A program made the position numbers and the translations under genes. A stretch of DNA of 52,315 nucleotides from a virus. Shown piece after piece: positions 1 to 52,315 of the stretch (position 1 is the first letter of the stretch; each line of letters opens with the position of its first letter). The DNA lies in the IMG/VR virus record IMGVR_UViG_3300042562_002373, positions 1 through 52,315 of that record; one strand, given 5' to 3'. The notes beneath the pieces are model-generated. The model saw only the letters and a list, made by a program, of their open reading frames with translations. It did no database searches and was not told where the DNA came from.

Positions 1-1462
1 CCATATGGTCAGGTCTACCATTTTTATAGATATATGTTTTCATCTCATGGATTAATCGTATTGAATTAATCTTAATAGTATTAGTTCTGATAGCTATCTC
101 TAAATTTGATATTAGCTGTAACCTACAACCGTTAATATTAAATCCAACTACTTTATTATCTTTAGTTTTCTCGTCATAATATAAATTAGGATATTTCAAT
201 TCAACTAATTTACTTGTCGTAGTATTTCCTACACCGATATTATCCACAATCAAAAACGCATCATATTTTAAACCATATATATTTAACACTTCTGCAAAAT
301 TATCTGGTGGTATTTTACCTTGGAACTCAACAACTTGTTCCATTGTTGTAAAATCTATAATCTGGAAACACGAATAATCGGCCCCATCGCCTCTAGCAAT
401 GTCAGCCGCCATTATATATTCATGACCTTCAATAGGTTCAGACCAAATCCATATTAAACCACTATTACCATCATAATATGTTTTATCAACATACTTTGGT
501 TCAGTTACATTATTCTTCTCATGGAAATCGATATATTCATCATCTATTACGTTACCCCCAGAACCTAAGAAAGATACATCTAACTCTTGCGCAATCTTCT
601 TCTTATCGTTATTCATGTTCTTACACATGTTTATATACCAAGAAGAGGCTGGCTTCCAACCATCTTTTATTCTTTTAGCGTATGAGTCAAGTTTAAATTC
701 GTATTCTTTAACGGTTTCGTCATTTTTGGTCCAACTTAAATCTTTATTGTACCTAGGGTCTTCATACCATTTTAATTCTATAATATTATATGTGTTCTCA
801 CCCCTCTTAGCTTGTTCATAAGTTTTATAATACAATGGGTCATAACCATTTGGTGTTGAAATTAATATCGCTCTACCCCCAGTACCTAACGATGTTACAG
901 CCGCTGCATATAAATCAGCACCTCTATCGATAAAGGCTGCCTCATCAAAGATTAGGAATGTTGGTGTATACCCCCTTAATGCATCCTCAGATGTTGCTAC
1001 AGCAATAATCTTAGAACCATTAGGTAATTCAACCTCAATTTGAGAATCTTTTACAAAGATACTTTTCTTCTCTTTATCTTTATCACCATAATATTCATTA
1101 CCCCATACCCATCTAGGTAATTGGTTAACATAGTCTTTTATCCCTTTTAAGAACTTCTTAGCCAATGTTAACTTATTGGCGATAACAATTATCGTCTCAG
1201 GGTTTTTAGGGTCAGCAAATCCAATCTTTATAGCACAATAACCTTGTGTGGTTGTTGATATACCAGCTTGTCGTGGTTTAGTTACTAAATTAAATCTATG
1301 ATTCTCATATGCTCTAACAATTTCTTTCTGTCTAACAAAAAGTTTAAACGGAACAAAACCCTCTTGCGTTTTATCAAATGTCTGTAAATAGGTCTCAATC
1401 GCATAGATTGGGTTATCTAGACACTTCGCATACTCCTCAAATATTTCTACTGCTGTTAGCAT
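1..1462 (-). CDS. Terminase large subunit, T4 gp17-like (3' end off window)
   Basis: Motor ATPase and nuclease that packages DNA into the prohead. About 487 residues are visible from an ATG at 1462; the C-terminal end lies beyond base 1. The ATPase half has a P-loop of the T4 type (TKPRQAGISTT, residues 61-71) in which the usual GKT is replaced, as in gp17 relatives, and a Walker B segment FLIFDEAAF (169-177). The nuclease half begins with MAADIARGDGADYS (351-364), matching the first metal-binding Asp region of the RNase H-like gp17 nuclease. The gene follows the minus-strand structural block and has its own late-type element at 1468-1482. Strong call; portal and capsid genes are expected further left. 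Confidence 0.93.
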   Translation of the reverse strand, partial: MLTAVEIFEEYAKCLDNPIYAIETYLQTFDKTQEGFVPFKLFVRQKEIVRAYENHRFNLVTKPRQAGISTTTQGYCAIKIGFADPKNPETIIVIANKLTLAKKFLKGIKDYVNQLPRWVWGNEYYGDKDKEKKSIFVKDSQIEVELPNGSKIIAVATSEDALRGYTPTFLIFDEAAFIDRGADLYAAAVTSLGTGGRAILISTPNGYDPLYYKTYEQAKRGENTYNIIELKWYEDPRYNKDLSWTKNDETVKEYEFKLDSYAKRIKDGWKPASSWYINMCKNMNNDKKKIAQELDVSFLGSGGNVIDDEYIDFHEKNNVTEPKYVDKTYYDGNSGLIWIWSEPIEGHEYIMAADIARGDGADYSCFQIIDFTTMEQVVEFQGKIPPDNFAEVLNIYGLKYDAFLIVDNIGVGNTTTSKLVELKYPNLYYDEKTKDNKVVGFNINGCRLQLISNLEIAIRTNTIKINSIRLIHEMKTYIYKNGRPDHM

Positions 1463-1467
1463 AAGTT

Positions 1468-1482
1468 TTTATTAATAAATAT
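1468..1482 (-). promoter_or_regulatory. Putative phage late promoter (terminase)
   Basis: On the minus strand the sequence reads ATATTTATTAATAAA, ending 5 bases before the terminase ATG. The same 15-base element precedes other virion-type genes at 6805, 35574, 50157 and, on the plus strand, 33812. Function is inferred from recurrence and position. Confidence 0.6.
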
Positions 1483-1506
1483 GTAAATACTAGTAAAAAC
1501 AAAAAA

Positions 1507-1525
1507 ACCATCAATTATTGATGGT
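1507..1525 (-). terminator. Rho-independent terminator
   Basis: Hairpin with an 8-bp stem (ACCATCAA/TTGATGGT) followed on the minus strand by seven T. It lies just after the 392-residue gene and before the terminase gene, which therefore needs its own promoter. Confidence 0.75.
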
Positions 1526-1536
1526 CTTATTTAAGT

Positions 1537-2715
1537 TTATTCAAAATCTTCAGCTTCAAAATGGGTGTCGTTTAGTTCTCTAATCTGTTCTTCCATTTCA
1601 AGTTCTTGTTTGACATGCGAAAGTATTTCTAATATTACATGCTTACCATGTTTAGTTTTACCTAACACTTCTCTTAAATCATGTAAAAATTCTACAGCTG
1701 GTTTCTTAATAAATTCAGCAAATATCAAATGCTTTACATTCATATTTTTTCTAGGAATATTCTCACAGAATCTATCCCACATCTTAGGACCAATTCTTTC
1801 ATCCCATGGTTTAGCACCATCATAATCAGCATTATTAATAGCGTACTCTAATAATTTAGGGTTATTTGGAATACCATGTGTTGATAATACTTCCATAACA
1901 CCTCTATGTAATTCAGCTAATAAAATAGGGAAAGCCATTCCTCTTGCTTTTACAGTTGGAGTAATCTTACCATCTTTCTTACTTTCATATACCACATCAC
2001 AATTTCCACCTTCAACCATATCATCATTTTCTGGTTCAGTATATGATAAAAAGTCATTTGCAGCCATAATCTTTTTATAGTTACTTAATAACTTAGTGTT
2101 CATATGTTTTAACTCACCACCAAAGAAATGGTATAAATGGTCAAGATTTTTTGATGCACCAGCCATTAAAGCATTTATTGCTCTTCTTTTCTTAATCTCA
2201 TTATTACCTTTAACTAATTCGTCATGGTCCTCAAAGATAGTATCTTCAGTTATTTTATTTGATTTTTTACTTGGTTCAATCTCAGCAGTTAATTCAGCAT
2301 CAAATTCGATAGCACCCTCTGGTATTTCAAATTCTTCCATCATCATTTTAACTGCTAATTCTTCTAACTTTTTTTTATTTGGTTTCTCCATTTCTAAGGT
2401 TTCTTCAAATAAATGGTTCATATGCATATACATATCATTAGGGTCAACATGATTAACATCAAATGCTTCTCTACCATTCAATACCACATCTTTAAATCTA
2501 TCACCAATTAGATAGATATCAAAAGCTACTTCAGATTGTGGGAAAATACCACACTCAGTTAATGAATGTTCACTATTCAATATTGATTCCTCGATATCTG
2601 GATGCATAGTCTCATTAATACCTTCATGGTATAACGTATCGTGATATTTCTCACGCAAACCTTTAACTCGGTTCTCAACCAATATACGTTTAGTTATATG
2701 TTTATAATCTCCCAT
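1537..2715 (-). CDS. Conserved phage protein, 392 aa, probable structural/packaging role
   Basis: I do not recognise this family. The protein is acidic, largely helical in appearance and lacks signal peptide or membrane segments. The middle (about 120-180) is rich in Glu and Lys; the C-terminal third contains a Trp/Pro-rich stretch (GAKPWDERIGPKMWDRF) and ends in a Glu-rich tail. It starts 2 bases after the stop of the 90-residue gene and ends at a terminator just before the terminase, so it belongs to the minus-strand late block. A head, neck or packaging role is inferred only from position. Confidence 0.8.
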   Translation of the reverse strand: MGDYKHITKRILVENRVKGLREKYHDTLYHEGINETMHPDIEESILNSEHSLTECGIFPQSEVAFDIYLIGDRFKDVVLNGREAFDVNHVDPNDMYMHMNHLFEETLEMEKPNKKKLEELAVKMMMEEFEIPEGAIEFDAELTAEIEPSKKSNKITEDTIFEDHDELVKGNNEIKKRRAINALMAGASKNLDHLYHFFGGELKHMNTKLLSNYKKIMAANDFLSYTEPENDDMVEGGNCDVVYESKKDGKITPTVKARGMAFPILLAELHRGVMEVLSTHGIPNNPKLLEYAINNADYDGAKPWDERIGPKMWDRFCENIPRKNMNVKHLIFAEFIKKPAVEFLHDLREVLGKTKHGKHVILEILSHVKQELEMEEQIRELNDTHFEAEDFE

Positions 2716-2717
2716 GA

Positions 2718-2990
2718 TTATTTCTTTAAATTTTTTACTTTAATTACTTCTTTAACCTTTTTTTTAGGTTTAATTTCTTCTACATCTTCCTTTACTTCGT
2801 CTGGTCCCACTATTATACCAGCAAAATTTTTAGCTATTTTTTTAGCTTTATCATCATTACCCAAAGCTTTTGTAGTTGAATCTATAAAATCCTTAGTTGG
2901 TCCTTCTATAAATTCTTTAGCTTTTGCTAAATCATCAGCAACTTTTTCTGGTTTAAAAGCTTCCAAAAGGTCTTTTTTCTTAATTCTCAT
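2718..2990 (-). CDS. Small Lys-rich protein, 90 aa
   Basis: Unrecognised. It has a basic N-terminus (MRIKKKDLLEAFKPEK), a helical middle with many Lys, Asp and Ala, and a very basic tail (KPKKKVKEVIKVKNLKK). No membrane segment. It sits between the 130- and 392-residue genes with almost no spacing, so it is probably co-transcribed with them. Composition would fit a small nucleic-acid-binding or internal head protein, but this is a guess. Confidence 0.72.
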   Translation of the reverse strand: MRIKKKDLLEAFKPEKVADDLAKAKEFIEGPTKDFIDSTTKALGNDDKAKKIAKNFAGIIVGPDEVKEDVEEIKPKKKVKEVIKVKNLKK

Positions 2991-3010
2991 AATAATTATA
3001 TTATTTAATA

Positions 3011-3403
3011 TTATTTACTATATTCTAATACTATATCTTTTTCATATAGTTTATCATTAACAGTTTTGATTTCCTCACCAAACTTAAACCAAAGTCTAAT
3101 TTCTGGGTATTCATCATATTCATCAATATTTTCCCAACCTAAAGCAATCACACCATCAACAGCATCCCATACACTAAATGTATCACTTTGTTGAACCAAT
3201 GATAACTTTACATTTGTAGTTAACTTACCAACCTTCTTAACGAATTCCTCACGAGGTGGTTCTGGTCTATTAGACGCTGGTACAGCATCCCAATCTTCAC
3301 CATCAACGTCTTTGATAGTGTTTGAATACAAAAACTCATATAAGTAATTACCTTGCCAGTCTTTACCTACACTATTTATATAAATTAAATACAACTTTTC
3401 CAT
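3011..3403 (-). CDS. Hypothetical phage protein, 130 aa
   Basis: Unrecognised soluble protein. It begins MEKLYLIYINSVGKDWQGNYLYEFLYS and has an alternating pattern of beta strands, with a Trp-rich centre (SVWDAVDGVIALGWENIDEYDEY) and an acidic C-terminal half. It starts 4 bases after the stop of the zinc-ribbon/cupin gene and belongs to the same operon. No catalytic motif seen. Confidence 0.78.
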   Translation of the reverse strand: MEKLYLIYINSVGKDWQGNYLYEFLYSNTIKDVDGEDWDAVPASNRPEPPREEFVKKVGKLTTNVKLSLVQQSDTFSVWDAVDGVIALGWENIDEYDEYPEIRLWFKFGEEIKTVNDKLYEKDIVLEYSK

Positions 3404-3407
3404 TTTA

Positions 3408-4019
3408 TTACTTTTTTAATAGCATTATTGGGTTAACTTCCCACACTGATTCTTTTAAAGATTTTTTCTTCTTTTTAGTCTTAACACAATTGTTTACACG
3501 TTTACCAGTCTTATCTGATATTTTTGTACCTTCTTTATGATAACCAACCCAGCAAGATATTTCATCAATCATCTCTTCTTCATTAACATCGTCAGTTTCA
3601 GTTATCTCAACCATTAAATTACCAGTTCCTTTAATGACTCTATGATAAACATTTTTAGGTATTTCAATAGTTTCATTAATACTCATCTTTCTTGGTAACT
3701 CATTATCAAATTGAATCATCCAATCAGTTTCAGATAATAATTTAACTATTCTATCAGATTTATCTCTATGCCAAGTTAATTCATGCTCATCAACACTTTC
3801 AGAAAATGTTCTTCTAATGATATTATCAGTTCTTTCTTCAATATAAGGTTTCTCACCTTTAGCAGTCTGCGACTTTTTCCAAGCATCTAATGCTGGAAAA
3901 TTATAGGTATGTGTCTCACTATCGAACCCACATTTATGACATAGATATGGGTGAGCCTCTTGTTTAAGAGGCCACTCATGTCCACAGTTTTTACCTTCAC
4001 ATTTAAATTTTTCTTCCAT
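3408..4019 (-). CDS. Zinc-ribbon plus cupin-like protein
   Basis: About 203 residues from the ATG at 4019, one base past the stop of the upstream gene; a GTG at 4040 is possible but less likely. The N-terminus carries paired cysteines (FKCEGKNCGHEW and YLCHKCGF) typical of a zinc ribbon. The middle (about residues 75-140) has the turn-rich beta pattern and His/Glu positions of a small cupin barrel (HELTWHRDKSDRIVKLL; IPKNVYHRVI). The C-terminal part, with SCWVGYHKEGTK and a closing Asn-Cys-Val then poly-Lys, resembles a short module found in other T4-like phage structural proteins. Exact role unknown; assignment of folds is by eye. Confidence 0.78.
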   Translation of the reverse strand: MEEKFKCEGKNCGHEWPLKQEAHPYLCHKCGFDSETHTYNFPALDAWKKSQTAKGEKPYIEERTDNIIRRTFSESVDEHELTWHRDKSDRIVKLLSETDWMIQFDNELPRKMSINETIEIPKNVYHRVIKGTGNLMVEITETDDVNEEEMIDEISCWVGYHKEGTKISDKTGKRVNNCVKTKKKKKSLKESVWEVNPIMLLKK

Positions 4020-4020
4020 A

Positions 4021-5667
4021 TTACCAAAATCTACCACCACCAGATAAACCTAATAATTTAGCATATCTAGGCAAACGACATGACCAGTACCCTGGTGTAG
4101 TCTTATCATTCTTTTGTTCACAATTATGTCTATCAGCAAATGCTTTTCTAGCTTTTGGGTCTTTTAACTTAACAGATAAATTACCACCACCAGCTTTAGC
4201 ACCAAAAGATACTTTTTTAACTTTGCCAGTTTTAGGGTTCTTAACATAAACATAGAACTTTTTAGAACCACCTCTTTTTGGTTTACCTAATTCTACTTTT
4301 TTCCCTTGGTATTCAGCTTCAGTTAAAGTTCCTTTATTTAATTCCTTATTAACTGCATTTATTTTATCCTTTTTTTCCAAATTAGCTAAACTTATTCGGT
4401 TATAACCTTTCATTAAAAGAAATTCATCCATTTTTTTATCATCAGTCAAATTTGCTAAACCTATTCGGTTAAAACCATTATTTAAAAGGAAATCATCAAT
4501 ATTTTTAACATCAACATTTTCTTCTTCAGATTCCATAATTTGACCTAACTGAAAAATTTGGCCATTAAGTCTTACTTTTGAATCAATATCATTTACGATA
4601 AATATATCGTTCTCATTAAGTTTAATCAAGCCTTTAGTATATAAAGTTTTAACTTCTTTCAATAAATTGAAGAAATTATCAGAACCATATCTGTAAACTG
4701 ATTCACCTAAAGCTAATTTATTATCCATATGATACTTTAACCCATCAGAGATTTCAACTTCTTTTTTTAATTCCATTGGTTTTGACCATTCAGAATAATC
4801 ATAATCTTCTTCATCGTCTTCACGGTCTTCCATATCAACAGATTTCCACATATCACCACTATTAGTTTCATTCATTAAGAAATCAAATACTTGGTCGAAA
4901 CTTTCTTTAGCAGTTGCAATATGGTCAGCAGCCCAGTCATGTCCGCTATTTAAGATAGCTTCAATTTGACCTTCATCTAAATCTAATAATAAACCAGCTT
5001 GTCTTCTCATTTGTTCTAAATTACTGAAAAACATGTATCTAGTTGGGTTACCTTCTTCGTCACCACCTTCACCAAGTAAATCTTTCATTTCAAAATGTTT
5101 TGACTCTTCCATTTCTTCTTCAAACATACGAGTGTCGTTTTCGAAAGCACTTCTTTTTGTATCAGTTACAAATGTTTTATCTGGACCCCAAGCGTTCTCA
5201 TCAGTACCTTCATCAATCGGTTCTTCATCTTCTACTGGTACTTCATCCTCTGGCGCAGCCTCTGGCATATCTTCTTCTGGTTCATCATCACCTTTACCAG
5301 AATCCTCAATTTTTTTAACGATATCTTTTCTATCTTCTTCATCCATTTCAGCTGTATGTGTCGCAGCAATTACTGAATTGATAACATATTTCTCCAATTC
5401 AAAGTCTGGTTCACCTTCATCTTTAGTAAAAGTTCTTAATGTTGTAGCTATTTTACCAGCAAGTTGCTCGATAAATTTCTTTGGGTCTTCTTCCTCGTCA
5501 GCTTCAACACCAGCATCAAATGGTGTTTTATCAAATGGTGCATCACCAGCTGGTTCAGCAGTATCATCCATAGGCATATCATCCATAGGTGCATCATCCA
5601 TTGGTGCAGCCTCTGGTGCTGGCTCAGGGGTAGAAACAGCAGAAGCCGCCTTATTAGGCAGCTTCAA
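4021..5667 (-). CDS. Structural-type protein with DUF5872-like C-terminus; probably the 3' half of a frameshifted gene
   Basis: The frame is open from the A10 run at 5772-5781 but has no ATG near its beginning; the listed start is a TTG at 5667. Reading back, the frame runs directly into the tail of the preceding gene, so a -1 shift on the A run would fuse the two into one protein of roughly 830 residues. The N-terminal part is Asp/Pro/Ala-rich with repeated PMDD units, then a long Glu-rich region. About residues 375-435 hold two copies of a motif ending NRIGLANL / NRISLANL. The C-terminal 75 residues (KFYVYVKNPKTGKVKKVSFG ... RHNCEQ ... TTPGYWSCRLPRY) match the small basic Cys-containing module I know as DUF5872-like in phage virion proteins. 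Role in the virion is inferred. Confidence 0.72.
   Translation of the reverse strand: MKLPNKAASAVSTPEPAPEAAPMDDAPMDDMPMDDTAEPAGDAPFDKTPFDAGVEADEEEDPKKFIEQLAGKIATTLRTFTKDEGEPDFELEKYVINSVIAATHTAEMDEEDRKDIVKKIEDSGKGDDEPEEDMPEAAPEDEVPVEDEEPIDEGTDENAWGPDKTFVTDTKRSAFENDTRMFEEEMEESKHFEMKDLLGEGGDEEGNPTRYMFFSNLEQMRRQAGLLLDLDEGQIEAILNSGHDWAADHIATAKESFDQVFDFLMNETNSGDMWKSVDMEDREDDEEDYDYSEWSKPMELKKEVEISDGLKYHMDNKLALGESVYRYGSDNFFNLLKEVKTLYTKGLIKLNENDIFIVNDIDSKVRLNGQIFQLGQIMESEEENVDVKNIDDFLLNNGFNRIGLANLTDDKKMDEFLLMKGYNRISLANLEKKDKINAVNKELNKGTLTEAEYQGKKVELGKPKRGGSKKFYVYVKNPKTGKVKKVSFGAKAGGGNLSVKLKDPKARKAFADRHNCEQKNDKTTPGYWSCRLPRYAKLLGLSGGGRFW
4380..4505 (-). repeat. Internal tandem repeat in the structural-type gene
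   Basis: Two neighbouring units of about 21 codons encode FLLNNGFNRIGLANL and FLLMKGYNRISLANL. The DNA is also similar (plus strand ...ATTCGGTTATAACC and ...ATTCGGTTAAAACC), which shows a fairly recent duplication. Confidence 0.7.
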
Positions 5668-5765
5668 CTTGTATTTAACGTCTTCGTTAACAGTCTCTAA
5701 TACATCTAAATTATAACCAGTTTCTTCATCAGAAAATAAACCAGTTGATATTTTAGCGTTATCGT

Positions 5766-6527
5766 TTAGACTTTTTTTTTTAATTCAGTTTGTAATTCAA
5801 CCATCTCTTCAATAGTAAGACCTTCCAAAATTGATTTAATTCTAGAATCATCTTTAGTTGAATCAATGATTGAATCCATTTCATGAATAGCTCTAGAAAT
5901 AGAGTATCCTTTTTTAGCTACTGGAGCTTCAATATCTTCAGTACCTTCTAAAATAGCATCGATAGCTTCTTCAGTTTCAGATAATTTAACTTTATCAAAA
6001 TCATTTTTAGTTTTACCATCAGCTAAGTTATCACCAAATTGACCTTCTTCTTTACCTTCTTTAGCGTCATAAGATAATTTATCTCCTTTTTTATCAACGA
6101 TATACTCTTCGTTATCACCAACACCTTTAGTTTCACTAAAAGCTGCTTCAGCTTTCATACCATGATGCTCAGTTAATAAGTTATCGTCTAAAAATGTATT
6201 AATTTTACCACCTTTATTGTAAGCTTCATTAAGACTTAAAAATTTAAGATTTAATTGTTTAATTGCTTTTGCATAAGAAGGATAAACTTCTGATTTTTTA
6301 TTTTGTAAACCACCAATGTATTGGAAGTCTTCAGTTACTAAATTCTCTTTAGGGTTAGTAACTTTAATGAAATATTCATGATTCTCTCTTACGATACCAT
6401 ATACTTTTCCATCAGGTCCAATTTTAGTTAATTCAACTACAGAAGTCTTAGTGTTTTCGTTAACTGGTTGTTTACCCATTAACTCTAACATTCTATTTAC
6501 TGCTTCTTTACCTTGTAAATTTTTCAT
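5766..6527 (-). CDS. Structural-type protein, 253 aa; probable 5' half of a frameshifted gene
   Basis: Soluble, charged protein starting MKNLQGKEAVNRMLELMGKQ. Residues about 30-70 form a compact strand-rich unit (VVELTKIGPDGKVYGIVREN). The C-terminal half is acidic. The last codons are TTA AAA AAA AAA GTC TAA on an A10 run, and the -1 frame continues without a stop into the next gene. The second half repeats the word 'VNE' and similar charged composition. Either a programmed -1 shift makes a long product, or one A is missing from the assembled sequence. Late operon, probable virion component. Confidence 0.78.
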   Translation of the reverse strand: MKNLQGKEAVNRMLELMGKQPVNENTKTSVVELTKIGPDGKVYGIVRENHEYFIKVTNPKENLVTEDFQYIGGLQNKKSEVYPSYAKAIKQLNLKFLSLNEAYNKGGKINTFLDDNLLTEHHGMKAEAAFSETKGVGDNEEYIVDKKGDKLSYDAKEGKEEGQFGDNLADGKTKNDFDKVKLSETEEAIDAILEGTEDIEAPVAKKGYSISRAIHEMDSIIDSTKDDSRIKSILEGLTIEEMVELQTELKKKV

Positions 6528-6549
6528 ATTTAATTATTAATTTATTTTA

Positions 6550-6795
6550 TTATAAGAAATCTGTGCTACCATCAAAAACTTCTCTAGGAGAACCTAAAAG
6601 GTAACATCCAGTACCACCAGACACACTGTTTATTCCTATGAAAATACTAGAACTACCACCCATACTAAAAGTGGTACCATTAATATTAATAGTACATCCA
6701 GCTGCTCCGCCATATATTTCAGTATAAGAGTGTCCAGTTAAATTAGCATTAGCTGGTGTAACAATTACACTATGTACGTCATATATTTTTGCCAT
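6550..6795 (-). CDS. Small Gly/Ser-rich virion-type protein, 81 aa
   Basis: Starts MAKIYDVHSVIVTP and is almost wholly made of short strands with Gly, Ser, Thr and Asn (INGTTFSMGGSSSIFIGINS), a composition typical of small capsid decoration or fibre-tip proteins. Two Cys in GGAAGCTININ and GGTGCYLLG could pair. A full late-type element lies at 6805-6819, 9 bases before the ATG, and a terminator at 6835-6852 separates it from the gene upstream, so it probably has its own strong late transcript. Function not proven. Confidence 0.75.
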   Translation of the reverse strand: MAKIYDVHSVIVTPANANLTGHSYTEIYGGAAGCTININGTTFSMGGSSSIFIGINSVSGGTGCYLLGSPREVFDGSTDFL

Positions 6796-6804
6796 ATCAT
6801 TTTA

Positions 6805-6819
6805 TTTATTAATAAATAT
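6805..6819 (-). promoter_or_regulatory. Putative phage late promoter
   Basis: ATATTTATTAATAAA on the minus strand, 9 bases before the ATG at 6795. Here the full 16-base palindrome TATTTATTAATAAATA is present. Confidence 0.62.
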
Positions 6820-6834
6820 TAATGAAAACAAAAA

Positions 6835-6852
6835 AAGCCTCGTTTGAGGCTT
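6835..6852 (-). terminator. Rho-independent terminator
   Basis: 7-bp stem AAGCCTC/GAGGCTT with a 4-base loop, followed on the minus strand by a T run. Ends transcription of the leader-bearing gene 6874-7707. Confidence 0.8.
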
Positions 6853-6873
6853 AAATTAAATTTTATTTTATAA

Positions 6874-7707
6874 TTAATAATTACTTATGACATCAGCTGC
6901 TGCAATATTAGAACCTTTAATTCCTTTAGCTTGAGCTTTTTTCATTTCTTCATCAAATACTTTACCCCCACCATCTTTAATAAAATTAACAGCATTCTTA
7001 AATGCCCCCAAATCTCTAATACTATTTGCTGGGTTATTATTACCACTATAATCAACATTTAAAACTGGGTTTTCAATAGAATAATCTACTACTTTCTCAC
7101 CATCATGACTAGCATTAGGATTACTTCTATCCTCTTCTCTCAAAGTAATACCAAATGAGTATATTGCGATTTCTTCATCAGTAGGTTTTTCTTTTAATAA
7201 AACACCACCAGAAGCGTTACCTTGTTGGTCTTTTAATTTAGTTACTTTATAACTACGAACACCACCACCATGTGTATTTACTGCTACGCTATCTTTACCA
7301 GCTTTACTATCTACAGTGTATTCAGTACCATGAACATTACTATTCATTGAAAATGTTGGTTCTTCTTGTTTAGAACATGATGTTACTAAACCAGCAAGAC
7401 CGATAGCACACGCAACTACAATATCTTTAACACTTTCATCTAAATTACCATTTGCTTGTATAGTTTTAATTTCTTTACCTTGTGCATTAGTTAAAACTAC
7501 TTTTCCAACTTCACTTGGGTCAATACCAGCTTTTTCTAGCTCATCTGCTAAGTTTGATGGTACATTATCTTCACCTTCAGCAAAAGCAAACTTACCACCC
7601 TTTAACGGTAAAATAGCTTCACTTATTAATCCTTTTGATTGTAAATATCTTTGCTCAACCATTAAATTGGCTCTTTGTATACTTTTCTTTTTATCAATTC
7701 TTCTCAT
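6874..7707 (-). CDS. Leader-bearing probable internal virion protein, 277 aa
   Basis: The first 32 residues (MRRIDKKKSIQRANLMVEQR followed by YLQSKGLISEA) closely match the start of the gene at 49250-50146 (MRRFDKTKNMLNANLLAEQR, YLASKGLIKEV), while the rest of the two proteins differ. I take this as a shared targeting leader, perhaps for packaging inside the capsid. About residues 92-113 are a hydrophobic segment ending in LVTSCSK, which looks like a lipoprotein lipobox placed internally. The C-terminal part is Asn/Gly-rich with many strands and no recognised domain. Late operon. Confidence 0.77.
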   Translation of the reverse strand: MRRIDKKKSIQRANLMVEQRYLQSKGLISEAILPLKGGKFAFAEGEDNVPSNLADELEKAGIDPSEVGKVVLTNAQGKEIKTIQANGNLDESVKDIVVACAIGLAGLVTSCSKQEEPTFSMNSNVHGTEYTVDSKAGKDSVAVNTHGGGVRSYKVTKLKDQQGNASGGVLLKEKPTDEEIAIYSFGITLREEDRSNPNASHDGEKVVDYSIENPVLNVDYSGNNNPANSIRDLGAFKNAVNFIKDGGGKVFDEEMKKAQAKGIKGSNIAAADVISNY

Positions 7708-7709
7708 AA

Positions 7710-8270
7710 TTATTTATTATTAATTTTATCTGAGGCATATTTAACCCCCATTATTGTCCCTATAATTGAGAACGCGTTTGTTAGTAATATACCGAACATA
7801 TTAGACCATACATTACCAATGTCATGTGATTCCTTACTACCACTAATTATAGATGCTCCATACATTAAACTAGTAATAACACCAACACCGATTATAATGT
7901 ACAATGAAACTTTAACTATCACACCAATCAACTCAAATTGAGTTTTTTTCTGTAAGATATCTAAATCATTCTCAGCATTATTCTTAGCTTCTTCAGCTTG
8001 TTTAAGAGCGTCATTTAATTCGTCAGTCATCCTTTCATTCTCTTCACGCCATTGAGTTAACTCAGTGTTCTGCGTTTGAATCTTTTTGGTGATTTCTAGA
8101 CGTTTTCTTCTATTCTCGTTATCTTTTTCTATGCAAGCTTTTAGATAATCAGAAAATTCTTTATTATCTGTCTTAATTAGTTTAACGATATTACCCTCCA
8201 GACCCATTTTCTTCTTATCGTATAGAGCCAACAAGACCTCTATAGTTTTATCGTCAAACTTAACTTCCAT
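7710..8270 (-). CDS. Coiled-coil protein with two C-terminal membrane segments
   Basis: 186 residues. Residues about 45-110 form a strongly charged coiled coil (KKIQTQNTELTQWREENERM). Two hydrophobic segments follow: about 112-140 (IGVIVKVSLYIIIGVGVIT) and 155-178 (MFGILLTNAFSIIGTIMGV). Topology would place the coil in the cytoplasm. Its start codon overlaps the stop of the response-regulator gene by one base (TAATG), so the two are translationally coupled, and the histidine kinase is just upstream. It could be the output of that pathway, a holin-like lysis protein, or a membrane anchor for the regulator; no family recognised. Confidence 0.8.
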   Translation of the reverse strand: MEVKFDDKTIEVLLALYDKKKMGLEGNIVKLIKTDNKEFSDYLKACIEKDNENRRKRLEITKKIQTQNTELTQWREENERMTDELNDALKQAEEAKNNAENDLDILQKKTQFELIGVIVKVSLYIIIGVGVITSLMYGASIISGSKESHDIGNVWSNMFGILLTNAFSIIGTIMGVKYASDKINNK

Positions 8271-8707
8271 TATCTGTATACTTTAAATGGTGCTTTTCTA
8301 TTTTTATAGCTATCATAGTCCTTTCTAAACTCCTCAAGTCTAGGTTCAATTTCATCAGATTTAAGTATCCAAAATTGAGCCCCAGCCTTCATAGCTTTTG
8401 CTTGTTCCTCAGCTTCATTTGAAGAAGATATAATTCCGATAATCACATGATTACCATACTCAAAATTAATTCTTCTTACTAATTCGATTCCATCAAATGC
8501 AGAACCAATTAAATTTAAGTCAACGAAAACACATTCTGGTTTATCGTCTACATTATTACTTTCAAACCAAGCTTTGAATAATTTTTCTGCCTCATCTGCT
8601 GATGAAACACTTTGAAGTGAAAGGGTGATGTCTAAGAGACTGCAAGCGTCTTCAAAAACTAGATGAAATAAATCTTCATCATCTACTAATAGTATTGAAT
8701 CTATCAT
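8270..8707 (-). CDS. Single-domain response regulator (CheY-like receiver)
   Basis: 145 residues forming only a receiver domain; no DNA-binding output domain. The acidic pocket is D9-D10 in LLVDDED, the phospho-acceptor is D63 in CVFVDLNL, the switch Ser is at 94-96 in IISSSN, and the conserved Lys is K116 in FWILKSDE. It lies 36 bases after the histidine-kinase gene and overlaps the following membrane-protein gene by one base. As a stand-alone receiver it should act by protein contact, most simply with the coiled-coil membrane protein next door. Phage-encoded response regulators are unusual. Confidence 0.9.
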   Translation of the reverse strand: MIDSILLVDDEDLFHLVFEDACSLLDITLSLQSVSSADEAEKLFKAWFESNNVDDKPECVFVDLNLIGSAFDGIELVRRINFEYGNHVIIGIISSSNEAEEQAKAMKAGAQFWILKSDEIEPRLEEFRKDYDSYKNRKAPFKVYR

Positions 8708-8743
8708 GGCTTTATATTTAAATATTAGGTTATTAGGTAAAAA

Positions 8744-10918
8744 TTATTTAATCATTATTAATATTCTGGTTCCAACCTCGTTTTTTTCACAAGTAATATT
8801 GAATCCATGCTCTTTAAGTATTGCTATACATATGTTTAAGCCCAATCCAGAGCCACTTTCTTTTTGATTTTCTTTTCTAGTATATGGTTCAGATAATTTA
8901 TTAAAATCATCTTGAGACATACCTCTACCATTATCTTGGATAGCAATATGTGAGTCATCTTCCATAAAAATCGCAACTACTTTTGAGTCAGAATCATTAT
9001 ATTTAAGACCATTACGAATTAAATTATCAATTGCTGTACAAAATAAAGGTTCGTTAACATCTAATGTTGGTAACCAATCAATCACAACTTGACTTGAATA
9101 TGCTGTTGATGATAAATATGAATTTAGAATATCTCTTAAATTTAAATGTTCTTTAGTTAATACAACATCTTCTTTAACTAAGTTAGTGAATTCATAAACT
9201 CCTTTGTAAACTTTTTGTGTATGTTTAAGACCTTCCTTAAGCATTTTTAATGGTGCTTCTAATTTCAAACGTTCAATGTCTTCTTTCTTTAATCTTCGTT
9301 CTAACGAACTAATTCCTCTTGGAATGTATGTATTTATTCCAGAATGCATATCATGTCTTAGAATCTTCGCAGCGTGTTCTAAATATGTATTTTTCTTTTC
9401 AATCTCTCTCTTTTGTTCATAAGAAATGGTAACATCTGTTGCAATTTTCATAATACGATAAACCTTACCGTCAACACCAACAATTGGGTTGTAAGTCGCT
9501 TGCAAATAAACTAAAGAACCATCTTTTTTTGTTCTAACAATTTCACCTGAAAATGATGAACCTTCTTTTAATTTTTCCCAAAAAAGATGATAATCGTCAC
9601 TTTTAGAATATTCTTTATCTACAAAAATTCTATGATGACCTCCAACTATTTCCTCACATGATGAATATCCCATAGTTTCTATGAATAAATCATTAGCAAA
9701 AATGATATTACCTTCTAAATCAAATTCAATAACTGCATTAGATTTATTTATAGCACTCATTCTATTATGAATTTCAACTTCCTTTTTTTTAAGTTCAGTA
9801 ACGTCTTGACGTATAGACATGAATCCTTCAAGTTTACCATCATCATCAAAACTAGCTTTTACAGAAGTATCTAAATAGTAAAGGTCTCCGTCTTTTTTCT
9901 TGTTGGTAACCACTTCATTCCATATCTTTTTATCCTTTACAACTGTTTTGTGCATATTATCCCAATATTCTGGTGGTATTGCAATAAATGGTACTGTTCC
10001 TAAATCTTTAGAATTTGAACTAGAGTTTACTATATTATGGTCTTTACCAATAGCTTCTTCTAATGACCATCCAGAAACATCAGTAAATTTCTGATTAATA
10101 TAAGTTATCTTTCCACGCTTATCAGCTTTACTAACCAATACAGATGAGTTCACAAAATGCTGAAACTCAGCTAATTCATTCTTAAGTTCGTTACCTTCTT
10201 GAACTGAATAAGCAAATGAGTATAATGACGATAACATTTCAGCAAAAGTAACTTCCACTTTATGCCATTCTCTAACTGTATAGCTTTCAATACAGATTAC
10301 ACCAATTACTTCACCTTTATAAACGATTGGAACGTCAAGCATTGCTTTAATACCTAATGGGTCTGAATAAGTTTCTTTAAAACATTGTGTTGATGGGTGT
10401 AAATTAACATCATTTGCAATTATAATCGGATTTGTTTTAAGACCACTGAAATATGGTTTATAATCTTTTTCAAAAATCTTAATACCATTAACCCATTCAC
10501 CAGTTTTTTTCTCATATAATTGTTCACATACAATACTTGTTTTTTTCTGGTTGTATAACCAAATAGAACATCTATCAGCACATATACTATTGGTAACTTC
10601 TTTAGTTAATAATTTTGCCCCATCAGTAACATTACCTTCATAGAATAATGGGTTATGAGTTTGAGAAATTAATGTTTCATTTAAATTTCTAGCGTAATAG
10701 TTTAGTTTAACGGATTCTTTGTTTTTATTTAAATAATCTTTAATCATTGTACCAAATAATGGTATAAGGGTTATAAAACATAAAAATTCAGTCCATCTAG
10801 TAATGACACATGATGGTACATAACCAGTTAATACACATAATTTTACAATTAAAAATATCGCCATAACTATTACTGCGAATACAAAACTAATAATTGAGCT
10901 CTTTTTAAGGTTAATCAT
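8744..10918 (-). CDS. Membrane-bound sensor histidine kinase (GAF-PAS-PAS-HisKA-HATPase)
   Basis: 724 residues from ATG 10918, chosen because it sits 7 bases after a late-type element. Two membrane segments (about 9-31 and 43-60) are followed by a GAF-like domain (about 85-240), two PAS domains (about 250-375 and 385-500), a phospho-acceptor helix with H522 in ILRHDMHSG, and an ATPase domain with N box (DNLIRNGLKYND, 631-642), G1 DNGRGM (662-667) and G2 GSGLGL (689-694). All key residues are present, so the enzyme should be active. The adjacent receiver is the likely partner. Ligand unknown. The domain set is that of bacterial kinases, so acquisition from a host is likely, but the base composition is like its neighbours. 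Confidence 0.92.
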   Translation of the reverse strand: MINLKKSSIISFVFAVIVMAIFLIVKLCVLTGYVPSCVITRWTEFLCFITLIPLFGTMIKDYLNKNKESVKLNYYARNLNETLISQTHNPLFYEGNVTDGAKLLTKEVTNSICADRCSIWLYNQKKTSIVCEQLYEKKTGEWVNGIKIFEKDYKPYFSGLKTNPIIIANDVNLHPSTQCFKETYSDPLGIKAMLDVPIVYKGEVIGVICIESYTVREWHKVEVTFAEMLSSLYSFAYSVQEGNELKNELAEFQHFVNSSVLVSKADKRGKITYINQKFTDVSGWSLEEAIGKDHNIVNSSSNSKDLGTVPFIAIPPEYWDNMHKTVVKDKKIWNEVVTNKKKDGDLYYLDTSVKASFDDDGKLEGFMSIRQDVTELKKKEVEIHNRMSAINKSNAVIEFDLEGNIIFANDLFIETMGYSSCEEIVGGHHRIFVDKEYSKSDDYHLFWEKLKEGSSFSGEIVRTKKDGSLVYLQATYNPIVGVDGKVYRIMKIATDVTISYEQKREIEKKNTYLEHAAKILRHDMHSGINTYIPRGISSLERRLKKEDIERLKLEAPLKMLKEGLKHTQKVYKGVYEFTNLVKEDVVLTKEHLNLRDILNSYLSSTAYSSQVVIDWLPTLDVNEPLFCTAIDNLIRNGLKYNDSDSKVVAIFMEDDSHIAIQDNGRGMSQDDFNKLSEPYTRKENQKESGSGLGLNICIAILKEHGFNITCEKNEVGTRILIMIK

Positions 10919-10925
10919 AAATTCT

Positions 10926-10941
10926 TTTATTAAATAAATAT
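10926..10941 (-). promoter_or_regulatory. Putative phage late promoter (signalling operon)
   Basis: ATATTTATTTAATAAA on the minus strand, a one-base-longer form of the late element, ending 7 bases before the kinase ATG. Predicts late expression of the kinase, regulator and membrane protein. Confidence 0.55.
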
Positions 10942-10955
10942 CTAATAAAATAAGA

Positions 10956-10983
10956 AAACCCCTAGGAAATTCCATAGGGGTTT
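10956..10983 (-). terminator. Rho-independent terminator
   Basis: 9-bp stem AAACCCCTA/TAGGGGTTT followed on the minus strand by TTTTCTTATTTT. It insulates the kinase operon from the YceI-like gene upstream. Confidence 0.85.
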
Positions 10984-11006
10984 ATGATTTTTTATATAAT
11001 TATTAA

Positions 11007-11531
11007 TTACGCTTTCATCATTTGGATACTAACGATTAATTTTACGTCATCTGATACTAAAATACCGCCTTTCTCACCAACAGCATTAAACGATAAACCA
11101 TACTCAGAACGCTTAATAACACCTTCCAATTCAAAACCATATTTAGTCTGTCCATAAGCATCAACATCGTTACCATTATAAGTACCGCTTAATGTAATTG
11201 GTAATTCAATATCACGAATAGTTAATAATCCATTAACATCATAATTACCATTGTCTAACTTATTAATTTCAGTTGATTTAAATGTAATTTTAGGGTAGTT
11301 CTCAGCTGAAAAGAAATCATCTGATTTTAAATGATTATCTCTATCTGTGATATTAGTTGTTACTGAATCAACATCCGCTTCAAATGTTAATGTAGCGTCA
11401 GTGAAATCTTCTAACTCTGCTTCCATAGTTGCATCAAATTTAGTGAATCTACCGTTAACAGTAGAAATCATTAAATGTTTCACCTTAAACTCAATGTCTG
11501 AGTGTAATGGGTCAATTTTAAATGTACTCAT
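11007..11531 (-). CDS. YceI-like lipocalin-fold protein
   Basis: 174 residues matching the YceI family along nearly the whole length: FKIDPLHSDIEFKVKHLMIS at the start, FTKFDATMEAELEDFTDA, the conserved NHLKSDDFFSAENYPKITF and the C-terminal VGEKGGILVSDDVKLIV. YceI proteins bind isoprenoid-like or amide lipids in a beta barrel. This copy lacks a signal peptide, so it should be cytoplasmic. It is the last gene of a three-gene operon behind a host-type promoter at 12218-12248, which suggests early or middle expression. Role in a phage is unclear. Confidence 0.9.
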   Translation of the reverse strand: MSTFKIDPLHSDIEFKVKHLMISTVNGRFTKFDATMEAELEDFTDATLTFEADVDSVTTNITDRDNHLKSDDFFSAENYPKITFKSTEINKLDNGNYDVNGLLTIRDIELPITLSGTYNGNDVDAYGQTKYGFELEGVIKRSEYGLSFNAVGEKGGILVSDDVKLIVSIQMMKA

Positions 11532-11536
11532 AATTT

Positions 11537-11965
11537 TTACTTTACTAATTCTTTTAATTTATTATTCATTATTAAAATTCGGTCCAAATCATCTGATTTT
11601 AATTTACCAGATTGGTTCCAAGTTTCAACTACATCTTTTAAATAGTCTACAACTTCACCTTTGTACTTATTAATTTCTTCTTCTCTAAGATTAAGTATTT
11701 CATCTTCAATTTTTTTAACATCAACAGCATCGTTTTTAACCGCATCATATTTTTTGAGGTGTTTATTTAAAACTTCACCTTGACTATCAGCTGTTTCAAA
11801 TCTGAAGTAATCAGTCTTATCAACATTTTTATATGTATAACTAGCTCCTCTTTTGAAGATAATAGTTAAGTCTTTTTTACTTGGTTCATATGTTGAAGCC
11901 AAGATGTTAGATGATTCATAGATTGCTTTAATCTTTACATCTGTTTCTACTCTTTTTAAAATCAT
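11537..11965 (-). CDS. KTSC-domain protein
   Basis: 142 residues. The N-terminal half fits the KTSC domain: IYESSNILASTYEPSKKDLT, then the aromatic turn ASYTYKNVDKTDYFRF, then GEVLNKHLKKY. The C-terminal half is a charged helix ending MNNKLKELVK. KTSC proteins are common in phages and some bacteria; their biochemical role is unsettled. Middle gene of the operon that starts at 12200. Confidence 0.82.
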   Translation of the reverse strand: MILKRVETDVKIKAIYESSNILASTYEPSKKDLTIIFKRGASYTYKNVDKTDYFRFETADSQGEVLNKHLKKYDAVKNDAVDVKKIEDEILNLREEEINKYKGEVVDYLKDVVETWNQSGKLKSDDLDRILIMNNKLKELVK

Positions 11966-11984
11966 AACTTTATTTTATTTTTTA

Positions 11985-12200
11985 TTATTTTGCGTGTGTT
12001 CTGTACTTTTTAATATCTGATAACTCATATAATGTACCAGTACTAGTTACAGTACTTTCAGCATCAGCTGTTTCGTTTTCAACTATTATTAAGTAATTAC
12101 CAGTGATAACCATACCACTATCAGTGTATTCTTCTTTGATTATGTTGTTAGATACCTTAACCCATAATTCTACTTTTCCAAAAATTGGTGCTCCTTGCAT
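11985..12200 (-). CDS. Small hypothetical protein, 71 aa
   Basis: Start set at the ATG at 12200, which lies 18 bases after a host-type promoter; longer reading upstream would cross that promoter. Starts MQGAPIFGKVELWVKVSNN. Mostly beta strands with Thr/Ser-rich middle and a basic tail. Not recognised. First gene of the operon with the KTSC and YceI-like genes. Confidence 0.7.
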   Translation of the reverse strand: MQGAPIFGKVELWVKVSNNIIKEEYTDSGMVITGNYLIIVENETADAESTVTSTGTLYELSDIKKYRTHAK

Positions 12201-12217
12201 ATTAATTTTTTTTACAA

Positions 12218-12248
12218 CAAAGATAGTACTATTTATTATTAAAAACAA
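12218..12248 (-). promoter_or_regulatory. Host-type (Bacteroidota sigma-A) promoter
   Basis: On the minus strand: TTG, exactly 20 bases, TATCTTTG. Matches the TTG...TAnnTTTG pattern and reads towards the 12200 gene. It lies nearly back to back with the ClpC promoter. Confidence 0.7.
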
Positions 12249-12251
12249 CTA

Positions 12252-12282
12252 TTGATTTTTTTTGTAATAATAACTACTTTTG
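12252..12282 (+). promoter_or_regulatory. Host-type promoter (ClpC-like gene)
   Basis: TTG at 12252, 20-base spacer, TACTTTTG at 12275-12282, 18 bases before the ATG. Confidence 0.72.
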
Positions 12283-12300
12283 TAAAAATAAAAATGTCTT

Positions 12301-14811
12301 ATGAATAGAGAAATTGTACCTAAGGTTAAACTTATAATAAACAACGCAATGAATGAAGCCAAAAGTAATGAGGATGTCCTTGTTAGACCTGAGCATATTT
12401 TAATAGCGGTATTATTGGATGATAGTAACATCTGTGTTAACGCATTTAAAAAATTAGGTGCGGATGTGAATGTATTACATGATAAGTTAAGTGAGCACAT
12501 CAGAGAAAAAAACTTAACACCTAGTGTTACTGGTAGTAAAAGAATTAGATTACCATTCAGTGATGAAATGAAATGGGTGATGAATAAAGTTGATAAAGAA
12601 TCTGAGTTATTGAATGATGCTCACATAGATTTAGAACATGTTACTTTATCGATTTTAACCCATAAAAAGTTGCGTATTGTTCAAATATTGACTAGCTTTG
12701 GTATAAATTACGAAAATTTTAAAAAAGTTATAATTAATATGAGAGGTAAATTAGATGAAAAAGATATCCCAAAGAATATGTTAGGGGATGACGATGAAAA
12801 CGTTTTTGGTGAAGAATTTGGTGATAAATCAAAGAAAACAACTGTTAAACGTGGTAAGGCAAGTAAAACACCAGTATTAGATAATTTCTGTGCTGACGTT
12901 ACTAAAGCTGTAGAAGAAGGGAATGTTGACCCTATTATTGGTAGAGAGAAAGAGATTAAACGTGTATCTCAAATTTTATCAAGAAGAAAAAAGAATAACC
13001 CAGTATTGATTGGTGAACCTGGTGTTGGTAAAACAGCTATCATTGAAGGTTTAGCTCAATTAATTGTTGATGGTAAAGCACCTAGAATGTTATTAGAAAA
13101 AAGAATCTATTCTTTAGACTTAGCATCGATTGTTGCTGGTACAAAATATCGTGGTCAATTCGAAGAACGTATGAAAGCGATATTAGATGAATTAAAAGCG
13201 AATAAAGACGTTATCTTATTCATTGATGAGTTACATACCATTGTTGGTGCTGGAAACTCCTCAGGCTCTTTAGATGCATCTAATATTTTCAAACCAGCAT
13301 TGGCTAGGGGTGAAATACAAATCATTGGTGCTACAACACTTGACGAATTTAGAGAGAACGTAGAAAAAGATGGTGCATTGACTAGACGTTTCCAACAAGT
13401 ATTGGTTGAAGAACCAAGTTTAGAGGAAACTATTACTATGCTTAAAAGTATTAGAGGTAAATATGAAAATCACCATAAGGTTACTTATACTGATGAAGCT
13501 ATTGAAGAATGTGTTAAATTATCTGATAGATATATCACTGATAGAGCTATGCCAGATAAAGCTATCGATGTTTTAGATGAAGCTGGTGCTAGTACAAATA
13601 TTGAAGTTGAGATTCCAGAAAAAGTAAAAACATTGGAAGCTAAGAAAGCTGAAATTCAAACTAAGAAAATGGATGTGGTTTCAAAACAAAAATATGAAGA
13701 AGCTGCTAAGTTAAGAGATGAGGAAAGAAAAATCGATACTGATTTAGCTAAGGCTAAAGAAGAATGGGTTAAAAATCTTGATGAGAAAAGAACTATTGTT
13801 GATGTTGATTTAATTTCTGATGTTGTATCTATGATGACTGGTATTCCAGTAAATAAGATTTCAACTCAAGAGAATAAACGATTAATGAATATGGATAAAG
13901 AATTGCTTGGTAAAGTAATTGGTCAAGATGATGCAATCGTTAAAGTATCCAAAGCTATCAAACGTAGTCGTTTAGGTATCAAAGATAAAAACAAACCATC
14001 ATCATTTATATTCTTAGGACCTACTGGTGTTGGTAAAACTCACTTATCTAAAGTACTAGCTGAATATGTATATGGTGATAAGGATGCATTGATTAGAGTG
14101 GATATGTCTGAGTTCATGGAGAAACATTCTGTGTCTAGATTGATTGGTCCACCACCAGGATATGTTGGTTATGAAGAAGGTGGACAATTAACTGAGAAAG
14201 TTAGAAGAAAACCATATTCAATTATCTTATTAGATGAAATTGAAAAAGGTCATGACGATGTATTCAACTTACTATTACAAGTATTAGATGAAGGTCATTT
14301 AACTGATGGTTTAGGTCGTAAGATAAATTTCAAAAATACTATTATCATTATGACATCAAATGTTGGTGTTAGAGAGTTAACTAGTTTCGGTAAGAACATT
14401 GGATTTGAAACTGACGCTGCAATTGTAAATGAACAAGAGAAAGCTCGTTCAATTATTGAGAAAGCATTGAAAAAGAAATTCAAACCAGAGTTCCTTAACC
14501 GTATTGATGAAACTATTATCTTTAACAGTCTTAAAGCAGATGATATCAATGTAATTATCCATAACGAATTGGATAAATTAAAAGCTAGAGTTAAAGAGAT
14601 TGGTTACGAAATCAAGATTAATAAATCAGCTGTTGATTATGTTGCTAAACAAGGTTATGATGAAGCATATGGTGCCAGACCACTTACTAGAGCGATTCAA
14701 AGATACATTGAAGACCCAGTAACTGATGAAATCCTTAATGGTAACTTTAAAGAAGGTGACACCATTAAAATCACATACGATAAGAAAGAAGATAAAATTA
14801 TTTTATCTTAA
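12301..14811 (+). CDS. clpC: ClpC/ClpA-type AAA+ unfoldase
   Basis: 836 residues with the full two-ring layout: N-terminal double Clp repeat (about 1-145), first AAA+ module (P-loop GEPGVGKT 238-245, Walker B ILFIDELH with D309-E310), a short middle domain with a UVR-like stretch (KQKYEEAAKLRDEER), and second AAA+ module (GPTGVGKT 573-580, ILLDEIEK, arginine-finger region PEFLNRIDE). KNIGFETD (I700-G701-F702) falls where ClpA and ClpC carry the IGL/VGF loop that docks on ClpP; ClpB lacks this. No clpP is visible here, so it may recruit host ClpP to alter proteolysis. Host-type promoter upstream, terminator downstream, single-gene transcript. A ClpB-like disaggregase role is less likely because of the short middle domain. 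Confidence 0.93.
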   Translation: MNREIVPKVKLIINNAMNEAKSNEDVLVRPEHILIAVLLDDSNICVNAFKKLGADVNVLHDKLSEHIREKNLTPSVTGSKRIRLPFSDEMKWVMNKVDKESELLNDAHIDLEHVTLSILTHKKLRIVQILTSFGINYENFKKVIINMRGKLDEKDIPKNMLGDDDENVFGEEFGDKSKKTTVKRGKASKTPVLDNFCADVTKAVEEGNVDPIIGREKEIKRVSQILSRRKKNNPVLIGEPGVGKTAIIEGLAQLIVDGKAPRMLLEKRIYSLDLASIVAGTKYRGQFEERMKAILDELKANKDVILFIDELHTIVGAGNSSGSLDASNIFKPALARGEIQIIGATTLDEFRENVEKDGALTRRFQQVLVEEPSLEETITMLKSIRGKYENHHKVTYTDEAIEECVKLSDRYITDRAMPDKAIDVLDEAGASTNIEVEIPEKVKTLEAKKAEIQTKKMDVVSKQKYEEAAKLRDEERKIDTDLAKAKEEWVKNLDEKRTIVDVDLISDVVSMMTGIPVNKISTQENKRLMNMDKELLGKVIGQDDAIVKVSKAIKRSRLGIKDKNKPSSFIFLGPTGVGKTHLSKVLAEYVYGDKDALIRVDMSEFMEKHSVSRLIGPPPGYVGYEEGGQLTEKVRRKPYSIILLDEIEKGHDDVFNLLLQVLDEGHLTDGLGRKINFKNTIIIMTSNVGVRELTSFGKNIGFETDAAIVNEQEKARSIIEKALKKKFKPEFLNRIDETIIFNSLKADDINVIIHNELDKLKARVKEIGYEIKINKSAVDYVAKQGYDEAYGARPLTRAIQRYIEDPVTDEILNGNFKEGDTIKITYDKKEDKIILS

Positions 14812-14817
14812 ATAACT

Positions 14818-14841
14818 AAAGCCTGAATTTTTTCAGGCTTT
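14818..14841 (+). terminator. Rho-independent terminator
   Basis: 10-bp stem AAAGCCTGAA/TTCAGGCTTT, 4-base loop, then T run. Ends the ClpC-like transcript. Confidence 0.9.
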
Positions 14842-14845
14842 TTTT

Positions 14846-14861
14846 ATATTTATTAAATAAA
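14846..14861 (+). promoter_or_regulatory. Putative phage late promoter
   Basis: ATATTTATTAAATAAA on the plus strand, 5 bases before the ATG at 14867. Confidence 0.55.
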
Positions 14862-14866
14862 AAGTT

Positions 14867-15568
14867 ATGCCATACAAAGTACATACTAAAGACGGTAACC
14901 CATATTGTGTTGAGAAACTAAACGGTGAAGATGTTGGCTGTAGTGATAAAGAACATATTGGTGCTTATCTAGGTAAATTAAATTCAGTTGCTGAAAATGA
15001 AATAGAAGAAGGTTATTTAGATAAATTTAATATTAAAAAGGGCATGAATGCTCTAATACAAACATTAAAAGACGAAAGTATCAAGACATCTGACGCTTAT
15101 AAATTAATTACTTCTGGTAAAGAACTATCTAAAGAAGAGAAAAAGCAAGTACAAAAACAATTACTTAGTTTAATAACCAAACTAAGTTCAGCAGCAATAT
15201 TTTTATTACCAGGTGGCTCAATACCGATATTAGCATATAATTTAATTAAAAATAAAAAGGCAAAAGAAACCAAACAACCAGAAGAAATTATGGAAAATAA
15301 ACTAGTAGGTGGTAGAGCTGATAACGAAACTATTAAAGACTTATCAAAAAAGTTCAGAGTAACTGTAAAGTATTTACAACAACAACTTAAAAAAGGTATG
15401 AAAGTTGAATCTGAACATACTGATGATAAAGAGAAACAAAAAGAAATTGCATCAGACCATTTAGCTGAATTCCCAAACTACTACGAAGAACTTGAAGGCG
15501 TGGAAAAGAAACTAAAAAAATATTGGAAAGATAGACTTAAAGAAAAAGTTAATCAACCAAAGAAATAG
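14867..15568 (+). CDS. DUF5661-type protein with central hydrophobic segment
   Basis: 233 residues. The N-terminus has a phage-typical Cys-pair module (GNPYCVEKLNGEDVGCSD). A hydrophobic stretch near residues 103-123 (SSAAIFLLPGGSIPILAYNL) may insert in a membrane. The C-terminal 80 residues match DUF5661: GGRADNETIKDLSKKF, KGMKVESEHTDD, IASDHLAEFPNYY. A late-type element upstream and the mix of a charged domain with a membrane segment suggest a virion-associated or late protein. It overlaps the GNAT gene tail to tail by 20 bases. Confidence 0.82.
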   Translation: MPYKVHTKDGNPYCVEKLNGEDVGCSDKEHIGAYLGKLNSVAENEIEEGYLDKFNIKKGMNALIQTLKDESIKTSDAYKLITSGKELSKEEKKQVQKQLLSLITKLSSAAIFLLPGGSIPILAYNLIKNKKAKETKQPEEIMENKLVGGRADNETIKDLSKKFRVTVKYLQQQLKKGMKVESEHTDDKEKQKEIASDHLAEFPNYYEELEGVEKKLKKYWKDRLKEKVNQPKK

Positions 15569-15977
15569 TTCCAATGTACTCAAAACTACCACAAACTCTT
15601 TTATTATCCGCATAATGTTGTTTATAAACATTCTCATGTTTAATATCACTTCTTAATTTTTTATGTTTACTAGTTGGTTTCCATAAAGGTGAATTAAGTC
15701 TATATGATATTAATCTTGGGTGTGCTGTTCTAGAATAGTATCTACATCCATCATCAATATACATTTGAGCAATCATATCTGATAATCTAGGACCAATACC
15801 CATTCCTTGGAAATCTGGTAGTATTACAGTCCTATGACCTCTCCATGCATTTTTAATATAACCACTAGGCATTGATAACGTTGCATTGAAACCAATTACT
15901 TGACCATCCCATACAACAATATAGCATCTAGCGGCTTTATTTATTTTATCATCTAAATAGTGATGGTCCTTAAACAT
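15549..15977 (-). CDS. GNAT acetyltransferase domain (3' half of split ABC-GNAT gene)
   Basis: 142 residues from the ATG at 15977. Contains GHRTVILPDFQGMGIGPRLS, the acetyl-CoA-binding loop of GNAT enzymes, and conserved strands YIVVWDGQVIGFNATLS. Upstream of the ATG the same frame stays open and reads VRPEIKLELYRTNY before MFKDHHYL, which looks like genuine protein joined to the ABC ATPase. So this is probably the C-terminal half of a single ABC ATPase-GNAT protein separated by a shift at 16032-16040. Substrate unknown; a nucleic-acid or protein target is possible. Confidence 0.85.
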   Translation of the reverse strand: MFKDHHYLDDKINKAARCYIVVWDGQVIGFNATLSMPSGYIKNAWRGHRTVILPDFQGMGIGPRLSDMIAQMYIDDGCRYYSRTAHPRLISYRLNSPLWKPTSKHKKLRSDIKHENVYKQHYADNKRVCGSFEYIGTISLVD

Positions 15978-16639
15978 GTCCCAACCGCCATAGTTTGTGC
16001 GATATAACTCAAGTTTGATTTCTGGTCGGACAAAAAAAAACCATCCAATAGTTCCCCAGTGTCTGTATTAATAACCCAATCAGGTTCAAGCCAATCGACT
16101 ATATCCATGTGACACGTTGATATCACAATGTTTTCAAAGTCATTGGTCTTTACATATCGAGATAAGGCCATTGAGGCCGCTTTAGCGACATTTCTATCCA
16201 CTACTGAGGTATATTCATCTATGACAGCATTTGAAGCTATCTTACGAGCTAAATCAGCTCTGAATTTTTCTCCATTAGATAATACATTATATGGTTTGTA
16301 CCATGATGGTATAGTATTGAATCCTACAGAACTTAATCTAGTGATACCTTCTTCAGGTGTCGCAAAATGCGATAGGATTGATTTATTGGAATCCCATGTA
16401 GGTTGTTCCTCAATTCCAAAGTGTTTAAGTAAGGTTGATTTACCAGAACCACTTGAACCTACAATGACACCTATCTTAAATTTCTTAGGTAATGTAGTTG
16501 GTAGTTCCCATGGGTGAAATTTTGATGTACCATCAAAGATACAATCAAATGCTGTTTCACTTGCTGTAATAAATTCATCGCGTTCAACAACTGAAGTCAA
16601 AGGGATTTCACTTCTTTTTAATTTTTCTAAAACTTTCAT
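15953..16639 (-). CDS. ABC-type ATPase domain (5' half of split ABC-GNAT gene)
   Basis: 228 residues. Walker A GSSGSGKST, signature LSNGEKFRADLARKI, Walker B NAVIDEYTSVVD and the H-switch STCHMDIVDWL are all present, so it is a soluble ABC ATPase without membrane domains. The last 30 residues after GFF are not family-like; a -1 shift in the T9 run (plus-strand A 16032-16040) would replace them with RPEIKLELYRTNYGGWDMF and fuse the GNAT domain. Either programmed frameshifting, a recent mutation, or a missing base in the assembly. No strong promoter seen directly upstream. Confidence 0.85.
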   Translation of the reverse strand: MKVLEKLKRSEIPLTSVVERDEFITASETAFDCIFDGTSKFHPWELPTTLPKKFKIGVIVGSSGSGKSTLLKHFGIEEQPTWDSNKSILSHFATPEEGITRLSSVGFNTIPSWYKPYNVLSNGEKFRADLARKIASNAVIDEYTSVVDRNVAKAASMALSRYVKTNDFENIVISTCHMDIVDWLEPDWVINTDTGELLDGFFLSDQKSNLSYIAQTMAVGTCLRTITI

Positions 16640-16657
16640 ATTACTACATAAAAAAAG

Positions 16658-16688
16658 AGCCAGTAACGTATATTTTACGCTACCAGCT
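16658..16688 (-). terminator. Rho-independent terminator
   Basis: 13-bp stem with a few G-U pairs (minus strand AGCTGGTAGCGTA / TACGTTACTGGCT) followed by CTTTTTTT. Ends the small leader gene 16710-16898. Confidence 0.82.
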
Positions 16689-16709
16689 TCTAGTTATTTA
16701 GCAAGGTAA

Positions 16710-16898
16710 TTATTTACCTTTAGTTAATTTACCGATTACAGCTTCTAATTTAGCAACTTTGCTTTCTAATAATGTAGCTTTTTTTGCTTCACTCTCAGCA
16801 ATCCACTGATTTTGTTTTTCAGATACTGCTTCGTTAACGATGTTTTCGATTAAATCAACTAATTCGTTTTCAGAAATTCTAACAATTTTTTTTGACAT
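16710..16898 (-). CDS. 62-aa protein: N-terminal leader motif plus coiled coil
   Basis: Starts MSKKIVRISENELVDLIENI, the type of short helical N-terminus seen at the beginning of many otherwise unrelated proteins of T4-like phages. Here little follows it except a Lys/Glu/Ala coiled coil (ESKVAKLEAVIGKLTKGK). A late-type element lies at 16928-16941 and a strong terminator behind, so it is transcribed alone. It may be a small internal head or scaffold protein; inference only. Confidence 0.75.
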   Translation of the reverse strand: MSKKIVRISENELVDLIENIVNEAVSEKQNQWIAESEAKKATLLESKVAKLEAVIGKLTKGK

Positions 16899-16927
16899 GT
16901 CTTTATATTTTTTAAAAAATCTTATTT

Positions 16928-16941
16928 ATACTAATAAATAT
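16928..16941 (-). promoter_or_regulatory. Putative phage late promoter
   Basis: Minus strand ATATTTATTAGTAT, 29 bases before the ATG at 16898; farther than usual and with two changes from consensus. Confidence 0.4.
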
Positions 16942-16978
16942 ATAATGATTTAAAAAAAGACTAAAATTTAAGTAAAAT

Positions 16979-17134
16979 TTAATTTTTTATTTCTCTAATG
17001 TCAAACAATTCTAATAAAGTAGCTACATTCATTTGTTTAATGAACGCAAAACGTTTAGTCGCATCCATGATGTTTTCTGACTTTAACTTATAAATCACCT
17101 CACCATCTTTGGCGAATATTCCGTATTCTCTCAT
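16979..17134 (-). CDS. Small hypothetical protein, 51 aa
   Basis: ATG at 17134 preferred over an earlier non-ATG start inside the AT-rich leader. Sequence MREYGIFAKDGEVIYKLKSE then a helical C-terminus (VATLLELFDIREIKN). The GDGEVIY-type hairpin is common in small phage regulators, but no family is recognised. A late-like TATATTTATTTTTATAAAA lies upstream. Confidence 0.62.
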   Translation of the reverse strand: MREYGIFAKDGEVIYKLKSENIMDATKRFAFIKQMNVATLLELFDIREIKN

Positions 17135-17200
17135 AATATATAGTTTTATAAAAATAAATATAATCTCTTTTAATTTATACAAATATAGTAATAAAATTAA

Positions 17201-17226
17201 AAAAGCACAGTCTTAGCTGTGCTTTT
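17201..17226 (-). terminator. Rho-independent terminator
   Basis: 10-bp stem AAAAGCACAG/CTGTGCTTTT with 6-base loop; T run on the minus-strand side. Ends gene 17229-17567. Confidence 0.88.
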
Positions 17227-17228
17227 TA

Positions 17229-17567
17229 TTATAAAAATCTGTTATAGAAATCCTCTTCAATATATTCTAGTAATCTCTTTCTTATGAACCATAGTAATCC
17301 ACTAGTGTTCTTATTTCTATCAATCATATCAACCATAACTTTATTTGGGTCCTCACCATCAGTCATTCTGTATTTAGCTTCTTCGAAGCAATCTACTCTA
17401 TCAATATTTAATAACTCATCCATAATTATGCTATACGTCTCCCATCTTAATTTAGTTTCGGCATCAACATTAGCCATAGTTGAAGTTACCAAATTATTAT
17501 ACTCCTTATCCAGATTATTAAACTTTCCAGTCCCAGCCTTGATTGTAATATTAAAATCTTTCATCAT
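17229..17567 (-). CDS. Hypothetical protein, 112 aa, paralogue of the next gene
   Basis: Helical protein related to the product of 17690-18016: both have EYxN, a T-K-RW-TY core (TKLRWETYSIIMDELLN here), a short Tyr-Met/Leu-Thr-Glu/Asp turn and DPxxV. The two genes lie in tandem, each with its own hairpin terminator, so they arose by duplication. No known family. Imperfect late-like element at 17593-17607. Confidence 0.75.
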   Translation of the reverse strand: MMKDFNITIKAGTGKFNNLDKEYNNLVTSTMANVDAETKLRWETYSIIMDELLNIDRVDCFEEAKYRMTDGEDPNKVMVDMIDRNKNTSGLLWFIRKRLLEYIEEDFYNRFL

Positions 17568-17592
17568 TAATTTAATTAATTTATTATTGTTA

Positions 17593-17607
17593 TTTAATGA
17601 TAAATAT
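17593..17607 (-). promoter_or_regulatory. Possible late promoter
   Basis: Minus strand ATATTTATCATTAAA, two changes from the consensus, 25 bases before the ATG at 17567. Confidence 0.4.
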
Positions 17608-17657
17608 CTTTCAATTTCGTATTCGACTTAAAATCATCAATATTTTTTTAAATAAAA

Positions 17658-17678
17658 AAACCCCATAAAATGGGGTTT
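17658..17678 (-). terminator. Rho-independent terminator
   Basis: 9-bp stem AAACCCCAT/ATGGGGTTT with a 3-base loop and minus-strand T run. Ends gene 17690-18016. Confidence 0.88.
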
Positions 17679-17689
17679 AAAGTGGGATT

Positions 17690-18016
17690 TCATTTAAAAT
17701 TCATAATTTTATAATATAAACGCTCAAGTTCAGGTGTTTTGCTTTTTAAACTGTTCAAAACTTCTAAACAAACGTCTGTTGGGTCCACATTTTCGGTTAA
17801 CTTATATTGTAATTCTTTAACCTTTAATGTATCCTTTAAGTTATTCTTAAGTTCGATAATAACTTGATTATATGTTACCCATCTTCTTTTATTAGCAACA
17901 TCCCCAACATATAGATTTTCAGTGATAGTATTTTCATATTCATGTTCAAGGTAAGTACTGAATTCACCATATACTCCCCTTAATGCATTTCGTATGTTTT
18001 CTTTATCAATCACCAA
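17690..18016 (-). CDS. Hypothetical protein, 108 aa, paralogue of 17229-17567
   Basis: Starts MVIDKENIRNALRGVYGEFS. Core NKRRWVTYNQVIIELKNN aligns with the paralogue's TKLRWETYSIIMDELLN, followed by KLTENVDPTDV against RMTDGEDPNKV. All-helical, soluble. Function unknown. A late-like GATATTTATATG lies about 11 bases upstream. Confidence 0.75.
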   Translation of the reverse strand: MVIDKENIRNALRGVYGEFSTYLEHEYENTITENLYVGDVANKRRWVTYNQVIIELKNNLKDTLKVKELQYKLTENVDPTDVCLEVLNSLKSKTPELERLYYKIMNFK

Positions 18017-18040
18017 TCATTCTTTACATATAAATATCAA

Positions 18041-18361
18041 TTAATTGGTAGATGTCCTAACTTCTTCAATAATATTTCTAATCTCTGCTTTTCCCTTACC
18101 ACCAGAAAATCTAGTAACTATTTCACCATTTTTAACAAACACTACATTAGGGATACCTCTAACATTAAATTTGTTAGCGATTGCTGGTTGTTCATCAACA
18201 TTTATTTTAAGAATTTTAACATCTTTATCTTCAGCATATTCTTTAATTAATTCATCGATTGTAGGTGTTAACATTCTACATGGTCCGCACCATTCAGCAT
18301 AGAAGTCTAATACTGTAATTTGTTTATCTAACAAATCTTTTGGAATTTCATTTTCACTCAT
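18041..18361 (-). CDS. trxA: Thioredoxin
   Basis: 106 residues, full-length thioredoxin fold: VLDFYAEWCGPCRM with active-site C25-C28, cis-Pro region VRGIPNVVFVKNGE, and the C-terminal helix. Cytoplasmic redox carrier. T4-like phages often carry a thioredoxin or glutaredoxin to reduce ribonucleotide reductase; none of the reductase genes is visible in this window. Transcribed leftwards; the upstream region contains TATTTATA but the promoter is uncertain. Confidence 0.95.
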   Translation of the reverse strand: MSENEIPKDLLDKQITVLDFYAEWCGPCRMLTPTIDELIKEYAEDKDVKILKINVDEQPAIANKFNVRGIPNVVFVKNGEIVTRFSGGKGKAEIRNIIEEVRTSTN

Positions 18362-18431
18362 AATTTTACTTTTTATCTTTTCTCTTATACTTATAATTAT
18401 AATAATTTTTTTTTAAATATAAATAACTTAA

Positions 18432-18527
18432 ATGCACTATTTTTCAAACATCGCGAAGGACACTCAGAATACACCAGTAGCTGACGAGTGGGATGATTTT
18501 GGAGACCTTATTGATTTCGGGTTTTAA
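18432..18527 (+). CDS. Possible 31-aa acidic peptide
   Basis: Starts MHYFSNIAKDTQNTPVADEW and ends in an acidic, Phe-rich tail (DDFGDLIDFGF). GC content is visibly higher than the flanking DNA. An exact TATAAATA, the T4 late promoter core, lies about 12 bases upstream. The tail recalls the acidic aromatic C-terminal peptides by which ribonucleotide reductase small subunits bind the large subunit, but that is speculation. Whether it is translated is unknown. Confidence 0.45.
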   Translation: MHYFSNIAKDTQNTPVADEWDDFGDLIDFGF

Positions 18528-18550
18528 AGATTAGCATATTAATATGGGGT

Positions 18551-18586
18551 CACTTAAAACCACATATTAATATGTGGTTTTAAGTG
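18551..18586. repeat. Perfect 36-bp palindrome
   Basis: Left arm CACTTAAAACCACATATT repeats exactly as its reverse complement, giving an 18+18 base perfect palindrome centred at 18568/18569. It lies between the plus-strand peptide and the end of the minus-strand membrane peptide gene. It could be a two-way terminator or a protein-binding site; it is longer and more exact than the other terminators and has only short T tracts. Confidence 0.8.
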
Positions 18587-18723
18587 CGTTCTTCATTAAT
18601 TTTTAGGAACCAGATAAACATAAACGTTAAAGCACAATTAAATGTGAAATCTGGAGTGTTAATAGTTCTATATGTTAAATATAGAAATGCTATTATTGTT
18701 GCGTGTAATATAATCTTTATCAT
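18580..18723 (-). CDS. Small membrane protein, 47 aa
   Basis: ATG overlaps the stop of the upstream gene (ATGA), so it is translationally coupled. Two hydrophobic stretches (IILHATIIAFLYL and TFMFIWFL) separated by a short polar turn, then a charged end. It is too short for most gene finders. The stop lies inside the right arm of the palindrome 18551-18586. Function unknown. Confidence 0.6.
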   Translation of the reverse strand: MIKIILHATIIAFLYLTYRTINTPDFTFNCALTFMFIWFLKINEERT

Positions 18724-19208
18724 TCCCAATTAGTTTTTATCATTTTAACTTTAAAATGAGGTTTAAATTTGTACCTAGGTATTACATAACCTTTAGTATT
18801 ACTACCAGCATCACCAGAAAACTCTTTCACTTCAAATTCATTACTATTTATTAAATTCTTAAGTTTATCCGTTTTGATAAACCATGCTTCTTTTAAATAA
18901 GGGTAGTAATTTACGTAGTAATCCGCTTCAGTTACGTTAATACCAGAATCCTTACCTCTACACTCAAACTCAACAAATAAATTGTTAGTATCTGAATGTG
19001 GTAAACAGTATACATCAGTTTTAACTTCAAAGGTAGAAACCTTAACTAAGGAACCACCTTTATCAACTGGTAATGACATTTCCAAATCATACCTATAATC
19101 TTTATTATCAGAAATAAATGTATAACCATTTGATTCTAAGAAGTCTTTAATAATTAGCTCTCCTTTTTCACCTTGAGTAACATCTTCTGTAAAACTATAT
19201 TCAGCCAT
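18720..19208 (-). CDS. PD-(D/E)XK nuclease-like protein
   Basis: 162 residues. The pattern GEKGELIIKDFLESNGYTF, then YRYDLEMSL, then TFEVKTDVY gives the E...D...ExK arrangement of restriction-endonuclease-fold proteins (Asp in YRYDLE, Glu and Lys in FEVKTD). The rest is strand-rich. Likely a DNA or RNA nuclease such as a resolvase or repair enzyme; substrate not identifiable. Fourth gene of the leftward operon that begins at 20771. Confidence 0.68.
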   Translation of the reverse strand: MAEYSFTEDVTQGEKGELIIKDFLESNGYTFISDNKDYRYDLEMSLPVDKGGSLVKVSTFEVKTDVYCLPHSDTNNLFVEFECRGKDSGINVTEADYYVNYYPYLKEAWFIKTDKLKNLINSNEFEVKEFSGDAGSNTKGYVIPRYKFKPHFKVKMIKTNWE

Positions 19209-19209
19209 A

Positions 19210-19890
19210 TTAATAATATTTTACAATACCCATAACCTCGTCATACTCAACGTCAACTGGTAGATTGGCGTAGCTATATGCCTCATTTAAAACTGATGCA
19301 TTGATAAATTCAATATCATTTACTCTAATTGAACCATAACCTTGATGGATATGACCAAATACATTTACCTTTGGTTTAATTTCCATTACTCGTTCAAGTA
19401 ATTCTTCACAACCAGCATAAAACGCATCTCTAACAACATAATCTAATATCTTATTAGGTGGACCATGTGTAATCAAAATATCAGTATCAGCTGGAATAGC
19501 TTGCCATTTAGACATAATACCTGGTCCTTTTCTTGGTAGATTAAACGCCCAATCATAAAACCATGGTTGCCATGGTGAACCATAGATTTTAATTCCATCA
19601 ATAACAACTTCACTATCTTGTAGATAAGTTATATTTGGATATTCATCAAGTATTCTTTTAAATAAGTTAGGGTTATTCTCAGCTAATCTATCGTGATTAC
19701 CAGCGATAAAAATCTTATGTTCATAGTTATTTAACCCACTGAACCATTCACAGAAGTCCTTTACCTCTGTCTCATAATAACCACTGGTCATAATATCACC
19801 AGCATGAATAATCATATCACCACCAATTAAATCGTTCGTTAATTGACGATGTTTTTGATGTGTATCCGAAATAAATGTAATTTTTTTCAT
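19210..19890 (-). CDS. Metallophosphoesterase (calcineurin-like)
   Basis: 226 residues with all metal-binding motifs in order: FISDTHQKH, HAGDIM, FIAGNHDRL, LITHGPP and FGHIHQGYG. This spacing resembles the MPPED-type branch, which hydrolyses phosphodiesters such as cyclic nucleotides. Cytoplasmic. It is preceded 13 bases away by a helical hypothetical protein and followed by the PD-(D/E)XK-like gene, so a nucleic acid or cyclic nucleotide substrate is plausible. Confidence 0.92.
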   Translation of the reverse strand: MKKITFISDTHQKHRQLTNDLIGGDMIIHAGDIMTSGYYETEVKDFCEWFSGLNNYEHKIFIAGNHDRLAENNPNLFKRILDEYPNITYLQDSEVVIDGIKIYGSPWQPWFYDWAFNLPRKGPGIMSKWQAIPADTDILITHGPPNKILDYVVRDAFYAGCEELLERVMEIKPKVNVFGHIHQGYGSIRVNDIEFINASVLNEAYSYANLPVDVEYDEVMGIVKYY

Positions 19891-19903
19891 TATTTATAAT
19901 TTG

Positions 19904-20521
19904 TTAATCCCAAAAACGTTCTATATTCTCATCTAATAATTTAAATAGTAATTTACGACTACGTTTTTGATTCTCATGTGCAATTTCCATTGCGTATATC
20001 TTCTTATTCTCTTTCTCATTCTCGTCTCTGGTAAATAAATTCAATTCACCACTAACTGCTCTCTTATATTGTCTAGGATATCTTTCAAAATACTCATCAA
20101 ATCTTTCAGAGATTAAGTTTATTTCTAATCTCTTAGAATCTTTATATTTCTCTGGAATATCATCTTCATCAGTGATATCTAAAAAATTAAATTCAGATTC
20201 ATGATATTCCATGTATTCCATATCATATAAGTCTTCTTGTTGGATAGCAATTAATCTTGCAGCCAACATCATTAACTCAGCGTCTCTTTGTGCTCTAGTA
20301 TGTCTATTCTTAGTGGAAATATATACTGCTTGATTCTCTAATTTAACCCTAAGGACTTCATAGATATAAAATTGGTCATAATCACGGTCTTTCCATATTG
20401 TTGGAAACCATCTTATTAAATTTTTTACACCTTGTATTATTTCTCTATGCAAATGTTTTGCATCATACTTAATCCATCTGATAACTTTATCAAATGTTGT
20501 TTCTACGTATTCTTCGCTCAT
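19904..20521 (-). CDS. Hypothetical helical protein, 205 aa
   Basis: Starts MSEEYVETTFDKVIRWIKYD. The N-terminal half is basic and rich in Trp and Tyr (NLIRWFPTIWKDRDYDQFYI), and a conserved-looking TKNRHTRAQRDAELMM follows; the C-terminal half is strongly charged. No known domain. Conserved-type phage protein in a leftward operon; starts one base after the stop of the 82-residue gene. Confidence 0.78.
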   Translation of the reverse strand: MSEEYVETTFDKVIRWIKYDAKHLHREIIQGVKNLIRWFPTIWKDRDYDQFYIYEVLRVKLENQAVYISTKNRHTRAQRDAELMMLAARLIAIQQEDLYDMEYMEYHESEFNFLDITDEDDIPEKYKDSKRLEINLISERFDEYFERYPRQYKRAVSGELNLFTRDENEKENKKIYAMEIAHENQKRSRKLLFKLLDENIERFWD

Positions 20522-20522
20522 A

Positions 20523-20771
20523 TTATTGAATTAAATCATCTATTATTATACCATTCTCATACATTAACTCACTTATCTGTTGGAATACCAAATAAACTCC
20601 ATCATGTATATCTGAATCAGCTTCTTGAGCCTCAGCAATTGATTCACATCTTCTTTTTAGGTTAGTTTGTAACTCAAATAAAACTATTGCCATATCCAAT
20701 GATTTAACAGCTCTCATGTGGGCCATTCTATCATCTGGGTTGTCTAAATCAAACTCTAAAGTTGCTTTCAT
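20523..20771 (-). CDS. Small conserved phage protein, 82 aa
   Basis: MKATLEFDLDNPDDRMAHMR followed by a helical body (DMAIVLFELQTNLKRRCES). This N-terminus is a familiar pattern in small phage proteins that start MKATLEFDL; function unknown. First gene of the leftward operon, with a host-type -7 element TATATTTG at 20795-20802. Confidence 0.8.
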   Translation of the reverse strand: MKATLEFDLDNPDDRMAHMRAVKSLDMAIVLFELQTNLKRRCESIAEAQEADSDIHDGVYLVFQQISELMYENGIIIDDLIQ

Positions 20772-20794
20772 ATTATATATATTTTAATTAAACA

Positions 20795-20802
20795 CAAATA
20801 TA
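20795..20802 (-). promoter_or_regulatory. Host-type promoter -7 element
   Basis: TATATTTG on the minus strand, 23 bases before the ATG at 20771. No clear TTG at the expected distance. Confidence 0.55.
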
Positions 20803-20824
20803 GTCAATTTTTACATAAAATGAA

Positions 20825-20838
20825 ATATTTATAATAAA
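20825..20838 (+). promoter_or_regulatory. Putative phage late promoter
   Basis: ATATTTATAATAAA on the plus strand, 10 bases before the ATG at 20849; one base shorter than the consensus. Confidence 0.5.
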
Positions 20839-20848
20839 AAACTTTTTT

Positions 20849-21601
20849 ATGAGAGATTTTATTAAAGAAAATTTAAGAATACAGTTAGAAAACTTATTAT
20901 ATGAGTATCACGAAAATTTTGATGAAATACCTGACTCAATTAGATATCCAGAAACGAGAGTTCGTTCTAAAGAACAATTAATTAAATTGTCTGAGTTAGC
21001 TAAAAAACTAAATAATCAGTATCGTGATATATTTGGTGGTATTAATGATGGTGATGGAACATATACATTTAAAATTACTAAATCAGGTAATGGATTTTTA
21101 ATTGTACATGATAACGGTAAAGATGATAGGGATTATAGATTAGGTCAAGAAGGTAAAGCGTTAAGATTAAACGCTAATGCTTTTGGTAGTCAAGGTGATA
21201 AGTCTGATAAAACAGTTTTTTTTCCAATTGTTGACGCTAAAATTAAATTATTAGCTGATGATGAATCAATTAAAAATATTATGGATTTTGATTTTGAAGG
21301 GAGTTATACCGCTGATGACCAATTAGAAAAAAATAAAGAATTATCAACACAAAGTGTTGCTAGTGATGAATTTGATAAAAGAGAGAAACTTAATAGAGCA
21401 ACACGTAAAAATACATTAAGTATTAATGAACCTGATGCGACTGAAAGTAAAGAATATAAAGATGCAGTACGTATATATCAAAACTTATTACCATTATATA
21501 AAGAAAAAAGTAAAAAGGGTGAAGATATTGAACCATTAAAAACTAGATTAGATGATTTAAAAGCTATAATAGATAAAATTAATCCTAATTATGGAAAATA
21601 A
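20849..21601 (+). CDS. Leader-type protein, 250 aa
   Basis: N-terminus MRDFIKENLRIQLENLLYEY is an amphipathic helix like the leaders of other late genes here. The middle (about 55-110) has a compact strand region (GTYTFKITKSGNGFLIVHDN). The C-terminal half is charged and helical, ending DLKAIIDKINPNYGK. No known family. Its 3' end overlaps the metalloprotease gene by 11 bases, so the two are coupled and probably co-packaged or jointly acting. Confidence 0.75.
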   Translation: MRDFIKENLRIQLENLLYEYHENFDEIPDSIRYPETRVRSKEQLIKLSELAKKLNNQYRDIFGGINDGDGTYTFKITKSGNGFLIVHDNGKDDRDYRLGQEGKALRLNANAFGSQGDKSDKTVFFPIVDAKIKLLADDESIKNIMDFDFEGSYTADDQLEKNKELSTQSVASDEFDKREKLNRATRKNTLSINEPDATESKEYKDAVRIYQNLLPLYKEKSKKGEDIEPLKTRLDDLKAIIDKINPNYGK

Positions 21602-21989
21602 TATTAAACAATTATTAAGAGAGCAAATTGAAATAATGCCTAAAAAGGTTATCGTTGAAAAGTTTCTTGATTTCGTAAAAGATAATCTAGAATTAACTAA
21701 ACCATTTAAATTAACTCTAACTTCAAATAAAGATGGTATTAGAACTACTGCTGTGTATAATCATGTAGAAAATACTGTTACTATCTATATTAAGAATAGA
21801 GCATTGGTTGATGTATTAAGGTCAGTTGCTCATGAATTAGTTCATCACCTACAAAATCAACGTGGTGAATTAGATGGGACTAAAAATGAAGGTGGCGATG
21901 GCTCACCTTGGGAAAATGAAGCCAATGCCAAAGCTGGTGAATTGATTCGTATATTTGGTAGACAGAATCCAGAAATATACGAATCTTAA
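21591..21989 (+). CDS. Zinc metalloprotease (HExxH) with N-terminal leader
   Basis: 132 residues. Leader MENNIKQLLREQIEIM, then a compact zincin domain with HELVHH (81-86) as the zinc-binding motif and E110 in WENEANAKAGE as likely third ligand. Neighbouring sequence (QRGELDGTKNEGG) fits small phage and bacterial Gly-zincin-like peptidases. No signal peptide. If the leader targets it to the capsid, it may act on host proteins after injection or mature virion proteins. Coupled to the 250-residue gene upstream. Confidence 0.85.
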   Translation: MENNIKQLLREQIEIMPKKVIVEKFLDFVKDNLELTKPFKLTLTSNKDGIRTTAVYNHVENTVTIYIKNRALVDVLRSVAHELVHHLQNQRGELDGTKNEGGDGSPWENEANAKAGELIRIFGRQNPEIYES

Positions 21990-22382
21990 TTATTTCCTTC
22001 CGAAATCAGCTGGTATTTCACCCCATTCTTTTGTTAACCATTTATTAATGGCTACATTCTTATTTTTAAGGTACTCACAAGCTTTATCCATTCTATCTGA
22101 TACATCACCATTAAATGTTGATTTATGTTCCTTATTTCGCACCCATGCGATTGCTGTAACACTATCAGAATATACTGGCATATCCTTTAACTTATTTTTC
22201 CTAATGTAATGTACTGCATGTACCGCAGCTAAGAACTCAGCAACATTATTTGTACCCATACCTAAATGTTCTTCAAATATTATTTCGCCTGATTCTAAAT
22301 CAACGCCACGATAGAAACATGGACCTGGATTTCCCTCAGTTCCACCATCAACACATATTCCTCTTTTTGGTTTTTCACTCAT
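21990..22382 (-). CDS. rnhA: RNase HI-like ribonuclease
   Basis: 130 residues with the RNase H active-site set: D12 in ICVDGGTEGNPGP, E49 in NNVAEFLA, D73 in VYSDSVTAI and the C-terminal Asp in EIPADFGRK. Cleaves RNA in RNA-DNA hybrids; in T4-like phages RNase H removes lagging-strand primers. It lies 11 bases after the PcfJ-like gene stop and shares its promoter. Confidence 0.93.
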   Translation of the reverse strand: MSEKPKRGICVDGGTEGNPGPCFYRGVDLESGEIIFEEHLGMGTNNVAEFLAAVHAVHYIRKNKLKDMPVYSDSVTAIAWVRNKEHKSTFNGDVSDRMDKACEYLKNKNVAINKWLTKEWGEIPADFGRK

Positions 22383-22393
22383 ATTTTTATTTA

Positions 22394-23551
22394 TTAAAAT
22401 GGTAACGCTACTTCTGGTTTATTATATTCATTATTATAATCTTCTTCTGACATACCAAGCATTTTAACGTTGAATTCCTTAATGTATTTTTGTACCATTT
22501 CATCTAACCCAACTGGTGCATTGCAATTGTTATAACCTCTAAATTGACCATATACTAATCCTTTGTCACTCCAGTCTTTTCTAACTTCTAAAGTATAACC
22601 ATCAATATGGTAAATACCACATGTATGTGATTCTACTCTATTAACATAAGTTGCAACACAATGTTTATTCTTTTTACCTTCAATACACATCTCCTTAGTT
22701 GTAGTTAATATAGTGAAATTAGCGAACTCAGAAAATTTAAGGAATATTGGATGAATAACCATTTTTCTATCAGCATCCATATACGTAATATCAGTAATTT
22801 CTTCTGACCATAAATCATGCATCTCCTTTAGACGTTTTAACTTCCATTTACAGTTTACCTTTCTATTTAAAACTCTAGCCATTTTAACAGTATCTGTAAA
22901 TAACATAGTATTAGTTTTAATAAGTTCAGCGTCAAATGATGTAATATTCTCAAGATATTCTAAATTCTTTTTAAAATGATTTATAAACATTTGAACATCA
23001 TGATTATATGTTTTTTCATTCACCTCATGAATTGCATTACCAACTGGATATGGTACATTATAAGTATGTAAGATTGCTTTCTTATATGAATACAATTTCT
23101 TACTAACTATGGTATTGAAAGCTATGTTAGTTAATATATTTTTCTCTTCTACAAATCTTAACCATGTAAAATTCTCTTTTAAATATTCAATAACTGGGTG
23201 ACACCATTGACCGAAAGCTGAATGTAAATTAAATAATGTTAATGGTTTAACACCACGATTAAATATTAAATAAAATTTACCATTCTTATAGCTGATATTA
23301 GCCATTCTACGTTCACTATTGTAGATTCTATTGGTCTTAGATATACCAAATGATTTCTTGAATAATACAATATTAAATGTATTACCTTCAGTAAACAAAA
23401 CTACCTTCATGTATGAATACATATCTTTAGCGTTATTCATATATATAACCCTAGCATTATAAGGGTTATTACGATACACTTCAAATAATCGTTCAACAGC
23501 TGAACATTTATCTTCAAATAATACTTTGTAATCAAAATTTTCTTTCTCCAT
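22394..23551 (-). CDS. PcfJ-like protein
   Basis: 385 residues. The C-terminal half fits the PcfJ-like family: KRLKEMHDLWSEE, then GKKNKHCVATYVNRVESHTC, then YHIDGYTLEVRKDW and YGQFRGYNNCNAP. PcfJ is known from conjugative plasmids and phages; its biochemical function is not established. The N-terminal half is lysine/aromatic rich. Host-type promoter at 23568-23597 with RNase H downstream. Confidence 0.85.
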   Translation of the reverse strand: MEKENFDYKVLFEDKCSAVERLFEVYRNNPYNARVIYMNNAKDMYSYMKVVLFTEGNTFNIVLFKKSFGISKTNRIYNSERRMANISYKNGKFYLIFNRGVKPLTLFNLHSAFGQWCHPVIEYLKENFTWLRFVEEKNILTNIAFNTIVSKKLYSYKKAILHTYNVPYPVGNAIHEVNEKTYNHDVQMFINHFKKNLEYLENITSFDAELIKTNTMLFTDTVKMARVLNRKVNCKWKLKRLKEMHDLWSEEITDITYMDADRKMVIHPIFLKFSEFANFTILTTTKEMCIEGKKNKHCVATYVNRVESHTCGIYHIDGYTLEVRKDWSDKGLVYGQFRGYNNCNAPVGLDEMVQKYIKEFNVKMLGMSEEDYNNEYNKPEVALPF

Positions 23552-23567
23552 AATTTTTTGTTTTTTG

Positions 23568-23597
23568 CAAATATAAGTATAAAATTGATTTATGCAA
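23568..23597 (-). promoter_or_regulatory. Host-type promoter (PcfJ/RNase H)
   Basis: Minus strand TTG, 19 bases, TATATTTG, reading towards the ATG at 23551. Overlaps the opposite-strand promoter 23585-23615. Confidence 0.68.
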
Positions 23598-23615
23598 ACT
23601 AATTTAATATATTTG
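23585..23615 (+). promoter_or_regulatory. Host-type promoter
   Basis: TTG, 20 bases, TATATTTG on the plus strand, 12 bases before the 33-aa gene. Confidence 0.68.
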
Positions 23616-23627
23616 TTAAAAAAAAGT

Positions 23628-23729
23628 ATGAAAAGAATAAGAAGTTGGTTTAGAGAATGGGTTAAGAGACATATTGTTGATACTTTACCTGATGATGATT
23701 ATAATGAATTTACTAATAAACATAGATAG
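23628..23729 (+). CDS. Small basic protein, 33 aa
   Basis: MKRIRSWFREWVKRHIVDTL followed by an acidic tail. The N-terminal half is a basic amphipathic helix with two Trp, suited to binding membrane or nucleic acid. It has its own host-type promoter and a second promoter follows for the next gene, so it is likely real and early. Function unknown. Confidence 0.6.
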   Translation: MKRIRSWFREWVKRHIVDTLPDDDYNEFTNKHR

Positions 23730-23736
23730 CTAACTA

Positions 23737-23767
23737 TTGCATTTTATCTATAAAGTAACTATATTTG
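23737..23767 (+). promoter_or_regulatory. Host-type promoter
   Basis: TTG, 20 bases, TATATTTG, 18 bases before the ATG at 23786. Confidence 0.72.
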
Positions 23768-23785
23768 TAAAAAATAATATAAAAT

Positions 23786-24271
23786 ATGAGATTTAATGAA
23801 ATAAAACCGCCACAAGCGTTAAGTAATCTTACTAATACTATAAAGATGTTTCTAGCTGGTAGTATTGAGATGGGTGTAGCCGAAGATTGGCAAACAAAAG
23901 TTAGTTTAGAGTTGGAACAAAGAATCCATGGTCATGTATCTATTACTATTATTAATCCTAGACGTGAAGAATGGGATAATAGTTGGACACAATCGATTGA
24001 ATCACCACAGTTCTACCAACAAGTGAATTGGGAATTAAATGGATTAGATAAAGCTGATTATATTCTGATGTATTTCTCTCCAGAAACTAAGTCACCAATA
24101 TCATTATTAGAATTAGGATTATATGCTGCATCTGGTAAACTAATTGTATGTTGTCCTGAAGGATTCTGGAGAAAGGGTAATGTTGATATTGTATGTGAGA
24201 AATATGGAATACAAACAGTTGATACATTAGATGAATTAATTAATGTAATTGTTAATAAAATAAATAGATAA
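23786..24271 (+). CDS. Nucleoside 2-deoxyribosyltransferase-like protein
   Basis: 161 residues with the family's landmarks: FLAGSIEMGVAEDWQTKV near the start, TIINPRREEWDNSW in the middle, DKADYILMYFSPETKSPIS and LLELGLYAASGKLIVCCPEG. The Asp in KADYI and Glu in LLELGLYA correspond to substrate and catalytic positions in this fold. Such phage enzymes may salvage or exchange bases, or remove modified nucleotides. First gene of the plus-strand run of small genes. Confidence 0.85.
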   Translation: MRFNEIKPPQALSNLTNTIKMFLAGSIEMGVAEDWQTKVSLELEQRIHGHVSITIINPRREEWDNSWTQSIESPQFYQQVNWELNGLDKADYILMYFSPETKSPISLLELGLYAASGKLIVCCPEGFWRKGNVDIVCEKYGIQTVDTLDELINVIVNKINR

Positions 24272-24273
24272 AA

Positions 24274-24486
24274 ATGAAGTATATTGGAATTAGTTTACTA
24301 ACTTTGGTTTTATTATCATGTACTAGTAAATTTAGGTATGAAAAAGGTGATATAACAAAATATAAGTTATATGATAATAGAGTATTAATTTTGGATACAT
24401 TTACAAAAGATAATCAACCTTGCTATAAAATAGAAGCAACTGATTGTGATAGATGTATTGAAGCAACCGATTTAGAATTAGAATAA
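24274..24486 (+). CDS. Small predicted lipoprotein, 70 aa
   Basis: Signal peptide MKYIGISLLTLVLLSC with the lipobox LLSC (Cys16), then a short charged domain with a Cys pair in ATDCDRC. It should be lipidated and anchored in the periplasm or on the outer membrane. Small early phage lipoproteins often block superinfection, which is a reasonable but untested guess. Confidence 0.78.
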   Translation: MKYIGISLLTLVLLSCTSKFRYEKGDITKYKLYDNRVLILDTFTKDNQPCYKIEATDCDRCIEATDLELE

Positions 24487-24487
24487 T

Positions 24488-24865
24488 ATGGAAACACATT
24501 TTAACGTAGAGTCTATAGAGTATATTAAATTATATCCTAGTAAATTAGATGATGATTACTTATGGTTTGATGAAGAAATCAAACATATTAAAAAATTCTT
24601 TGGTTTAATCAAACGAACTGAAGTATGTCCATCTGGATGGTATAGAGTATATTGTAGTGGTTATAAAACTATATTAACATCACCACATGTGAATTATATT
24701 GTTAATGGTAATAACTTATATAGTAAAGCACGAATAGTTATAGCATTAAAAAGTGGTAGCGAGGTTTATAATAAATTTGATACTGATGAAGAATGTATTA
24801 ATTATGTTGAAGAGTTAAAAAAGAAGTGTAAAAATAAATTTGAAATTATTAGATATGAACGATAA
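24488..24865 (+). CDS. Hypothetical protein, 125 aa
   Basis: Starts METHFNVESIEYIKLYPSKL. Strand-rich with a conserved-looking CPSGWYRVYCSGY. C-terminus is lysine-rich. No known domain. Spaced one base from the lipoprotein gene and overlapping the next by 11 bases, so it is part of the same early operon. Confidence 0.75.
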   Translation: METHFNVESIEYIKLYPSKLDDDYLWFDEEIKHIKKFFGLIKRTEVCPSGWYRVYCSGYKTILTSPHVNYIVNGNNLYSKARIVIALKSGSEVYNKFDTDEECINYVEELKKKCKNKFEIIRYER

Positions 24866-25169
24866 ACTTACATGGGTTTGGGTAATTACCGATAATGAAG
24901 ATGGTAACGTATTATATGTTACCAATACTAGAGAGAGTGCTGATAAATTAATCTTAGAGGATTATTACTCTATTAAAGTAGGTGAAACTGAACACGAATC
25001 AAATGGTGATAAGTATTTAGGGTTTACTACTATTGAGTATTCTCATTTTGAAGATGATTTATATGGTTATTATACATTTGAATCTAATTATGATACCAGA
25101 CCTGATAGCCAGCTAAAAATACAGAGATATAATTTATTTAGTAAATATATAGACTATGCAGAAAAATGA
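24855..25169 (+). CDS. Hypothetical protein, 104 aa
   Basis: ATG at 24855 chosen over an upstream TTG. Starts MNDKLTWVWVITDNEDGNVL, acidic, Tyr-rich (DDLYGYYTFESNYD), soluble. Overlaps both neighbours. Unrecognised early protein. Confidence 0.7.
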   Translation: MNDKLTWVWVITDNEDGNVLYVTNTRESADKLILEDYYSIKVGETEHESNGDKYLGFTTIEYSHFEDDLYGYYTFESNYDTRPDSQLKIQRYNLFSKYIDYAEK

Positions 25170-25443
25170 ATATTATGAATTGGTTAGAATCAACGATGGT
25201 TTAACTAATAAATCTACAGATGTAACGTGGATTGAATTTAATGAAAATGGGCAAGGTAACAAAAGACATGATGAACCAGAAATAGGTTACTCGTTAGTTA
25301 TGTCACCATTTAACATGTTTTTTACATGGCAAACTACTGTTGTTACTGAAATCATTACTAATGAAGATGGTTTCGTACACTTCAAGACTCAGAATAGTGA
25401 GTACAAATTATATAAAAAAATTAAAGAAGATGAACAAGCATAG
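25156..25443 (+). CDS. Hypothetical protein, 95 aa
   Basis: Starts MQKNEYYELVRINDGLTNKS; contains an aromatic stretch SPFNMFFTWQTTVVTEI and a charged end. Looks like a small beta barrel. Overlaps the preceding gene by 14 bases. Unrecognised. Confidence 0.72.
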   Translation: MQKNEYYELVRINDGLTNKSTDVTWIEFNENGQGNKRHDEPEIGYSLVMSPFNMFFTWQTTVVTEIITNEDGFVHFKTQNSEYKLYKKIKEDEQA

Positions 25444-25450
25444 AATAAAT

Positions 25451-25897
25451 ATGGGTAAAGATACACCAATTAAAAAAAATAATGGACCAACATTATCGGA
25501 ATATACCGACTTTGCTAAAAAATATTATGGTAGTTTAGATACAGTGTTTAATACTGAACCTGATGAGGTCCCATATGGTTCTATCTGCTCTTGTAATCCA
25601 ATGAATGGTGGTTCTGGTATGTGTGGTTGCATTAATGGTAATAAGATGGTACCAAACCCTAAAAAGAATGTTAGAGTAACTGAAACTATTACTGGTAATA
25701 ATACAATATTTACAAATTTTATTAATGACGTAGATAAGTATGATGAATTGTTTAAGTTATTTGATTACCTACAAGAGGAAGCTAAGAACAAACGATTATT
25801 AGCTGAGAAATCTAATGACCCAAATTACTATTATGGTATGGTGTCAGCATTTTTAGATATACAAAGTAAAATTTTAAAAACAATTAATAAAAAATAA
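25451..25897 (+). CDS. Hypothetical Cys-containing protein, 148 aa
   Basis: Start set at the ATG at 25451, eight bases past the upstream stop; the ATG at 25430 would add seven residues. A Cys cluster ICSCNPMNGGSGMCGCINGN near residues 48-66 may bind a metal. The C-terminal half is helical (LFKLFDYLQEEAKNKRLLAE). No family recognised. Confidence 0.7.
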   Translation: MGKDTPIKKNNGPTLSEYTDFAKKYYGSLDTVFNTEPDEVPYGSICSCNPMNGGSGMCGCINGNKMVPNPKKNVRVTETITGNNTIFTNFINDVDKYDELFKLFDYLQEEAKNKRLLAEKSNDPNYYYGMVSAFLDIQSKILKTINKK

Positions 25898-25899
25898 TT

Positions 25900-26418
25900 A
25901 TGTCAGTTGTTAGATTTATTGCAGACTTACATCTTGGTCATATTAATATGGCTTTAAAACGAGGGTTCAATACTGTTGAAGACCATGATAACCATATTAT
26001 ACAATGTTGGAATAGTGTTGTACATAAACGAGATTGTACATGGATATTAGGTGATGTAACAATGGAATCTAGTAAATCGTACCAATTACTCAGTAATTTA
26101 AATGGTATGAAGAAAGTTATATTGGGTAATCACGATAGACCATCAGATATTCAAGAACTAATGAAATATGTTCAATCTATAGCTGGTATGGTTAAATATA
26201 AAGGTATTTGGTTAACACATTGTCCAGTACATGAACGAGAATTAGAATTTAGGGTACCTAGAAACATACATGGACACATTCATGAGCATAAAATAATGAC
26301 TACCATGTGGGTTGACGATGTAATATTTGATATACCAGATGATAGATATCACTGTGTATCATGTGAACAAGTAGATTATACGCCTAAAACTTTAGCTGAA
26401 CTAGGAATAGAAAGATAA
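25900..26418 (+). CDS. Small metallophosphoesterase
   Basis: 172 residues with FIADLHLGHINM, ILGDVTM, VILGNHDRP, LTHCPVHE and IHGHIHEHK, the full calcineurin-type metal site. Length and spacing fit the compact phage branch (YfcE/LigD-like) rather than the larger 19210-19890 enzyme. Probable phosphodiesterase; substrate unknown. Last plus-strand gene before the shared terminator. Confidence 0.92.
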   Translation: MSVVRFIADLHLGHINMALKRGFNTVEDHDNHIIQCWNSVVHKRDCTWILGDVTMESSKSYQLLSNLNGMKKVILGNHDRPSDIQELMKYVQSIAGMVKYKGIWLTHCPVHERELEFRVPRNIHGHIHEHKIMTTMWVDDVIFDIPDDRYHCVSCEQVDYTPKTLAELGIER

Positions 26419-26422
26419 TAAA

Positions 26423-26444
26423 AAAGCCCTCAAGTGAGGGCTTT
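26423..26444. terminator. Bidirectional terminator
   Basis: Stem AAAGCCCTC/GAGGGCTTT with a 4-base loop between two genes that converge; A tract on the left and T tract on the right serve both directions. Confidence 0.85.
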
Positions 26445-26446
26445 AA

Positions 26447-27043
26447 TTATTTAATATCGTTTGATTCGATAAGTGTATAAGTAAATGAATTACCATGAAT
26501 CTTTGATGATTTTTTTACAATCTTCATAAATTCATCAAAGTCTTTTACTCTTTTAAATACTTGACATCCTTCTGACCAGTTTTCAACCCAAGTTGAATCT
26601 TGTCCAGCTTTATGAATGTTGATTCCAAAAACACCTTCATCGATTTTATTTTCATCGTAAGTCATATCTCTATTAGCATCACGGTAAACCTTAACTGGTT
26701 TAGCTTGTCTTAATGCTTCATATTTACCTTGGTGAAGACCTAATGCATGTGAACCTCTGTATTGTCCTTCAACTAATCTTGCAACACCATTTTTATTATG
26801 GTATTCCATTACACCTTTTTTACCTGGTTCTGTTGTGTTCATCCATTGTTTAAAAACCCAATTACCAGTTTCATCTTTATATGATATTGTAATCATATCA
26901 TCAAATAAGTTAGTAACTTTATTACCAGTAGATGAATTTCTAACACCAACGATGTTAACATCATAACTTTTATTTGCGGTATCTTCGAACCACACATAAC
27001 CTTTAGCTTTTACAGCTGCTTCAATTTGTTCTTTTGTATACAT
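26447..27043 (-). CDS. L,D-transpeptidase-like protein, probable second lysis enzyme
   Basis: 198 residues. The stretch GVFGINIHKAGQDST ... ENWSEGCQVF has the His (H144), then about 15 residues, then Ser-x-Gly-Cys (C160) layout of the YkuD L,D-transpeptidase active site. No signal peptide or membrane segment. It follows the GH19 endolysin gene by nine bases on the same transcript, so it probably helps to cut peptidoglycan peptides (carboxypeptidase or endopeptidase use of this fold). Assignment by motif only. Confidence 0.72.
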   Translation of the reverse strand: MYTKEQIEAAVKAKGYVWFEDTANKSYDVNIVGVRNSSTGNKVTNLFDDMITISYKDETGNWVFKQWMNTTEPGKKGVMEYHNKNGVARLVEGQYRGSHALGLHQGKYEALRQAKPVKVYRDANRDMTYDENKIDEGVFGINIHKAGQDSTWVENWSEGCQVFKRVKDFDEFMKIVKKSSKIHGNSFTYTLIESNDIK

Positions 27044-27052
27044 AAAATTTAT

Positions 27053-27667
27053 TTATTTAGTTAACCATGAGTAATATCTTTTGGTTAATGAATTTCTATC
27101 ATCCAAACCATTAGTACCCCCATTTATTTTTTTAGTTATTGCTAATATTGCTGCATTATTAATTCCTTTATCAGCTATAGCCCATAATTTATTCTTATCA
27201 AAGAAGAATATTGCAGACTCAAATGAAAAGTCAGTCGCTACCAAATCTGGATTAGTTAAAATCTCTGGTTTACCCAAATGCTCTGAAAAAGCTTTATAAT
27301 TTCCCTTACCAGTGGTCTGCAACGCACCTCTGCCACGAAATAACCATCCTTCTTGAGAAGCTTCGTTACCGTTACCCATTCTATCAGCATAAACTTTTGA
27401 TGCGATTTTAACTGGCTGTCTAGCATATTGCTCAGCAGTTGTTGCGTTAAAATATTTACCAAATGTACCCACCAATCCTTTGGCACTGTAATTAAGGTTT
27501 TCACTAAACGCTGCGTAACCACCAGTTTCGTGCGCTGTCTGACCAAAGAAATGCGCTGCTCTTTCTGGTGTCATTTTAAAATAAACCATGGCTTTTCTTA
27601 ACGTATCAGGGCCAAATGAACCATCTGGGGTTGCCCCAATCTTTTCTTGTAATTTAATTAAACTCAT
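27053..27667 (-). CDS. GH19 endolysin with short peptidoglycan-binding N-terminus
   Basis: 204 residues. Residues 1-33 resemble half of a PG-binding domain (LQEKIGATPDGSFGPDTLRK). The GH19 catalytic part has AAHFFGQTAHETGGY with E48 as likely general acid, FSENLNYSAKGL with E56 as second acid, and the hallmark GWLFRGRGALQTTGKGNY. Cleaves the glycan chain of peptidoglycan. No signal peptide, so release needs a holin or membrane damage. A late-like TATTTATTAATATAA lies upstream. Confidence 0.92.
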   Translation of the reverse strand: MSLIKLQEKIGATPDGSFGPDTLRKAMVYFKMTPERAAHFFGQTAHETGGYAAFSENLNYSAKGLVGTFGKYFNATTAEQYARQPVKIASKVYADRMGNGNEASQEGWLFRGRGALQTTGKGNYKAFSEHLGKPEILTNPDLVATDFSFESAIFFFDKNKLWAIADKGINNAAILAITKKINGGTNGLDDRNSLTKRYYSWLTK

Positions 27668-27737
27668 TTTACTTGTTGTTTAAAAATATTTTTTTTAATT
27701 ATTATATTAATAAATAGTTTTTAATTTGAATAATTAC

Positions 27738-27745
27738 TATATTTG
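27738..27745 (+). promoter_or_regulatory. Host-type promoter -7 element
   Basis: TATATTTG, 17 bases before the ATG at 27763; the -33 part is weak. Confidence 0.55.
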
Positions 27746-27762
27746 TAAAAAAGAATTTAAAT

Positions 27763-28113
27763 ATGAAAGTTATTATTGCTGGTAGTAGAGGGTTCAACGA
27801 TTATGAAGTCTTATGTAAATTCTGTGATTACATAATTGGTGAGCCAGATGAAGAAGTAGAAATTGTTAGTGGAACTGCAAGAGGTGCCGATAAATTAGGT
27901 GAAAGATACGCTAATGATAGAAATTATAAAATTAAAGAGTTCCCAGCTAATTGGGATGAGCATGGTAAATCAGCTGGTTATATTAGAAATGGTGAAATGG
28001 CTGACTACGCTGATATGCTTATAGCATTTCATGATGGAGAATCAAAAGGTACTCAACATATGATTGATTTAGCAAATAAAAAAGAAATAAACGTAGCAGT
28101 TTATAAATATTAA
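27763..28113 (+). CDS. SLOG-family protein (YspA-like)
   Basis: 116 residues: VIIAGSRGFNDY at the start, VSGTARGADKLGERYA in the middle and AGYIRNGEMADYADMLIAF, the standard landmarks of the DprA/YspA-like SLOG fold that binds nucleotide-type ligands. Role in the phage unknown; SLOG proteins can sense or process nucleotide signals such as ADP-ribose derivatives. It starts an operon with the cREC and heptosyltransferase-like genes. Confidence 0.88.
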   Translation: MKVIIAGSRGFNDYEVLCKFCDYIIGEPDEEVEIVSGTARGADKLGERYANDRNYKIKEFPANWDEHGKSAGYIRNGEMADYADMLIAFHDGESKGTQHMIDLANKKEINVAVYKY

Positions 28114-28118
28114 AAAGT

Positions 28119-28571
28119 ATGATAAAAATTTATTTAGATGATGTAAGAACTCCAGTCGCTGATGATTGGAATGTAGTTAGAAATTATGATGAGTTCGTGA
28201 AAAAAGTTTTAGAATTGGGTTTAACTAATATTAATTTAATTTCATTGGACCATGATTTAGGTGATACCGCTATGAGTGAGTATTTCAAGAATGTATCCCC
28301 AAACTATGAATTGAATTATGATAATATTACAGAAAAGACTGGATTAGACTGTGTTAAATGGCTTATCAATCACTTCTATGATACAAACCCTAAACGAGTG
28401 AATATGAGTCGTTACGATAAGAAAAACTACCCTATTAAGTTTCCAGAAGTAGTTGTACATTCTGCCAATCCAATTGGTTCAGCAAATATGATGGGTTATA
28501 TTAATAATTTCTTAATGAATGAGGGACAACCTCAAACATGTGTAAGAGTAAACATTGAACATACAGTATAA
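28119..28571 (+). CDS. Cyclic-phosphate-processing receiver-like (cREC) protein
   Basis: 150 residues. IYLDDVRTPVADDWNVV at the N-terminus, ISLDHDLGD (D44, D46), TGLDCVKWLI and VVVHSANPIGSANMMGY match the cREC family, receiver-fold domains predicted to act on cyclic phosphate ends of RNA. The conserved His-Ser-Ala-Asn near the C-terminus is typical. It may work with the SLOG protein six bases upstream. Confidence 0.85.
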   Translation: MIKIYLDDVRTPVADDWNVVRNYDEFVKKVLELGLTNINLISLDHDLGDTAMSEYFKNVSPNYELNYDNITEKTGLDCVKWLINHFYDTNPKRVNMSRYDKKNYPIKFPEVVVHSANPIGSANMMGYINNFLMNEGQPQTCVRVNIEHTV

Positions 28572-28573
28572 TT

Positions 28574-29617
28574 ATGGAAGTTAAAGTTAGTTATGTATCG
28601 AAATTACCTTTATTAGGTGATTCTCCAAAAGTTACAATCTATGATGAGGGTAATAAAGAATATATTGTTCAATTTATTGATTCATTTGGTTTGATTGTTA
28701 ATAGTGGTACTTATAAACCAAATGATTTAATGTTTGGTGGTAGACAATGGTTTAATGGCTGGGTTATTATTGTTCGTGATACAGAAGATAATATTTTATT
28801 TACTACTAAATTCGATGCAAAAGGTGAAACTGTTTTTATTAAATTAGATGCATACGCATTAGGTGATACTATTGCATGGATACCATTTGTTGAAGAGTTT
28901 AGATTAAAACATGAATGTAATGTTATCTGTTCAACTTTTCATAATAAGATATTAGCTGATGCTTATCCTAATATTTTATTTGCGGAACCAAATACTCAAA
29001 TACAAAATATATATGCTCAGTATTATATTGGTGCTAGTAGTGATGGTAATATTAAATATTCACCAATTATTACTGATGAAAATCCATTACAGAAAACTGC
29101 ATCAGAAATATTAGGCATGCCTTATAAAGAAATCCGACCAGATTTAACTCCAGTTATTAAACATGAACCTAAACCTAACAGAGATAAAAAATACGTATGT
29201 ATTTCTGAATATGGTAGTACTGATAAAAAGATGTGGAAAGAAGGTTTGGATGGTTGGCAAATTATTGTAGATTATTTAAACGATAATGGTTTCGATGTAT
29301 TGGTTATATCTAAAGAAGCTACTGAATTACAAAACGTGGTTAATGTAACTGGGGATATTTCTTTAATCGATAGAATGGTAGATTTATATCACTGTGAGTT
29401 CTTTATTGGTGTATCATCTGGGTTAGCATGGTTGGCTTGGGCCTTAGGTAAACATGTTGTTATGATTAGTGACGTAACACCTAGTGACCATGAGTTCTAT
29501 ACTGATTGTACAAGAATTAATGCTAACTTTTTAAAAAAGGTAGACTATAATGAGGAATTTTATAGTACAATTCCAGAAGTAATAAAAGATTTAAAATATT
29601 TGATACATGGAAGGTAA
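28574..29617 (+). CDS. Autotransporter heptosyltransferase-like glycosyltransferase
   Basis: 347 residues. N-terminal strand domain (about 1-85), then ALGDTIAWIPFVEEF, YVCISEYGSTDKKMW and CEFFIGVSSGLAWLAWALGK, which match the bacterial autotransporter heptosyltransferase family (TibC-like). Those enzymes transfer heptose to Ser of surface proteins. The C-terminal Cys cluster that binds iron in TibC appears absent: after DCTRINANF only one Cys is nearby. Substrate is therefore uncertain; it may glycosylate phage or host proteins. Same operon as SLOG and cREC. Confidence 0.85.
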   Translation: MEVKVSYVSKLPLLGDSPKVTIYDEGNKEYIVQFIDSFGLIVNSGTYKPNDLMFGGRQWFNGWVIIVRDTEDNILFTTKFDAKGETVFIKLDAYALGDTIAWIPFVEEFRLKHECNVICSTFHNKILADAYPNILFAEPNTQIQNIYAQYYIGASSDGNIKYSPIITDENPLQKTASEILGMPYKEIRPDLTPVIKHEPKPNRDKKYVCISEYGSTDKKMWKEGLDGWQIIVDYLNDNGFDVLVISKEATELQNVVNVTGDISLIDRMVDLYHCEFFIGVSSGLAWLAWALGKHVVMISDVTPSDHEFYTDCTRINANFLKKVDYNEEFYSTIPEVIKDLKYLIHGR

Positions 29618-29996
29618 ATTAGAAAAAACTGAACAAGGATGGATTATTAATCACGATGGGCATTATATCGATGTTGATACAAGAGATTATAAATATCTAA
29701 ATGATATGTGGATTGGTGATACTGTTGAATTTACAGTAATAAACGTTACTGATGGCACAAATGAACTTGATATTACTGATAAAGATTTAGCTAAGATAAC
29801 TTTTGAGTCTAACTTTTTTCAGAATGAATTACGTAATAACTTTGTAGTTACTTCTGAATATAGAAATAAAAATACTGATTATAATCACCTTATTAATGAA
29901 TTATCTGAAGGTATGACTCCAGAATTTAAAAAATGGTTAGGGTTGGTTATCATTAAGTTAAGGAATAAAAACTATAAAATTGTAAAAAATAATTAA
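29607..29996 (+). CDS. Hypothetical protein, 129 aa
   Basis: Overlaps the preceding gene by 11 bases. Starts MEGKLEKTEQGWIINHDGHY and has a small beta-rich N-terminal half and helical C-terminal half (MTPEFKKWLGLVIIKLRNK). Unrecognised. Confidence 0.72.
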   Translation: MEGKLEKTEQGWIINHDGHYIDVDTRDYKYLNDMWIGDTVEFTVINVTDGTNELDITDKDLAKITFESNFFQNELRNNFVVTSEYRNKNTDYNHLINELSEGMTPEFKKWLGLVIIKLRNKNYKIVKNN

Positions 29997-30001
29997 AATA
30001 G

Positions 30002-30032
30002 TTGCACAATTAAAAGATAATAACTAAATTTG
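30002..30032 (+). promoter_or_regulatory. Host-type promoter
   Basis: TTG, 20 bases, TAAATTTG, eight bases before the 33-aa gene. Confidence 0.72.
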
Positions 30033-30039
30033 TAAAACA

Positions 30040-30141
30040 ATGAGAGAAGAATATTTGGAAGAGGAACATAATTTATTCATTGAGTCTGATGATTTTATTA
30101 AAATGTTAAAAGAATTAGAAGAATCTGAAAAAAATGTTTAA
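30040..30141 (+). CDS. Acidic 33-aa peptide
   Basis: MREEYLEEEHNLFIESDDFI then a charged helix. Own host-type promoter immediately upstream and another right after it, so expressed alone and early. It is strongly acidic. Function unknown; size would fit a regulator of a host enzyme. Confidence 0.55.
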   Translation: MREEYLEEEHNLFIESDDFIKMLKELEESEKNV

Positions 30142-30147
30142 AAAAAG

Positions 30148-30178
30148 TTGCATAAATAAAATATAATAACTAGATTTG
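30148..30178 (+). promoter_or_regulatory. Host-type promoter
   Basis: TTG, 20 bases, TAGATTTG, 13 bases before the ATG at 30192. The same core repeats at 30481. Confidence 0.72.
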
Positions 30179-30191
30179 TAAAAAAAATATT

Positions 30192-30452
30192 ATGATAGTA
30201 AACGTAGTTGATACAAAAGGTGATTTCAAGAAAAAAATTGAAACTGATTTTAAACCTGAAACAGTATCAGGTTACATTGATGGATTAAAATCTATTGAAA
30301 GAGAGATAGGTAAAAGAATCATTGTTATTTTAAGAAACTTAAGATGGAGAATTGAAGAAGTTGAAGACCGTTCAAACGATAGTTTAAAAAATGAGTTAGA
30401 GAGTCTTTTAATCGATGGTAACATTCTAAATATAGAAATCACAGATTTATGA
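30192..30452 (+). CDS. Hypothetical early protein, 86 aa
   Basis: Starts MIVNVVDTKGDFKKKIETDF, with a central helix (GLKSIEREIGKRIIVIL) and acidic tail. No recognised domain. Transcribed alone from a host-type promoter, so likely early. Confidence 0.75.
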   Translation: MIVNVVDTKGDFKKKIETDFKPETVSGYIDGLKSIEREIGKRIIVILRNLRWRIEEVEDRSNDSLKNELESLLIDGNILNIEITDL

Positions 30453-30480
30453 TTTTAGAGTTATAAAAATTAAAAAAAAG

Positions 30481-30511
30481 TTGCGTAAATAAAAAATAAT
30501 AACTAGATTTG
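30481..30511 (+). promoter_or_regulatory. Host-type promoter
   Basis: TTG, 20 bases, TAGATTTG. A partial copy (TAAATTTA) follows just before the ATG at 30539, perhaps a decayed second promoter. Confidence 0.7.
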
Positions 30512-30538
30512 TAAAAAATTAAAATAATAACTAAATTT

Positions 30539-31459
30539 ATGAGTATGAAGAAGCATTCGTTATCGACTAAAGGTTTATCCTTATCACAAGCACAATCAAT
30601 TTCAAATTTGTGCAATCAAAGAGCAACTGATATTGCTGCCGAGTTAAATGGTATCAACAACGTTGAGAAACAACTTAAAATAGGTGACCAAACTTATATT
30701 GAGACAGTTGGTAAACCAGTACCTAGTAATTTAACTGAGTTGCTTTTGGAGAAAGCTAAGTTGCATGCAACTCAAGCGTTCTTGATGGAAAACGTCAAAG
30801 CAAAAGATGTTTTAATTAGAGAAGCTCGTTATAGAGGTATGGAAACTTCTTTAGAGATGCCATCTAGACCTAAGTTAGCAGATTTCGACCCAATCGAGGA
30901 GGTTGGTGAAGATTTTGGTTGGGGTCAATTGACTTCAAACGAGATTAATGAGTACACTGAGGCTGAGGCTTATGCTGCTCACATTGGTCAATTCATTCAT
31001 AAGCATGGTCCATTGGATAATCTTAGAAAAGAATTACCATCAATCAAAACTTTAGAGTGGATTGAAGTTGAGCAAGGTAAGAAAACGCCTTTAATGGTAA
31101 CAATTCATCATACTAATGACCAATTGTTAGGTATTCATAATGAATTGGCTGCTAAACACCGTCAGTATGAACAGCGAGTAAATTATTTCAAAGCTAAAGT
31201 TAAGGATTTAACTACTGCTGAGAATGCTCGTATCGCTAGACATAATGCGGATGGATTTGCTAAAGTTAATTCTTCTAACGAAGTATTGAATAGCCAATAC
31301 CAAAAAGAGTACGCAGCATACCAAGCTGAATTAACTAAGTTGAGACAAGACCTTGAGTTCCAACGTCAAACTGAGATTGGTGAAATTTCTTCACTAAGAA
31401 TCAGTATTGACTCAAGATTTCAAGATGTAATTGATACTTATTTAGCTCAATTAAATTAA
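30539..31459 (+). CDS. Hypothetical coiled-coil protein, 306 aa, probable early gene
   Basis: Starts MSMKKHSLSTKGLSLSQAQS. Codons are richer in C and G at third positions than in neighbours, which suggests strong expression. The C-terminal half is a long coiled coil (HRQYEQRVNYFKAKVKDLTT and onwards), the middle has a Glu-rich loop (VGEDFGWGQLTSNEINEYTE). No signal peptide or membrane segment. Three promoter cores in a row before it, two consecutive upstream genes with the same core; an abundant early takeover protein is a fair guess but no family is recognised. Confidence 0.78.
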   Translation: MSMKKHSLSTKGLSLSQAQSISNLCNQRATDIAAELNGINNVEKQLKIGDQTYIETVGKPVPSNLTELLLEKAKLHATQAFLMENVKAKDVLIREARYRGMETSLEMPSRPKLADFDPIEEVGEDFGWGQLTSNEINEYTEAEAYAAHIGQFIHKHGPLDNLRKELPSIKTLEWIEVEQGKKTPLMVTIHHTNDQLLGIHNELAAKHRQYEQRVNYFKAKVKDLTTAENARIARHNADGFAKVNSSNEVLNSQYQKEYAAYQAELTKLRQDLEFQRQTEIGEISSLRISIDSRFQDVIDTYLAQLN

Positions 31460-31465
31460 TAAGGT

Positions 31466-31500
31466 TAATGGTGGTTAAACACAAGTTGATACCACCATTA
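31466..31500 (+). terminator. Hairpin after the 306-aa gene, possible terminator
   Basis: Perfect 10-bp stem TAATGGTGGT/ACCACCATTA with a 15-base loop. No strong T run follows, so it may instead be a processing or stability element that starts the RNA region. Confidence 0.45.
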
Positions 31501-31841
31501 TTTAAACTTGATAGAGTAGGATTAAACTTCTATATAAATATATTGTTAATATACATGACTAATTTGACTGCCACAAGCGGTCTAATTAAAATATAAAAGC
31601 CGCTCCGAAAGGAGCTTACTATATCCGCTCTTTCTACAAATTTATAAAAACTGAGCTTGTCTCTAATGGCTACACAAGTTAACCGAAAAGGTACAATTGG
31701 GTAGCGAAAACAAGACTTAGATTTTGACTTTGCCTTTGAGTAGAAGGAGGTCTTTGGTTTTAGTTTTAATTTTAACTTTAGCTATGTCCCTTCTTTATTA
31801 GGTTACTTATTTTTTTTTTATTCTTTGCAAAGAAGAATGTA
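31501..31841 (+). ncRNA. Structured non-coding stretch before tRNA-Lys
   Basis: No open reading frame of convincing length. Base pairing seen: GACTGC/GCGGTC near 31567-31581, GCTCC-GAAA-GGAGC with a GNRA-type tetraloop near 31601-31614, AGCTTGT/ACAAGTT across 31653-31680, and AGAAGG/CCTTCT across 31742-31795. T4 also encodes unexplained stable RNAs beside its tRNAs. I cannot assign a known RNA family; group I intron, RNase P and tmRNA signatures were not found. Confidence 0.5.
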
Positions 31842-31914
31842 TGACATGTAGCTCAGTTGGAAGAGCACTACTATTTTAATGTAGAGGTCGGTAGTTCGAA
31901 TCTACTCATGTTAT
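31842..31914 (+). tRNA. tRNA-Lys (UUU)
   Basis: Acceptor TGACATG/CATGTTA, D-arm GCTCAGTTGGAAGAGC, anticodon loop ATTTTAA with anticodon TTT, T-arm GGTAG-TTCGAAT-CTACT. The overall pattern resembles bacterial tRNA-Lys. U31-U39 do not pair and position 32 is A, small oddities. CCA is not encoded. Confidence 0.88.
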
Positions 31915-32010
31915 CAAAGGTGGGAGTAATTAGCCCAACCCTAACAAGAATGTCTATCATATAGCTTAAAGAGATTTGGTACCACTAATTTCTGATGATA
32001 ATTCTTGATT

Positions 32011-32085
32011 CTCTACTTATGGTGTAAATTGGTTTGCACATCGGCTGGTGCCGAAGGACTATGGGTTCGAGTCCCTTGGGTAGAG
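32011..32085 (+). tRNA. tRNA-like element with abnormal anticodon arm
   Basis: Acceptor CTCTACT/GGTAGAG, a D-arm GTGTAAATTGGTTTGCAC containing the GG pair, and a T-arm GGG-TTCGAGT-CCC are clear. The anticodon position holds TCGGC-TGGT-GCCGA: a 5-bp stem with a 4-base loop, three bases too few, and no legal U33-anticodon register. It may be a decayed tRNA, a tRNA-like RNA with another role, or one whose loop I cannot place. No amino acid assigned. Confidence 0.5.
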
Positions 32086-32303
32086 CAATGAGTAAGGGGT
32101 ACTCAGTAGTCTTTGACCTAAGACTTATTTAACAATAGGTTAGTGAAACTGCATACAACTGAGGTTGCAGTCTTTGGGATAATGGCCTATAACACGGTTA
32201 CCATAGTAGTTTGACTTTTTTCATAGGGGATGCCCAGCAGGTTTTTTGAATTAGGAAGAAACCGATGTAACTACTCACCAGTAATCTCAAGGTGGGGAAA
32301 CTT
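32086..32303 (+). ncRNA. Structured non-coding stretch before tRNA-Arg
   Basis: No good reading frame. Hairpins: GAGTA-AGGGG-TACTC (32089-32103), ACCTA/TAGGT (32117-32140), ACTGCA...TGCAGT (32148-32171), GGG-ATG-CCC near 32226-32235 and CACC/GGTG near 32277-32294. Probably processed with the flanking tRNAs from a transcript that starts upstream. No known family recognised. Confidence 0.45.
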
Positions 32304-32377
32304 GGCCTCATAGCTTAATCGTATAAAGCAACGCACTTCTAATGCGTAGAGTGAAGGTTAGAATCCTTCTGAGGTCA
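32304..32377 (+). tRNA. tRNA-Arg (UCU)
   Basis: Acceptor GGCCTCA/TGAGGTC, D-arm GCTTAATCGTATAAAGC, anticodon stem ACGCA/TGCGT with loop CTTCTAA (anticodon TCT), T-arm GAAGG-TTAGAAT-CCTTC, discriminator A. All stems pair. Decodes AGA, the Arg codon most used in this window's genes. CCA not encoded; a T8 tract follows. Confidence 0.92.
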
Positions 32378-32405
32378 CTTTTTTTTAATTTAATCTTTAA
32401 AAAAT

Positions 32406-32436
32406 TTGTTTATTGATTATATTATGTATATATTTG
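32406..32436 (+). promoter_or_regulatory. Host-type promoter
   Basis: TTG at 32406, 20 bases, TATATTTG at 32429-32436. Reads into the small gene at 32465. Confidence 0.62.
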
Positions 32437-32464
32437 TACCATGTTTAACTTAAATAATAAAAAT

Positions 32465-32644
32465 ATGACAACAATTATGCCAGAAGAAATTCAAACATCA
32501 CCGATTAATAATTCAATTAATAACATGGATATGGTCGCATGGTGGACTAAAAACGGAGACGGAAATTTTAATTGGGTATTATACCATCAAATTATTCAAG
32601 CCAAAAGATTCTTAATTGAGAATCACTCCGATATGGAAAAATAA
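32465..32644 (+). CDS. Small hypothetical protein, 59 aa
   Basis: ATG at 32465 preferred: an ATG at 32441 would begin almost at the transcription start. MTTIMPEEIQTSPINNSINN then MDMVAWWTKNGDGNFNWVLY. Polar, no domain recognised. Followed five bases later by the RlpA-like gene. Confidence 0.62.
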   Translation: MTTIMPEEIQTSPINNSINNMDMVAWWTKNGDGNFNWVLYHQIIQAKRFLIENHSDMEK

Positions 32645-32649
32645 ATTAT

Positions 32650-33015
32650 ATGAAAAAAATTGTATTAATATTAGGGTTAATAAGTATAAGTCTTACAAAC
32701 ACTAATAATAAAACTGGTAAGGCAACTTACTACGACACTACAAATCATAAGAAAGTACACAGAACAGTACCTACAGCAGCGTACTGTCACGCAAAGTACA
32801 GAAATATGAAAATGGTAATAACCAATTTAAAAAATAAAGTTACTGACACAGTTACAATTACTGATAGACACTCAATGGGTAGCAATCATGTTGACTTAAG
32901 TCATTTAGCTTTTGATAGATTAACACAATTGGACACTATTACCGATAAAAATAAAAGAGATAGAAAACGTAAAGTAATCGGTGCGATTACAGTATCATTT
33001 AAAATAATAAAATAA
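32650..33015 (+). CDS. RlpA-like double-psi beta-barrel protein, secreted
   Basis: 121 residues. Hydrophobic signal-like N-terminus MKKIVLILGLISISL, then the DPBB pattern GKATYYD, RTVPTAAYCHAKYRNM, VTITDRHSMGSNHVDLSHLA. RlpA proteins are septal peptidoglycan lytic transglycosylases; the DRH...HVDLS segment carries the likely catalytic Asp/His. In a phage it may weaken the wall or bind peptidoglycan. Early promoter upstream makes it separate from the late lysis pair. Confidence 0.82.
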   Translation: MKKIVLILGLISISLTNTNNKTGKATYYDTTNHKKVHRTVPTAAYCHAKYRNMKMVITNLKNKVTDTVTITDRHSMGSNHVDLSHLAFDRLTQLDTITDKNKRDRKRKVIGAITVSFKIIK

Positions 33016-33503
33016 TGGGAACAAATTATTATAGAATACCAACTGAAGCTGAAATACTAGCTAGAAAACAGAAGTTAATAGATAATATTAACAACTTGGA
33101 TTTATCCGCTTCTAGTGTTGAAGATGGTTTTAGAGTTGAAGTAGAAGATTCTTGGGAAAGAACATCTTGCTGGGATGATTTCGTTGAAGGAACTAGTATT
33201 CACTTAGGTAAACGAAGTAGTGGTTGGAAATTCTGCTGGAACTTTCATGAGAACAAATACTATTCCACTAAAGAAGAGTTATTAGCTTTTGTTAGAAGTG
33301 GTAGAATTGTTGATGAATACGGAAGTGAAGAGAATGTTGAAGACTTTATTACAATGGCTCTTAACTGGGGTGAACCAGATGGTTTAGTATTTGATGAAGA
33401 TTATGAAAATAATAAATCTGGCTCATCGTATTTCCATGGTCCAAAATATTGGGATAGAGTTATTGATGGGCTAAGAGTATCGTCATCAACAGAATTTAGT
33501 TAA
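33015..33503 (+). CDS. Conserved phage protein of the MGTNYY type, 162 aa
   Basis: Starts MGTNYYRIPTEAEILARKQK and contains SIHLGKRSSGWKFCWNFHEN and STKEELLAFVRSGRIVDEYG, a pattern I know from small conserved proteins of many phages. No function known. ATG shares one base with the upstream stop. Confidence 0.82.
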   Translation: MGTNYYRIPTEAEILARKQKLIDNINNLDLSASSVEDGFRVEVEDSWERTSCWDDFVEGTSIHLGKRSSGWKFCWNFHENKYYSTKEELLAFVRSGRIVDEYGSEENVEDFITMALNWGEPDGLVFDEDYENNKSGSSYFHGPKYWDRVIDGLRVSSSTEFS

Positions 33504-33805
33504 TGAAATCGATTAGACAAATATTTAAATACAATCCTCAACTAATGGATGAACCAGAAGTTGAAGAGTTAATGGATTATTGTAGAGAACTAGAAGGTCA
33601 AGTTATGGAATATAGCTTGGCCTCTAACTATAATAAGGAAATTAATGTTACAGATATTGTTAGAGATATTCATATAAGTTGTGTTGATATAATTAAGCAA
33701 GACGAAGATAGATTTAATGATGAAGAAATTGATTATAAGCAAGCTATTATTAATTTAGATAAATATATTGTAAAACTATGTGAAGAATATAAGATTATAT
33801 TATAA
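33503..33805 (+). CDS. Hypothetical protein, 100 aa
   Basis: MKSIRQIFKYNPQLMDEPEV then acidic helices (VEELMDYCRELEGQVMEYSL). All-helical, soluble, unrecognised. ATG overlaps the stop of the MGTNYY gene by one base. Confidence 0.72.
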   Translation: MKSIRQIFKYNPQLMDEPEVEELMDYCRELEGQVMEYSLASNYNKEINVTDIVRDIHISCVDIIKQDEDRFNDEEIDYKQAIINLDKYIVKLCEEYKIIL

Positions 33806-33811
33806 TTAATA

Positions 33812-33826
33812 ATATTTATTAATAAA
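33812..33826 (+). promoter_or_regulatory. Putative phage late promoter (secreted T9SS-like protein)
   Basis: Exact ATATTTATTAATAAA on the plus strand, nine bases before the ATG at 33836. Shows that the element follows gene orientation, not genome strand. Confidence 0.62.
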
Positions 33827-33835
33827 CAATATAAA

Positions 33836-34756
33836 ATGAAACTGGTAATATTTTTCTTACTGTTGTCATTCTATTCTATGGGTCAAACCACAATAGTAAA
33901 TGAACAATTCGCTTCAACACCACCAACTGGATGGTTATCAACAACACCTTCTGGATGGGCTACTAATAATTATGGAGCTAGTAATGCTCGTTCTGGTTCA
34001 TATGCATTAAGATTATCAAGTGCATCTAATAATAATGGTAAATATTTATATATCCCAATCAATGTTCAAAATGGTTATACTTATACAATAACATTTTGGA
34101 CTAAAAGAATTTGTAGTACAACAATAAACACAAATGAAACCGCTAATCAAACAACATTATTATCTACATTCACTCAAACAAATTCTAATTGCAACTCAAA
34201 TTGGAGTACTTGGTATCAATGGAGCAATACATACGTACCAACATATACTGGAACTATGTATTTTCAGATATTAGCAAATACTGTATATTTTGGACCTACA
34301 TCAATTTATATTGAGGATGTTACAATAGTTGAATCACCACCAGTTGAATTACCAATTGAATTATTATATTTTAAAGGTAGAAAATCACTTGAAGGTAATT
34401 TATTACAATGGGAAACTGCTTCAGAAAATAATAATGATTATTTTACAATATACCGCTCAACATATCCAATAGAATGGTTACCTATTGTGGAAATTGATGG
34501 TGCTGGTAATTCAATTACAAATAATAAATACCAATTCCTCGATTCGCGATTTGAGGATGATATTAATTATTATGTATTAAGGCAAACTGATTACGATGGT
34601 AAATATAAAGAATGTGAAATAATATCAATTGATAACAGAACCCCATATATTACACCAGTTAGAATAGTAAATTCTATTGGTCAAGAAGTGTCAATCGATT
34701 ACAATGGATTAAAATTCGTTACTTACGAGGATGGTTCTGTGGAAAGGCTTTATTAA
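33836..34756 (+). CDS. Secreted beta-rich protein with type IX secretion-like C-terminus
   Basis: 306 residues. Signal peptide MKLVIFFLLLSFYSMG with likely cleavage before Gln17. Residues about 20-165 form a jelly-roll-like, Ser/Thr/Asn-rich domain seen in surface carbohydrate-binding proteins. Residues about 172-262 (PIELLYFKGRKSLEGNLLQW, YFTIYRS, YYVLRQTDYDGKYKE) match a fibronectin-like module common in secreted Bacteroidota proteins. The last 34 residues (VRIVNSIGQEVSIDYNGLKF, VTYEDGSVERLY) resemble a type A T9SS sorting signal. So the phage appears to export a protein through the host's T9SS. Late promoter upstream. Confidence 0.83.
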   Translation: MKLVIFFLLLSFYSMGQTTIVNEQFASTPPTGWLSTTPSGWATNNYGASNARSGSYALRLSSASNNNGKYLYIPINVQNGYTYTITFWTKRICSTTINTNETANQTTLLSTFTQTNSNCNSNWSTWYQWSNTYVPTYTGTMYFQILANTVYFGPTSIYIEDVTIVESPPVELPIELLYFKGRKSLEGNLLQWETASENNNDYFTIYRSTYPIEWLPIVEIDGAGNSITNNKYQFLDSRFEDDINYYVLRQTDYDGKYKECEIISIDNRTPYITPVRIVNSIGQEVSIDYNGLKFVTYEDGSVERLY

Positions 34757-34757
34757 A

Positions 34758-35564
34758 TTATGGTTCATATCTACTTGTACTATCCTTACCAAATAAATGT
34801 TTACCAATTTGTTTAGTAGATGTCCAACTTTCTGAACCCTCACCCCATTTAGGTGTAACTTTTGATGGGTTATAATAACTAGTAGCACCATTAGTATTAT
34901 CTTCTATTGTATTAATATACTTTGCGATGTTAACTGCTTTTTTCCAAACTTCGTCATTATTAGGGTAAGCGTCTTCAACATATCTTTTATGTACATCTTG
35001 AATTTTATCACCATCAATAGTATGTGAATTCCACATAGAAAATTGTTTTCTTTCTAATGCAATTTGAGCAACACTTTTACCAGTAGCCTTAGCTCTGTTC
35101 TTTAATACATTTGCTACAGCCCTCATGCCAATTCCTCCCTCACCACCAGCTTCACCAACTAAAGTAGTAGCAATAATAAAGTTGCTAGTTGATAATGGTT
35201 TTTCTATAGGTATTATTTTATCAGCAATCTGTTCAATATCTTGTTTAATTACACTTTTAGTCGCTTCTAAAGGTTTTTCTTTATCAATACCACCATTAAG
35301 ACCAATTAAACCTATAACACTCGCTATAGCAGTTGCTCTTAATTTCTTTTTAACATCTGAAGACGAAGAATCATACTTATCTTTAATTTTATTAAAGTAT
35401 TCAGTTGCCTTATCTTTAATAGATGTTTTATTATCTATATTCCATTCATATTCGTTTTCACCAGTTTTATTACCAGTAAAAACTTCATTAAGCATTTGCT
35501 TTGCGTAAACCTTTATAAATAAATCCTCTTTTAATTGCTCTAATATCAATGCTTTAGTACTCAT
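34758..35564 (-). CDS. Leader-bearing SleB-type cell-wall hydrolase
   Basis: 268 residues from ATG 35564, ten bases from a late element. Leader MSTKALILEQLKEDLFIKVY, then a charged helical region, a hydrophobic stretch (RATAIASVIGLIGLNGG, about 76-92), and a C-terminal SleB/Hydrolase_2 domain: TTLVGEAGGEGGIGMRAVAN with E138, NVLKNRA, FSMWNS, NGATSYYNPSK. Such enzymes cut peptidoglycan. With the leader and late promoter, the likely place is inside the virion, acting at DNA entry rather than at lysis. Confidence 0.88.
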   Translation of the reverse strand: MSTKALILEQLKEDLFIKVYAKQMLNEVFTGNKTGENEYEWNIDNKTSIKDKATEYFNKIKDKYDSSSSDVKKKLRATAIASVIGLIGLNGGIDKEKPLEATKSVIKQDIEQIADKIIPIEKPLSTSNFIIATTLVGEAGGEGGIGMRAVANVLKNRAKATGKSVAQIALERKQFSMWNSHTIDGDKIQDVHKRYVEDAYPNNDEVWKKAVNIAKYINTIEDNTNGATSYYNPSKVTPKWGEGSESWTSTKQIGKHLFGKDSTSRYEP

Positions 35565-35573
35565 AAAATCTTT

Positions 35574-35588
35574 TTTATTAATAAATAT
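35574..35588 (-). promoter_or_regulatory. Putative phage late promoter
   Basis: Exact ATATTTATTAATAAA on the minus strand, nine bases before the hydrolase ATG. Lies back to back with the host-type promoter at 35609. Confidence 0.62.
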
Positions 35589-35608
35589 CGATTTTTTAGT
35601 AAAAAAGT

Positions 35609-35640
35609 TTGCATTAACCGAATTAAAATACCTATATTTG
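35609..35640 (+). promoter_or_regulatory. Host-type promoter (NAD genes)
   Basis: TTTG ending at 35611, 21 bases, TATATTTG; 18 bases before the ATG at 35659. Confidence 0.75.
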
Positions 35641-35658
35641 TCAAAAGAAATTATACAT

Positions 35659-36510
35659 ATGAGAGCAGTTATTAATTTAGACGAAAACTTTAAACCATTT
35701 GGTAAAGAATTTACCGAGTTGGAATACCAGAAGTTTAGTTTCCCAAGTGGTTGCGAACCACACATTAAAATTATTGAAAAGAATTGGATGATAGGTGGTA
35801 ATGAAGTTATTATTACGACTAGAATTAAATCTTCAGAAGATTTGATGATTTTATTATTAGCTACCGATGCTTTAAAACGATTAGGGTTTACATATATTAA
35901 ACTATTTATTCCTTACCTACCGTTTGCTAGACAAGACCGCGTTATGGTTGGTGGTGAACCTTTATCAATTAAAGTTTTAGCAAACATTATTAATTCACAA
36001 GAATATAGTAAAGTTGCGGTATATGACGTACACTCTGAAGTGTCTTTAGCGTTAATTAATAATTGTGACCCAGTTAGTAATCATAACATTGTTAAACAAA
36101 TCTTAGCTGATAAGAAAGATTACTACATTGTATCACCAGATGCTGGCGCATATAAGAAAATCTTCAAAGCTGCACAATTCGTTGGTTATACAGATGCTAT
36201 CGTATTATGTAATAAAATCAGAGATGTAAAAACTGGTCAAATCTTAAATATGACTTGTGATGTAAATGATTTACATGGTAAAGATGTTTATATCATTGAT
36301 GATATTTGTGATGGTGGTGGTACATTCATTGGTTTAGCTGATAAACTTAAAGAGAATAATGCTGGTAACGTTAATTTAATTGTATCACATGGTATTTTCT
36401 CTAAAGGTATTGAGGCCTTACATAATATTGACCACATATACACTACTGACTCATTCCAAGACTTGGAACCAAATAATAAGTTAACTCAAATTAAATTAGA
36501 ATTCAAATAA
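35659..36510 (+). CDS. Ribose-phosphate pyrophosphokinase-like enzyme (Prs or Adps)
   Basis: 283 residues from ATG 35659, placed by the promoter. Prs landmarks: IPYLPFARQDRV (84-95), VYDVHSE metal site (121-127), VSPDAGAYKK (158-167) and the PRPP-binding loop VYIIDDICDGGGTF (210-223). It is about 30 residues shorter than usual Prs (near 315). The NadV-like gene follows 11 bases later. Either the pair makes PRPP and then NMN, or, as in the recently described NARP1 phage pathway, it makes ADPR-pyrophosphate for direct NAD rebuilding. The sequence alone does not decide. Confidence 0.9.
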   Translation: MRAVINLDENFKPFGKEFTELEYQKFSFPSGCEPHIKIIEKNWMIGGNEVIITTRIKSSEDLMILLLATDALKRLGFTYIKLFIPYLPFARQDRVMVGGEPLSIKVLANIINSQEYSKVAVYDVHSEVSLALINNCDPVSNHNIVKQILADKKDYYIVSPDAGAYKKIFKAAQFVGYTDAIVLCNKIRDVKTGQILNMTCDVNDLHGKDVYIIDDICDGGGTFIGLADKLKENNAGNVNLIVSHGIFSKGIEALHNIDHIYTTDSFQDLEPNNKLTQIKLEFK

Positions 36511-36521
36511 AAACAAATAAT

Positions 36522-38219
36522 ATGAATAGTTACAGACAAAATCCGCTATTGATGACTGATGGTTATAAAACCAGTCACCATGCGATGTATCCAGAGGGTA
36601 CGACTGAGGTATATTCGAATTACACATTAAGAAATGTGAAGTATATGCCTAAACAAGCTAAAAAAATTGTAGTTGCTGGTGTGCAATATACAGTTAAGTC
36701 AATCCATGACATGTATGCTAATGATTTCTTTGCTAGACCTAAAGCTAAAGTTTGTGGTGAAGCTAAAGAATACTTATCATCGTATTTAGGAACTGACTAT
36801 GATGTATCTCACTTTGAAGCATTACACGATTTAGGTTACTTACCTATTGAGATTAAAGCATTAGACGAAGGAACTATCATTGATGAGAAAATCCCAGTAT
36901 TTACAATTAAGAATACTCATCCAGATTTCTTTTGGTTACCTAATTTCTTAGAAACATTGATTTCTTCTTTGATTTGGAAACCAGTTCATTCAGCTTCATT
37001 AGCTTATGGTTATAAAAACCTTTTATTATCACATGCTAGAAAAACTGATAAAGAAAATTTAGGATTTGTTGATTTCCAAGGACATGATTTCTCATTCAGA
37101 GGAATGCAACACCCAGAGTCAGCAATTAGTTCTGGTCTAGGTTTCTTAACTTCATTCTCTGGTACTGATACAATTCCAGCATTATTAGCTGCGAACTATT
37201 ACTACGGAACTAAGAATGTAGGTTTCAGTGTTCCAGCTTCTGAACATGCTGTTATGACTGCATACGGTAAAGAAGATGAGATTGGTGCTTTCAGAAGATT
37301 GATGCAACAATACCCAACTGGTATCTTATCAGTAGTATCTGATTCATTTGACTTATGGAAAGTATGTACTGAATACATTACTGAACTTAAAGAAGAAATT
37401 CTTTCTCGTGATGGTAAATTAGTATTACGCCCAGATTCTGGTGACCCAGTTGATATCTTATGTGGTTCAGTTAGTTTAAACTATACTTCATTAGACCAAG
37501 CTAAACATGATTTTAAAAATGAGTTATATGAGTCTACAGTTCATGGTGAAGATGAATACACTATCGATACAACTCGTATTGTTAATGTTAATGGTACATA
37601 TTACAAATTAACTGAAGACACTACTTGGAATCGTTATGATAAACAATATTATTATGTTGACGAATTATATATCGATGCTGAAGAAGTTGAATCTAAACCA
37701 GAATATGTTGGTGTAATCGAATTGTTATGGAATACATTTGGTGGTACTACTAATGGTCAAGGTTACAAATTATTAGATTCTCATATCGGTGCAATCTATG
37801 GTGATTCAATTACATTAGATAGAGCTGATGCTATTTGTACTAGATTAGCTGCAAAAGGTTTCGCATCTACTAACGTAGTATTAGGTATTGGTTCTTACTC
37901 TATGGGTTATGCGACAAGAGATAACCAAGGTGGTGCAGTTAAAGCTACTCACGTAGTAGTTAATGGTGTTGATAGAGATATCTTCAAAGACCCAGTAACT
38001 GATGATGGGACCAAAAAATCAGCAAGAGGTTACTTATATGTTTACGCTAAAGATAGTTTAACATATGCTCTTAAAGATAAATGTTCTCGTGATTTAGAGG
38101 AAAATGGTTTATTAACTACTGTTTACAAAAATGGTGACTTAGTTAAAACTACGACTCTGACTGAGATTAGAGAAAAAATAAATAATTATTCAAAATTAGT
38201 TCAAGAAACTGTTGCGTAA
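36522..38219 (+). CDS. nadV: Nicotinamide phosphoribosyltransferase-like enzyme (NadV or Namat)
   Basis: 565 residues. Matches the NadV/NAMPT family: GYKTSHHAMYPEGTTEVYSN at the start, FRGMQHPESA (192-201), catalytic-region SVPASEHAVM with H242, LRPDSGDPVD (302-311), GYKLLDSHIGAIYGD and FKDPVTDDGTKKSARGY. Joins nicotinamide to a pyrophosphorylated ribose. It is about 75 residues longer than usual because of an insert near residues 315-396, rich in Tyr, Asp and Glu. Co-transcribed with the Prs-like gene. A promoter for the next gene lies in its 3' end. Confidence 0.93.
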   Translation: MNSYRQNPLLMTDGYKTSHHAMYPEGTTEVYSNYTLRNVKYMPKQAKKIVVAGVQYTVKSIHDMYANDFFARPKAKVCGEAKEYLSSYLGTDYDVSHFEALHDLGYLPIEIKALDEGTIIDEKIPVFTIKNTHPDFFWLPNFLETLISSLIWKPVHSASLAYGYKNLLLSHARKTDKENLGFVDFQGHDFSFRGMQHPESAISSGLGFLTSFSGTDTIPALLAANYYYGTKNVGFSVPASEHAVMTAYGKEDEIGAFRRLMQQYPTGILSVVSDSFDLWKVCTEYITELKEEILSRDGKLVLRPDSGDPVDILCGSVSLNYTSLDQAKHDFKNELYESTVHGEDEYTIDTTRIVNVNGTYYKLTEDTTWNRYDKQYYYVDELYIDAEEVESKPEYVGVIELLWNTFGGTTNGQGYKLLDSHIGAIYGDSITLDRADAICTRLAAKGFASTNVVLGIGSYSMGYATRDNQGGAVKATHVVVNGVDRDIFKDPVTDDGTKKSARGYLYVYAKDSLTYALKDKCSRDLEENGLLTTVYKNGDLVKTTTLTEIREKINNYSKLVQETVA

Positions 38220-38242
38220 TTTAAATATTATACCTAGATTTG
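38212..38242 (+). promoter_or_regulatory. Host-type promoter overlapping the nadV stop
   Basis: TTG, 20 bases, TAGATTTG; starts inside the last NadV codons and reads into 38257. Confidence 0.72.
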
Positions 38243-38256
38243 TAAAAAATAAAAAT

Positions 38257-38460
38257 ATGAATGGTGTAACTACTTTAATATTGAAATTATCTGGAATGTT
38301 AATTTTATGGATTACAATTATATCGCTTATGGCTGAGTATGTAATTAGTAGAGATGTAAATATTATAATACAGATAATTTCAATAATGGGTGGCCTTTTG
38401 TTAACCGTAGGGGCTTTAAATTATATGGTTAAAACAATTATTAAATTTATAAATAAATAA
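38257..38460 (+). CDS. Small membrane protein, 67 aa
   Basis: ATG at 38257 chosen because the promoter's transcription start lies between the upstream TTG and this codon. Two membrane helices (TLILKLSGMLILWITIISL and IMGGLLLTVGALNYMV) with a short charged end. Precedes the SPFH gene by 14 bases and may form a complex with it. Confidence 0.75.
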   Translation: MNGVTTLILKLSGMLILWITIISLMAEYVISRDVNIIIQIISIMGGLLLTVGALNYMVKTIIKFINK

Positions 38461-38474
38461 AAAAAAAGAAAAAA

Positions 38475-39407
38475 ATGATTAGTACATTAATTTTTGTAGC
38501 AGCGTTAATTATCGCAGCATTAGTAGCTATCTCAACGAAAGATAGTATGTTCGAAGGAACTGGTTATAACCGTGAATTCAGATTCGTATGGTTATTGAAA
38601 CCGATTGGTATCTTTATCTTAGGTATCATCTTAGCATCAGCACAACCATTCGCTATCGAAAGAATCGATGCTGGACATGTTGGTATCAAAGTAAACTTAA
38701 CTGGTAACAGTCGTGGAGTTTCTAAGTATGAGTATAAAACTGGATGGGTTTTATATAATACATGGACTGAGAACATCTACGAGTTCCCAACATTCCAACA
38801 ACACATTGAGTTTGAAGCACAACAAGTAATTACACGAGGTGGGTTCCCAGCGGATATCAAACCTACATTCAATTACTCATTGAAAGCTAATGCTGTTGGA
38901 GATATGTTCGTTAACTTACGATTACCAATTAAAGATATTGAACAAGGATGGTTGAAAAATGCAATCGTTGGTGCTGTGAATGACGTGGCTAACGGATGGG
39001 AAGTAGATTCAGTATTTGGACATAGACAAGCGTTTGAAGCTGCTATCGTAGCTGAATGTAATGTAAGATTATCTAAATGGTTTACAGTGTCTCAGATGCG
39101 TTCTAATATCGTTCCACCAGAAGCGTTGCAAGAATCTATTATAGCTAAAACAAAATCTATACAACAAGCAGAAGCATCTATTCAACAAGCAATTGCTGCA
39201 CAAGCTGATGGTCAACGTAAAGTTGCTGTAGCTAAGGCTGACTCTGCTGAGATGATTATTAATGCATCAGCACAAGCATACTCAATTAGATTGAAACAAA
39301 AAGAGTTAACACCAAACTATATCGAATTCAAGAAAATCGAGAAATGGGATGGTCAATTACCTACTACTGTTGCTGGTTCATCAGGAAGTTTCATAAATAT
39401 TAAATAA
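38475..39407 (+). CDS. SPFH/prohibitin-family membrane protein
   Basis: 310 residues. Two N-terminal hydrophobic segments (MISTLIFVAALIIAALVAIS and IGIFILGIILASAQPF), an SPFH domain (about 62-215: IDAGHVGIKVNLTGN, GWVLYNTWTENIYEFP, VPPEALQESI) and a coiled-coil tail rich in Ala and Gln (TKSIQQAEASIQQAI). SPFH proteins such as HflK/HflC form membrane rings that control the FtsH protease. Third-position C/G is higher than in neighbours, so expression is probably high. A role in protecting phage proteins or in membrane changes is inferred. Confidence 0.9.
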   Translation: MISTLIFVAALIIAALVAISTKDSMFEGTGYNREFRFVWLLKPIGIFILGIILASAQPFAIERIDAGHVGIKVNLTGNSRGVSKYEYKTGWVLYNTWTENIYEFPTFQQHIEFEAQQVITRGGFPADIKPTFNYSLKANAVGDMFVNLRLPIKDIEQGWLKNAIVGAVNDVANGWEVDSVFGHRQAFEAAIVAECNVRLSKWFTVSQMRSNIVPPEALQESIIAKTKSIQQAEASIQQAIAAQADGQRKVAVAKADSAEMIINASAQAYSIRLKQKELTPNYIEFKKIEKWDGQLPTTVAGSSGSFINIK

Positions 39408-39421
39408 ATTAAAGTTTGCTA

Positions 39422-39435
39422 ATATTTATTAATAT
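39422..39435 (+). promoter_or_regulatory. Late-type element overlapping a small ORF start
   Basis: ATATTTATTAATAT on the plus strand. It runs into the ATG at 39434, so it cannot serve that gene in the usual way and may drive the RNA at 39541-39612. Confidence 0.4.
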
Positions 39436-39535
39436 GATTATAATTTTTATATTAGCAAATATGTTAATGTTTTGGTTAGGTTATAAATTTGGTTCAAGAG
39501 TCAAAAAAATAAGACTAAATCAAAACAAATACTAA
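39434..39535 (+). CDS. Small membrane peptide, 33 aa
   Basis: MIIIFILANMLMFWLGYKFG followed by a basic tail (SRVKKIRLNQNK). One membrane helix with positive-inside tail. Lies 26 bases after the SPFH gene. Short, so only moderately sure it is expressed. Confidence 0.5.
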   Translation: MIIIFILANMLMFWLGYKFGSRVKKIRLNQNKY

Positions 39536-39540
39536 AGATA

Positions 39541-39612
39541 AACGGATTAGGACCGTCTATGGTTACAAACCATCAAAACCTCTCAGAAGTGTCGCTACCA
39601 ATGAGAGGTTTT
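39541..39612 (+). ncRNA. Triple-hairpin RNA with terminator
   Basis: Three hairpins in a row: ACGG/CCGT (39542-39556), ATGGTT-ACA-AACCAT (39559-39573) and the long stem AAAACCTCTCA/TGAGAGGTTTT (39575-39612) followed by T8. The last alone is a terminator for the SPFH transcript; the compact series before it could be a small RNA or a 3' protective structure. Confidence 0.55.
39575..39612 (+). terminator. Rho-independent terminator
   Basis: 11-bp stem with 16-base loop and T8 tract; ends the NAD/SPFH transcription unit. Confidence 0.88.
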
Positions 39613-39627
39613 TTTTATGTCTTAGTG

Positions 39628-39658
39628 TTGCTTATTTAATAAAAGTTTACTATTTTTG
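39628..39658 (+). promoter_or_regulatory. Host-type promoter
   Basis: TTG, 20 bases, TATTTTTG; five bases before an ATG at 39664 (or 14 before 39673). Confidence 0.7.
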
Positions 39659-39663
39659 TAAAA

Positions 39664-40146
39664 ATGAATTTAATGGAAAATAAAGCAGAAAAAATAGTGA
39701 ATGATTTACTTACTAAATGTGCTGATATTGGTTTAAATGAAAAGATGGCTCTTAACTGTAGCATTCTACATGCAAATCAAGTGTTATCTGAACAAACTAC
39801 AAGTCAAAGGCAATTACTATATAAAAACGTATTATCAATACTTACCGATATGGAAAAAAATTGTATAATTGATTGGGACCTTTATCATGAAGCAAATAAA
39901 ACGCCAATCACAATTAAAACTTATAACTATAAAGATTTAATTACGATTACAAAGGGTAAAAAAGGTGGTAAACCTTGCGTTAGAGACACTAGAATTAGTG
40001 TGATGGATGTTCTATCCTATTTAAGTAATGGAATGTCTCACAAAGAGATTATGGATGACTTTCCAGAACTAACTAAAAACGACATCAATGCATGTCTTGA
40101 ATACGCTAACCAAATTTTAAATTATTTATTTACAAATGAAAAATAA
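39664..40146 (+). CDS. DUF433-domain protein
   Basis: 160 residues (152 if the ATG at 39673 is used... both near the transcription start). The C-terminal 65 residues match DUF433: KGGKPCVRDTRISVMDVLSY, GMSHKEIMDDFPELT, DINACLEYANQIL. DUF433 is a winged-helix domain found in antitoxins of the VapB45 type. The N-terminal 80 residues are helical and unrecognised. No adjacent toxin gene is visible, so it may be a free regulator or antitoxin that blocks a host toxin. Confidence 0.82.
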   Translation: MNLMENKAEKIVNDLLTKCADIGLNEKMALNCSILHANQVLSEQTTSQRQLLYKNVLSILTDMEKNCIIDWDLYHEANKTPITIKTYNYKDLITITKGKKGGKPCVRDTRISVMDVLSYLSNGMSHKEIMDDFPELTKNDINACLEYANQILNYLFTNEK

Positions 40147-40402
40147 AAATAAGATATTAGATATTGTAGGTGGTATACTAGGTGGTATACTTGTATTAGG
40201 ATTATGCATCTTACCATTCTGGTCTTTAAAACAAGAAATAGATTTAATCAATAAATGTAAATATACAATTATTGACGCTAATGGTACTAAATACCATGCT
40301 AAATCATTTACAATGGTAAGAGGTGTTAAAATAATTAAACTAGTTGATTACCAAGATAGAAAAATAACTATATACGGTGTAAAAACCATAATTGAAAAAT
40401 AA
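40136..40402 (+). CDS. Small membrane protein, 88 aa
   Basis: MKNKNKILDIVGGILGGILV ... LCILPFW gives one membrane helix; the rest (YTIIDANGTKYHAKSFTMVR) is a small beta domain outside. Overlaps the DUF433 gene by 11 bases. Unrecognised. Confidence 0.75.
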   Translation: MKNKNKILDIVGGILGGILVLGLCILPFWSLKQEIDLINKCKYTIIDANGTKYHAKSFTMVRGVKIIKLVDYQDRKITIYGVKTIIEK

Positions 40403-40403
40403 T

Positions 40404-40700
40404 ATGAAAGATTTATACGCAAGTTTAAACGAAAATAATCCAGCACATAAAATGGTGATGAATATTAATAAGAAAAATGAAGAGTTATATGGTCCATATC
40501 ATAGTGAATGTGGATTGTTCCAAACTTTTTGTCATTGCGAGTTCCCTGAAATAAAATCCAATGAATTATCTGAAGCTAATAAAGAGATTTATTCAGATAT
40601 CGAGACTCTTATTATGCATTGGTGTAATGATGGTACCAAAACTGCTGGTACATTAACTAGAAGAATAATGTATGAATTAAATAAAAAAAATATATTATGA
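40404..40700 (+). CDS. Hypothetical protein, 98 aa
   Basis: ATG at 40404 rather than the TTG at 40392. MKDLYASLNENNPAHKMVMN; contains three Cys/His-rich points (HSECGLFQTFCHCEF) that may bind zinc. Overlaps thyA by four bases (ATGA). Confidence 0.72.
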   Translation: MKDLYASLNENNPAHKMVMNINKKNEELYGPYHSECGLFQTFCHCEFPEIKSNELSEANKEIYSDIETLIMHWCNDGTKTAGTLTRRIMYELNKKNIL

Positions 40701-42010
40701 ATAATTTAGATAAACAATACACAGCATTACTACAAGATATACTTGATAATGGTCATCAGAAAGGTGACCGAACTGGAACTGGAACTATATCAGTATTTGG
40801 TAGACAGATTCGCCACAACATGAAAGATGGGTTTCCGCTTATCACTACAAAGAAAATGTACTGGAGTGGCATCGTAACCGAGTTAATTTGGTTCTTGCGT
40901 GGTGATACAAACATTAAATTCCTTGTGGATAATAATTGTCATATTTGGGATGGAGATGCCTATAAGAATTATTGTAATGATAAGAATACAGTAGGCCCAT
41001 TAACAATGGCACAATTTATTGAAGAGATAAAAACGAATGACGAGTTTGCTAATAAATGGGGTGAATTAGGTCCCGTGTACGGAAAGCAATGGAGAGAATG
41101 GACTTACTTAACTAAAGAACAAAAACAAGATGTTGATGGAATAGATGAAGAAATATGTGGAGCTGATATGTGGGATGGCATTAGACATTATAGAACATTT
41201 GACCAAATCGCAAACCTAATCCATGACCTTAAAACAAACCCAGATTCAAGACGTTTGATGGTCAACGCTTGGAATGTTGGAGAATTGGATTCAATGGTAC
41301 TTCCACCTTGCCATTATGGATTTCAAGTTTATACAAGAGAGTTGAGTGGTGAAGAAAGATGGGATTTATTAAAGAAGAATGTTGGTAAAGAATTATTTGA
41401 TTCTTGGGTATCTGAAATAGTTCCGTTCGGTGGTGGATTAAGTGAATACTTACAATCATATAATATCCCAACCAGAGCAATCTCATTAATGTGGAATCAA
41501 CGTTCAGTAGATACATTCTTAGGTTTACCATTCAATATTGCATCTTATGGATTGTTATTGGAAATCATTGCCAAAGCAGTAAATATGGTTCCTGAAGAAT
41601 TAATAGGAAACTTAGGTGATACTCATCTATATTCAAATCATATTGAACAAGCCAAAGAACAAATTGGTATGGAATTGAGTAATGAAGAACGTTATAATAT
41701 TTGGTTCACTAATAATTATGAGACTGGAATGGAAAGATTCTTTGACCCAAATAATTTACCAGATTTTGAAGATTCATATTACGAACCAACACCTAAACGA
41801 ACTAGAGAACCATATCCATTACCAACATTAAATATCAACACAGAGTTCTGGCAATATGAAGGTGGAGAATGTGGAATAGGACCATTGGATGCAACTGGTG
41901 TAATTAAAGCATTTAGTGATGATAATTTCTGTAGATGCTTATTGGAAGAAGATATTCAATTAGGTAACTACCAATCACACCCATCTATTAAGGCTCCATT
42001 GTCAAATTAA
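40697..42010 (+). CDS. thyA: Thymidylate synthase, enlarged
   Basis: 437 residues. Makes dTMP from dUMP with methylenetetrahydrofolate. Motifs in order: GDRTGTGTISVFGRQIRHNM, TELIWFLRGDTN, LGPVYGKQWREW, DSRRLMVNAWNVGELDSM, the nucleophile C205 in LPPCHYGFQVY, RSVDTFLGLPFNIASYGLLL and GDTHLYSNHIEQ. Usual length is 264-320; extra segments lie before YRTFDQI, after VYTREL (about residues 215-250) and at the C-terminus (about 60 residues). All catalytic parts are present. Confidence 0.95.
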   Translation: MNNLDKQYTALLQDILDNGHQKGDRTGTGTISVFGRQIRHNMKDGFPLITTKKMYWSGIVTELIWFLRGDTNIKFLVDNNCHIWDGDAYKNYCNDKNTVGPLTMAQFIEEIKTNDEFANKWGELGPVYGKQWREWTYLTKEQKQDVDGIDEEICGADMWDGIRHYRTFDQIANLIHDLKTNPDSRRLMVNAWNVGELDSMVLPPCHYGFQVYTRELSGEERWDLLKKNVGKELFDSWVSEIVPFGGGLSEYLQSYNIPTRAISLMWNQRSVDTFLGLPFNIASYGLLLEIIAKAVNMVPEELIGNLGDTHLYSNHIEQAKEQIGMELSNEERYNIWFTNNYETGMERFFDPNNLPDFEDSYYEPTPKRTREPYPLPTLNINTEFWQYEGGECGIGPLDATGVIKAFSDDNFCRCLLEEDIQLGNYQSHPSIKAPLSN

Positions 42011-42011
42011 T

Positions 42012-42218
42012 ATGGAAAGAGATTTAAATTTTAATGACGTGCTGACTGAAATTTCGACACGTTTAACTACCGTTACTTATCAAGGTGATTTATCTGATAT
42101 TGGTAATGAGATTGGTCATATATTAGGTAATATTATACCTAACATGAATCAAGAAGAAATAGATACATTTATAACTGGGTTTAAACATGGTGTTAGTTTA
42201 ACAAATGGAACACATTAA
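42012..42218 (+). CDS. Small conserved phage protein, 68 aa
   Basis: MERDLNFNDVLTEISTRLTT ... GHILGNIIPNMNQEEID. Helical and soluble. Seen as a type of short phage protein; no function. One base after thyA. Confidence 0.72.
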   Translation: MERDLNFNDVLTEISTRLTTVTYQGDLSDIGNEIGHILGNIIPNMNQEEIDTFITGFKHGVSLTNGTH

Positions 42219-42222
42219 TAAT

Positions 42223-42705
42223 ATGAAAAAAGACGAATTAATTTATTTAGCTTCACCATATAGTAATGGTAATAAAGAAACTAATTTTAAAATCATCAGT
42301 AACATTTCCGCTGACTTAACCAAAGAAGGTTATACAACCATATCACCAATAACATATGGTCACACCCTATTGCAATTTAAAGAAATGCCAGATGATTGGG
42401 GTTTCTGGTTAAACTTTTGCTTAACATTATTAACTAAATGTGATAGATTGGTTGTATGTAAAATGAATGGTTGGGAAGAGTCTATTGGTGTTGAAGCTGA
42501 AATTAGTTATGCTAGAGACCATGGTATTCCTATCGAATACTATGAAGTCACTAATGAGTATGTACATGAGATTCATAAACAAGAAGTTATTAAAAAATGG
42601 GATAAAGCTGGTTTTTTAGATGGATTAAATCTTGATAATATAACGCTACCAATCGCTAAACGTGTTTTTAACACTGGTATCCAAGATAATAAAACTGAAG
42701 AATGA
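42223..42705 (+). CDS. DUF1937-type deoxyribosyltransferase-fold protein
   Basis: ATG at 42223 preferred (four bases past the upstream stop); an ATG at 42205 would overlap. IYLASPYSNGNKETNFKIIS, PITYGHTLLQF, DDWGFWLNFCLTLLTKCDRL and GWEESIGVEAEISYARDHGI match DUF1937, related to nucleoside 2-deoxyribosyltransferases. Probably nucleotide metabolism next to ThyA. Confidence 0.82.
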   Translation: MKKDELIYLASPYSNGNKETNFKIISNISADLTKEGYTTISPITYGHTLLQFKEMPDDWGFWLNFCLTLLTKCDRLVVCKMNGWEESIGVEAEISYARDHGIPIEYYEVTNEYVHEIHKQEVIKKWDKAGFLDGLNLDNITLPIAKRVFNTGIQDNKTEE

Positions 42706-42830
42706 AAATACTATACTATATAATTAAAGGAATATCAATGATATTATTATCACCAGTGGTTATTATCGCGATACCTGGTGCTATTTTACATTTCTTAGCA
42801 GAAGAAATTGAAGAACGTATTTATAAATAA
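42702..42830 (+). CDS. Small membrane protein, 42 aa
   Basis: ATG overlaps the stop of the DUF1937 gene (ATGA). MKILYYIIKGISMILLSPVV gives one long membrane helix, then an acidic tail (AEEIEERIYK). Coupling and composition support a real gene. Confidence 0.6.
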   Translation: MKILYYIIKGISMILLSPVVIIAIPGAILHFLAEEIEERIYK

Positions 42831-42838
42831 AATAATAT

Positions 42839-43924
42839 ATGCCAAAAAAAAGAACAAAAAAAAGTCTACCAGATTTTAGTTATACTCTGGATGACCAAGG
42901 GTTTAGAATCTATTCAGACCCAGTAGTAGCAAAGGTTTATGGAAACCTAAGAAATTTATCTGACCTAGTTGAAAGGTCTCAGGATAAAGCTGATAACGAA
43001 TTCCAAGATGTGGCTAGAATGATTATGGTTGATGGTAAACAAGATAAAGCTACCGACTTCCTAATTAATATCATTTGTAGTAGTTTTGAATTTATTGGTG
43101 AAGCTGAATTTGCTGGTGCAAAAATAGCAGCATGGTTAATCACTGGACTTATCGATACTTATCGTGAATCAACTCCAACAGATTTGCAAGGTGAAATTGA
43201 TGATGCATGGCAAGGATTGTCAAAAGCATTTCAATCAGTATCTGATGATGTATCCGATTGGATGGATAAACCAGAGAAATATTGGGGTGTTAAATATACT
43301 TCACCATACAGCACTGATACAGCATCAATCGATGATTTAAACACTATTGATATGATTCCAAATAATTCTCAAAAAGAATTTAAAGAAGCTGCAATATTAA
43401 TCGGTAATAAAGCAAAATATCTTGTAACAAAATCATTATTCCATAGAAAATGGCGTTTTGATAATATTGAGACTGGTGTTTGGTGGGATGCTTATTATAC
43501 AAGATGGAATAGCAATTACCAATGGGATGGTCCAAAATATGATGGATTAAATATTCAATGTATGTTTGGTGAATGTACATCATTCGTAGACCAAATTGTT
43601 GATAATGTACTTAACAGTAATCACGCTATCTACATCTCAACTGAACACCATGAAGAGTTTACTCATAACTGGTTTAGTAACGATACTAACTATGTAGGTA
43701 ACTATTACAGACAATGGTTCTTACAAGATAATAATGGTACCGCACCTGAAGATTTATTACATTGGTTATATACCGATGGGCCAACAGCAAATCCAGATGG
43801 GATAGCATCAATGTCTGATGTATTCACTAACTGGGGGTTAGCTGGTAAACCATTACCACATATAATAATAAAAGAATGTTGTTTTAAGTTTTTTTGTAGA
43901 AAAAAAATAATAAACCTTGCGTAA
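42839..43924 (+). CDS. Unrecognised 361-aa protein
   Basis: Basic start MPKKRTKKSLPDFSYTLDDQ. A helical region with hydrophobic faces (FLINIICSSFEFIGEAEFAG, AKIAAWLITGLIDTYRE, about 85-120) is followed by a Trp/Tyr-rich C-terminal half (WWDAYYTRWNSNYQWDG; HHEEFTHNWFSND). No known motif. The last 15 residues are Cys/Lys-rich (KECCFKFFCRKKI) and overlap the promoter of the next gene. The amphipathic helices could interact with membranes. Confidence 0.75.
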   Translation: MPKKRTKKSLPDFSYTLDDQGFRIYSDPVVAKVYGNLRNLSDLVERSQDKADNEFQDVARMIMVDGKQDKATDFLINIICSSFEFIGEAEFAGAKIAAWLITGLIDTYRESTPTDLQGEIDDAWQGLSKAFQSVSDDVSDWMDKPEKYWGVKYTSPYSTDTASIDDLNTIDMIPNNSQKEFKEAAILIGNKAKYLVTKSLFHRKWRFDNIETGVWWDAYYTRWNSNYQWDGPKYDGLNIQCMFGECTSFVDQIVDNVLNSNHAIYISTEHHEEFTHNWFSNDTNYVGNYYRQWFLQDNNGTAPEDLLHWLYTDGPTANPDGIASMSDVFTNWGLAGKPLPHIIIKECCFKFFCRKKIINLA

Positions 43925-43947
43925 TGTGTTTTTTATGACTATATTTG
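43917..43947 (+). promoter_or_regulatory. Host-type promoter
   Basis: TTG, 20 bases, TATATTTG, five bases before the small gene at 43952. Confidence 0.75.
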
Positions 43948-43951
43948 CAGT

Positions 43952-44119
43952 ATGAAAAATAAAAAACATATTACGTTAATTGAAATGATATTATCATTAT
44001 CACTATTGATTTTTATCATTTGGAATTGGAATGAATCAAGAATAACTGTTGGTCACTTCTTTTCTTTAGAATTACTCGCAATGTTGTTTTGGTACAGATA
44101 CGATAACTTTAAAAACTAA
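43952..44119 (+). CDS. Small membrane protein, 55 aa
   Basis: Two hydrophobic helices: IEMILSLSLLIFIIWNW and FFSLELLAMLFWYRY, basic N-terminus MKNKKHI. Starts right after a strong host-type promoter. Function unknown. Confidence 0.62.
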   Translation: MKNKKHITLIEMILSLSLLIFIIWNWNESRITVGHFFSLELLAMLFWYRYDNFKN

Positions 44120-44124
44120 TAATT

Positions 44125-44652
44125 ATGGGTTGTGATATACATTCTTACGCAGAAGTAAGAAATAAAGAAACTGGTAAATGGGAACAAGCTCTTAATTTCA
44201 CTACATTAAGTGATTTTGATAAAGATTGGCATAAATGTGAAAAAGGTGACCATCCATTTGATTGGAGAGGTTATGGTATGTATGGATTCTTAGCTGGAGT
44301 TAGAAACTATAGTCACATTGACCCAATAGTTGAACCTAGAGGTATACCACCTGATGTATCAGATGCGGTAAAATCTGAATATCTATATTGGTATGAAGAT
44401 GCTCATACATCATCACATATCTATCTAAGAGAACTTGCTGAGTTTGATTATACTCAAGAATTCTGGAATAGAAGAGTTACCAAACAAACTGGACCAAATA
44501 GTTGGGATGGTGCCGCATTGGCTGAAGAAGGCGAAGGTGAAGTTTTATCTATTAATGATTTTTTATCTGAAATGTTTTTTCAACATATTGAGGATTTAAA
44601 AACATTAGGTGACTTGGATGATGTAAGAGTAGTATTTTGGTTCGATAATTAA
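44125..44652 (+). CDS. Conserved phage protein of the MGCDIH type, 175 aa
   Basis: MGCDIHSYAEVRNKETGKWE, then GYGMYGFLAGVRNYS and DAHTSSHIYLRELAEFD. This start and the Asp/His content are shared by many phage and some bacterial proteins of unknown function. Cys/His/Asp placement suggests metal binding. Confidence 0.85.
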   Translation: MGCDIHSYAEVRNKETGKWEQALNFTTLSDFDKDWHKCEKGDHPFDWRGYGMYGFLAGVRNYSHIDPIVEPRGIPPDVSDAVKSEYLYWYEDAHTSSHIYLRELAEFDYTQEFWNRRVTKQTGPNSWDGAALAEEGEGEVLSINDFLSEMFFQHIEDLKTLGDLDDVRVVFWFDN

Positions 44653-44653
44653 T

Positions 44654-44884
44654 ATGGATGATAGTTTTACATTAAGAAGTGGAAAATATGCTGGCAAAAC
44701 TATTGAATGGTTAAGAAGAAATGACCCACAGTATTTAGAGTGGATTACCTTAAATCAACCAAGAATGTTGCAAGGACCAAAACAATCAGAGAAACCAAAA
44801 ACGGAAATACCTGATGAAGAAACTGTTTCAGCAATGAAACCTAATTTAAATTTTGACAATGAAAAGCAGAAGAAAAGCAATTGA
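44654..44884 (+). CDS. ExoX-like C-terminal domain protein, 76 aa
   Basis: FTLRSGKYAGKTIEWLRRND PQYLEWI matches the small domain found at the C-terminus of exodeoxyribonuclease X and as free-standing phage proteins. It probably binds DNA. Tail is Lys/Pro-rich. Confidence 0.78.
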   Translation: MDDSFTLRSGKYAGKTIEWLRRNDPQYLEWITLNQPRMLQGPKQSEKPKTEIPDEETVSAMKPNLNFDNEKQKKSN

Positions 44885-45209
44885 AAGCAAATTAATCGGT
44901 GAGAGCAAAACATCACCAGGGTATTTTAAATACCTATTCACTATCCAAGAAGTGGATGGTACTGTTCATGATATGCCAGCATATGGTAAAGACATGGAAG
45001 ATGCATTAGAACGTTTAGTATGGGTTGAACGTTCAAATAAAAAACCTTTTAGTGTATTAGTAATTTCAATGTTACTAACAATGATTGTGGTACCATCAAT
45101 TATCGCAGCATTAACTAGTGAACCATTATGGGTTATTGGTGCATTAGCAATCGCAACATTATTTGGTGTTGTTATGGTTAGAGTTGATAAATATTTTAAT
45201 AAAAAATAA
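44859..45209 (+). CDS. Membrane protein, 116 aa
   Basis: ATG at 44859 chosen over a TTG at 44853. A cytoplasmic N-terminal domain (YFKYLFTIQEVDGTVHDM) and two membrane helices (FSVLVISMLLTMIVVPSII, LWVIGALAIATLFGVVMV) with a basic end. Overlaps the ExoX-like gene by 26 bases. Confidence 0.78.
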   Translation: MKSRRKAIESKLIGESKTSPGYFKYLFTIQEVDGTVHDMPAYGKDMEDALERLVWVERSNKKPFSVLVISMLLTMIVVPSIIAALTSEPLWVIGALAIATLFGVVMVRVDKYFNKK

Positions 45210-45215
45210 TAATTT

Positions 45216-45398
45216 ATGAAAAGATTACCAATAAAAATTATCAAATTTTTATCCAACAAATTAGGATACAAGATTGTGATGTTAAAAGCCAAAAATGGAA
45301 CAACAACCATTGAGGGGGACAAAGAACTACTGATATACACGGATATATCAGGATATTTTTTCAAAAAAGAACCATTAAAAAGAACAATTAAAAAATAA
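45216..45398 (+). CDS. Small basic protein, 60 aa
   Basis: MKRLPIKIIKFLSNKLGYKI then a small beta segment and KKEPLKRTIKK. Strongly basic; unrecognised. Confidence 0.65.
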   Translation: MKRLPIKIIKFLSNKLGYKIVMLKAKNGTTTIEGDKELLIYTDISGYFFKKEPLKRTIKK

Positions 45399-45399
45399 T

Positions 45400-45576
45400 A
45401 TGAGTGATAAATTTTTAGCATGGCTTTTTGGTATATCAGCTATAGCGACTACTTACAATACATACCTATCAAATCAAGATGGTAATTTTGATGCAACATT
45501 AGGATGGATAACAGCAACATGCTTCTCGTTATCAGCATTAGGGGCTTATTTAAAATTAATTAATAAAGATAAATAA
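45400..45576 (+). CDS. Small membrane protein, 58 aa
   Basis: MSDKFLAWLFGISAIATTYN, then LGWITATCFSLSALGAYLKL: two membrane helices. Starts one base after the upstream stop (TAATATG). Not recognised. Confidence 0.65.
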   Translation: MSDKFLAWLFGISAIATTYNTYLSNQDGNFDATLGWITATCFSLSALGAYLKLINKDK

Positions 45577-45577
45577 T

Positions 45578-46132
45578 ATGAAAAAGTACACAGTTTCCAT
45601 ACAAGGATATGGTCATGAGATTACCATCGGTTCAGTAACTGATGAGCAAAAAGAAATTCTTAGTAACGAAGAAAAAGAATTGATTGATATCGCTAACGAA
45701 GATTTAGATGATTATGGTGGGTATCATGAAATTGATAATCAATACCATAGATGGGGAGCGGTTGACCGTTATACAATTACAATTGAAGATGAAGAAGGTA
45801 ATGTAGTTTTTGAAGTTGATGAAAATACTTTATATGACCACGATACAGATGATTTTGAATTAGTTGAGTCTATAGATATATACGATAAAATAAATCAAGA
45901 TTTAGATTTATTGGTTTGTGTTGCACAAGAAAAAGGTAGTTTCTTTATGGGTGATTTCGAGACTGAAGAGTTTGATTTAACCAAATTAAAAATAACTATC
46001 GATACAGATATCGTAGCTTGTGACTACAATTTTAGTGACACAGTATCTGGTGTTTTCTATGATGAAGAAGAAGTGGATAACTATGGTGGTGACACTAGTG
46101 GTAAATCATTTGATGTTTATAAAAACTTTTAA
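45578..46132 (+). CDS. Highly acidic protein, 184 aa
   Basis: MKKYTVSIQGYGHEITIGSV at the start, then dense Asp/Glu (NEEKELIDIANEDLDDYGGY; TIEDEEGNVVFEVDENTLYD). The acidity, together with early position, would fit a DNA-mimic type anti-defence protein, but no family is recognised. Confidence 0.78.
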   Translation: MKKYTVSIQGYGHEITIGSVTDEQKEILSNEEKELIDIANEDLDDYGGYHEIDNQYHRWGAVDRYTITIEDEEGNVVFEVDENTLYDHDTDDFELVESIDIYDKINQDLDLLVCVAQEKGSFFMGDFETEEFDLTKLKITIDTDIVACDYNFSDTVSGVFYDEEEVDNYGGDTSGKSFDVYKNF

Positions 46133-46133
46133 T

Positions 46134-46373
46134 ATGAGAGCAAGAGATTTCGCGTTTTGGCTACAAGGCTTCTTTGAAGTTGCAAACCCAAGTACTATAG
46201 GTACAAAAGAAACTGAGATGATTAAAAAACATTTAGCTTTAGTTTTTAAACATGAGATTGACCCAGAGATGGGTGATGAGCAACATCAAGCCGAACTAAA
46301 CGCTATTCATAAACCTAATAGTTTAGAAAGTTATTTAAGACCACCTCATGAAGATGGTGTAATGAGATGTTAA
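46134..46373 (+). CDS. Small conserved phage protein, 79 aa
   Basis: ATG at 46134, one base past the upstream stop. MRARDFAFWLQGFFEVANPS, then KKHLALVFKHEIDPEMGDEQ. The 'FAFWLQGFFE' opening is common in small phage proteins of unknown function. Confidence 0.75.
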   Translation: MRARDFAFWLQGFFEVANPSTIGTKETEMIKKHLALVFKHEIDPEMGDEQHQAELNAIHKPNSLESYLRPPHEDGVMRC

Positions 46374-46391
46374 TTATTAAAAAAAATAAAT

Positions 46392-46574
46392 ATGAGTGAG
46401 TTTCAAGTACATAATAATACTGACTGTTCTGATGGACCAAAATCAGGTGGTATAGTTTTAAAAGAATTCATTGTTAGATGGGATTATAACGGTGATGGTA
46501 AAATAGTAGTATCATTAAATGATGCTAATGATAAATTAATCCAAAGTGTTGAACATGTAAAATCTAGAGTATAA
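46392..46574 (+). CDS. Small hypothetical protein, 60 aa
   Basis: MSEFQVHNNTDCSDGPKSGG then IVLKEFIVRWDYNGDGKIVV. Small beta domain; shares one base with the AAA+ gene start. Confidence 0.65.
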   Translation: MSEFQVHNNTDCSDGPKSGGIVLKEFIVRWDYNGDGKIVVSLNDANDKLIQSVEHVKSRV

Positions 46575-47626
46575 TGGGAATATGGGGTTTAATAGGAGTT
46601 ATTGGTAGTGTATTAGTATCAGTATGGGCCACAATGAGGTATTTAGTTAGTCAACATATGAGATTAGATGATAATCTTAGTAAAAACATTCTACCTTATT
46701 TGATAAAAGCTAAACGTAAGTTTGAAATAAACAATGAAATAAGTGTTAATAAAAAATATCCAGCAACTTATTCATCATTTGTTTTTATCGATGGAATATT
46801 CATGTTCTTCAGTAAGTCTGAACGATTACTAACAACTGGTTGGCAATCAAAAGAAGTGCTATCCGAAATATATTACCTAAGATGGCAAAGAAAAAAAGTG
46901 GAAGCGTTTGTAAGGTCTAAAGCTAAATCTGAAGAACATGTTAACGTAATGGCATTAACCCCATGGGGTAGTGATAAATTAGGTGAACTAAGCAAATTAG
47001 AAGAACCTAAAGTATATATAAACGATGACCAATACGAAGATATCGAAAGAGATATTGTAGAAATGTTATTAAGTGGTAGAGGTAAAACTAGTGCATTATT
47101 ACATGGGTTACCTGGTACTGGAAAGACTAGATTAATTAAATACTTTTCATTAAAGTATGATTTACCAATCTATTCAATCTACCTTAATCCAGAATACAAT
47201 AACCTAGATATTTTATTCATGTTTAGTGATATACCAAAGAAATGTATTGTGTTATTTGAAGATTTTGATAACTATTTCGATAAACGAGAATGTATCATGA
47301 AGAACAATGAAGTTAAGTTCACGTATGATGTTATTTTAAGCGTGTTAGACGGTGTTTATAATGAATATAATCAAGTAGCATTCTTTATGACTTGTAACGA
47401 CATTGAGAAGGTCGATAAAGCAATTAAAGAAAGACCATCAAGAATGAAGTATGTTAGAGAAATTACTGGACCTAACTTTGCAAAACGTTTGGATATATTA
47501 GATGGTGATGTTGAACTAGCAGAATTAACAGAAGGTATGACTACCGATAAAGTATTTTTTGCTAAATCGATAAATGGAAAATATAATAACGAAGAAATTT
47601 TAACTAAAATAAATACATTAGTGTGA
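46574..47626 (+). CDS. Membrane-anchored BCS1-like AAA+ ATPase
   Basis: 350 residues. N-terminal membrane helix (MGIWGLIGVIGSVLVSVWAT), a linker domain with BCS1-like strands (WQRKKVEAFVRS), and an AAA+ module: Walker A GLPGTGKT (178-185), Walker B CIVLFEDFDNYF with D230, sensor FFMTCNDIEKVDKAI and RPSRMKYV. BCS1-type ATPases move folded proteins or remodel membrane complexes, and relatives occur in bacterial defence systems. Role in a phage unknown. Confidence 0.85.
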   Translation: MGIWGLIGVIGSVLVSVWATMRYLVSQHMRLDDNLSKNILPYLIKAKRKFEINNEISVNKKYPATYSSFVFIDGIFMFFSKSERLLTTGWQSKEVLSEIYYLRWQRKKVEAFVRSKAKSEEHVNVMALTPWGSDKLGELSKLEEPKVYINDDQYEDIERDIVEMLLSGRGKTSALLHGLPGTGKTRLIKYFSLKYDLPIYSIYLNPEYNNLDILFMFSDIPKKCIVLFEDFDNYFDKRECIMKNNEVKFTYDVILSVLDGVYNEYNQVAFFMTCNDIEKVDKAIKERPSRMKYVREITGPNFAKRLDILDGDVELAELTEGMTTDKVFFAKSINGKYNNEEILTKINTLV

Positions 47627-47826
47627 AACTTTTAAAAGTAGAAGACCATAACTATTCAATTATTTATGTGAATGATAATGAAAACTATACTGTATATAGA
47701 AGATTTAACGAGAATAAATGGCAAATATTTTATAGAAACAGATGGAATGAATTTACCAAACATGAAGAATTGGAAAAATTATTTAAAGAAAGGGAAAAAA
47801 ATGAAAAAAGTAGTATGTATCAATGA
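47623..47826 (+). CDS. Small hypothetical protein, 67 aa
   Basis: GTG start overlapping the AAA+ stop (GTGA). KLLKVEDHNYSIIYVNDNEN, many aromatic and charged residues. Overlaps the next gene. Unrecognised. Confidence 0.6.
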   Translation: MKLLKVEDHNYSIIYVNDNENYTVYRRFNENKWQIFYRNRWNEFTKHEELEKLFKEREKNEKSSMYQ

Positions 47827-48049
47827 TAAAAACCTACCACAAGGTGCAAAAGTAATTAAAGATAAAGAATACGAAGTTGAAGATGAATTCGTAAATGCTT
47901 TAGACCAAAGAGTTTATATCATTAAAGGTATAAACAATAAAGGTAGAACATCTTTAGGTATGGAGTGGTATGGTTATAGAGCTGATAGATTCAGTGAATT
48001 AGAAACCATGGAAATGGAAGAAAAGGTATATGATTACGCATTGAACTAA
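47801..48049 (+). CDS. Hypothetical SH3-like protein, 82 aa
   Basis: ATG at 47801. MKKVVCINDKNLPQGAKVIK, then KEYEVEDEFVNALDQRVYII; the repeated turn and strand pattern suggests a small barrel as in many phage proteins of this size (similar openings: KVVCI..LP.G..V..G..Y.V). Function unknown. Confidence 0.7.
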   Translation: MKKVVCINDKNLPQGAKVIKDKEYEVEDEFVNALDQRVYIIKGINNKGRTSLGMEWYGYRADRFSELETMEMEEKVYDYALN

Positions 48050-48051
48050 CC

Positions 48052-48216
48052 ATGGGTAATAAATTTAAACATAGATGGCAAGCAATTGCTGCATCTAAAA
48101 TTAGTTGGTTGTTTAAACAATTAACAAATAGAAACGTAGAATCCATTACAACTTCAATCTTAGTGATGTACCCAAACAAAAGATGGAGTTATGTACAAAC
48201 TATTAATTATAAATAA
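48052..48216 (+). CDS. Small basic protein, 54 aa
   Basis: MGNKFKHRWQAIAASKISWL, basic and aromatic. Its stop overlaps the HNH ATG by one base. Unrecognised. Confidence 0.58.
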   Translation: MGNKFKHRWQAIAASKISWLFKQLTNRNVESITTSILVMYPNKRWSYVQTINYK

Positions 48217-48698
48217 TGTCAGTGTTAGTCTTAAATAGCTTATATCAACCGATAAATATTGCAACCCTCGTGAGAGGGTTTAATCTTGTTTATCTAGGTA
48301 AGGCCGAAATACTAGAAGAAGTACCAATTCCAATTGTTACCGAAAATTCTAGTTATAAACGACCTAGCGTTATTAGACTTATCAATTACACACCATTCAA
48401 ATATAGGAAGAGTTATTTCAATAGAAAAAATGTATTCATTAGAGATAACCACGAATGTATATATTGTGGAAGTAAAACCAATTTAACCATTGACCATGTT
48501 TTACCATCATCAAGAGGTGGAAAAAATACTTGGCTGAATATGGTTACTTGCTGTAAAATTTGTAACGCTAAAAAAGATAATAGAACACCAGAAGAAGCAA
48601 ATATGGGTATGAAATATAAACCATTCGAACCTTCTTACGTATTCCTTATCAAACAGAATAGCACATACGATAAGTCATGGGCTAATTATCTAAAATGA
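48216..48698 (+). CDS. HNH endonuclease
   Basis: 160 residues. N-terminal half VLVLNSLYQPINIATLVRGF is typical of the common bacterial HNH protein family; the HNH domain has CIYCGSKTNLTIDHVLPSS RGGKN, TCCKICNAKKDNRTPEEANM with two zinc Cys pairs and the catalytic DHV His. Could be a homing-type or packaging-type nuclease; no intron nearby. Last gene of the rightward operon. Confidence 0.92.
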   Translation: MSVLVLNSLYQPINIATLVRGFNLVYLGKAEILEEVPIPIVTENSSYKRPSVIRLINYTPFKYRKSYFNRKNVFIRDNHECIYCGSKTNLTIDHVLPSSRGGKNTWLNMVTCCKICNAKKDNRTPEEANMGMKYKPFEPSYVFLIKQNSTYDKSWANYLK

Positions 48699-48726
48699 AA
48701 AAGGAGAGTGTTTAGCTCTCCTTTTT
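48698..48726. terminator. Bidirectional terminator
   Basis: 11-bp stem AAAAAGGAGAG/CTCTCCTTTTT with 7-base loop between converging genes. Confidence 0.88.
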
Positions 48727-49245
48727 TTATGGTATATCTATAAATGGTTTATTCATCTTATCTTTGTCGCTGAATTCCATCTTTTTAATCTCTCTGGCCG
48801 CTTTAAATATGTCTGACCATAATTCTTCCATAACTAATATGTAATCACCGTCAGAAGACTTATCCATATGCTTAACCTTCATTTCTTTGGCTTCAGCTTT
48901 ATGTGTAAACCCTAAACCATCCTTTGGTCGCATCATAGCCAACATTCCAACTCTTAACCTATCATATAATTTAGCATCCTTATACTTTGGCATCAATTTA
49001 TTAATACATAAATCAAAATCCTTTTTCTCGTCTTCTGACGCACTAAACGTCTTTGACTTTGAAATACACTTACCTAAGAAAGTTATTGCAATAGGAGCCA
49101 CTAAAAACGAAAAATAAGCATTACTAGAATCTTTAATTAAGTTCTTCATAGAACCTAATATAATAATATCAATCATATCCTTTGGATAATGATGATTCTG
49201 ACTCTTAGCGGCTTCAGTTAATAATTGCTTAATGTAGTCTTTCAT
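48727..49245 (-). CDS. Leader-type protein, 172 aa
   Basis: MKDYIKQLLTEAAKSQNHHY matches the 'IKQLL+E' leader of the 21591 metalloprotease (NIKQLLREQ). A hydrophobic stretch follows (YFSFLVAPIAITFLGKCI, about 44-62). The remainder is helical and Lys-rich. No known domain. Probably a late, virion-associated protein; its start is four bases after the stop of the larger leader gene. Confidence 0.75.
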   Translation of the reverse strand: MKDYIKQLLTEAAKSQNHHYPKDMIDIIILGSMKNLIKDSSNAYFSFLVAPIAITFLGKCISKSKTFSASEDEKKDFDLCINKLMPKYKDAKLYDRLRVGMLAMMRPKDGLGFTHKAEAKEMKVKHMDKSSDGDYILVMEELWSDIFKAAREIKKMEFSDKDKMNKPFIDIP

Positions 49246-49249
49246 TTAA

Positions 49250-50146
49250 TTAAAAATTTTTATCAATAAAAGAAGTTGATATTACATTGTTTTTAATTAC
49301 AAAATTTGGAATCCAAAGTTCTTTTTCTCTTCCAGATTCATTATGTTTTAATTTAACTAACGCAGCCTTAGATGTTCTAGCTTTAATTTCAATCGGTGTG
49401 TATGGTGAACCTTCCTTAGTCGTTAAATCTAATTTATATGTTGGTTTATTATATTCTTTATTTCTTCTACCTAACATTTCATTATATTCATCGTCAGTTA
49501 ATTCACGACCTAAATATTCTTCAACGTCACCTTTGTTGTTTGGATTAACACCAGCGGCTTTTAAGTCTCTTAAAGTATCGTAGTCTTCTTCATCTAACCT
49601 CTCATGTCTATCGTAATATGGATTAGGTTCATCTGGATGATTATCATTATATTCACTATTTACATATTCATTATGTTTTTGTACCAATTCATCACCCTTT
49701 TCAATCATATCTGTGATATAATCTTCAGCTTGTGCGCTAATATTAGCATTGTCACCAAGTGAAGCATCAGCAAGACCCACCCATGGTCTATCATCCAAAT
49801 TTGCCAAATCAGCTAATTTAAAATAATAAGTAGCAACTATTTCTTCATTATCACCATATACCTCAACTTTAGCGGTACCAGTATCATTACTATCAAAAGA
49901 AAAAGTTATATATTTACCATTCTGCTCAATATTATAAATAATATTATCATTAGGCATATTCATTAATTTTTGACGTTCTTCGTAATCTTTATCACCAAAT
50001 TGATTAATACCAGATTCACCAGCTCTATTAGCTGTATTATCATAATTATCAGTAACTTCCTTAATCAAACCTTTTGATGCAAGGTATCTTTGTTCAGCTA
50101 ATAAATTAGCATTTAACATGTTTTTTGTTTTATCAAATCTTCTCAT
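49250..50146 (-). CDS. Leader-bearing probable internal virion protein, 298 aa
   Basis: Leader MRRFDKTKNMLNANLLAEQR, YLASKGLIKEV, homologous to that of gene 6874-7707. The middle has a strand-rich unit (KYITFSFDSNDTGTAKVEVY) and an acidic helical region with DERLDEEDYDTLRDLKAAGV and ELTDDEYNEMLGRRNKE, which looks like a helix-hairpin repeat. The C-terminus returns to strands (PTYKLDLTTKEGSPYTPIEI). No known family. Late promoter at 50157-50171. Confidence 0.77.
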   Translation of the reverse strand: MRRFDKTKNMLNANLLAEQRYLASKGLIKEVTDNYDNTANRAGESGINQFGDKDYEERQKLMNMPNDNIIYNIEQNGKYITFSFDSNDTGTAKVEVYGDNEEIVATYYFKLADLANLDDRPWVGLADASLGDNANISAQAEDYITDMIEKGDELVQKHNEYVNSEYNDNHPDEPNPYYDRHERLDEEDYDTLRDLKAAGVNPNNKGDVEEYLGRELTDDEYNEMLGRRNKEYNKPTYKLDLTTKEGSPYTPIEIKARTSKAALVKLKHNESGREKELWIPNFVIKNNVISTSFIDKNF

Positions 50147-50156
50147 AAAAATCTTT

Positions 50157-50171
50157 TTTATTAATAAATAT
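50157..50171 (-). promoter_or_regulatory. Putative phage late promoter
   Basis: Exact ATATTTATTAATAAA on the minus strand, ten bases before the ATG at 50146. Confidence 0.62.
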
Positions 50172-50212
50172 CTTTTTTTTTACAAATGTATGATTTATTC
50201 CGATATTATACA

Positions 50213-50220
50213 TATATTTG
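50213..50220 (+). promoter_or_regulatory. Host-type promoter -7 element (helicase)
   Basis: TATATTTG, 18 bases before the ATG at 50239. The -33 position reads ATG instead of TTG. Confidence 0.58.
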
Positions 50221-50238
50221 TAGAAAAAATTACAGATT

Positions 50239-52119
50239 ATGGCTTTTAAACCTTCAAAATATCAAAAAAAGATATTTAAATTTATTAATGAAGAAACTGG
50301 TAATGCGGTTATTAACGCTGTTGCTGGTTCAGGTAAAACTACAACATTAATTGAATCACTTAAACTGGTAGACCCAAATCTATCAATACTATTCCTTGCA
50401 TTTAATAAAAATATTAAACAAGAAATAGAAAAACGTATTAAAGCTGCTAACCTATCAGTAGATATTAATACATGTCATGGATTCGGCTATTCCACAATCC
50501 TTAGAAATACAGATAAGGAAATCGTATTAGATAATAATAAGTATTTCAAACTACTTAAAGACCTTATCAAATACGGTCAGAGCGATGATATTGAAGCTAT
50601 TAAACATTATAACTTCACCGAAGATGATATGCAATATACCGTAGGATTTAACTTGGAGTTCCAAAATAAAAAAGAAATAATTGAATTTCAAAAGAATGTA
50701 ACCAATCTAACAAACCTACTTAGATTATACGTATCCAAAGAACCAGCCGATATAGAAATGATTATCGATAAATACGATATTGTATTATCCGATAAAGAAA
50801 TTGAGCTCGCAATCCAATTATTAACATTGGGTCAAAAACTAAATAATATTATCGATTATACCGATATGTTATACTTACCCCTATTCTATGATTATGATGC
50901 ACCTCAATATGACTTAGTATATATCGATGAATGTCAAGACCTTAATACAGCACAACGTCTGCTTATGCTTAAATCCGTTAAACCAAACGGTAGGTTCATC
51001 GCTGTGGGTGATAAAAACCAAGCAATATATGGTTTCTCTGGTTCAGATGATGAATCATTCGATAAATTAACCCAATTAGATAATACTACAATATTAGGTT
51101 TATCTGAAACATATAGATGCGGTCATAATATCGTGGAAACTGTTAAACATATTGTATCTCAAATTGTTCCTCATAAGAATAATGTGCAAGGTGTTGTTAA
51201 TAAAACCGATTCAGTTAATAATATTGCATACGGTGATATGGTATTATGTAGAAATACATACCCATTAGTTAAACTATGTCTTAAGTTCATTACAGAAAAT
51301 AAAAAAGCTAATGTAATGGGTGCCGATATAGGTAAAACATTAATCAAACTAATAGAAGGGACCAACGAAACCAAAACGGTTAATGCTATTGCCAAATTAT
51401 ATGCCGACCTACAGACAGTTCTTAATAGAATTATGAGAACATATAATATCTCACCAGAAAACGCAATGAGAAAAGGTGAATATACAAATGCATTAGAACG
51501 AATTAAAGTATTTGAAATTATCTATAACGATTTGCCAGAAGATAAACGTGAATTCGTGGAAAATATCACAGCAAAACTAGCTCAGATATTTAAAGATGAA
51601 CGAGATGGAATACTCTTATCAACAATCCATAGAGCAAAAGGTCTTGAGTCTGATAAAGTGTTTATTATACATGCTGAACTTATGCCAAGCCCATATGCAA
51701 AAAAGATGTGGGAACTTAAACAAGAAGATAACCTTATCTATGTGGCTAGGACTAGAGCAATCCAACAATTAAGTTATGTAACAGATTTTGATGCATACGA
51801 AACAATGGGTTGCGAATCAGTAGATATTAGTCATATCGTTATTAAGGAATCTCAACATGTCGGTAGCATTGGTCAACGAATAGTACTAGAAGGTGAAATT
51901 ATAGAAGTGAAACATATAGAATCATATAACGAAGATATATTTGTTGTGCAAGATAAAGAAGGAAATATATTTGAACACTGGGGAAGAATACCTCAGCACT
52001 TTGTAACTGAGAAAAATCTAAGAATTAAAATAGGTACCAATATTAAAGGACCAATTAAAATTACAAAACATACATCATTCAACGATGTAAATAAAAATGG
52101 ATTTAAATGTCTTAAATAA
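50239..52119 (+). CDS. UvrD/Rep-type superfamily 1 DNA helicase
   Basis: 626 residues. Motif Q-like start PSKYQKKIFKFI, motif I AVAGSGKTTT (27-36), Ia LFLAFNKNIKQEI, II VYIDECQDLN, III FIAVGDKNQAIYGFSGSD, IV LSETYRCG, V LLSTIHRAKGLESDKVFII and VI IYVARTRAIQQLSYV. An ATP-driven 3'-5' type helicase; T4 uses Dda and UvsW for similar jobs. The C-terminal 90 residues (VGSIGQRIVLEGEIIEVKHI) form a small beta domain that may bind partners. Own promoter and terminator. Confidence 0.93.
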   Translation: MAFKPSKYQKKIFKFINEETGNAVINAVAGSGKTTTLIESLKLVDPNLSILFLAFNKNIKQEIEKRIKAANLSVDINTCHGFGYSTILRNTDKEIVLDNNKYFKLLKDLIKYGQSDDIEAIKHYNFTEDDMQYTVGFNLEFQNKKEIIEFQKNVTNLTNLLRLYVSKEPADIEMIIDKYDIVLSDKEIELAIQLLTLGQKLNNIIDYTDMLYLPLFYDYDAPQYDLVYIDECQDLNTAQRLLMLKSVKPNGRFIAVGDKNQAIYGFSGSDDESFDKLTQLDNTTILGLSETYRCGHNIVETVKHIVSQIVPHKNNVQGVVNKTDSVNNIAYGDMVLCRNTYPLVKLCLKFITENKKANVMGADIGKTLIKLIEGTNETKTVNAIAKLYADLQTVLNRIMRTYNISPENAMRKGEYTNALERIKVFEIIYNDLPEDKREFVENITAKLAQIFKDERDGILLSTIHRAKGLESDKVFIIHAELMPSPYAKKMWELKQEDNLIYVARTRAIQQLSYVTDFDAYETMGCESVDISHIVIKESQHVGSIGQRIVLEGEIIEVKHIESYNEDIFVVQDKEGNIFEHWGRIPQHFVTEKNLRIKIGTNIKGPIKITKHTSFNDVNKNGFKCLK

Positions 52120-52121
52120 AA

Positions 52122-52145
52122 AAAAGGTGGGTTATCCCACCTTTT
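52122..52145. terminator. Bidirectional terminator
   Basis: 10-bp stem AAAAGGTGGG/CCCACCTTTT with 4-base loop between the helicase and a converging gene. Confidence 0.88.
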
Positions 52146-52150
52146 ATATT

Positions 52151-52315
52151 TTAATCTTCTATTAAATTTACAAATTCATCTTTATGGTCCTTAACAAACT
52201 GAGAAGTCTCTTCATTATTTGGGTAATAATTAGTTAAAGTAACTAATGTGTTTACACCATTTATAGGTACAAAGTCAATATCTGATATATAATTAAATTC
52301 AAGTATAATTTCATC
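52151..52315 (-). CDS. C-terminal end of a hypothetical gene (5' end off window)
   Basis: 54 codons are visible before TAA at 52151-52153: YISDIDFVPINGVNTLVTL, then NNEETSQFVKDHKDEFVNLI. Acidic; family not recognisable from this piece. Confidence 0.65.
   Translation of the reverse strand, partial: DEIILEFNYISDIDFVPINGVNTLVTLTNYYPNNEETSQFVKDHKDEFVNLIED

Follow-up and report, generated by a model that had tools for sequence, protein, structure and literature searches.

We describe a three-gene cassette, encoding a membrane sensor histidine kinase (HK), a stand-alone receiver (RR) and a coiled-coil membrane protein with two transmembrane (TM) segments (CC), that is conserved as a unit with its domains and catalytic residues intact, is under purifying selection, belongs to a family found near-exclusively in viruses, and in relatives of the phage studied here is linked to lysis genes. 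We consider it somewhat more probable than otherwise that this trio is a phage-encoded phosphorelay controlling host lysis at the membrane, the signal passing from kinase to receiver to CC. The window, meaning the whole stretch of DNA analysed, is a 52 kb IMG/VR virus record (IMGVR_UViG_3300042562_002373, positions 1 to 52,315), and the features on which the argument draws are these:

6835..6852, (-): terminator 3' of the 277-aa ORF
6874..7707, (-): 277-aa ORF, starting 2 nt after CC
7710..8270, (-): CC, two-TM coiled-coil membrane protein, 186 aa, the proposed output
7731..7808, (-): CC TM2, 92% column identity, with the strip N157-G160-T164-S168-G171/T172-G175
8270..8707, (-): RR, stand-alone receiver, 145 aa, Response_reg, predicted phosphoacceptor D63
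8744..10918, (-): HK, membrane sensor histidine kinase, 724 aa, with Pfam GAF, two PAS and HATPase_c
8753..9043, (-): HK HATPase_c domain, E=3.8e-15
9284..9394, (-): HK DHp motif KNTYLEHAAKILRHDMHSGINTYIPRG with H522, near-invariant in 98 HKs
9428..9736, (-): HK PAS2, residues 395-497
9788..10135, (-): HK PAS1, residues 262-377; its closest solved PAS domains are the FAD-type domains of MmoS, Aer and NifL
10217..10609, (-): HK GAF domain, residues 104-234, E=2.8e-12
10739..10897, (-): HK two N-terminal TM segments, residues about 8-60, from the window sequence and family hydropathy
10956..10983, (-): hairpin terminator between YceI and HK, -16.2 kcal/mol, z -2.4
11007-11531, (-): YceI-family periplasmic lipid-binding protein, adjoining HK
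34758..35765, (-): Hydrolase_2 endolysin candidate, about 24 kb from the trio

The initial annotation had proposed a complete sensor kinase with two membrane segments, a GAF domain, two PAS domains, H522 and the N, G1 and G2 boxes, all of which were found, H522 and the boxes where it placed them. Besides H522, the window HK carries an N box from residue 632, a DNGRG box and GSGLGL from residue 689. When 98 HKs were aligned, H522, N632, N641, D662, N663, G664, G666 and G691 were invariant, HATPase_c was present in 98/98, and the DHp motif LEHAAKILRHDMHSGINTYIPRG and the catalytic residues were invariant or nearly so; Pfam HisKA gives no match to the DHp of HK. The sensor regions of the same 98 kinases span about 100 to 550 residues with 0 to 2 TM segments, GAF occurring in 34 and PAS in about 77. 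The receiver was likewise correctly recognised and numbered: RR matches Response_reg (Pfam, E=9.3e-10), its D9/D10, D63, S94-96 and K116 are invariant in a 38-row alignment, and conservation extends over most of its length, with 77 of 145 positions invariant in the 38 sequences. It has no DNA-binding domain. The annotation's reading of a complete pathway with a membrane-protein output instead of a DNA-binding one is supported by these sequence features, if the RR-CC step runs as we suppose.

CC has the coiled coil and the two membrane helices originally ascribed to it, with TM segments at about 113-134 and 155-178. The distribution of charge gives an N-in/C-in topology, that is, a two-TM hairpin, and the predicted model consists of a single long helix (37-142) running through TM1 and then TM2, a rod plus a hairpin. 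The pTM of this model is only 0.34, a low value of the kind that a long rod would be expected to give. Conservation is highest in TM2 (92%, vs 56% in the N-terminal domain and 54% in the loop), where the strip residues are small or polar. The receiver and this membrane segment are fixed while the sensors vary freely, which suggests that TM2 either associates with itself or binds a partner that does not vary. A structure search with the model gave one real match, an uncharacterised phage protein of 50% identity. No Pfam, PHROG or NCBIfam holin match was found for CC, and it falls in no holin or antiholin family; a known family was rejected, the matches being only chance-level coiled-coil ones.

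In the window, RR and CC are coupled by a TAATG common to both genes, as had been noted. The 277-aa ORF, whose conservation is limited to near relatives, may be a fourth gene of the transcription unit, since only 2 nt separate it from CC and the next terminator (6835-6852) lies beyond it. On the upstream side, the insulating terminator that had been proposed was found as the hairpin between YceI and HK. The HK ORF is open beyond 10918, up to an ATG at 10975; because this ATG falls within the hairpin, 10918 is the likelier start. The late-type promoter placed before HK was not confirmed: the YceI-HK gap contains no TATAAATA and no sigma70-like site, and no T4-type late promoter was found there. 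Near the YceI-HK region the phage encodes a ClpA/ClpC-like AAA+ chaperone (12301-14811, (+)), 98% identical in L002, and DnaK-like genes adjoin the trio in some relatives (L004, L040, L041). Elsewhere the window holds a nicotinamide phosphoribosyltransferase gene for NAD salvage (36522-38219, (+)), tRNA-Lys (TTT) (31842-31915, (+)) and tRNA-Arg (TCT) (32304-32378, (+)), and a 437-aa thymidylate synthase (40697-42010, (+)) in which some 95 extra residues stretch the match to the profile, possibly an inserted element or intein. The style of the signal peptides and the nearest solved receiver hint at a Bacteroidota host.

Scans of viral contigs returned 375 relatives of RR and at least 512 of CC. 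The initial annotation had staked its reading on the same three-gene order recurring in related phages, and 105 distinct CC proteins from IMG/VR contigs were examined for it. RR is the gene immediately upstream of 94 of them and lies one gene away from 5; the contigs of the other 6 stop short of it. In 87 of these loci HK in turn immediately precedes RR, and most of the few in which it does not adjoin RR are explained by the start codon chosen or by a truncated contig. In most loci the ends of RR and CC overlap, by 4 or 1 nt, and cognate kinase and receiver share one gene cluster. No large record (109-304 kb) has more than one Pfam-level receiver, and its kinase is single or one of a tandem pair; two of the records give an additional distant HATPase match below cut-off, and six have no Pfam-level receiver match, the receivers of these relatives being divergent and G018 being cut off before its receiver. 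With synonymous sites near saturation, dN/dS is 0.09 for RR, 0.15 for the HK core and 0.22 for CC, which shows purifying selection on the trio. Downstream of the trio in L150 and L099 there are runs of proteins with the N-terminus MKITRRQLRxLI in common, possibly a targeting leader.

Histidine kinases are overwhelmingly bacterial, and one could therefore ask whether a bacterial two-component system had been placed on a mis-binned contig. We regard this as vanishingly improbable. The cassette occurs in hundreds of IMG/VR contigs, the longest of 304 kb, and most of the large records carry Gp23, a capsid gene of T4 type, whereas a scan of 84,980 species genomes of bacteria and archaea found CC once, on a MAG contig. 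This viral spread and the lone MAG match contradict a bacterial origin of the trio, which is a conserved cassette of a near-exclusively viral family. Among 50,697 deposited phage records there was no homologue of RR or CC, and HK gave only generic PAS/HATPase matches.

When the neighbours of the trio were clustered, endolysins topped the non-core families. A GH19/PG-binding endolysin lies nearby in 48/105 loci, a YkuD-like protein with an HxxG...SxGC motif in 24/105 and a phage lysozyme in 11/105; M15 peptidase, Amidase_2, SLT, Phage_holin_10, Phage_holin_4_1 and DUF5675 are further neighbours. The gene next after CC is a GH19 endolysin in 20 loci and the YkuD-like protein in 9. As a whole-record control we took 21 large records (109-304 kb), 14 of which encode GH19, and each of these 14 has a GH19 copy at a distance of 1.6-4.0 kb from the ATPase domain of the kinase. 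Multiplied naively, with no correction for shared ancestry, the probabilities give a value below 1e-20. By comparison, Gp23 lies within 15 kb of GH19 in none of the eight GH19 records with a Gp23 match. The lysozyme is about 2.6 kb from the trio in G001 and 25 kb away in G009. Mapped onto the tree of the trio, endolysin type shows at least 15 changes, and switches between having and lacking a lysis neighbour number at least 10; the link is therefore more than frozen gene order: it has been kept through replacement of the lysis enzymes themselves. Neighbourhood is nonetheless an association, and the loci are related by descent.

Gating of lysis, as originally hypothesised, thus draws its support from the neighbourhoods of relatives, while the window itself gives no such link. 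The only endolysin found there is the Hydrolase_2 candidate, and no lysis gene adjoins the trio in its closest relatives (L002/L083, L003). An automatic pass found no lysis family in 19 of 64 well-flanked loci, among which an amidase (L146) and an SLT enzyme (L139) were then read by eye. In the family the lysis association is well supported, whereas for the window's phage it is unproven. These loci leave room for a role in superinfection exclusion or envelope remodelling, in which RR and CC would alter the inner membrane so that incoming DNA is shut out or the infected cell stays intact, lysis genes lying near merely through shared late expression. A two-TM membrane output would suit such a role, about 30% of well-flanked loci, the window included, have no adjacent lysis gene, and YceI directly precedes HK both in the window and in L069. 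We nevertheless consider it unlikely: lysis genes are the commonest non-core neighbours, the link persists while non-homologous lysis enzymes are swapped, and the recurrent neighbour families include no recognisable exclusion gene.

A sharper version of the lysis reading would make CC itself the holin, a two-TM pore gated by phosphorylation. Its hairpin with N-in/C-in topology and small-residue strip in TM2 would fit, and an endolysin is often the gene after CC in relatives, though not in the window. Against this stand the curated holins Phage_holin_10 and Phage_holin_4_1 that adjoin CC in some relatives, the 106-residue helix feeding TM1, which is not holin-like, and the missing holin family match; we consider this version unlikely too. 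Since separate holins adjoin CC in some relatives, CC need not be the pore for the trio to control lysis. Less likely again is that CC is a mere membrane anchor or adaptor and the true target of RR a host protein, the cassette rewiring host signalling. Stand-alone receivers often act on separate partners, and the number of invariant positions in RR exceeds the apparent need of two phage partners. However, translation couples RR to CC, the two genes are hardly ever found separated, and TM2, the most conserved part of CC, is kept beyond an anchor's needs.

As to the cue, the window HK lacks any periplasmic domain of appreciable size, and the nearest solved structures to its PAS1 are 3ewk, which we take to be MmoS, 8dik (Aer) and 2gj3, presumably NifL; its GAF domain matched no solved structure. 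The PAS domains of MmoS, Aer and NifL bind FAD and report redox state. On both grounds a redox or energy cue seems likelier than direct sensing of a superinfecting phage, and holin triggering responds to membrane de-energisation, which would make such a cue for HK a reasonable proposal. In some relatives a single receiver serves two kinases (L027:4166-7996; similarly in L020, L032, L034, L036, L042 and L073), and most of these variant operons carry, between the kinase genes, a secreted coiled-coil protein with YPIQT.

We suggest that the phosphorelay would work as follows. HK would read an internal cue, in the window probably redox or energy state through GAF and PAS, and in relatives many other cues through other sensors and sometimes two kinases, and would phosphorylate the single RR on D63. 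RR, which has no DNA-binding domain, would presumably act on the co-translated CC. The latter is predicted to combine a nearly invariant TM2 with a helical rod that lies in the cytoplasm and extends into TM1. CC may then either allow or prevent permeabilisation of the membrane or the triggering of holins, which would tie the release of endolysin to the signal. Both directions of control, trigger or brake, fit this scheme, as do several signals, and the window's phage may work alike despite its distant endolysin. Hundreds of uncultured T4-like viruses of bacteria carry the cassette, usually beside host-bursting genes, and therefore probably time the killing of the host by means of a bacterial-style sensing circuit.

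The lysis clocks known from phages work through the accumulation of holin and the binding of antiholin. If our reading is correct, a large uncultured T4-like group reads the state of the cell and decides the time of lysis, and the trio offers a testable effector (CC), a defined, predicted phosphosite (D63) and a naturally occurring range of exchangeable sensors. We put at just short of even the chance that a complete virus-owned phosphorelay, its receiver acting directly on a dedicated membrane protein, times lysis post-translationally with interchangeable sensors and lysis enzymes. Our literature search found no paper on complete phage-encoded two-component systems tied to lysis, and such signal-gated post-translational lysis would be a principle of lysis control described in none of the cultured phages we found.

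Several known systems resemble parts of the trio. Bacterial two-component systems that pair a histidine kinase with a single-domain CheY-like receiver have the PAS/GAF domains, the DHp His-Asp motif and the N, G1 and G2 boxes in common with HK, and D9/D10, D63, S94-96 and K116 in common with RR. In contrast, the trio family is viral, its DHp is not matched by Pfam HisKA, and its genetically fixed membrane-protein output is in no family library. The phage phiCDHM1 also encodes a histidine kinase, AgrC, within a quorum-sensing agr locus in which no response regulator was found (PMC3901668), whereas the trio includes a receiver. The cRec domains of jumbo phages have a receiver-related fold, as RR does, and are described as never occurring with a histidine kinase (PMC7824862, PMC9503650); because RR occurs with one, we rejected its identity as a cRec domain. 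LytST provides a bacterial precedent for two-component control tied to holin-like membrane proteins, in this case LrgA/B (PMC3507848), but it acts transcriptionally, and RR has no DNA-binding domain. A Phage_holin_T search of the records gave no match anywhere, controls included. In T4 lysis inhibition the holin T is held by the antiholins RI and RIII through direct binding, with no phosphorelay (PMC11413866, PMC8385771). Like the trio, this system is found in T4-type phages, and its lysis-timing sensing step is the role that we propose for the trio.

What the first reader, a model, noticed from the sequence alone, without database searches (positions are those of the whole stretch)
33836..34756. 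Phage protein that appears to use the host type IX secretion system
Signal peptide, jelly-roll-like and fibronectin-like domains, and a C-terminal 34 residues resembling a type A T9SS sorting domain, all from a late-type phage promoter. It suggests the phage decorates or modifies the surface of infected cells through a Bacteroidota-only secretion route.
Basis: partly seen in the sequence, partly recalled or inferred. Interest (0 to 1): 0.8.

Follow-up and report, generated by a model that had tools for sequence, protein, structure and literature searches.

The report
Phage protein with short secretion tag
A phage of Flavobacteria-like bacteria carries a probable sugar-binding protein that ends in a short version of the address tag bacteria use to push proteins out through their type IX secretion system, and at least 60 further distinct phage genes end in the same tag, so these phages probably change the outside of the cells they infect.

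Summary
The ORF at 33836-34756 is real and lies on a phage contig (terminase at the left edge). It has a signal peptide, a carbohydrate-binding-like jelly roll, an FN3 domain and a C-terminal tail of about 34 residues. Curated type A T9SS profiles do not recognise the tail. It nevertheless behaves as a sorting tag. It sits at the extreme C-terminus in 126 of 126 family hits. It occurs on unrelated bacterial proteins, up to 18 per genome, in Flavobacteriales that have T9SS. It aligns collinearly with the C-terminal half of type A domains (profile score 18.95, against a maximum of 15.7 in 400 permutations). It keeps the near-invariant Lys/Arg. Eleven of 29 viral contigs of this family also carry bona fide type A cargo, in three contigs as a contiguous cassette with a subtilase and SprB repeats. 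About 95% of viral members have signal peptides, against 7% of control ORFs. Passenger domains are diverse and swapped between phages. Best reading: a phage-encoded T9SS cargo with a short variant sorting domain. Phage-encoded type A cargo was already reported (Bellas 2020), so this is a new variant and a large extension, not a new kind. The 'late promoter' claim is not supported. Secretion and function are untested.

The parts
33836..34756 (+). Focus gene, 306 aa: signal peptide + jelly-roll passenger + FN3 + short C-terminal sorting tail
   Evidence: relatives
33836..33883 (+). Sec signal peptide (residues 1-16, predicted cleavage before Gln17)
   Evidence: sequence; rule-based scan positive in 71 of 75 complete viral relatives against 41 of 564 control ORFs
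33884..34348 (+). Variable passenger domain, carbohydrate-binding-like jelly roll (residues 17-171), shared with five other phages
   Evidence: weak CBM4 sequence match 1gui_A
34349..34639 (+). FN3 domain (residues 172-268)
   Evidence: conserved in 80-row alignment A3
34652..34753 (+). Short T9SS-type sorting tail (residues 273-306), RIVNSIGQEVSIDYNGLKFVTYEDGSVERLY, with Arg at the conserved Lys position (residue 304)
32406..32436 (+). Putative flavobacterial-type promoter of the operon, TTG-N20-TATATTTG
   Evidence: 7 of 53 genes against 0.5 expected
32441..32644 (+). Operon gene 1, unknown 67 aa
   Evidence: 97% identical in L003
32650..33015 (+). Operon gene 2, small double-psi beta-barrel protein (weak DPBB_1 / expansin-like match) with a likely signal peptide
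   Evidence: DPBB_1 E 1e-4, below the gathering score
33015..33503 (+). Operon gene 3, unknown 162 aa
33503..33805 (+). Operon gene 4, unknown 100 aa
34758..35765 (-). Convergent cell-wall hydrolase (Hydrolase_2 / endolysin), replaced by a different lysozyme-like protein in the syntenic phage L003: the other half of a variable cassette

Best explanation
The gene encodes a phage-made cargo of the host's type IX secretion system. Sec exports it to the periplasm and removes the signal peptide, leaving Gln17 at the N-terminus. The short C-terminal tail, probably together with the adjacent FN3, is taken by the SprA/PorV-type translocon as a reduced type A-like CTD. The jelly-roll passenger, likely a glycan binder, is then displayed on or released from the infected cell. 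The FN3+tail is a constant export module and the N-terminal part is an interchangeable passenger that phages recombine. Shown here: domain anatomy, the C-terminal rule, collinearity with type A, the distribution, mixed cassettes with true type A cargo, and mosaic passengers. Inferred: actual T9SS transport, surface location, glycan binding and a role in masking receptors or changing adhesion of infected cells (superinfection exclusion is one option, about 25%).
For: Real phage: terminase at 5-1462 (-). Signal peptide in 64 of 68 complete viral short-tail ORFs, 71 of 75 of all viral family members, against 7% of control ORFs. Tail ends at most 13 aa from the stop in 126 of 126 hits and at most 6 aa in 123. 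hhalign of the tail profile with the type A profile scores 18.95, against column-permuted nulls of mean 8.3, sd 1.9, max 15.7. Lys or Arg in 68 of 71 at a C-terminal position, as at the functionally important Lys of type A CTDs (PMC10994853). In bacteria the same FN3 is followed either by a classic type A CTD or by this tail, and the tail also sits on signal-peptide proteins without FN3. Tail found in 159 of 299 genomes of one Bacteroidota order; SprA in 297 of the same 299 and in 157 of the 159 tail-bearing genomes. Eleven of 29 viral contigs also carry TIGR04183 above its cut-off. L113 is a run of five same-strand genes: subtilase + SprB repeats + PF18962, SprB + PF18962, SprB, then two short-tail genes. 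Passengers fall into 21 unrelated clusters with CUB, MAM, P_proprotein, GEVED and GBD_T9SS_assoc domains. Reciprocal mosaicism.
Against: No curated T9SS profile recognises this protein. Characterised type A CTDs are about 100 aa with seven strands (PMC12618676); the tail has three predicted strands. The window protein has Arg where most have Lys. In an even draw across the phylum the tail is absent (0 of 295 other genomes), so it is not a universal T9SS signal. Since nearly every genome of the order has SprA, co-occurrence does not discriminate. The host is not identified, and no secretion experiment exists for this tail as far as was found.
Confidence: 0.77

Rival explanations
1. The protein is Sec-exported but stays in the periplasm or goes to the outer membrane by another route; the tail is only a small structural cap on the FN3 domain.
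For: The tail is much shorter than a type A CTD and is missed by T9SS profiles. It usually follows the same FN3.
Against: The tail occurs without FN3 on unrelated signal-peptide proteins, is always C-terminal, aligns collinearly with type A, keeps the C-terminal Lys/Arg, and is interleaved with true type A cargo in phage cassettes.
Confidence: 0.15
2. It is a virion or lysis-stage structural protein (fibre or baseplate accessory) whose hydrophobic N-terminus is incidental.
For: FN3 and jelly-roll domains are common in phage tails (Foldseek viral hits).
Against: A near-universal signal peptide would take it away from cytoplasmic virion assembly. Same family and tail in bacterial genomes. The recognised neighbours are NAD and nucleotide metabolism genes and an endolysin, not recognised structural genes.
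Confidence: 0.05
3. A T9SS cargo picked up from the host that serves the host rather than the phage (a moron, e.g. adhesion or polysaccharide binding of infected cells), not receptor masking. This rival accepts T9SS export and differs only on the purpose.
For: Bacterial relatives are common and the phage and bacterial rows mix on the tree, with weak support. Passengers are adhesion or binding domains.
Against: Reciprocal passenger swapping between phages and a variable locus next to a variable endolysin look like phage-host arms-race variation. No lysogeny genes were identified in the part of the window examined.
Confidence: 0.35

Closest known systems
Cryophage T9SS cargo proteins (Bellas et al. 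2020, PMC7468147)
   Same: Phage genes predicted to be exported by the host T9SS; the cargo is highly variable between phage variants; superinfection exclusion was proposed there.
   Different: Those have standard type A domains on enzymes and a PA14 protein. Here the tag is a short tail missed by the profiles, the passengers are binding domains, and the family is spread over many phage contigs.
T9SS type A sorting domain (TIGR04183 / PF18962, Por_Secre_tail)
   Same: Extreme C-terminal position, collinear strand order IYD-x-x-G-q-x-V ... G-I-Y ... K, near-invariant Lys/Arg, signal peptide, follows the same FN3 in bacteria.
   Different: About 39 aa with three strands instead of about 100 aa with seven; lacks the N-terminal YPNP half; no significant profile hit for this protein.
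Type B T9SS domain (TIGR04131)
   Same: C-terminal T9SS signal.
   Different: Type B is 150-235 aa and linked to PorP/SprF shuttles (PMC12618676); no type B hit in the NCBIfam scans and no PorP/SprF-like hit among the window genes examined.
Uncultured Caudovirales proteins in BFVD, e.g. A0A6J5M2J1 'Secretion system C-terminal sorting domain'
   Same: Phage proteins with related folds; one already carries the T9SS tail annotation.
   Different: Annotation only; not described as a family with a short tail.

Membership tests
T9SS type A cargo (TIGR04183 / PF18962) | Sec signal peptide | tested here: met
   Sequence and rule-based scan
T9SS type A cargo (TIGR04183 / PF18962) | Match to the type A profile above the curated cut-off | tested here: not met
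   No hit at E up to 10 for the whole protein or the tail alone, none in Pfam; 2 of 80 relatives weakly
T9SS type A cargo (TIGR04183 / PF18962) | Seven-stranded Ig-like beta-sandwich of about 100 aa | tested here: not met
   Tail about 39 aa, strands 274-279, 293-297, 302-305 in the model
T9SS type A cargo (TIGR04183 / PF18962) | Near-invariant functional Lys near the C-terminus | tested here: inconclusive
   62 Lys + 6 Arg of 71 in the family; Arg in the window protein
T9SS type A cargo (TIGR04183 / PF18962) | Homology of the tail to type A domains | tested here: met
   Profile-profile score beyond all 400 column permutations
T9SS type A cargo (TIGR04183 / PF18962) | PorV/SprA-dependent secretion | not testable with these tools
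   Needs a secretion assay
Phage-encoded T9SS cargo (Cryophage kind) | Gene lies on a phage genome | tested here: met
   Terminase large subunit in the window; terminase in 9 of 29 related viral contigs
Phage-encoded T9SS cargo (Cryophage kind) | Cargo variable between related phages | tested here: met
   66% identity in a block where most genes are 86-98% identical; passenger swapping
Phage-encoded T9SS cargo (Cryophage kind) | Host has T9SS | tested here: inconclusive
   Host unknown; the tail occurs in a Bacteroidota order in which 297 of 299 genomes have SprA
Type B T9SS cargo (TIGR04131) | Match to the type B model | tested here: not met
   No NCBIfam hit
FN3 domain | FN3 fold | tested here: met
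   Z 11.8, rmsd 2.5 over 86 residues to 4u49_B, residues 175-268
Carbohydrate-binding module / MAM jelly roll | Beta-sandwich fold match | tested here: inconclusive
   CBM16, CBM4, CBM61 and MAM matches at E about 1e-3 to 1e-4 from a pLDDT 69 model

The most novel reading that the evidence does not exclude
The tail is a distinct, minimal T9SS sorting signal (about 39 aa, three strands) used by a lineage of Flavobacteriales and adopted by many of their phages as a plug-in export module. With it the phages display exchangeable binding proteins, in some cases together with SprB-repeat and subtilase cargo, on infected cells.
Probability: 0.55. Interest if true: 0.75.

Novelty: new variant of a known kind. 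Interest (0 to 1): 0.6.

Why it matters
If true, phages of abundant aquatic Flavobacteriales routinely rework the outside of infected cells through a Bacteroidota-specific secretion machine, using a tag that current annotation misses. The tag gives a host clue for orphan phage contigs, a candidate minimal T9SS signal for biochemistry, and a testable route to superinfection exclusion or adhesion control in a group where such mechanisms are hardly known.

Tried and rejected
Direct profile searches with the protein, the tail alone and FN3+tail against NCBIfam and Pfam found no T9SS hit. PHROGs gave only a weak tail-protein hit. The Pfam Phospholip_A2_2 hit (E 0.006, below the gathering score) was rejected because the fold matches are CBM/MAM-like and the hit covers only part of the passenger. 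The late promoter was tested and rejected. T9SS co-occurrence was tested but is not discriminating, because nearly all genomes of the order have SprA. An even draw of the phylum found no other tail, which restricts the tail to a lineage. The tree of FN3+tail mixes phage and bacterial rows (13 changes against 33 shuffled), but starred branches force only one, so repeated exchange is suggested, not shown. No cultured phage with the FN3+tail was found among 50,697 deposited records, only four uncultured huge phages. VIA-align and Foldseek did not test the tail by itself as a CTD fold.

Full report
What is there. The window is a 52 kb phage fragment: the left edge encodes a terminase large subunit, most similar to those of Microcystis phage Mel-JY01 and Flavobacterium myophages (about 31-32% identity). 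The ORF at 33836-34756 (+) is 306 aa. It starts with a clear signal peptide (MKLVIFFLLLSFYSMG^QTT). It then has a jelly-roll-like domain of about 155 residues, an FN3 domain (residues 172-268) and a tail (RIVNSIGQEVSIDYNGLKFVTYEDGSVERLY). The full model has mean pLDDT 79, with FN3 and tail at about 87-97. The FN3 is secure (Z 11.8, rmsd 2.5 over 86 residues). The N-domain modelled alone matches CBM16, CBM4, CBM61 and MAM beta-sandwiches, with moderate confidence.

Is the tail a type A T9SS domain? Not by the curated test: NCBIfam and Pfam give nothing T9SS-like for this protein or its tail even at E=10, and among 80 relatives only two touch TIGR04183, weakly. Characterised type A domains are about 100 aa seven-stranded sandwiches with a near-invariant functional lysine near the end (PMC12618676; PMC10994853). 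The tail here is about 39 aa with three predicted strands. I therefore do not file it as type A.

Does it work like one? Several independent lines say yes. (a) The same FN3+tail is found at 83 to about 35% identity in 118 viral stretches (80 loci kept), and the FN3 in more than 560 bacterial stretches, with all kept bacterial loci in Bacteroidota. In bacteria the same FN3 is followed either by an ordinary type A domain or by this tail. (b) The tail is at the extreme C-terminus in 126 of 126 hits. It also stands on bacterial signal-peptide proteins without the FN3 and occurs up to 18 times per genome. (c) hhalign of 104 tails against 69 type A domains gives 18.95, against a maximum of 15.69 for 400 column-permuted tails, with the conserved VxIxN-x-x-GQeV and G(I/L)x(I/V)...K elements in register. 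A PDB chain whose C-terminal residues read KVYNLQGQRVATNYHGIII is the only PDB sequence hit, in the same register (E 0.016). (d) The Lys/Arg near the end is kept in 68 of 71; it is Arg in the window protein. (e) 159 of 299 genomes of one Bacteroidota order (the draw includes Crocinitomicaceae such as Fluviicola and Brumimicrobium) carry the tail, against none of 295 others in an even draw of the phylum. SprA is present in 297 of those 299 and in 157 of the 159 tail-bearing genomes, so T9SS is available but co-occurrence does not discriminate. (f) Of 29 viral contigs of the family, 11 also carry genuine TIGR04183 domains. In L113 (142.7 kb contig; the same arrangement in a 229 kb contig with a terminase) five same-strand genes follow each other: subtilase + SprB repeats + PF18962, SprB + PF18962, SprB, and two short-tail proteins.

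Export and passengers. A simple signal-peptide rule finds 64 of 68 complete viral short-tail ORFs, and 71 of 75 of all viral family members, against 41 of 564 control ORFs from the same contigs. Three of the four misses look like signal peptides by eye and the fourth is a broken gene. The N-terminal parts of viral members form 21 unrelated clusters, and the Pfam hits are mainly binding or adhesion domains: CUB, MAM, P_proprotein, GEVED, GBD_T9SS_assoc. The window's passenger is shared with five other phages. Identities show a mosaic. Window against L003 is 59% in the passenger but 83% in FN3+tail. Window against L004 is 84% but 43%. L003 against L096 is 87% but 56%. In the syntenic phage L003 most neighbouring genes are 86-98% identical while this protein is 66%, and the convergent endolysin is replaced. 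This is a variable locus with swapping passengers on a constant export module.

Expression. The gene is the last of a five-gene operon beginning at 32441, with 30 bp in front of it. A flavobacterial-type promoter lies at 32406-32436; the motif is upstream of 7 of 53 genes against 0.5 expected. A T4-late-like motif is not present at the gene. The recognised genes next to it are PRPP synthetase, NAMPT, SPFH and thymidylate synthase.

Interpretation. Shown: anatomy, the C-terminal rule, relation to type A, distribution, mixed cassettes and mosaicism. Inferred: transport by the host T9SS (about 0.77), display or release at the cell surface, glycan binding, and a role in altering adhesion or blocking further infection. 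Bellas et al. 2020 (PMC7468147) already described phage-encoded type A cargo in one phage, called it a unique occurrence and proposed superinfection exclusion. The present finding is a new variant (a short tail invisible to profiles) and shows that the strategy is widespread in metagenomic phages. No cultured phage with the FN3+tail was found in 50,697 deposited records, so the direct test is a reporter fusion in a laboratory Flavobacterium.

Noticed in passing
L113:1-6420: A phage cassette of five same-strand genes: subtilase + SprB repeats + type A CTD, SprB + type A CTD, SprB, and two short-tail proteins. Phage-borne SprB gliding-adhesin repeats with T9SS tags deserve their own study.
   Followed up: partly
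34758-35765: Endolysin locus: cell-wall hydrolase here, an unrelated lysozyme-like protein at the same place in the otherwise 86-98% identical phage L003.
   Followed up: partly
40697-42010: Thymidylate synthase of 437 aa with about 100 extra residues inside the domain; in L003 the match is split by about 400 bp, perhaps an intein, intron or other insert.
   Followed up: no
8744-10975: PAS/GAF sensor histidine kinase-like protein encoded by the phage.
   Followed up: no
28574-29617: Glycosyltransferase family 9 (heptosyltransferase-like) gene, possibly another surface-modifying function.
   Followed up: no
38475-39407: SPFH/Band 7 (stomatin-like) membrane protein in the phage next to NAD salvage genes.
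   Followed up: no
31842-31915, 32304-32378: tRNA-Lys(ttt) and tRNA-Arg(tct) genes just upstream of the operon.
   Followed up: no
12301, 22394, 23786, 30192, 30539, 32441, 39664 (gene starts as listed; 22394-23551 is on the minus strand): Flavobacterial sigma-consensus promoters (TTG-N17-23-TAnnTTTG) upstream of seven genes, far above chance; a host clue.
   Followed up: partly
L005:4691-6369: In huge phage LR745206 the relative is split: a signal-peptide protein ends and the FN3+tail continues in another frame, so the gene looks broken or frameshifted.
   Followed up: no
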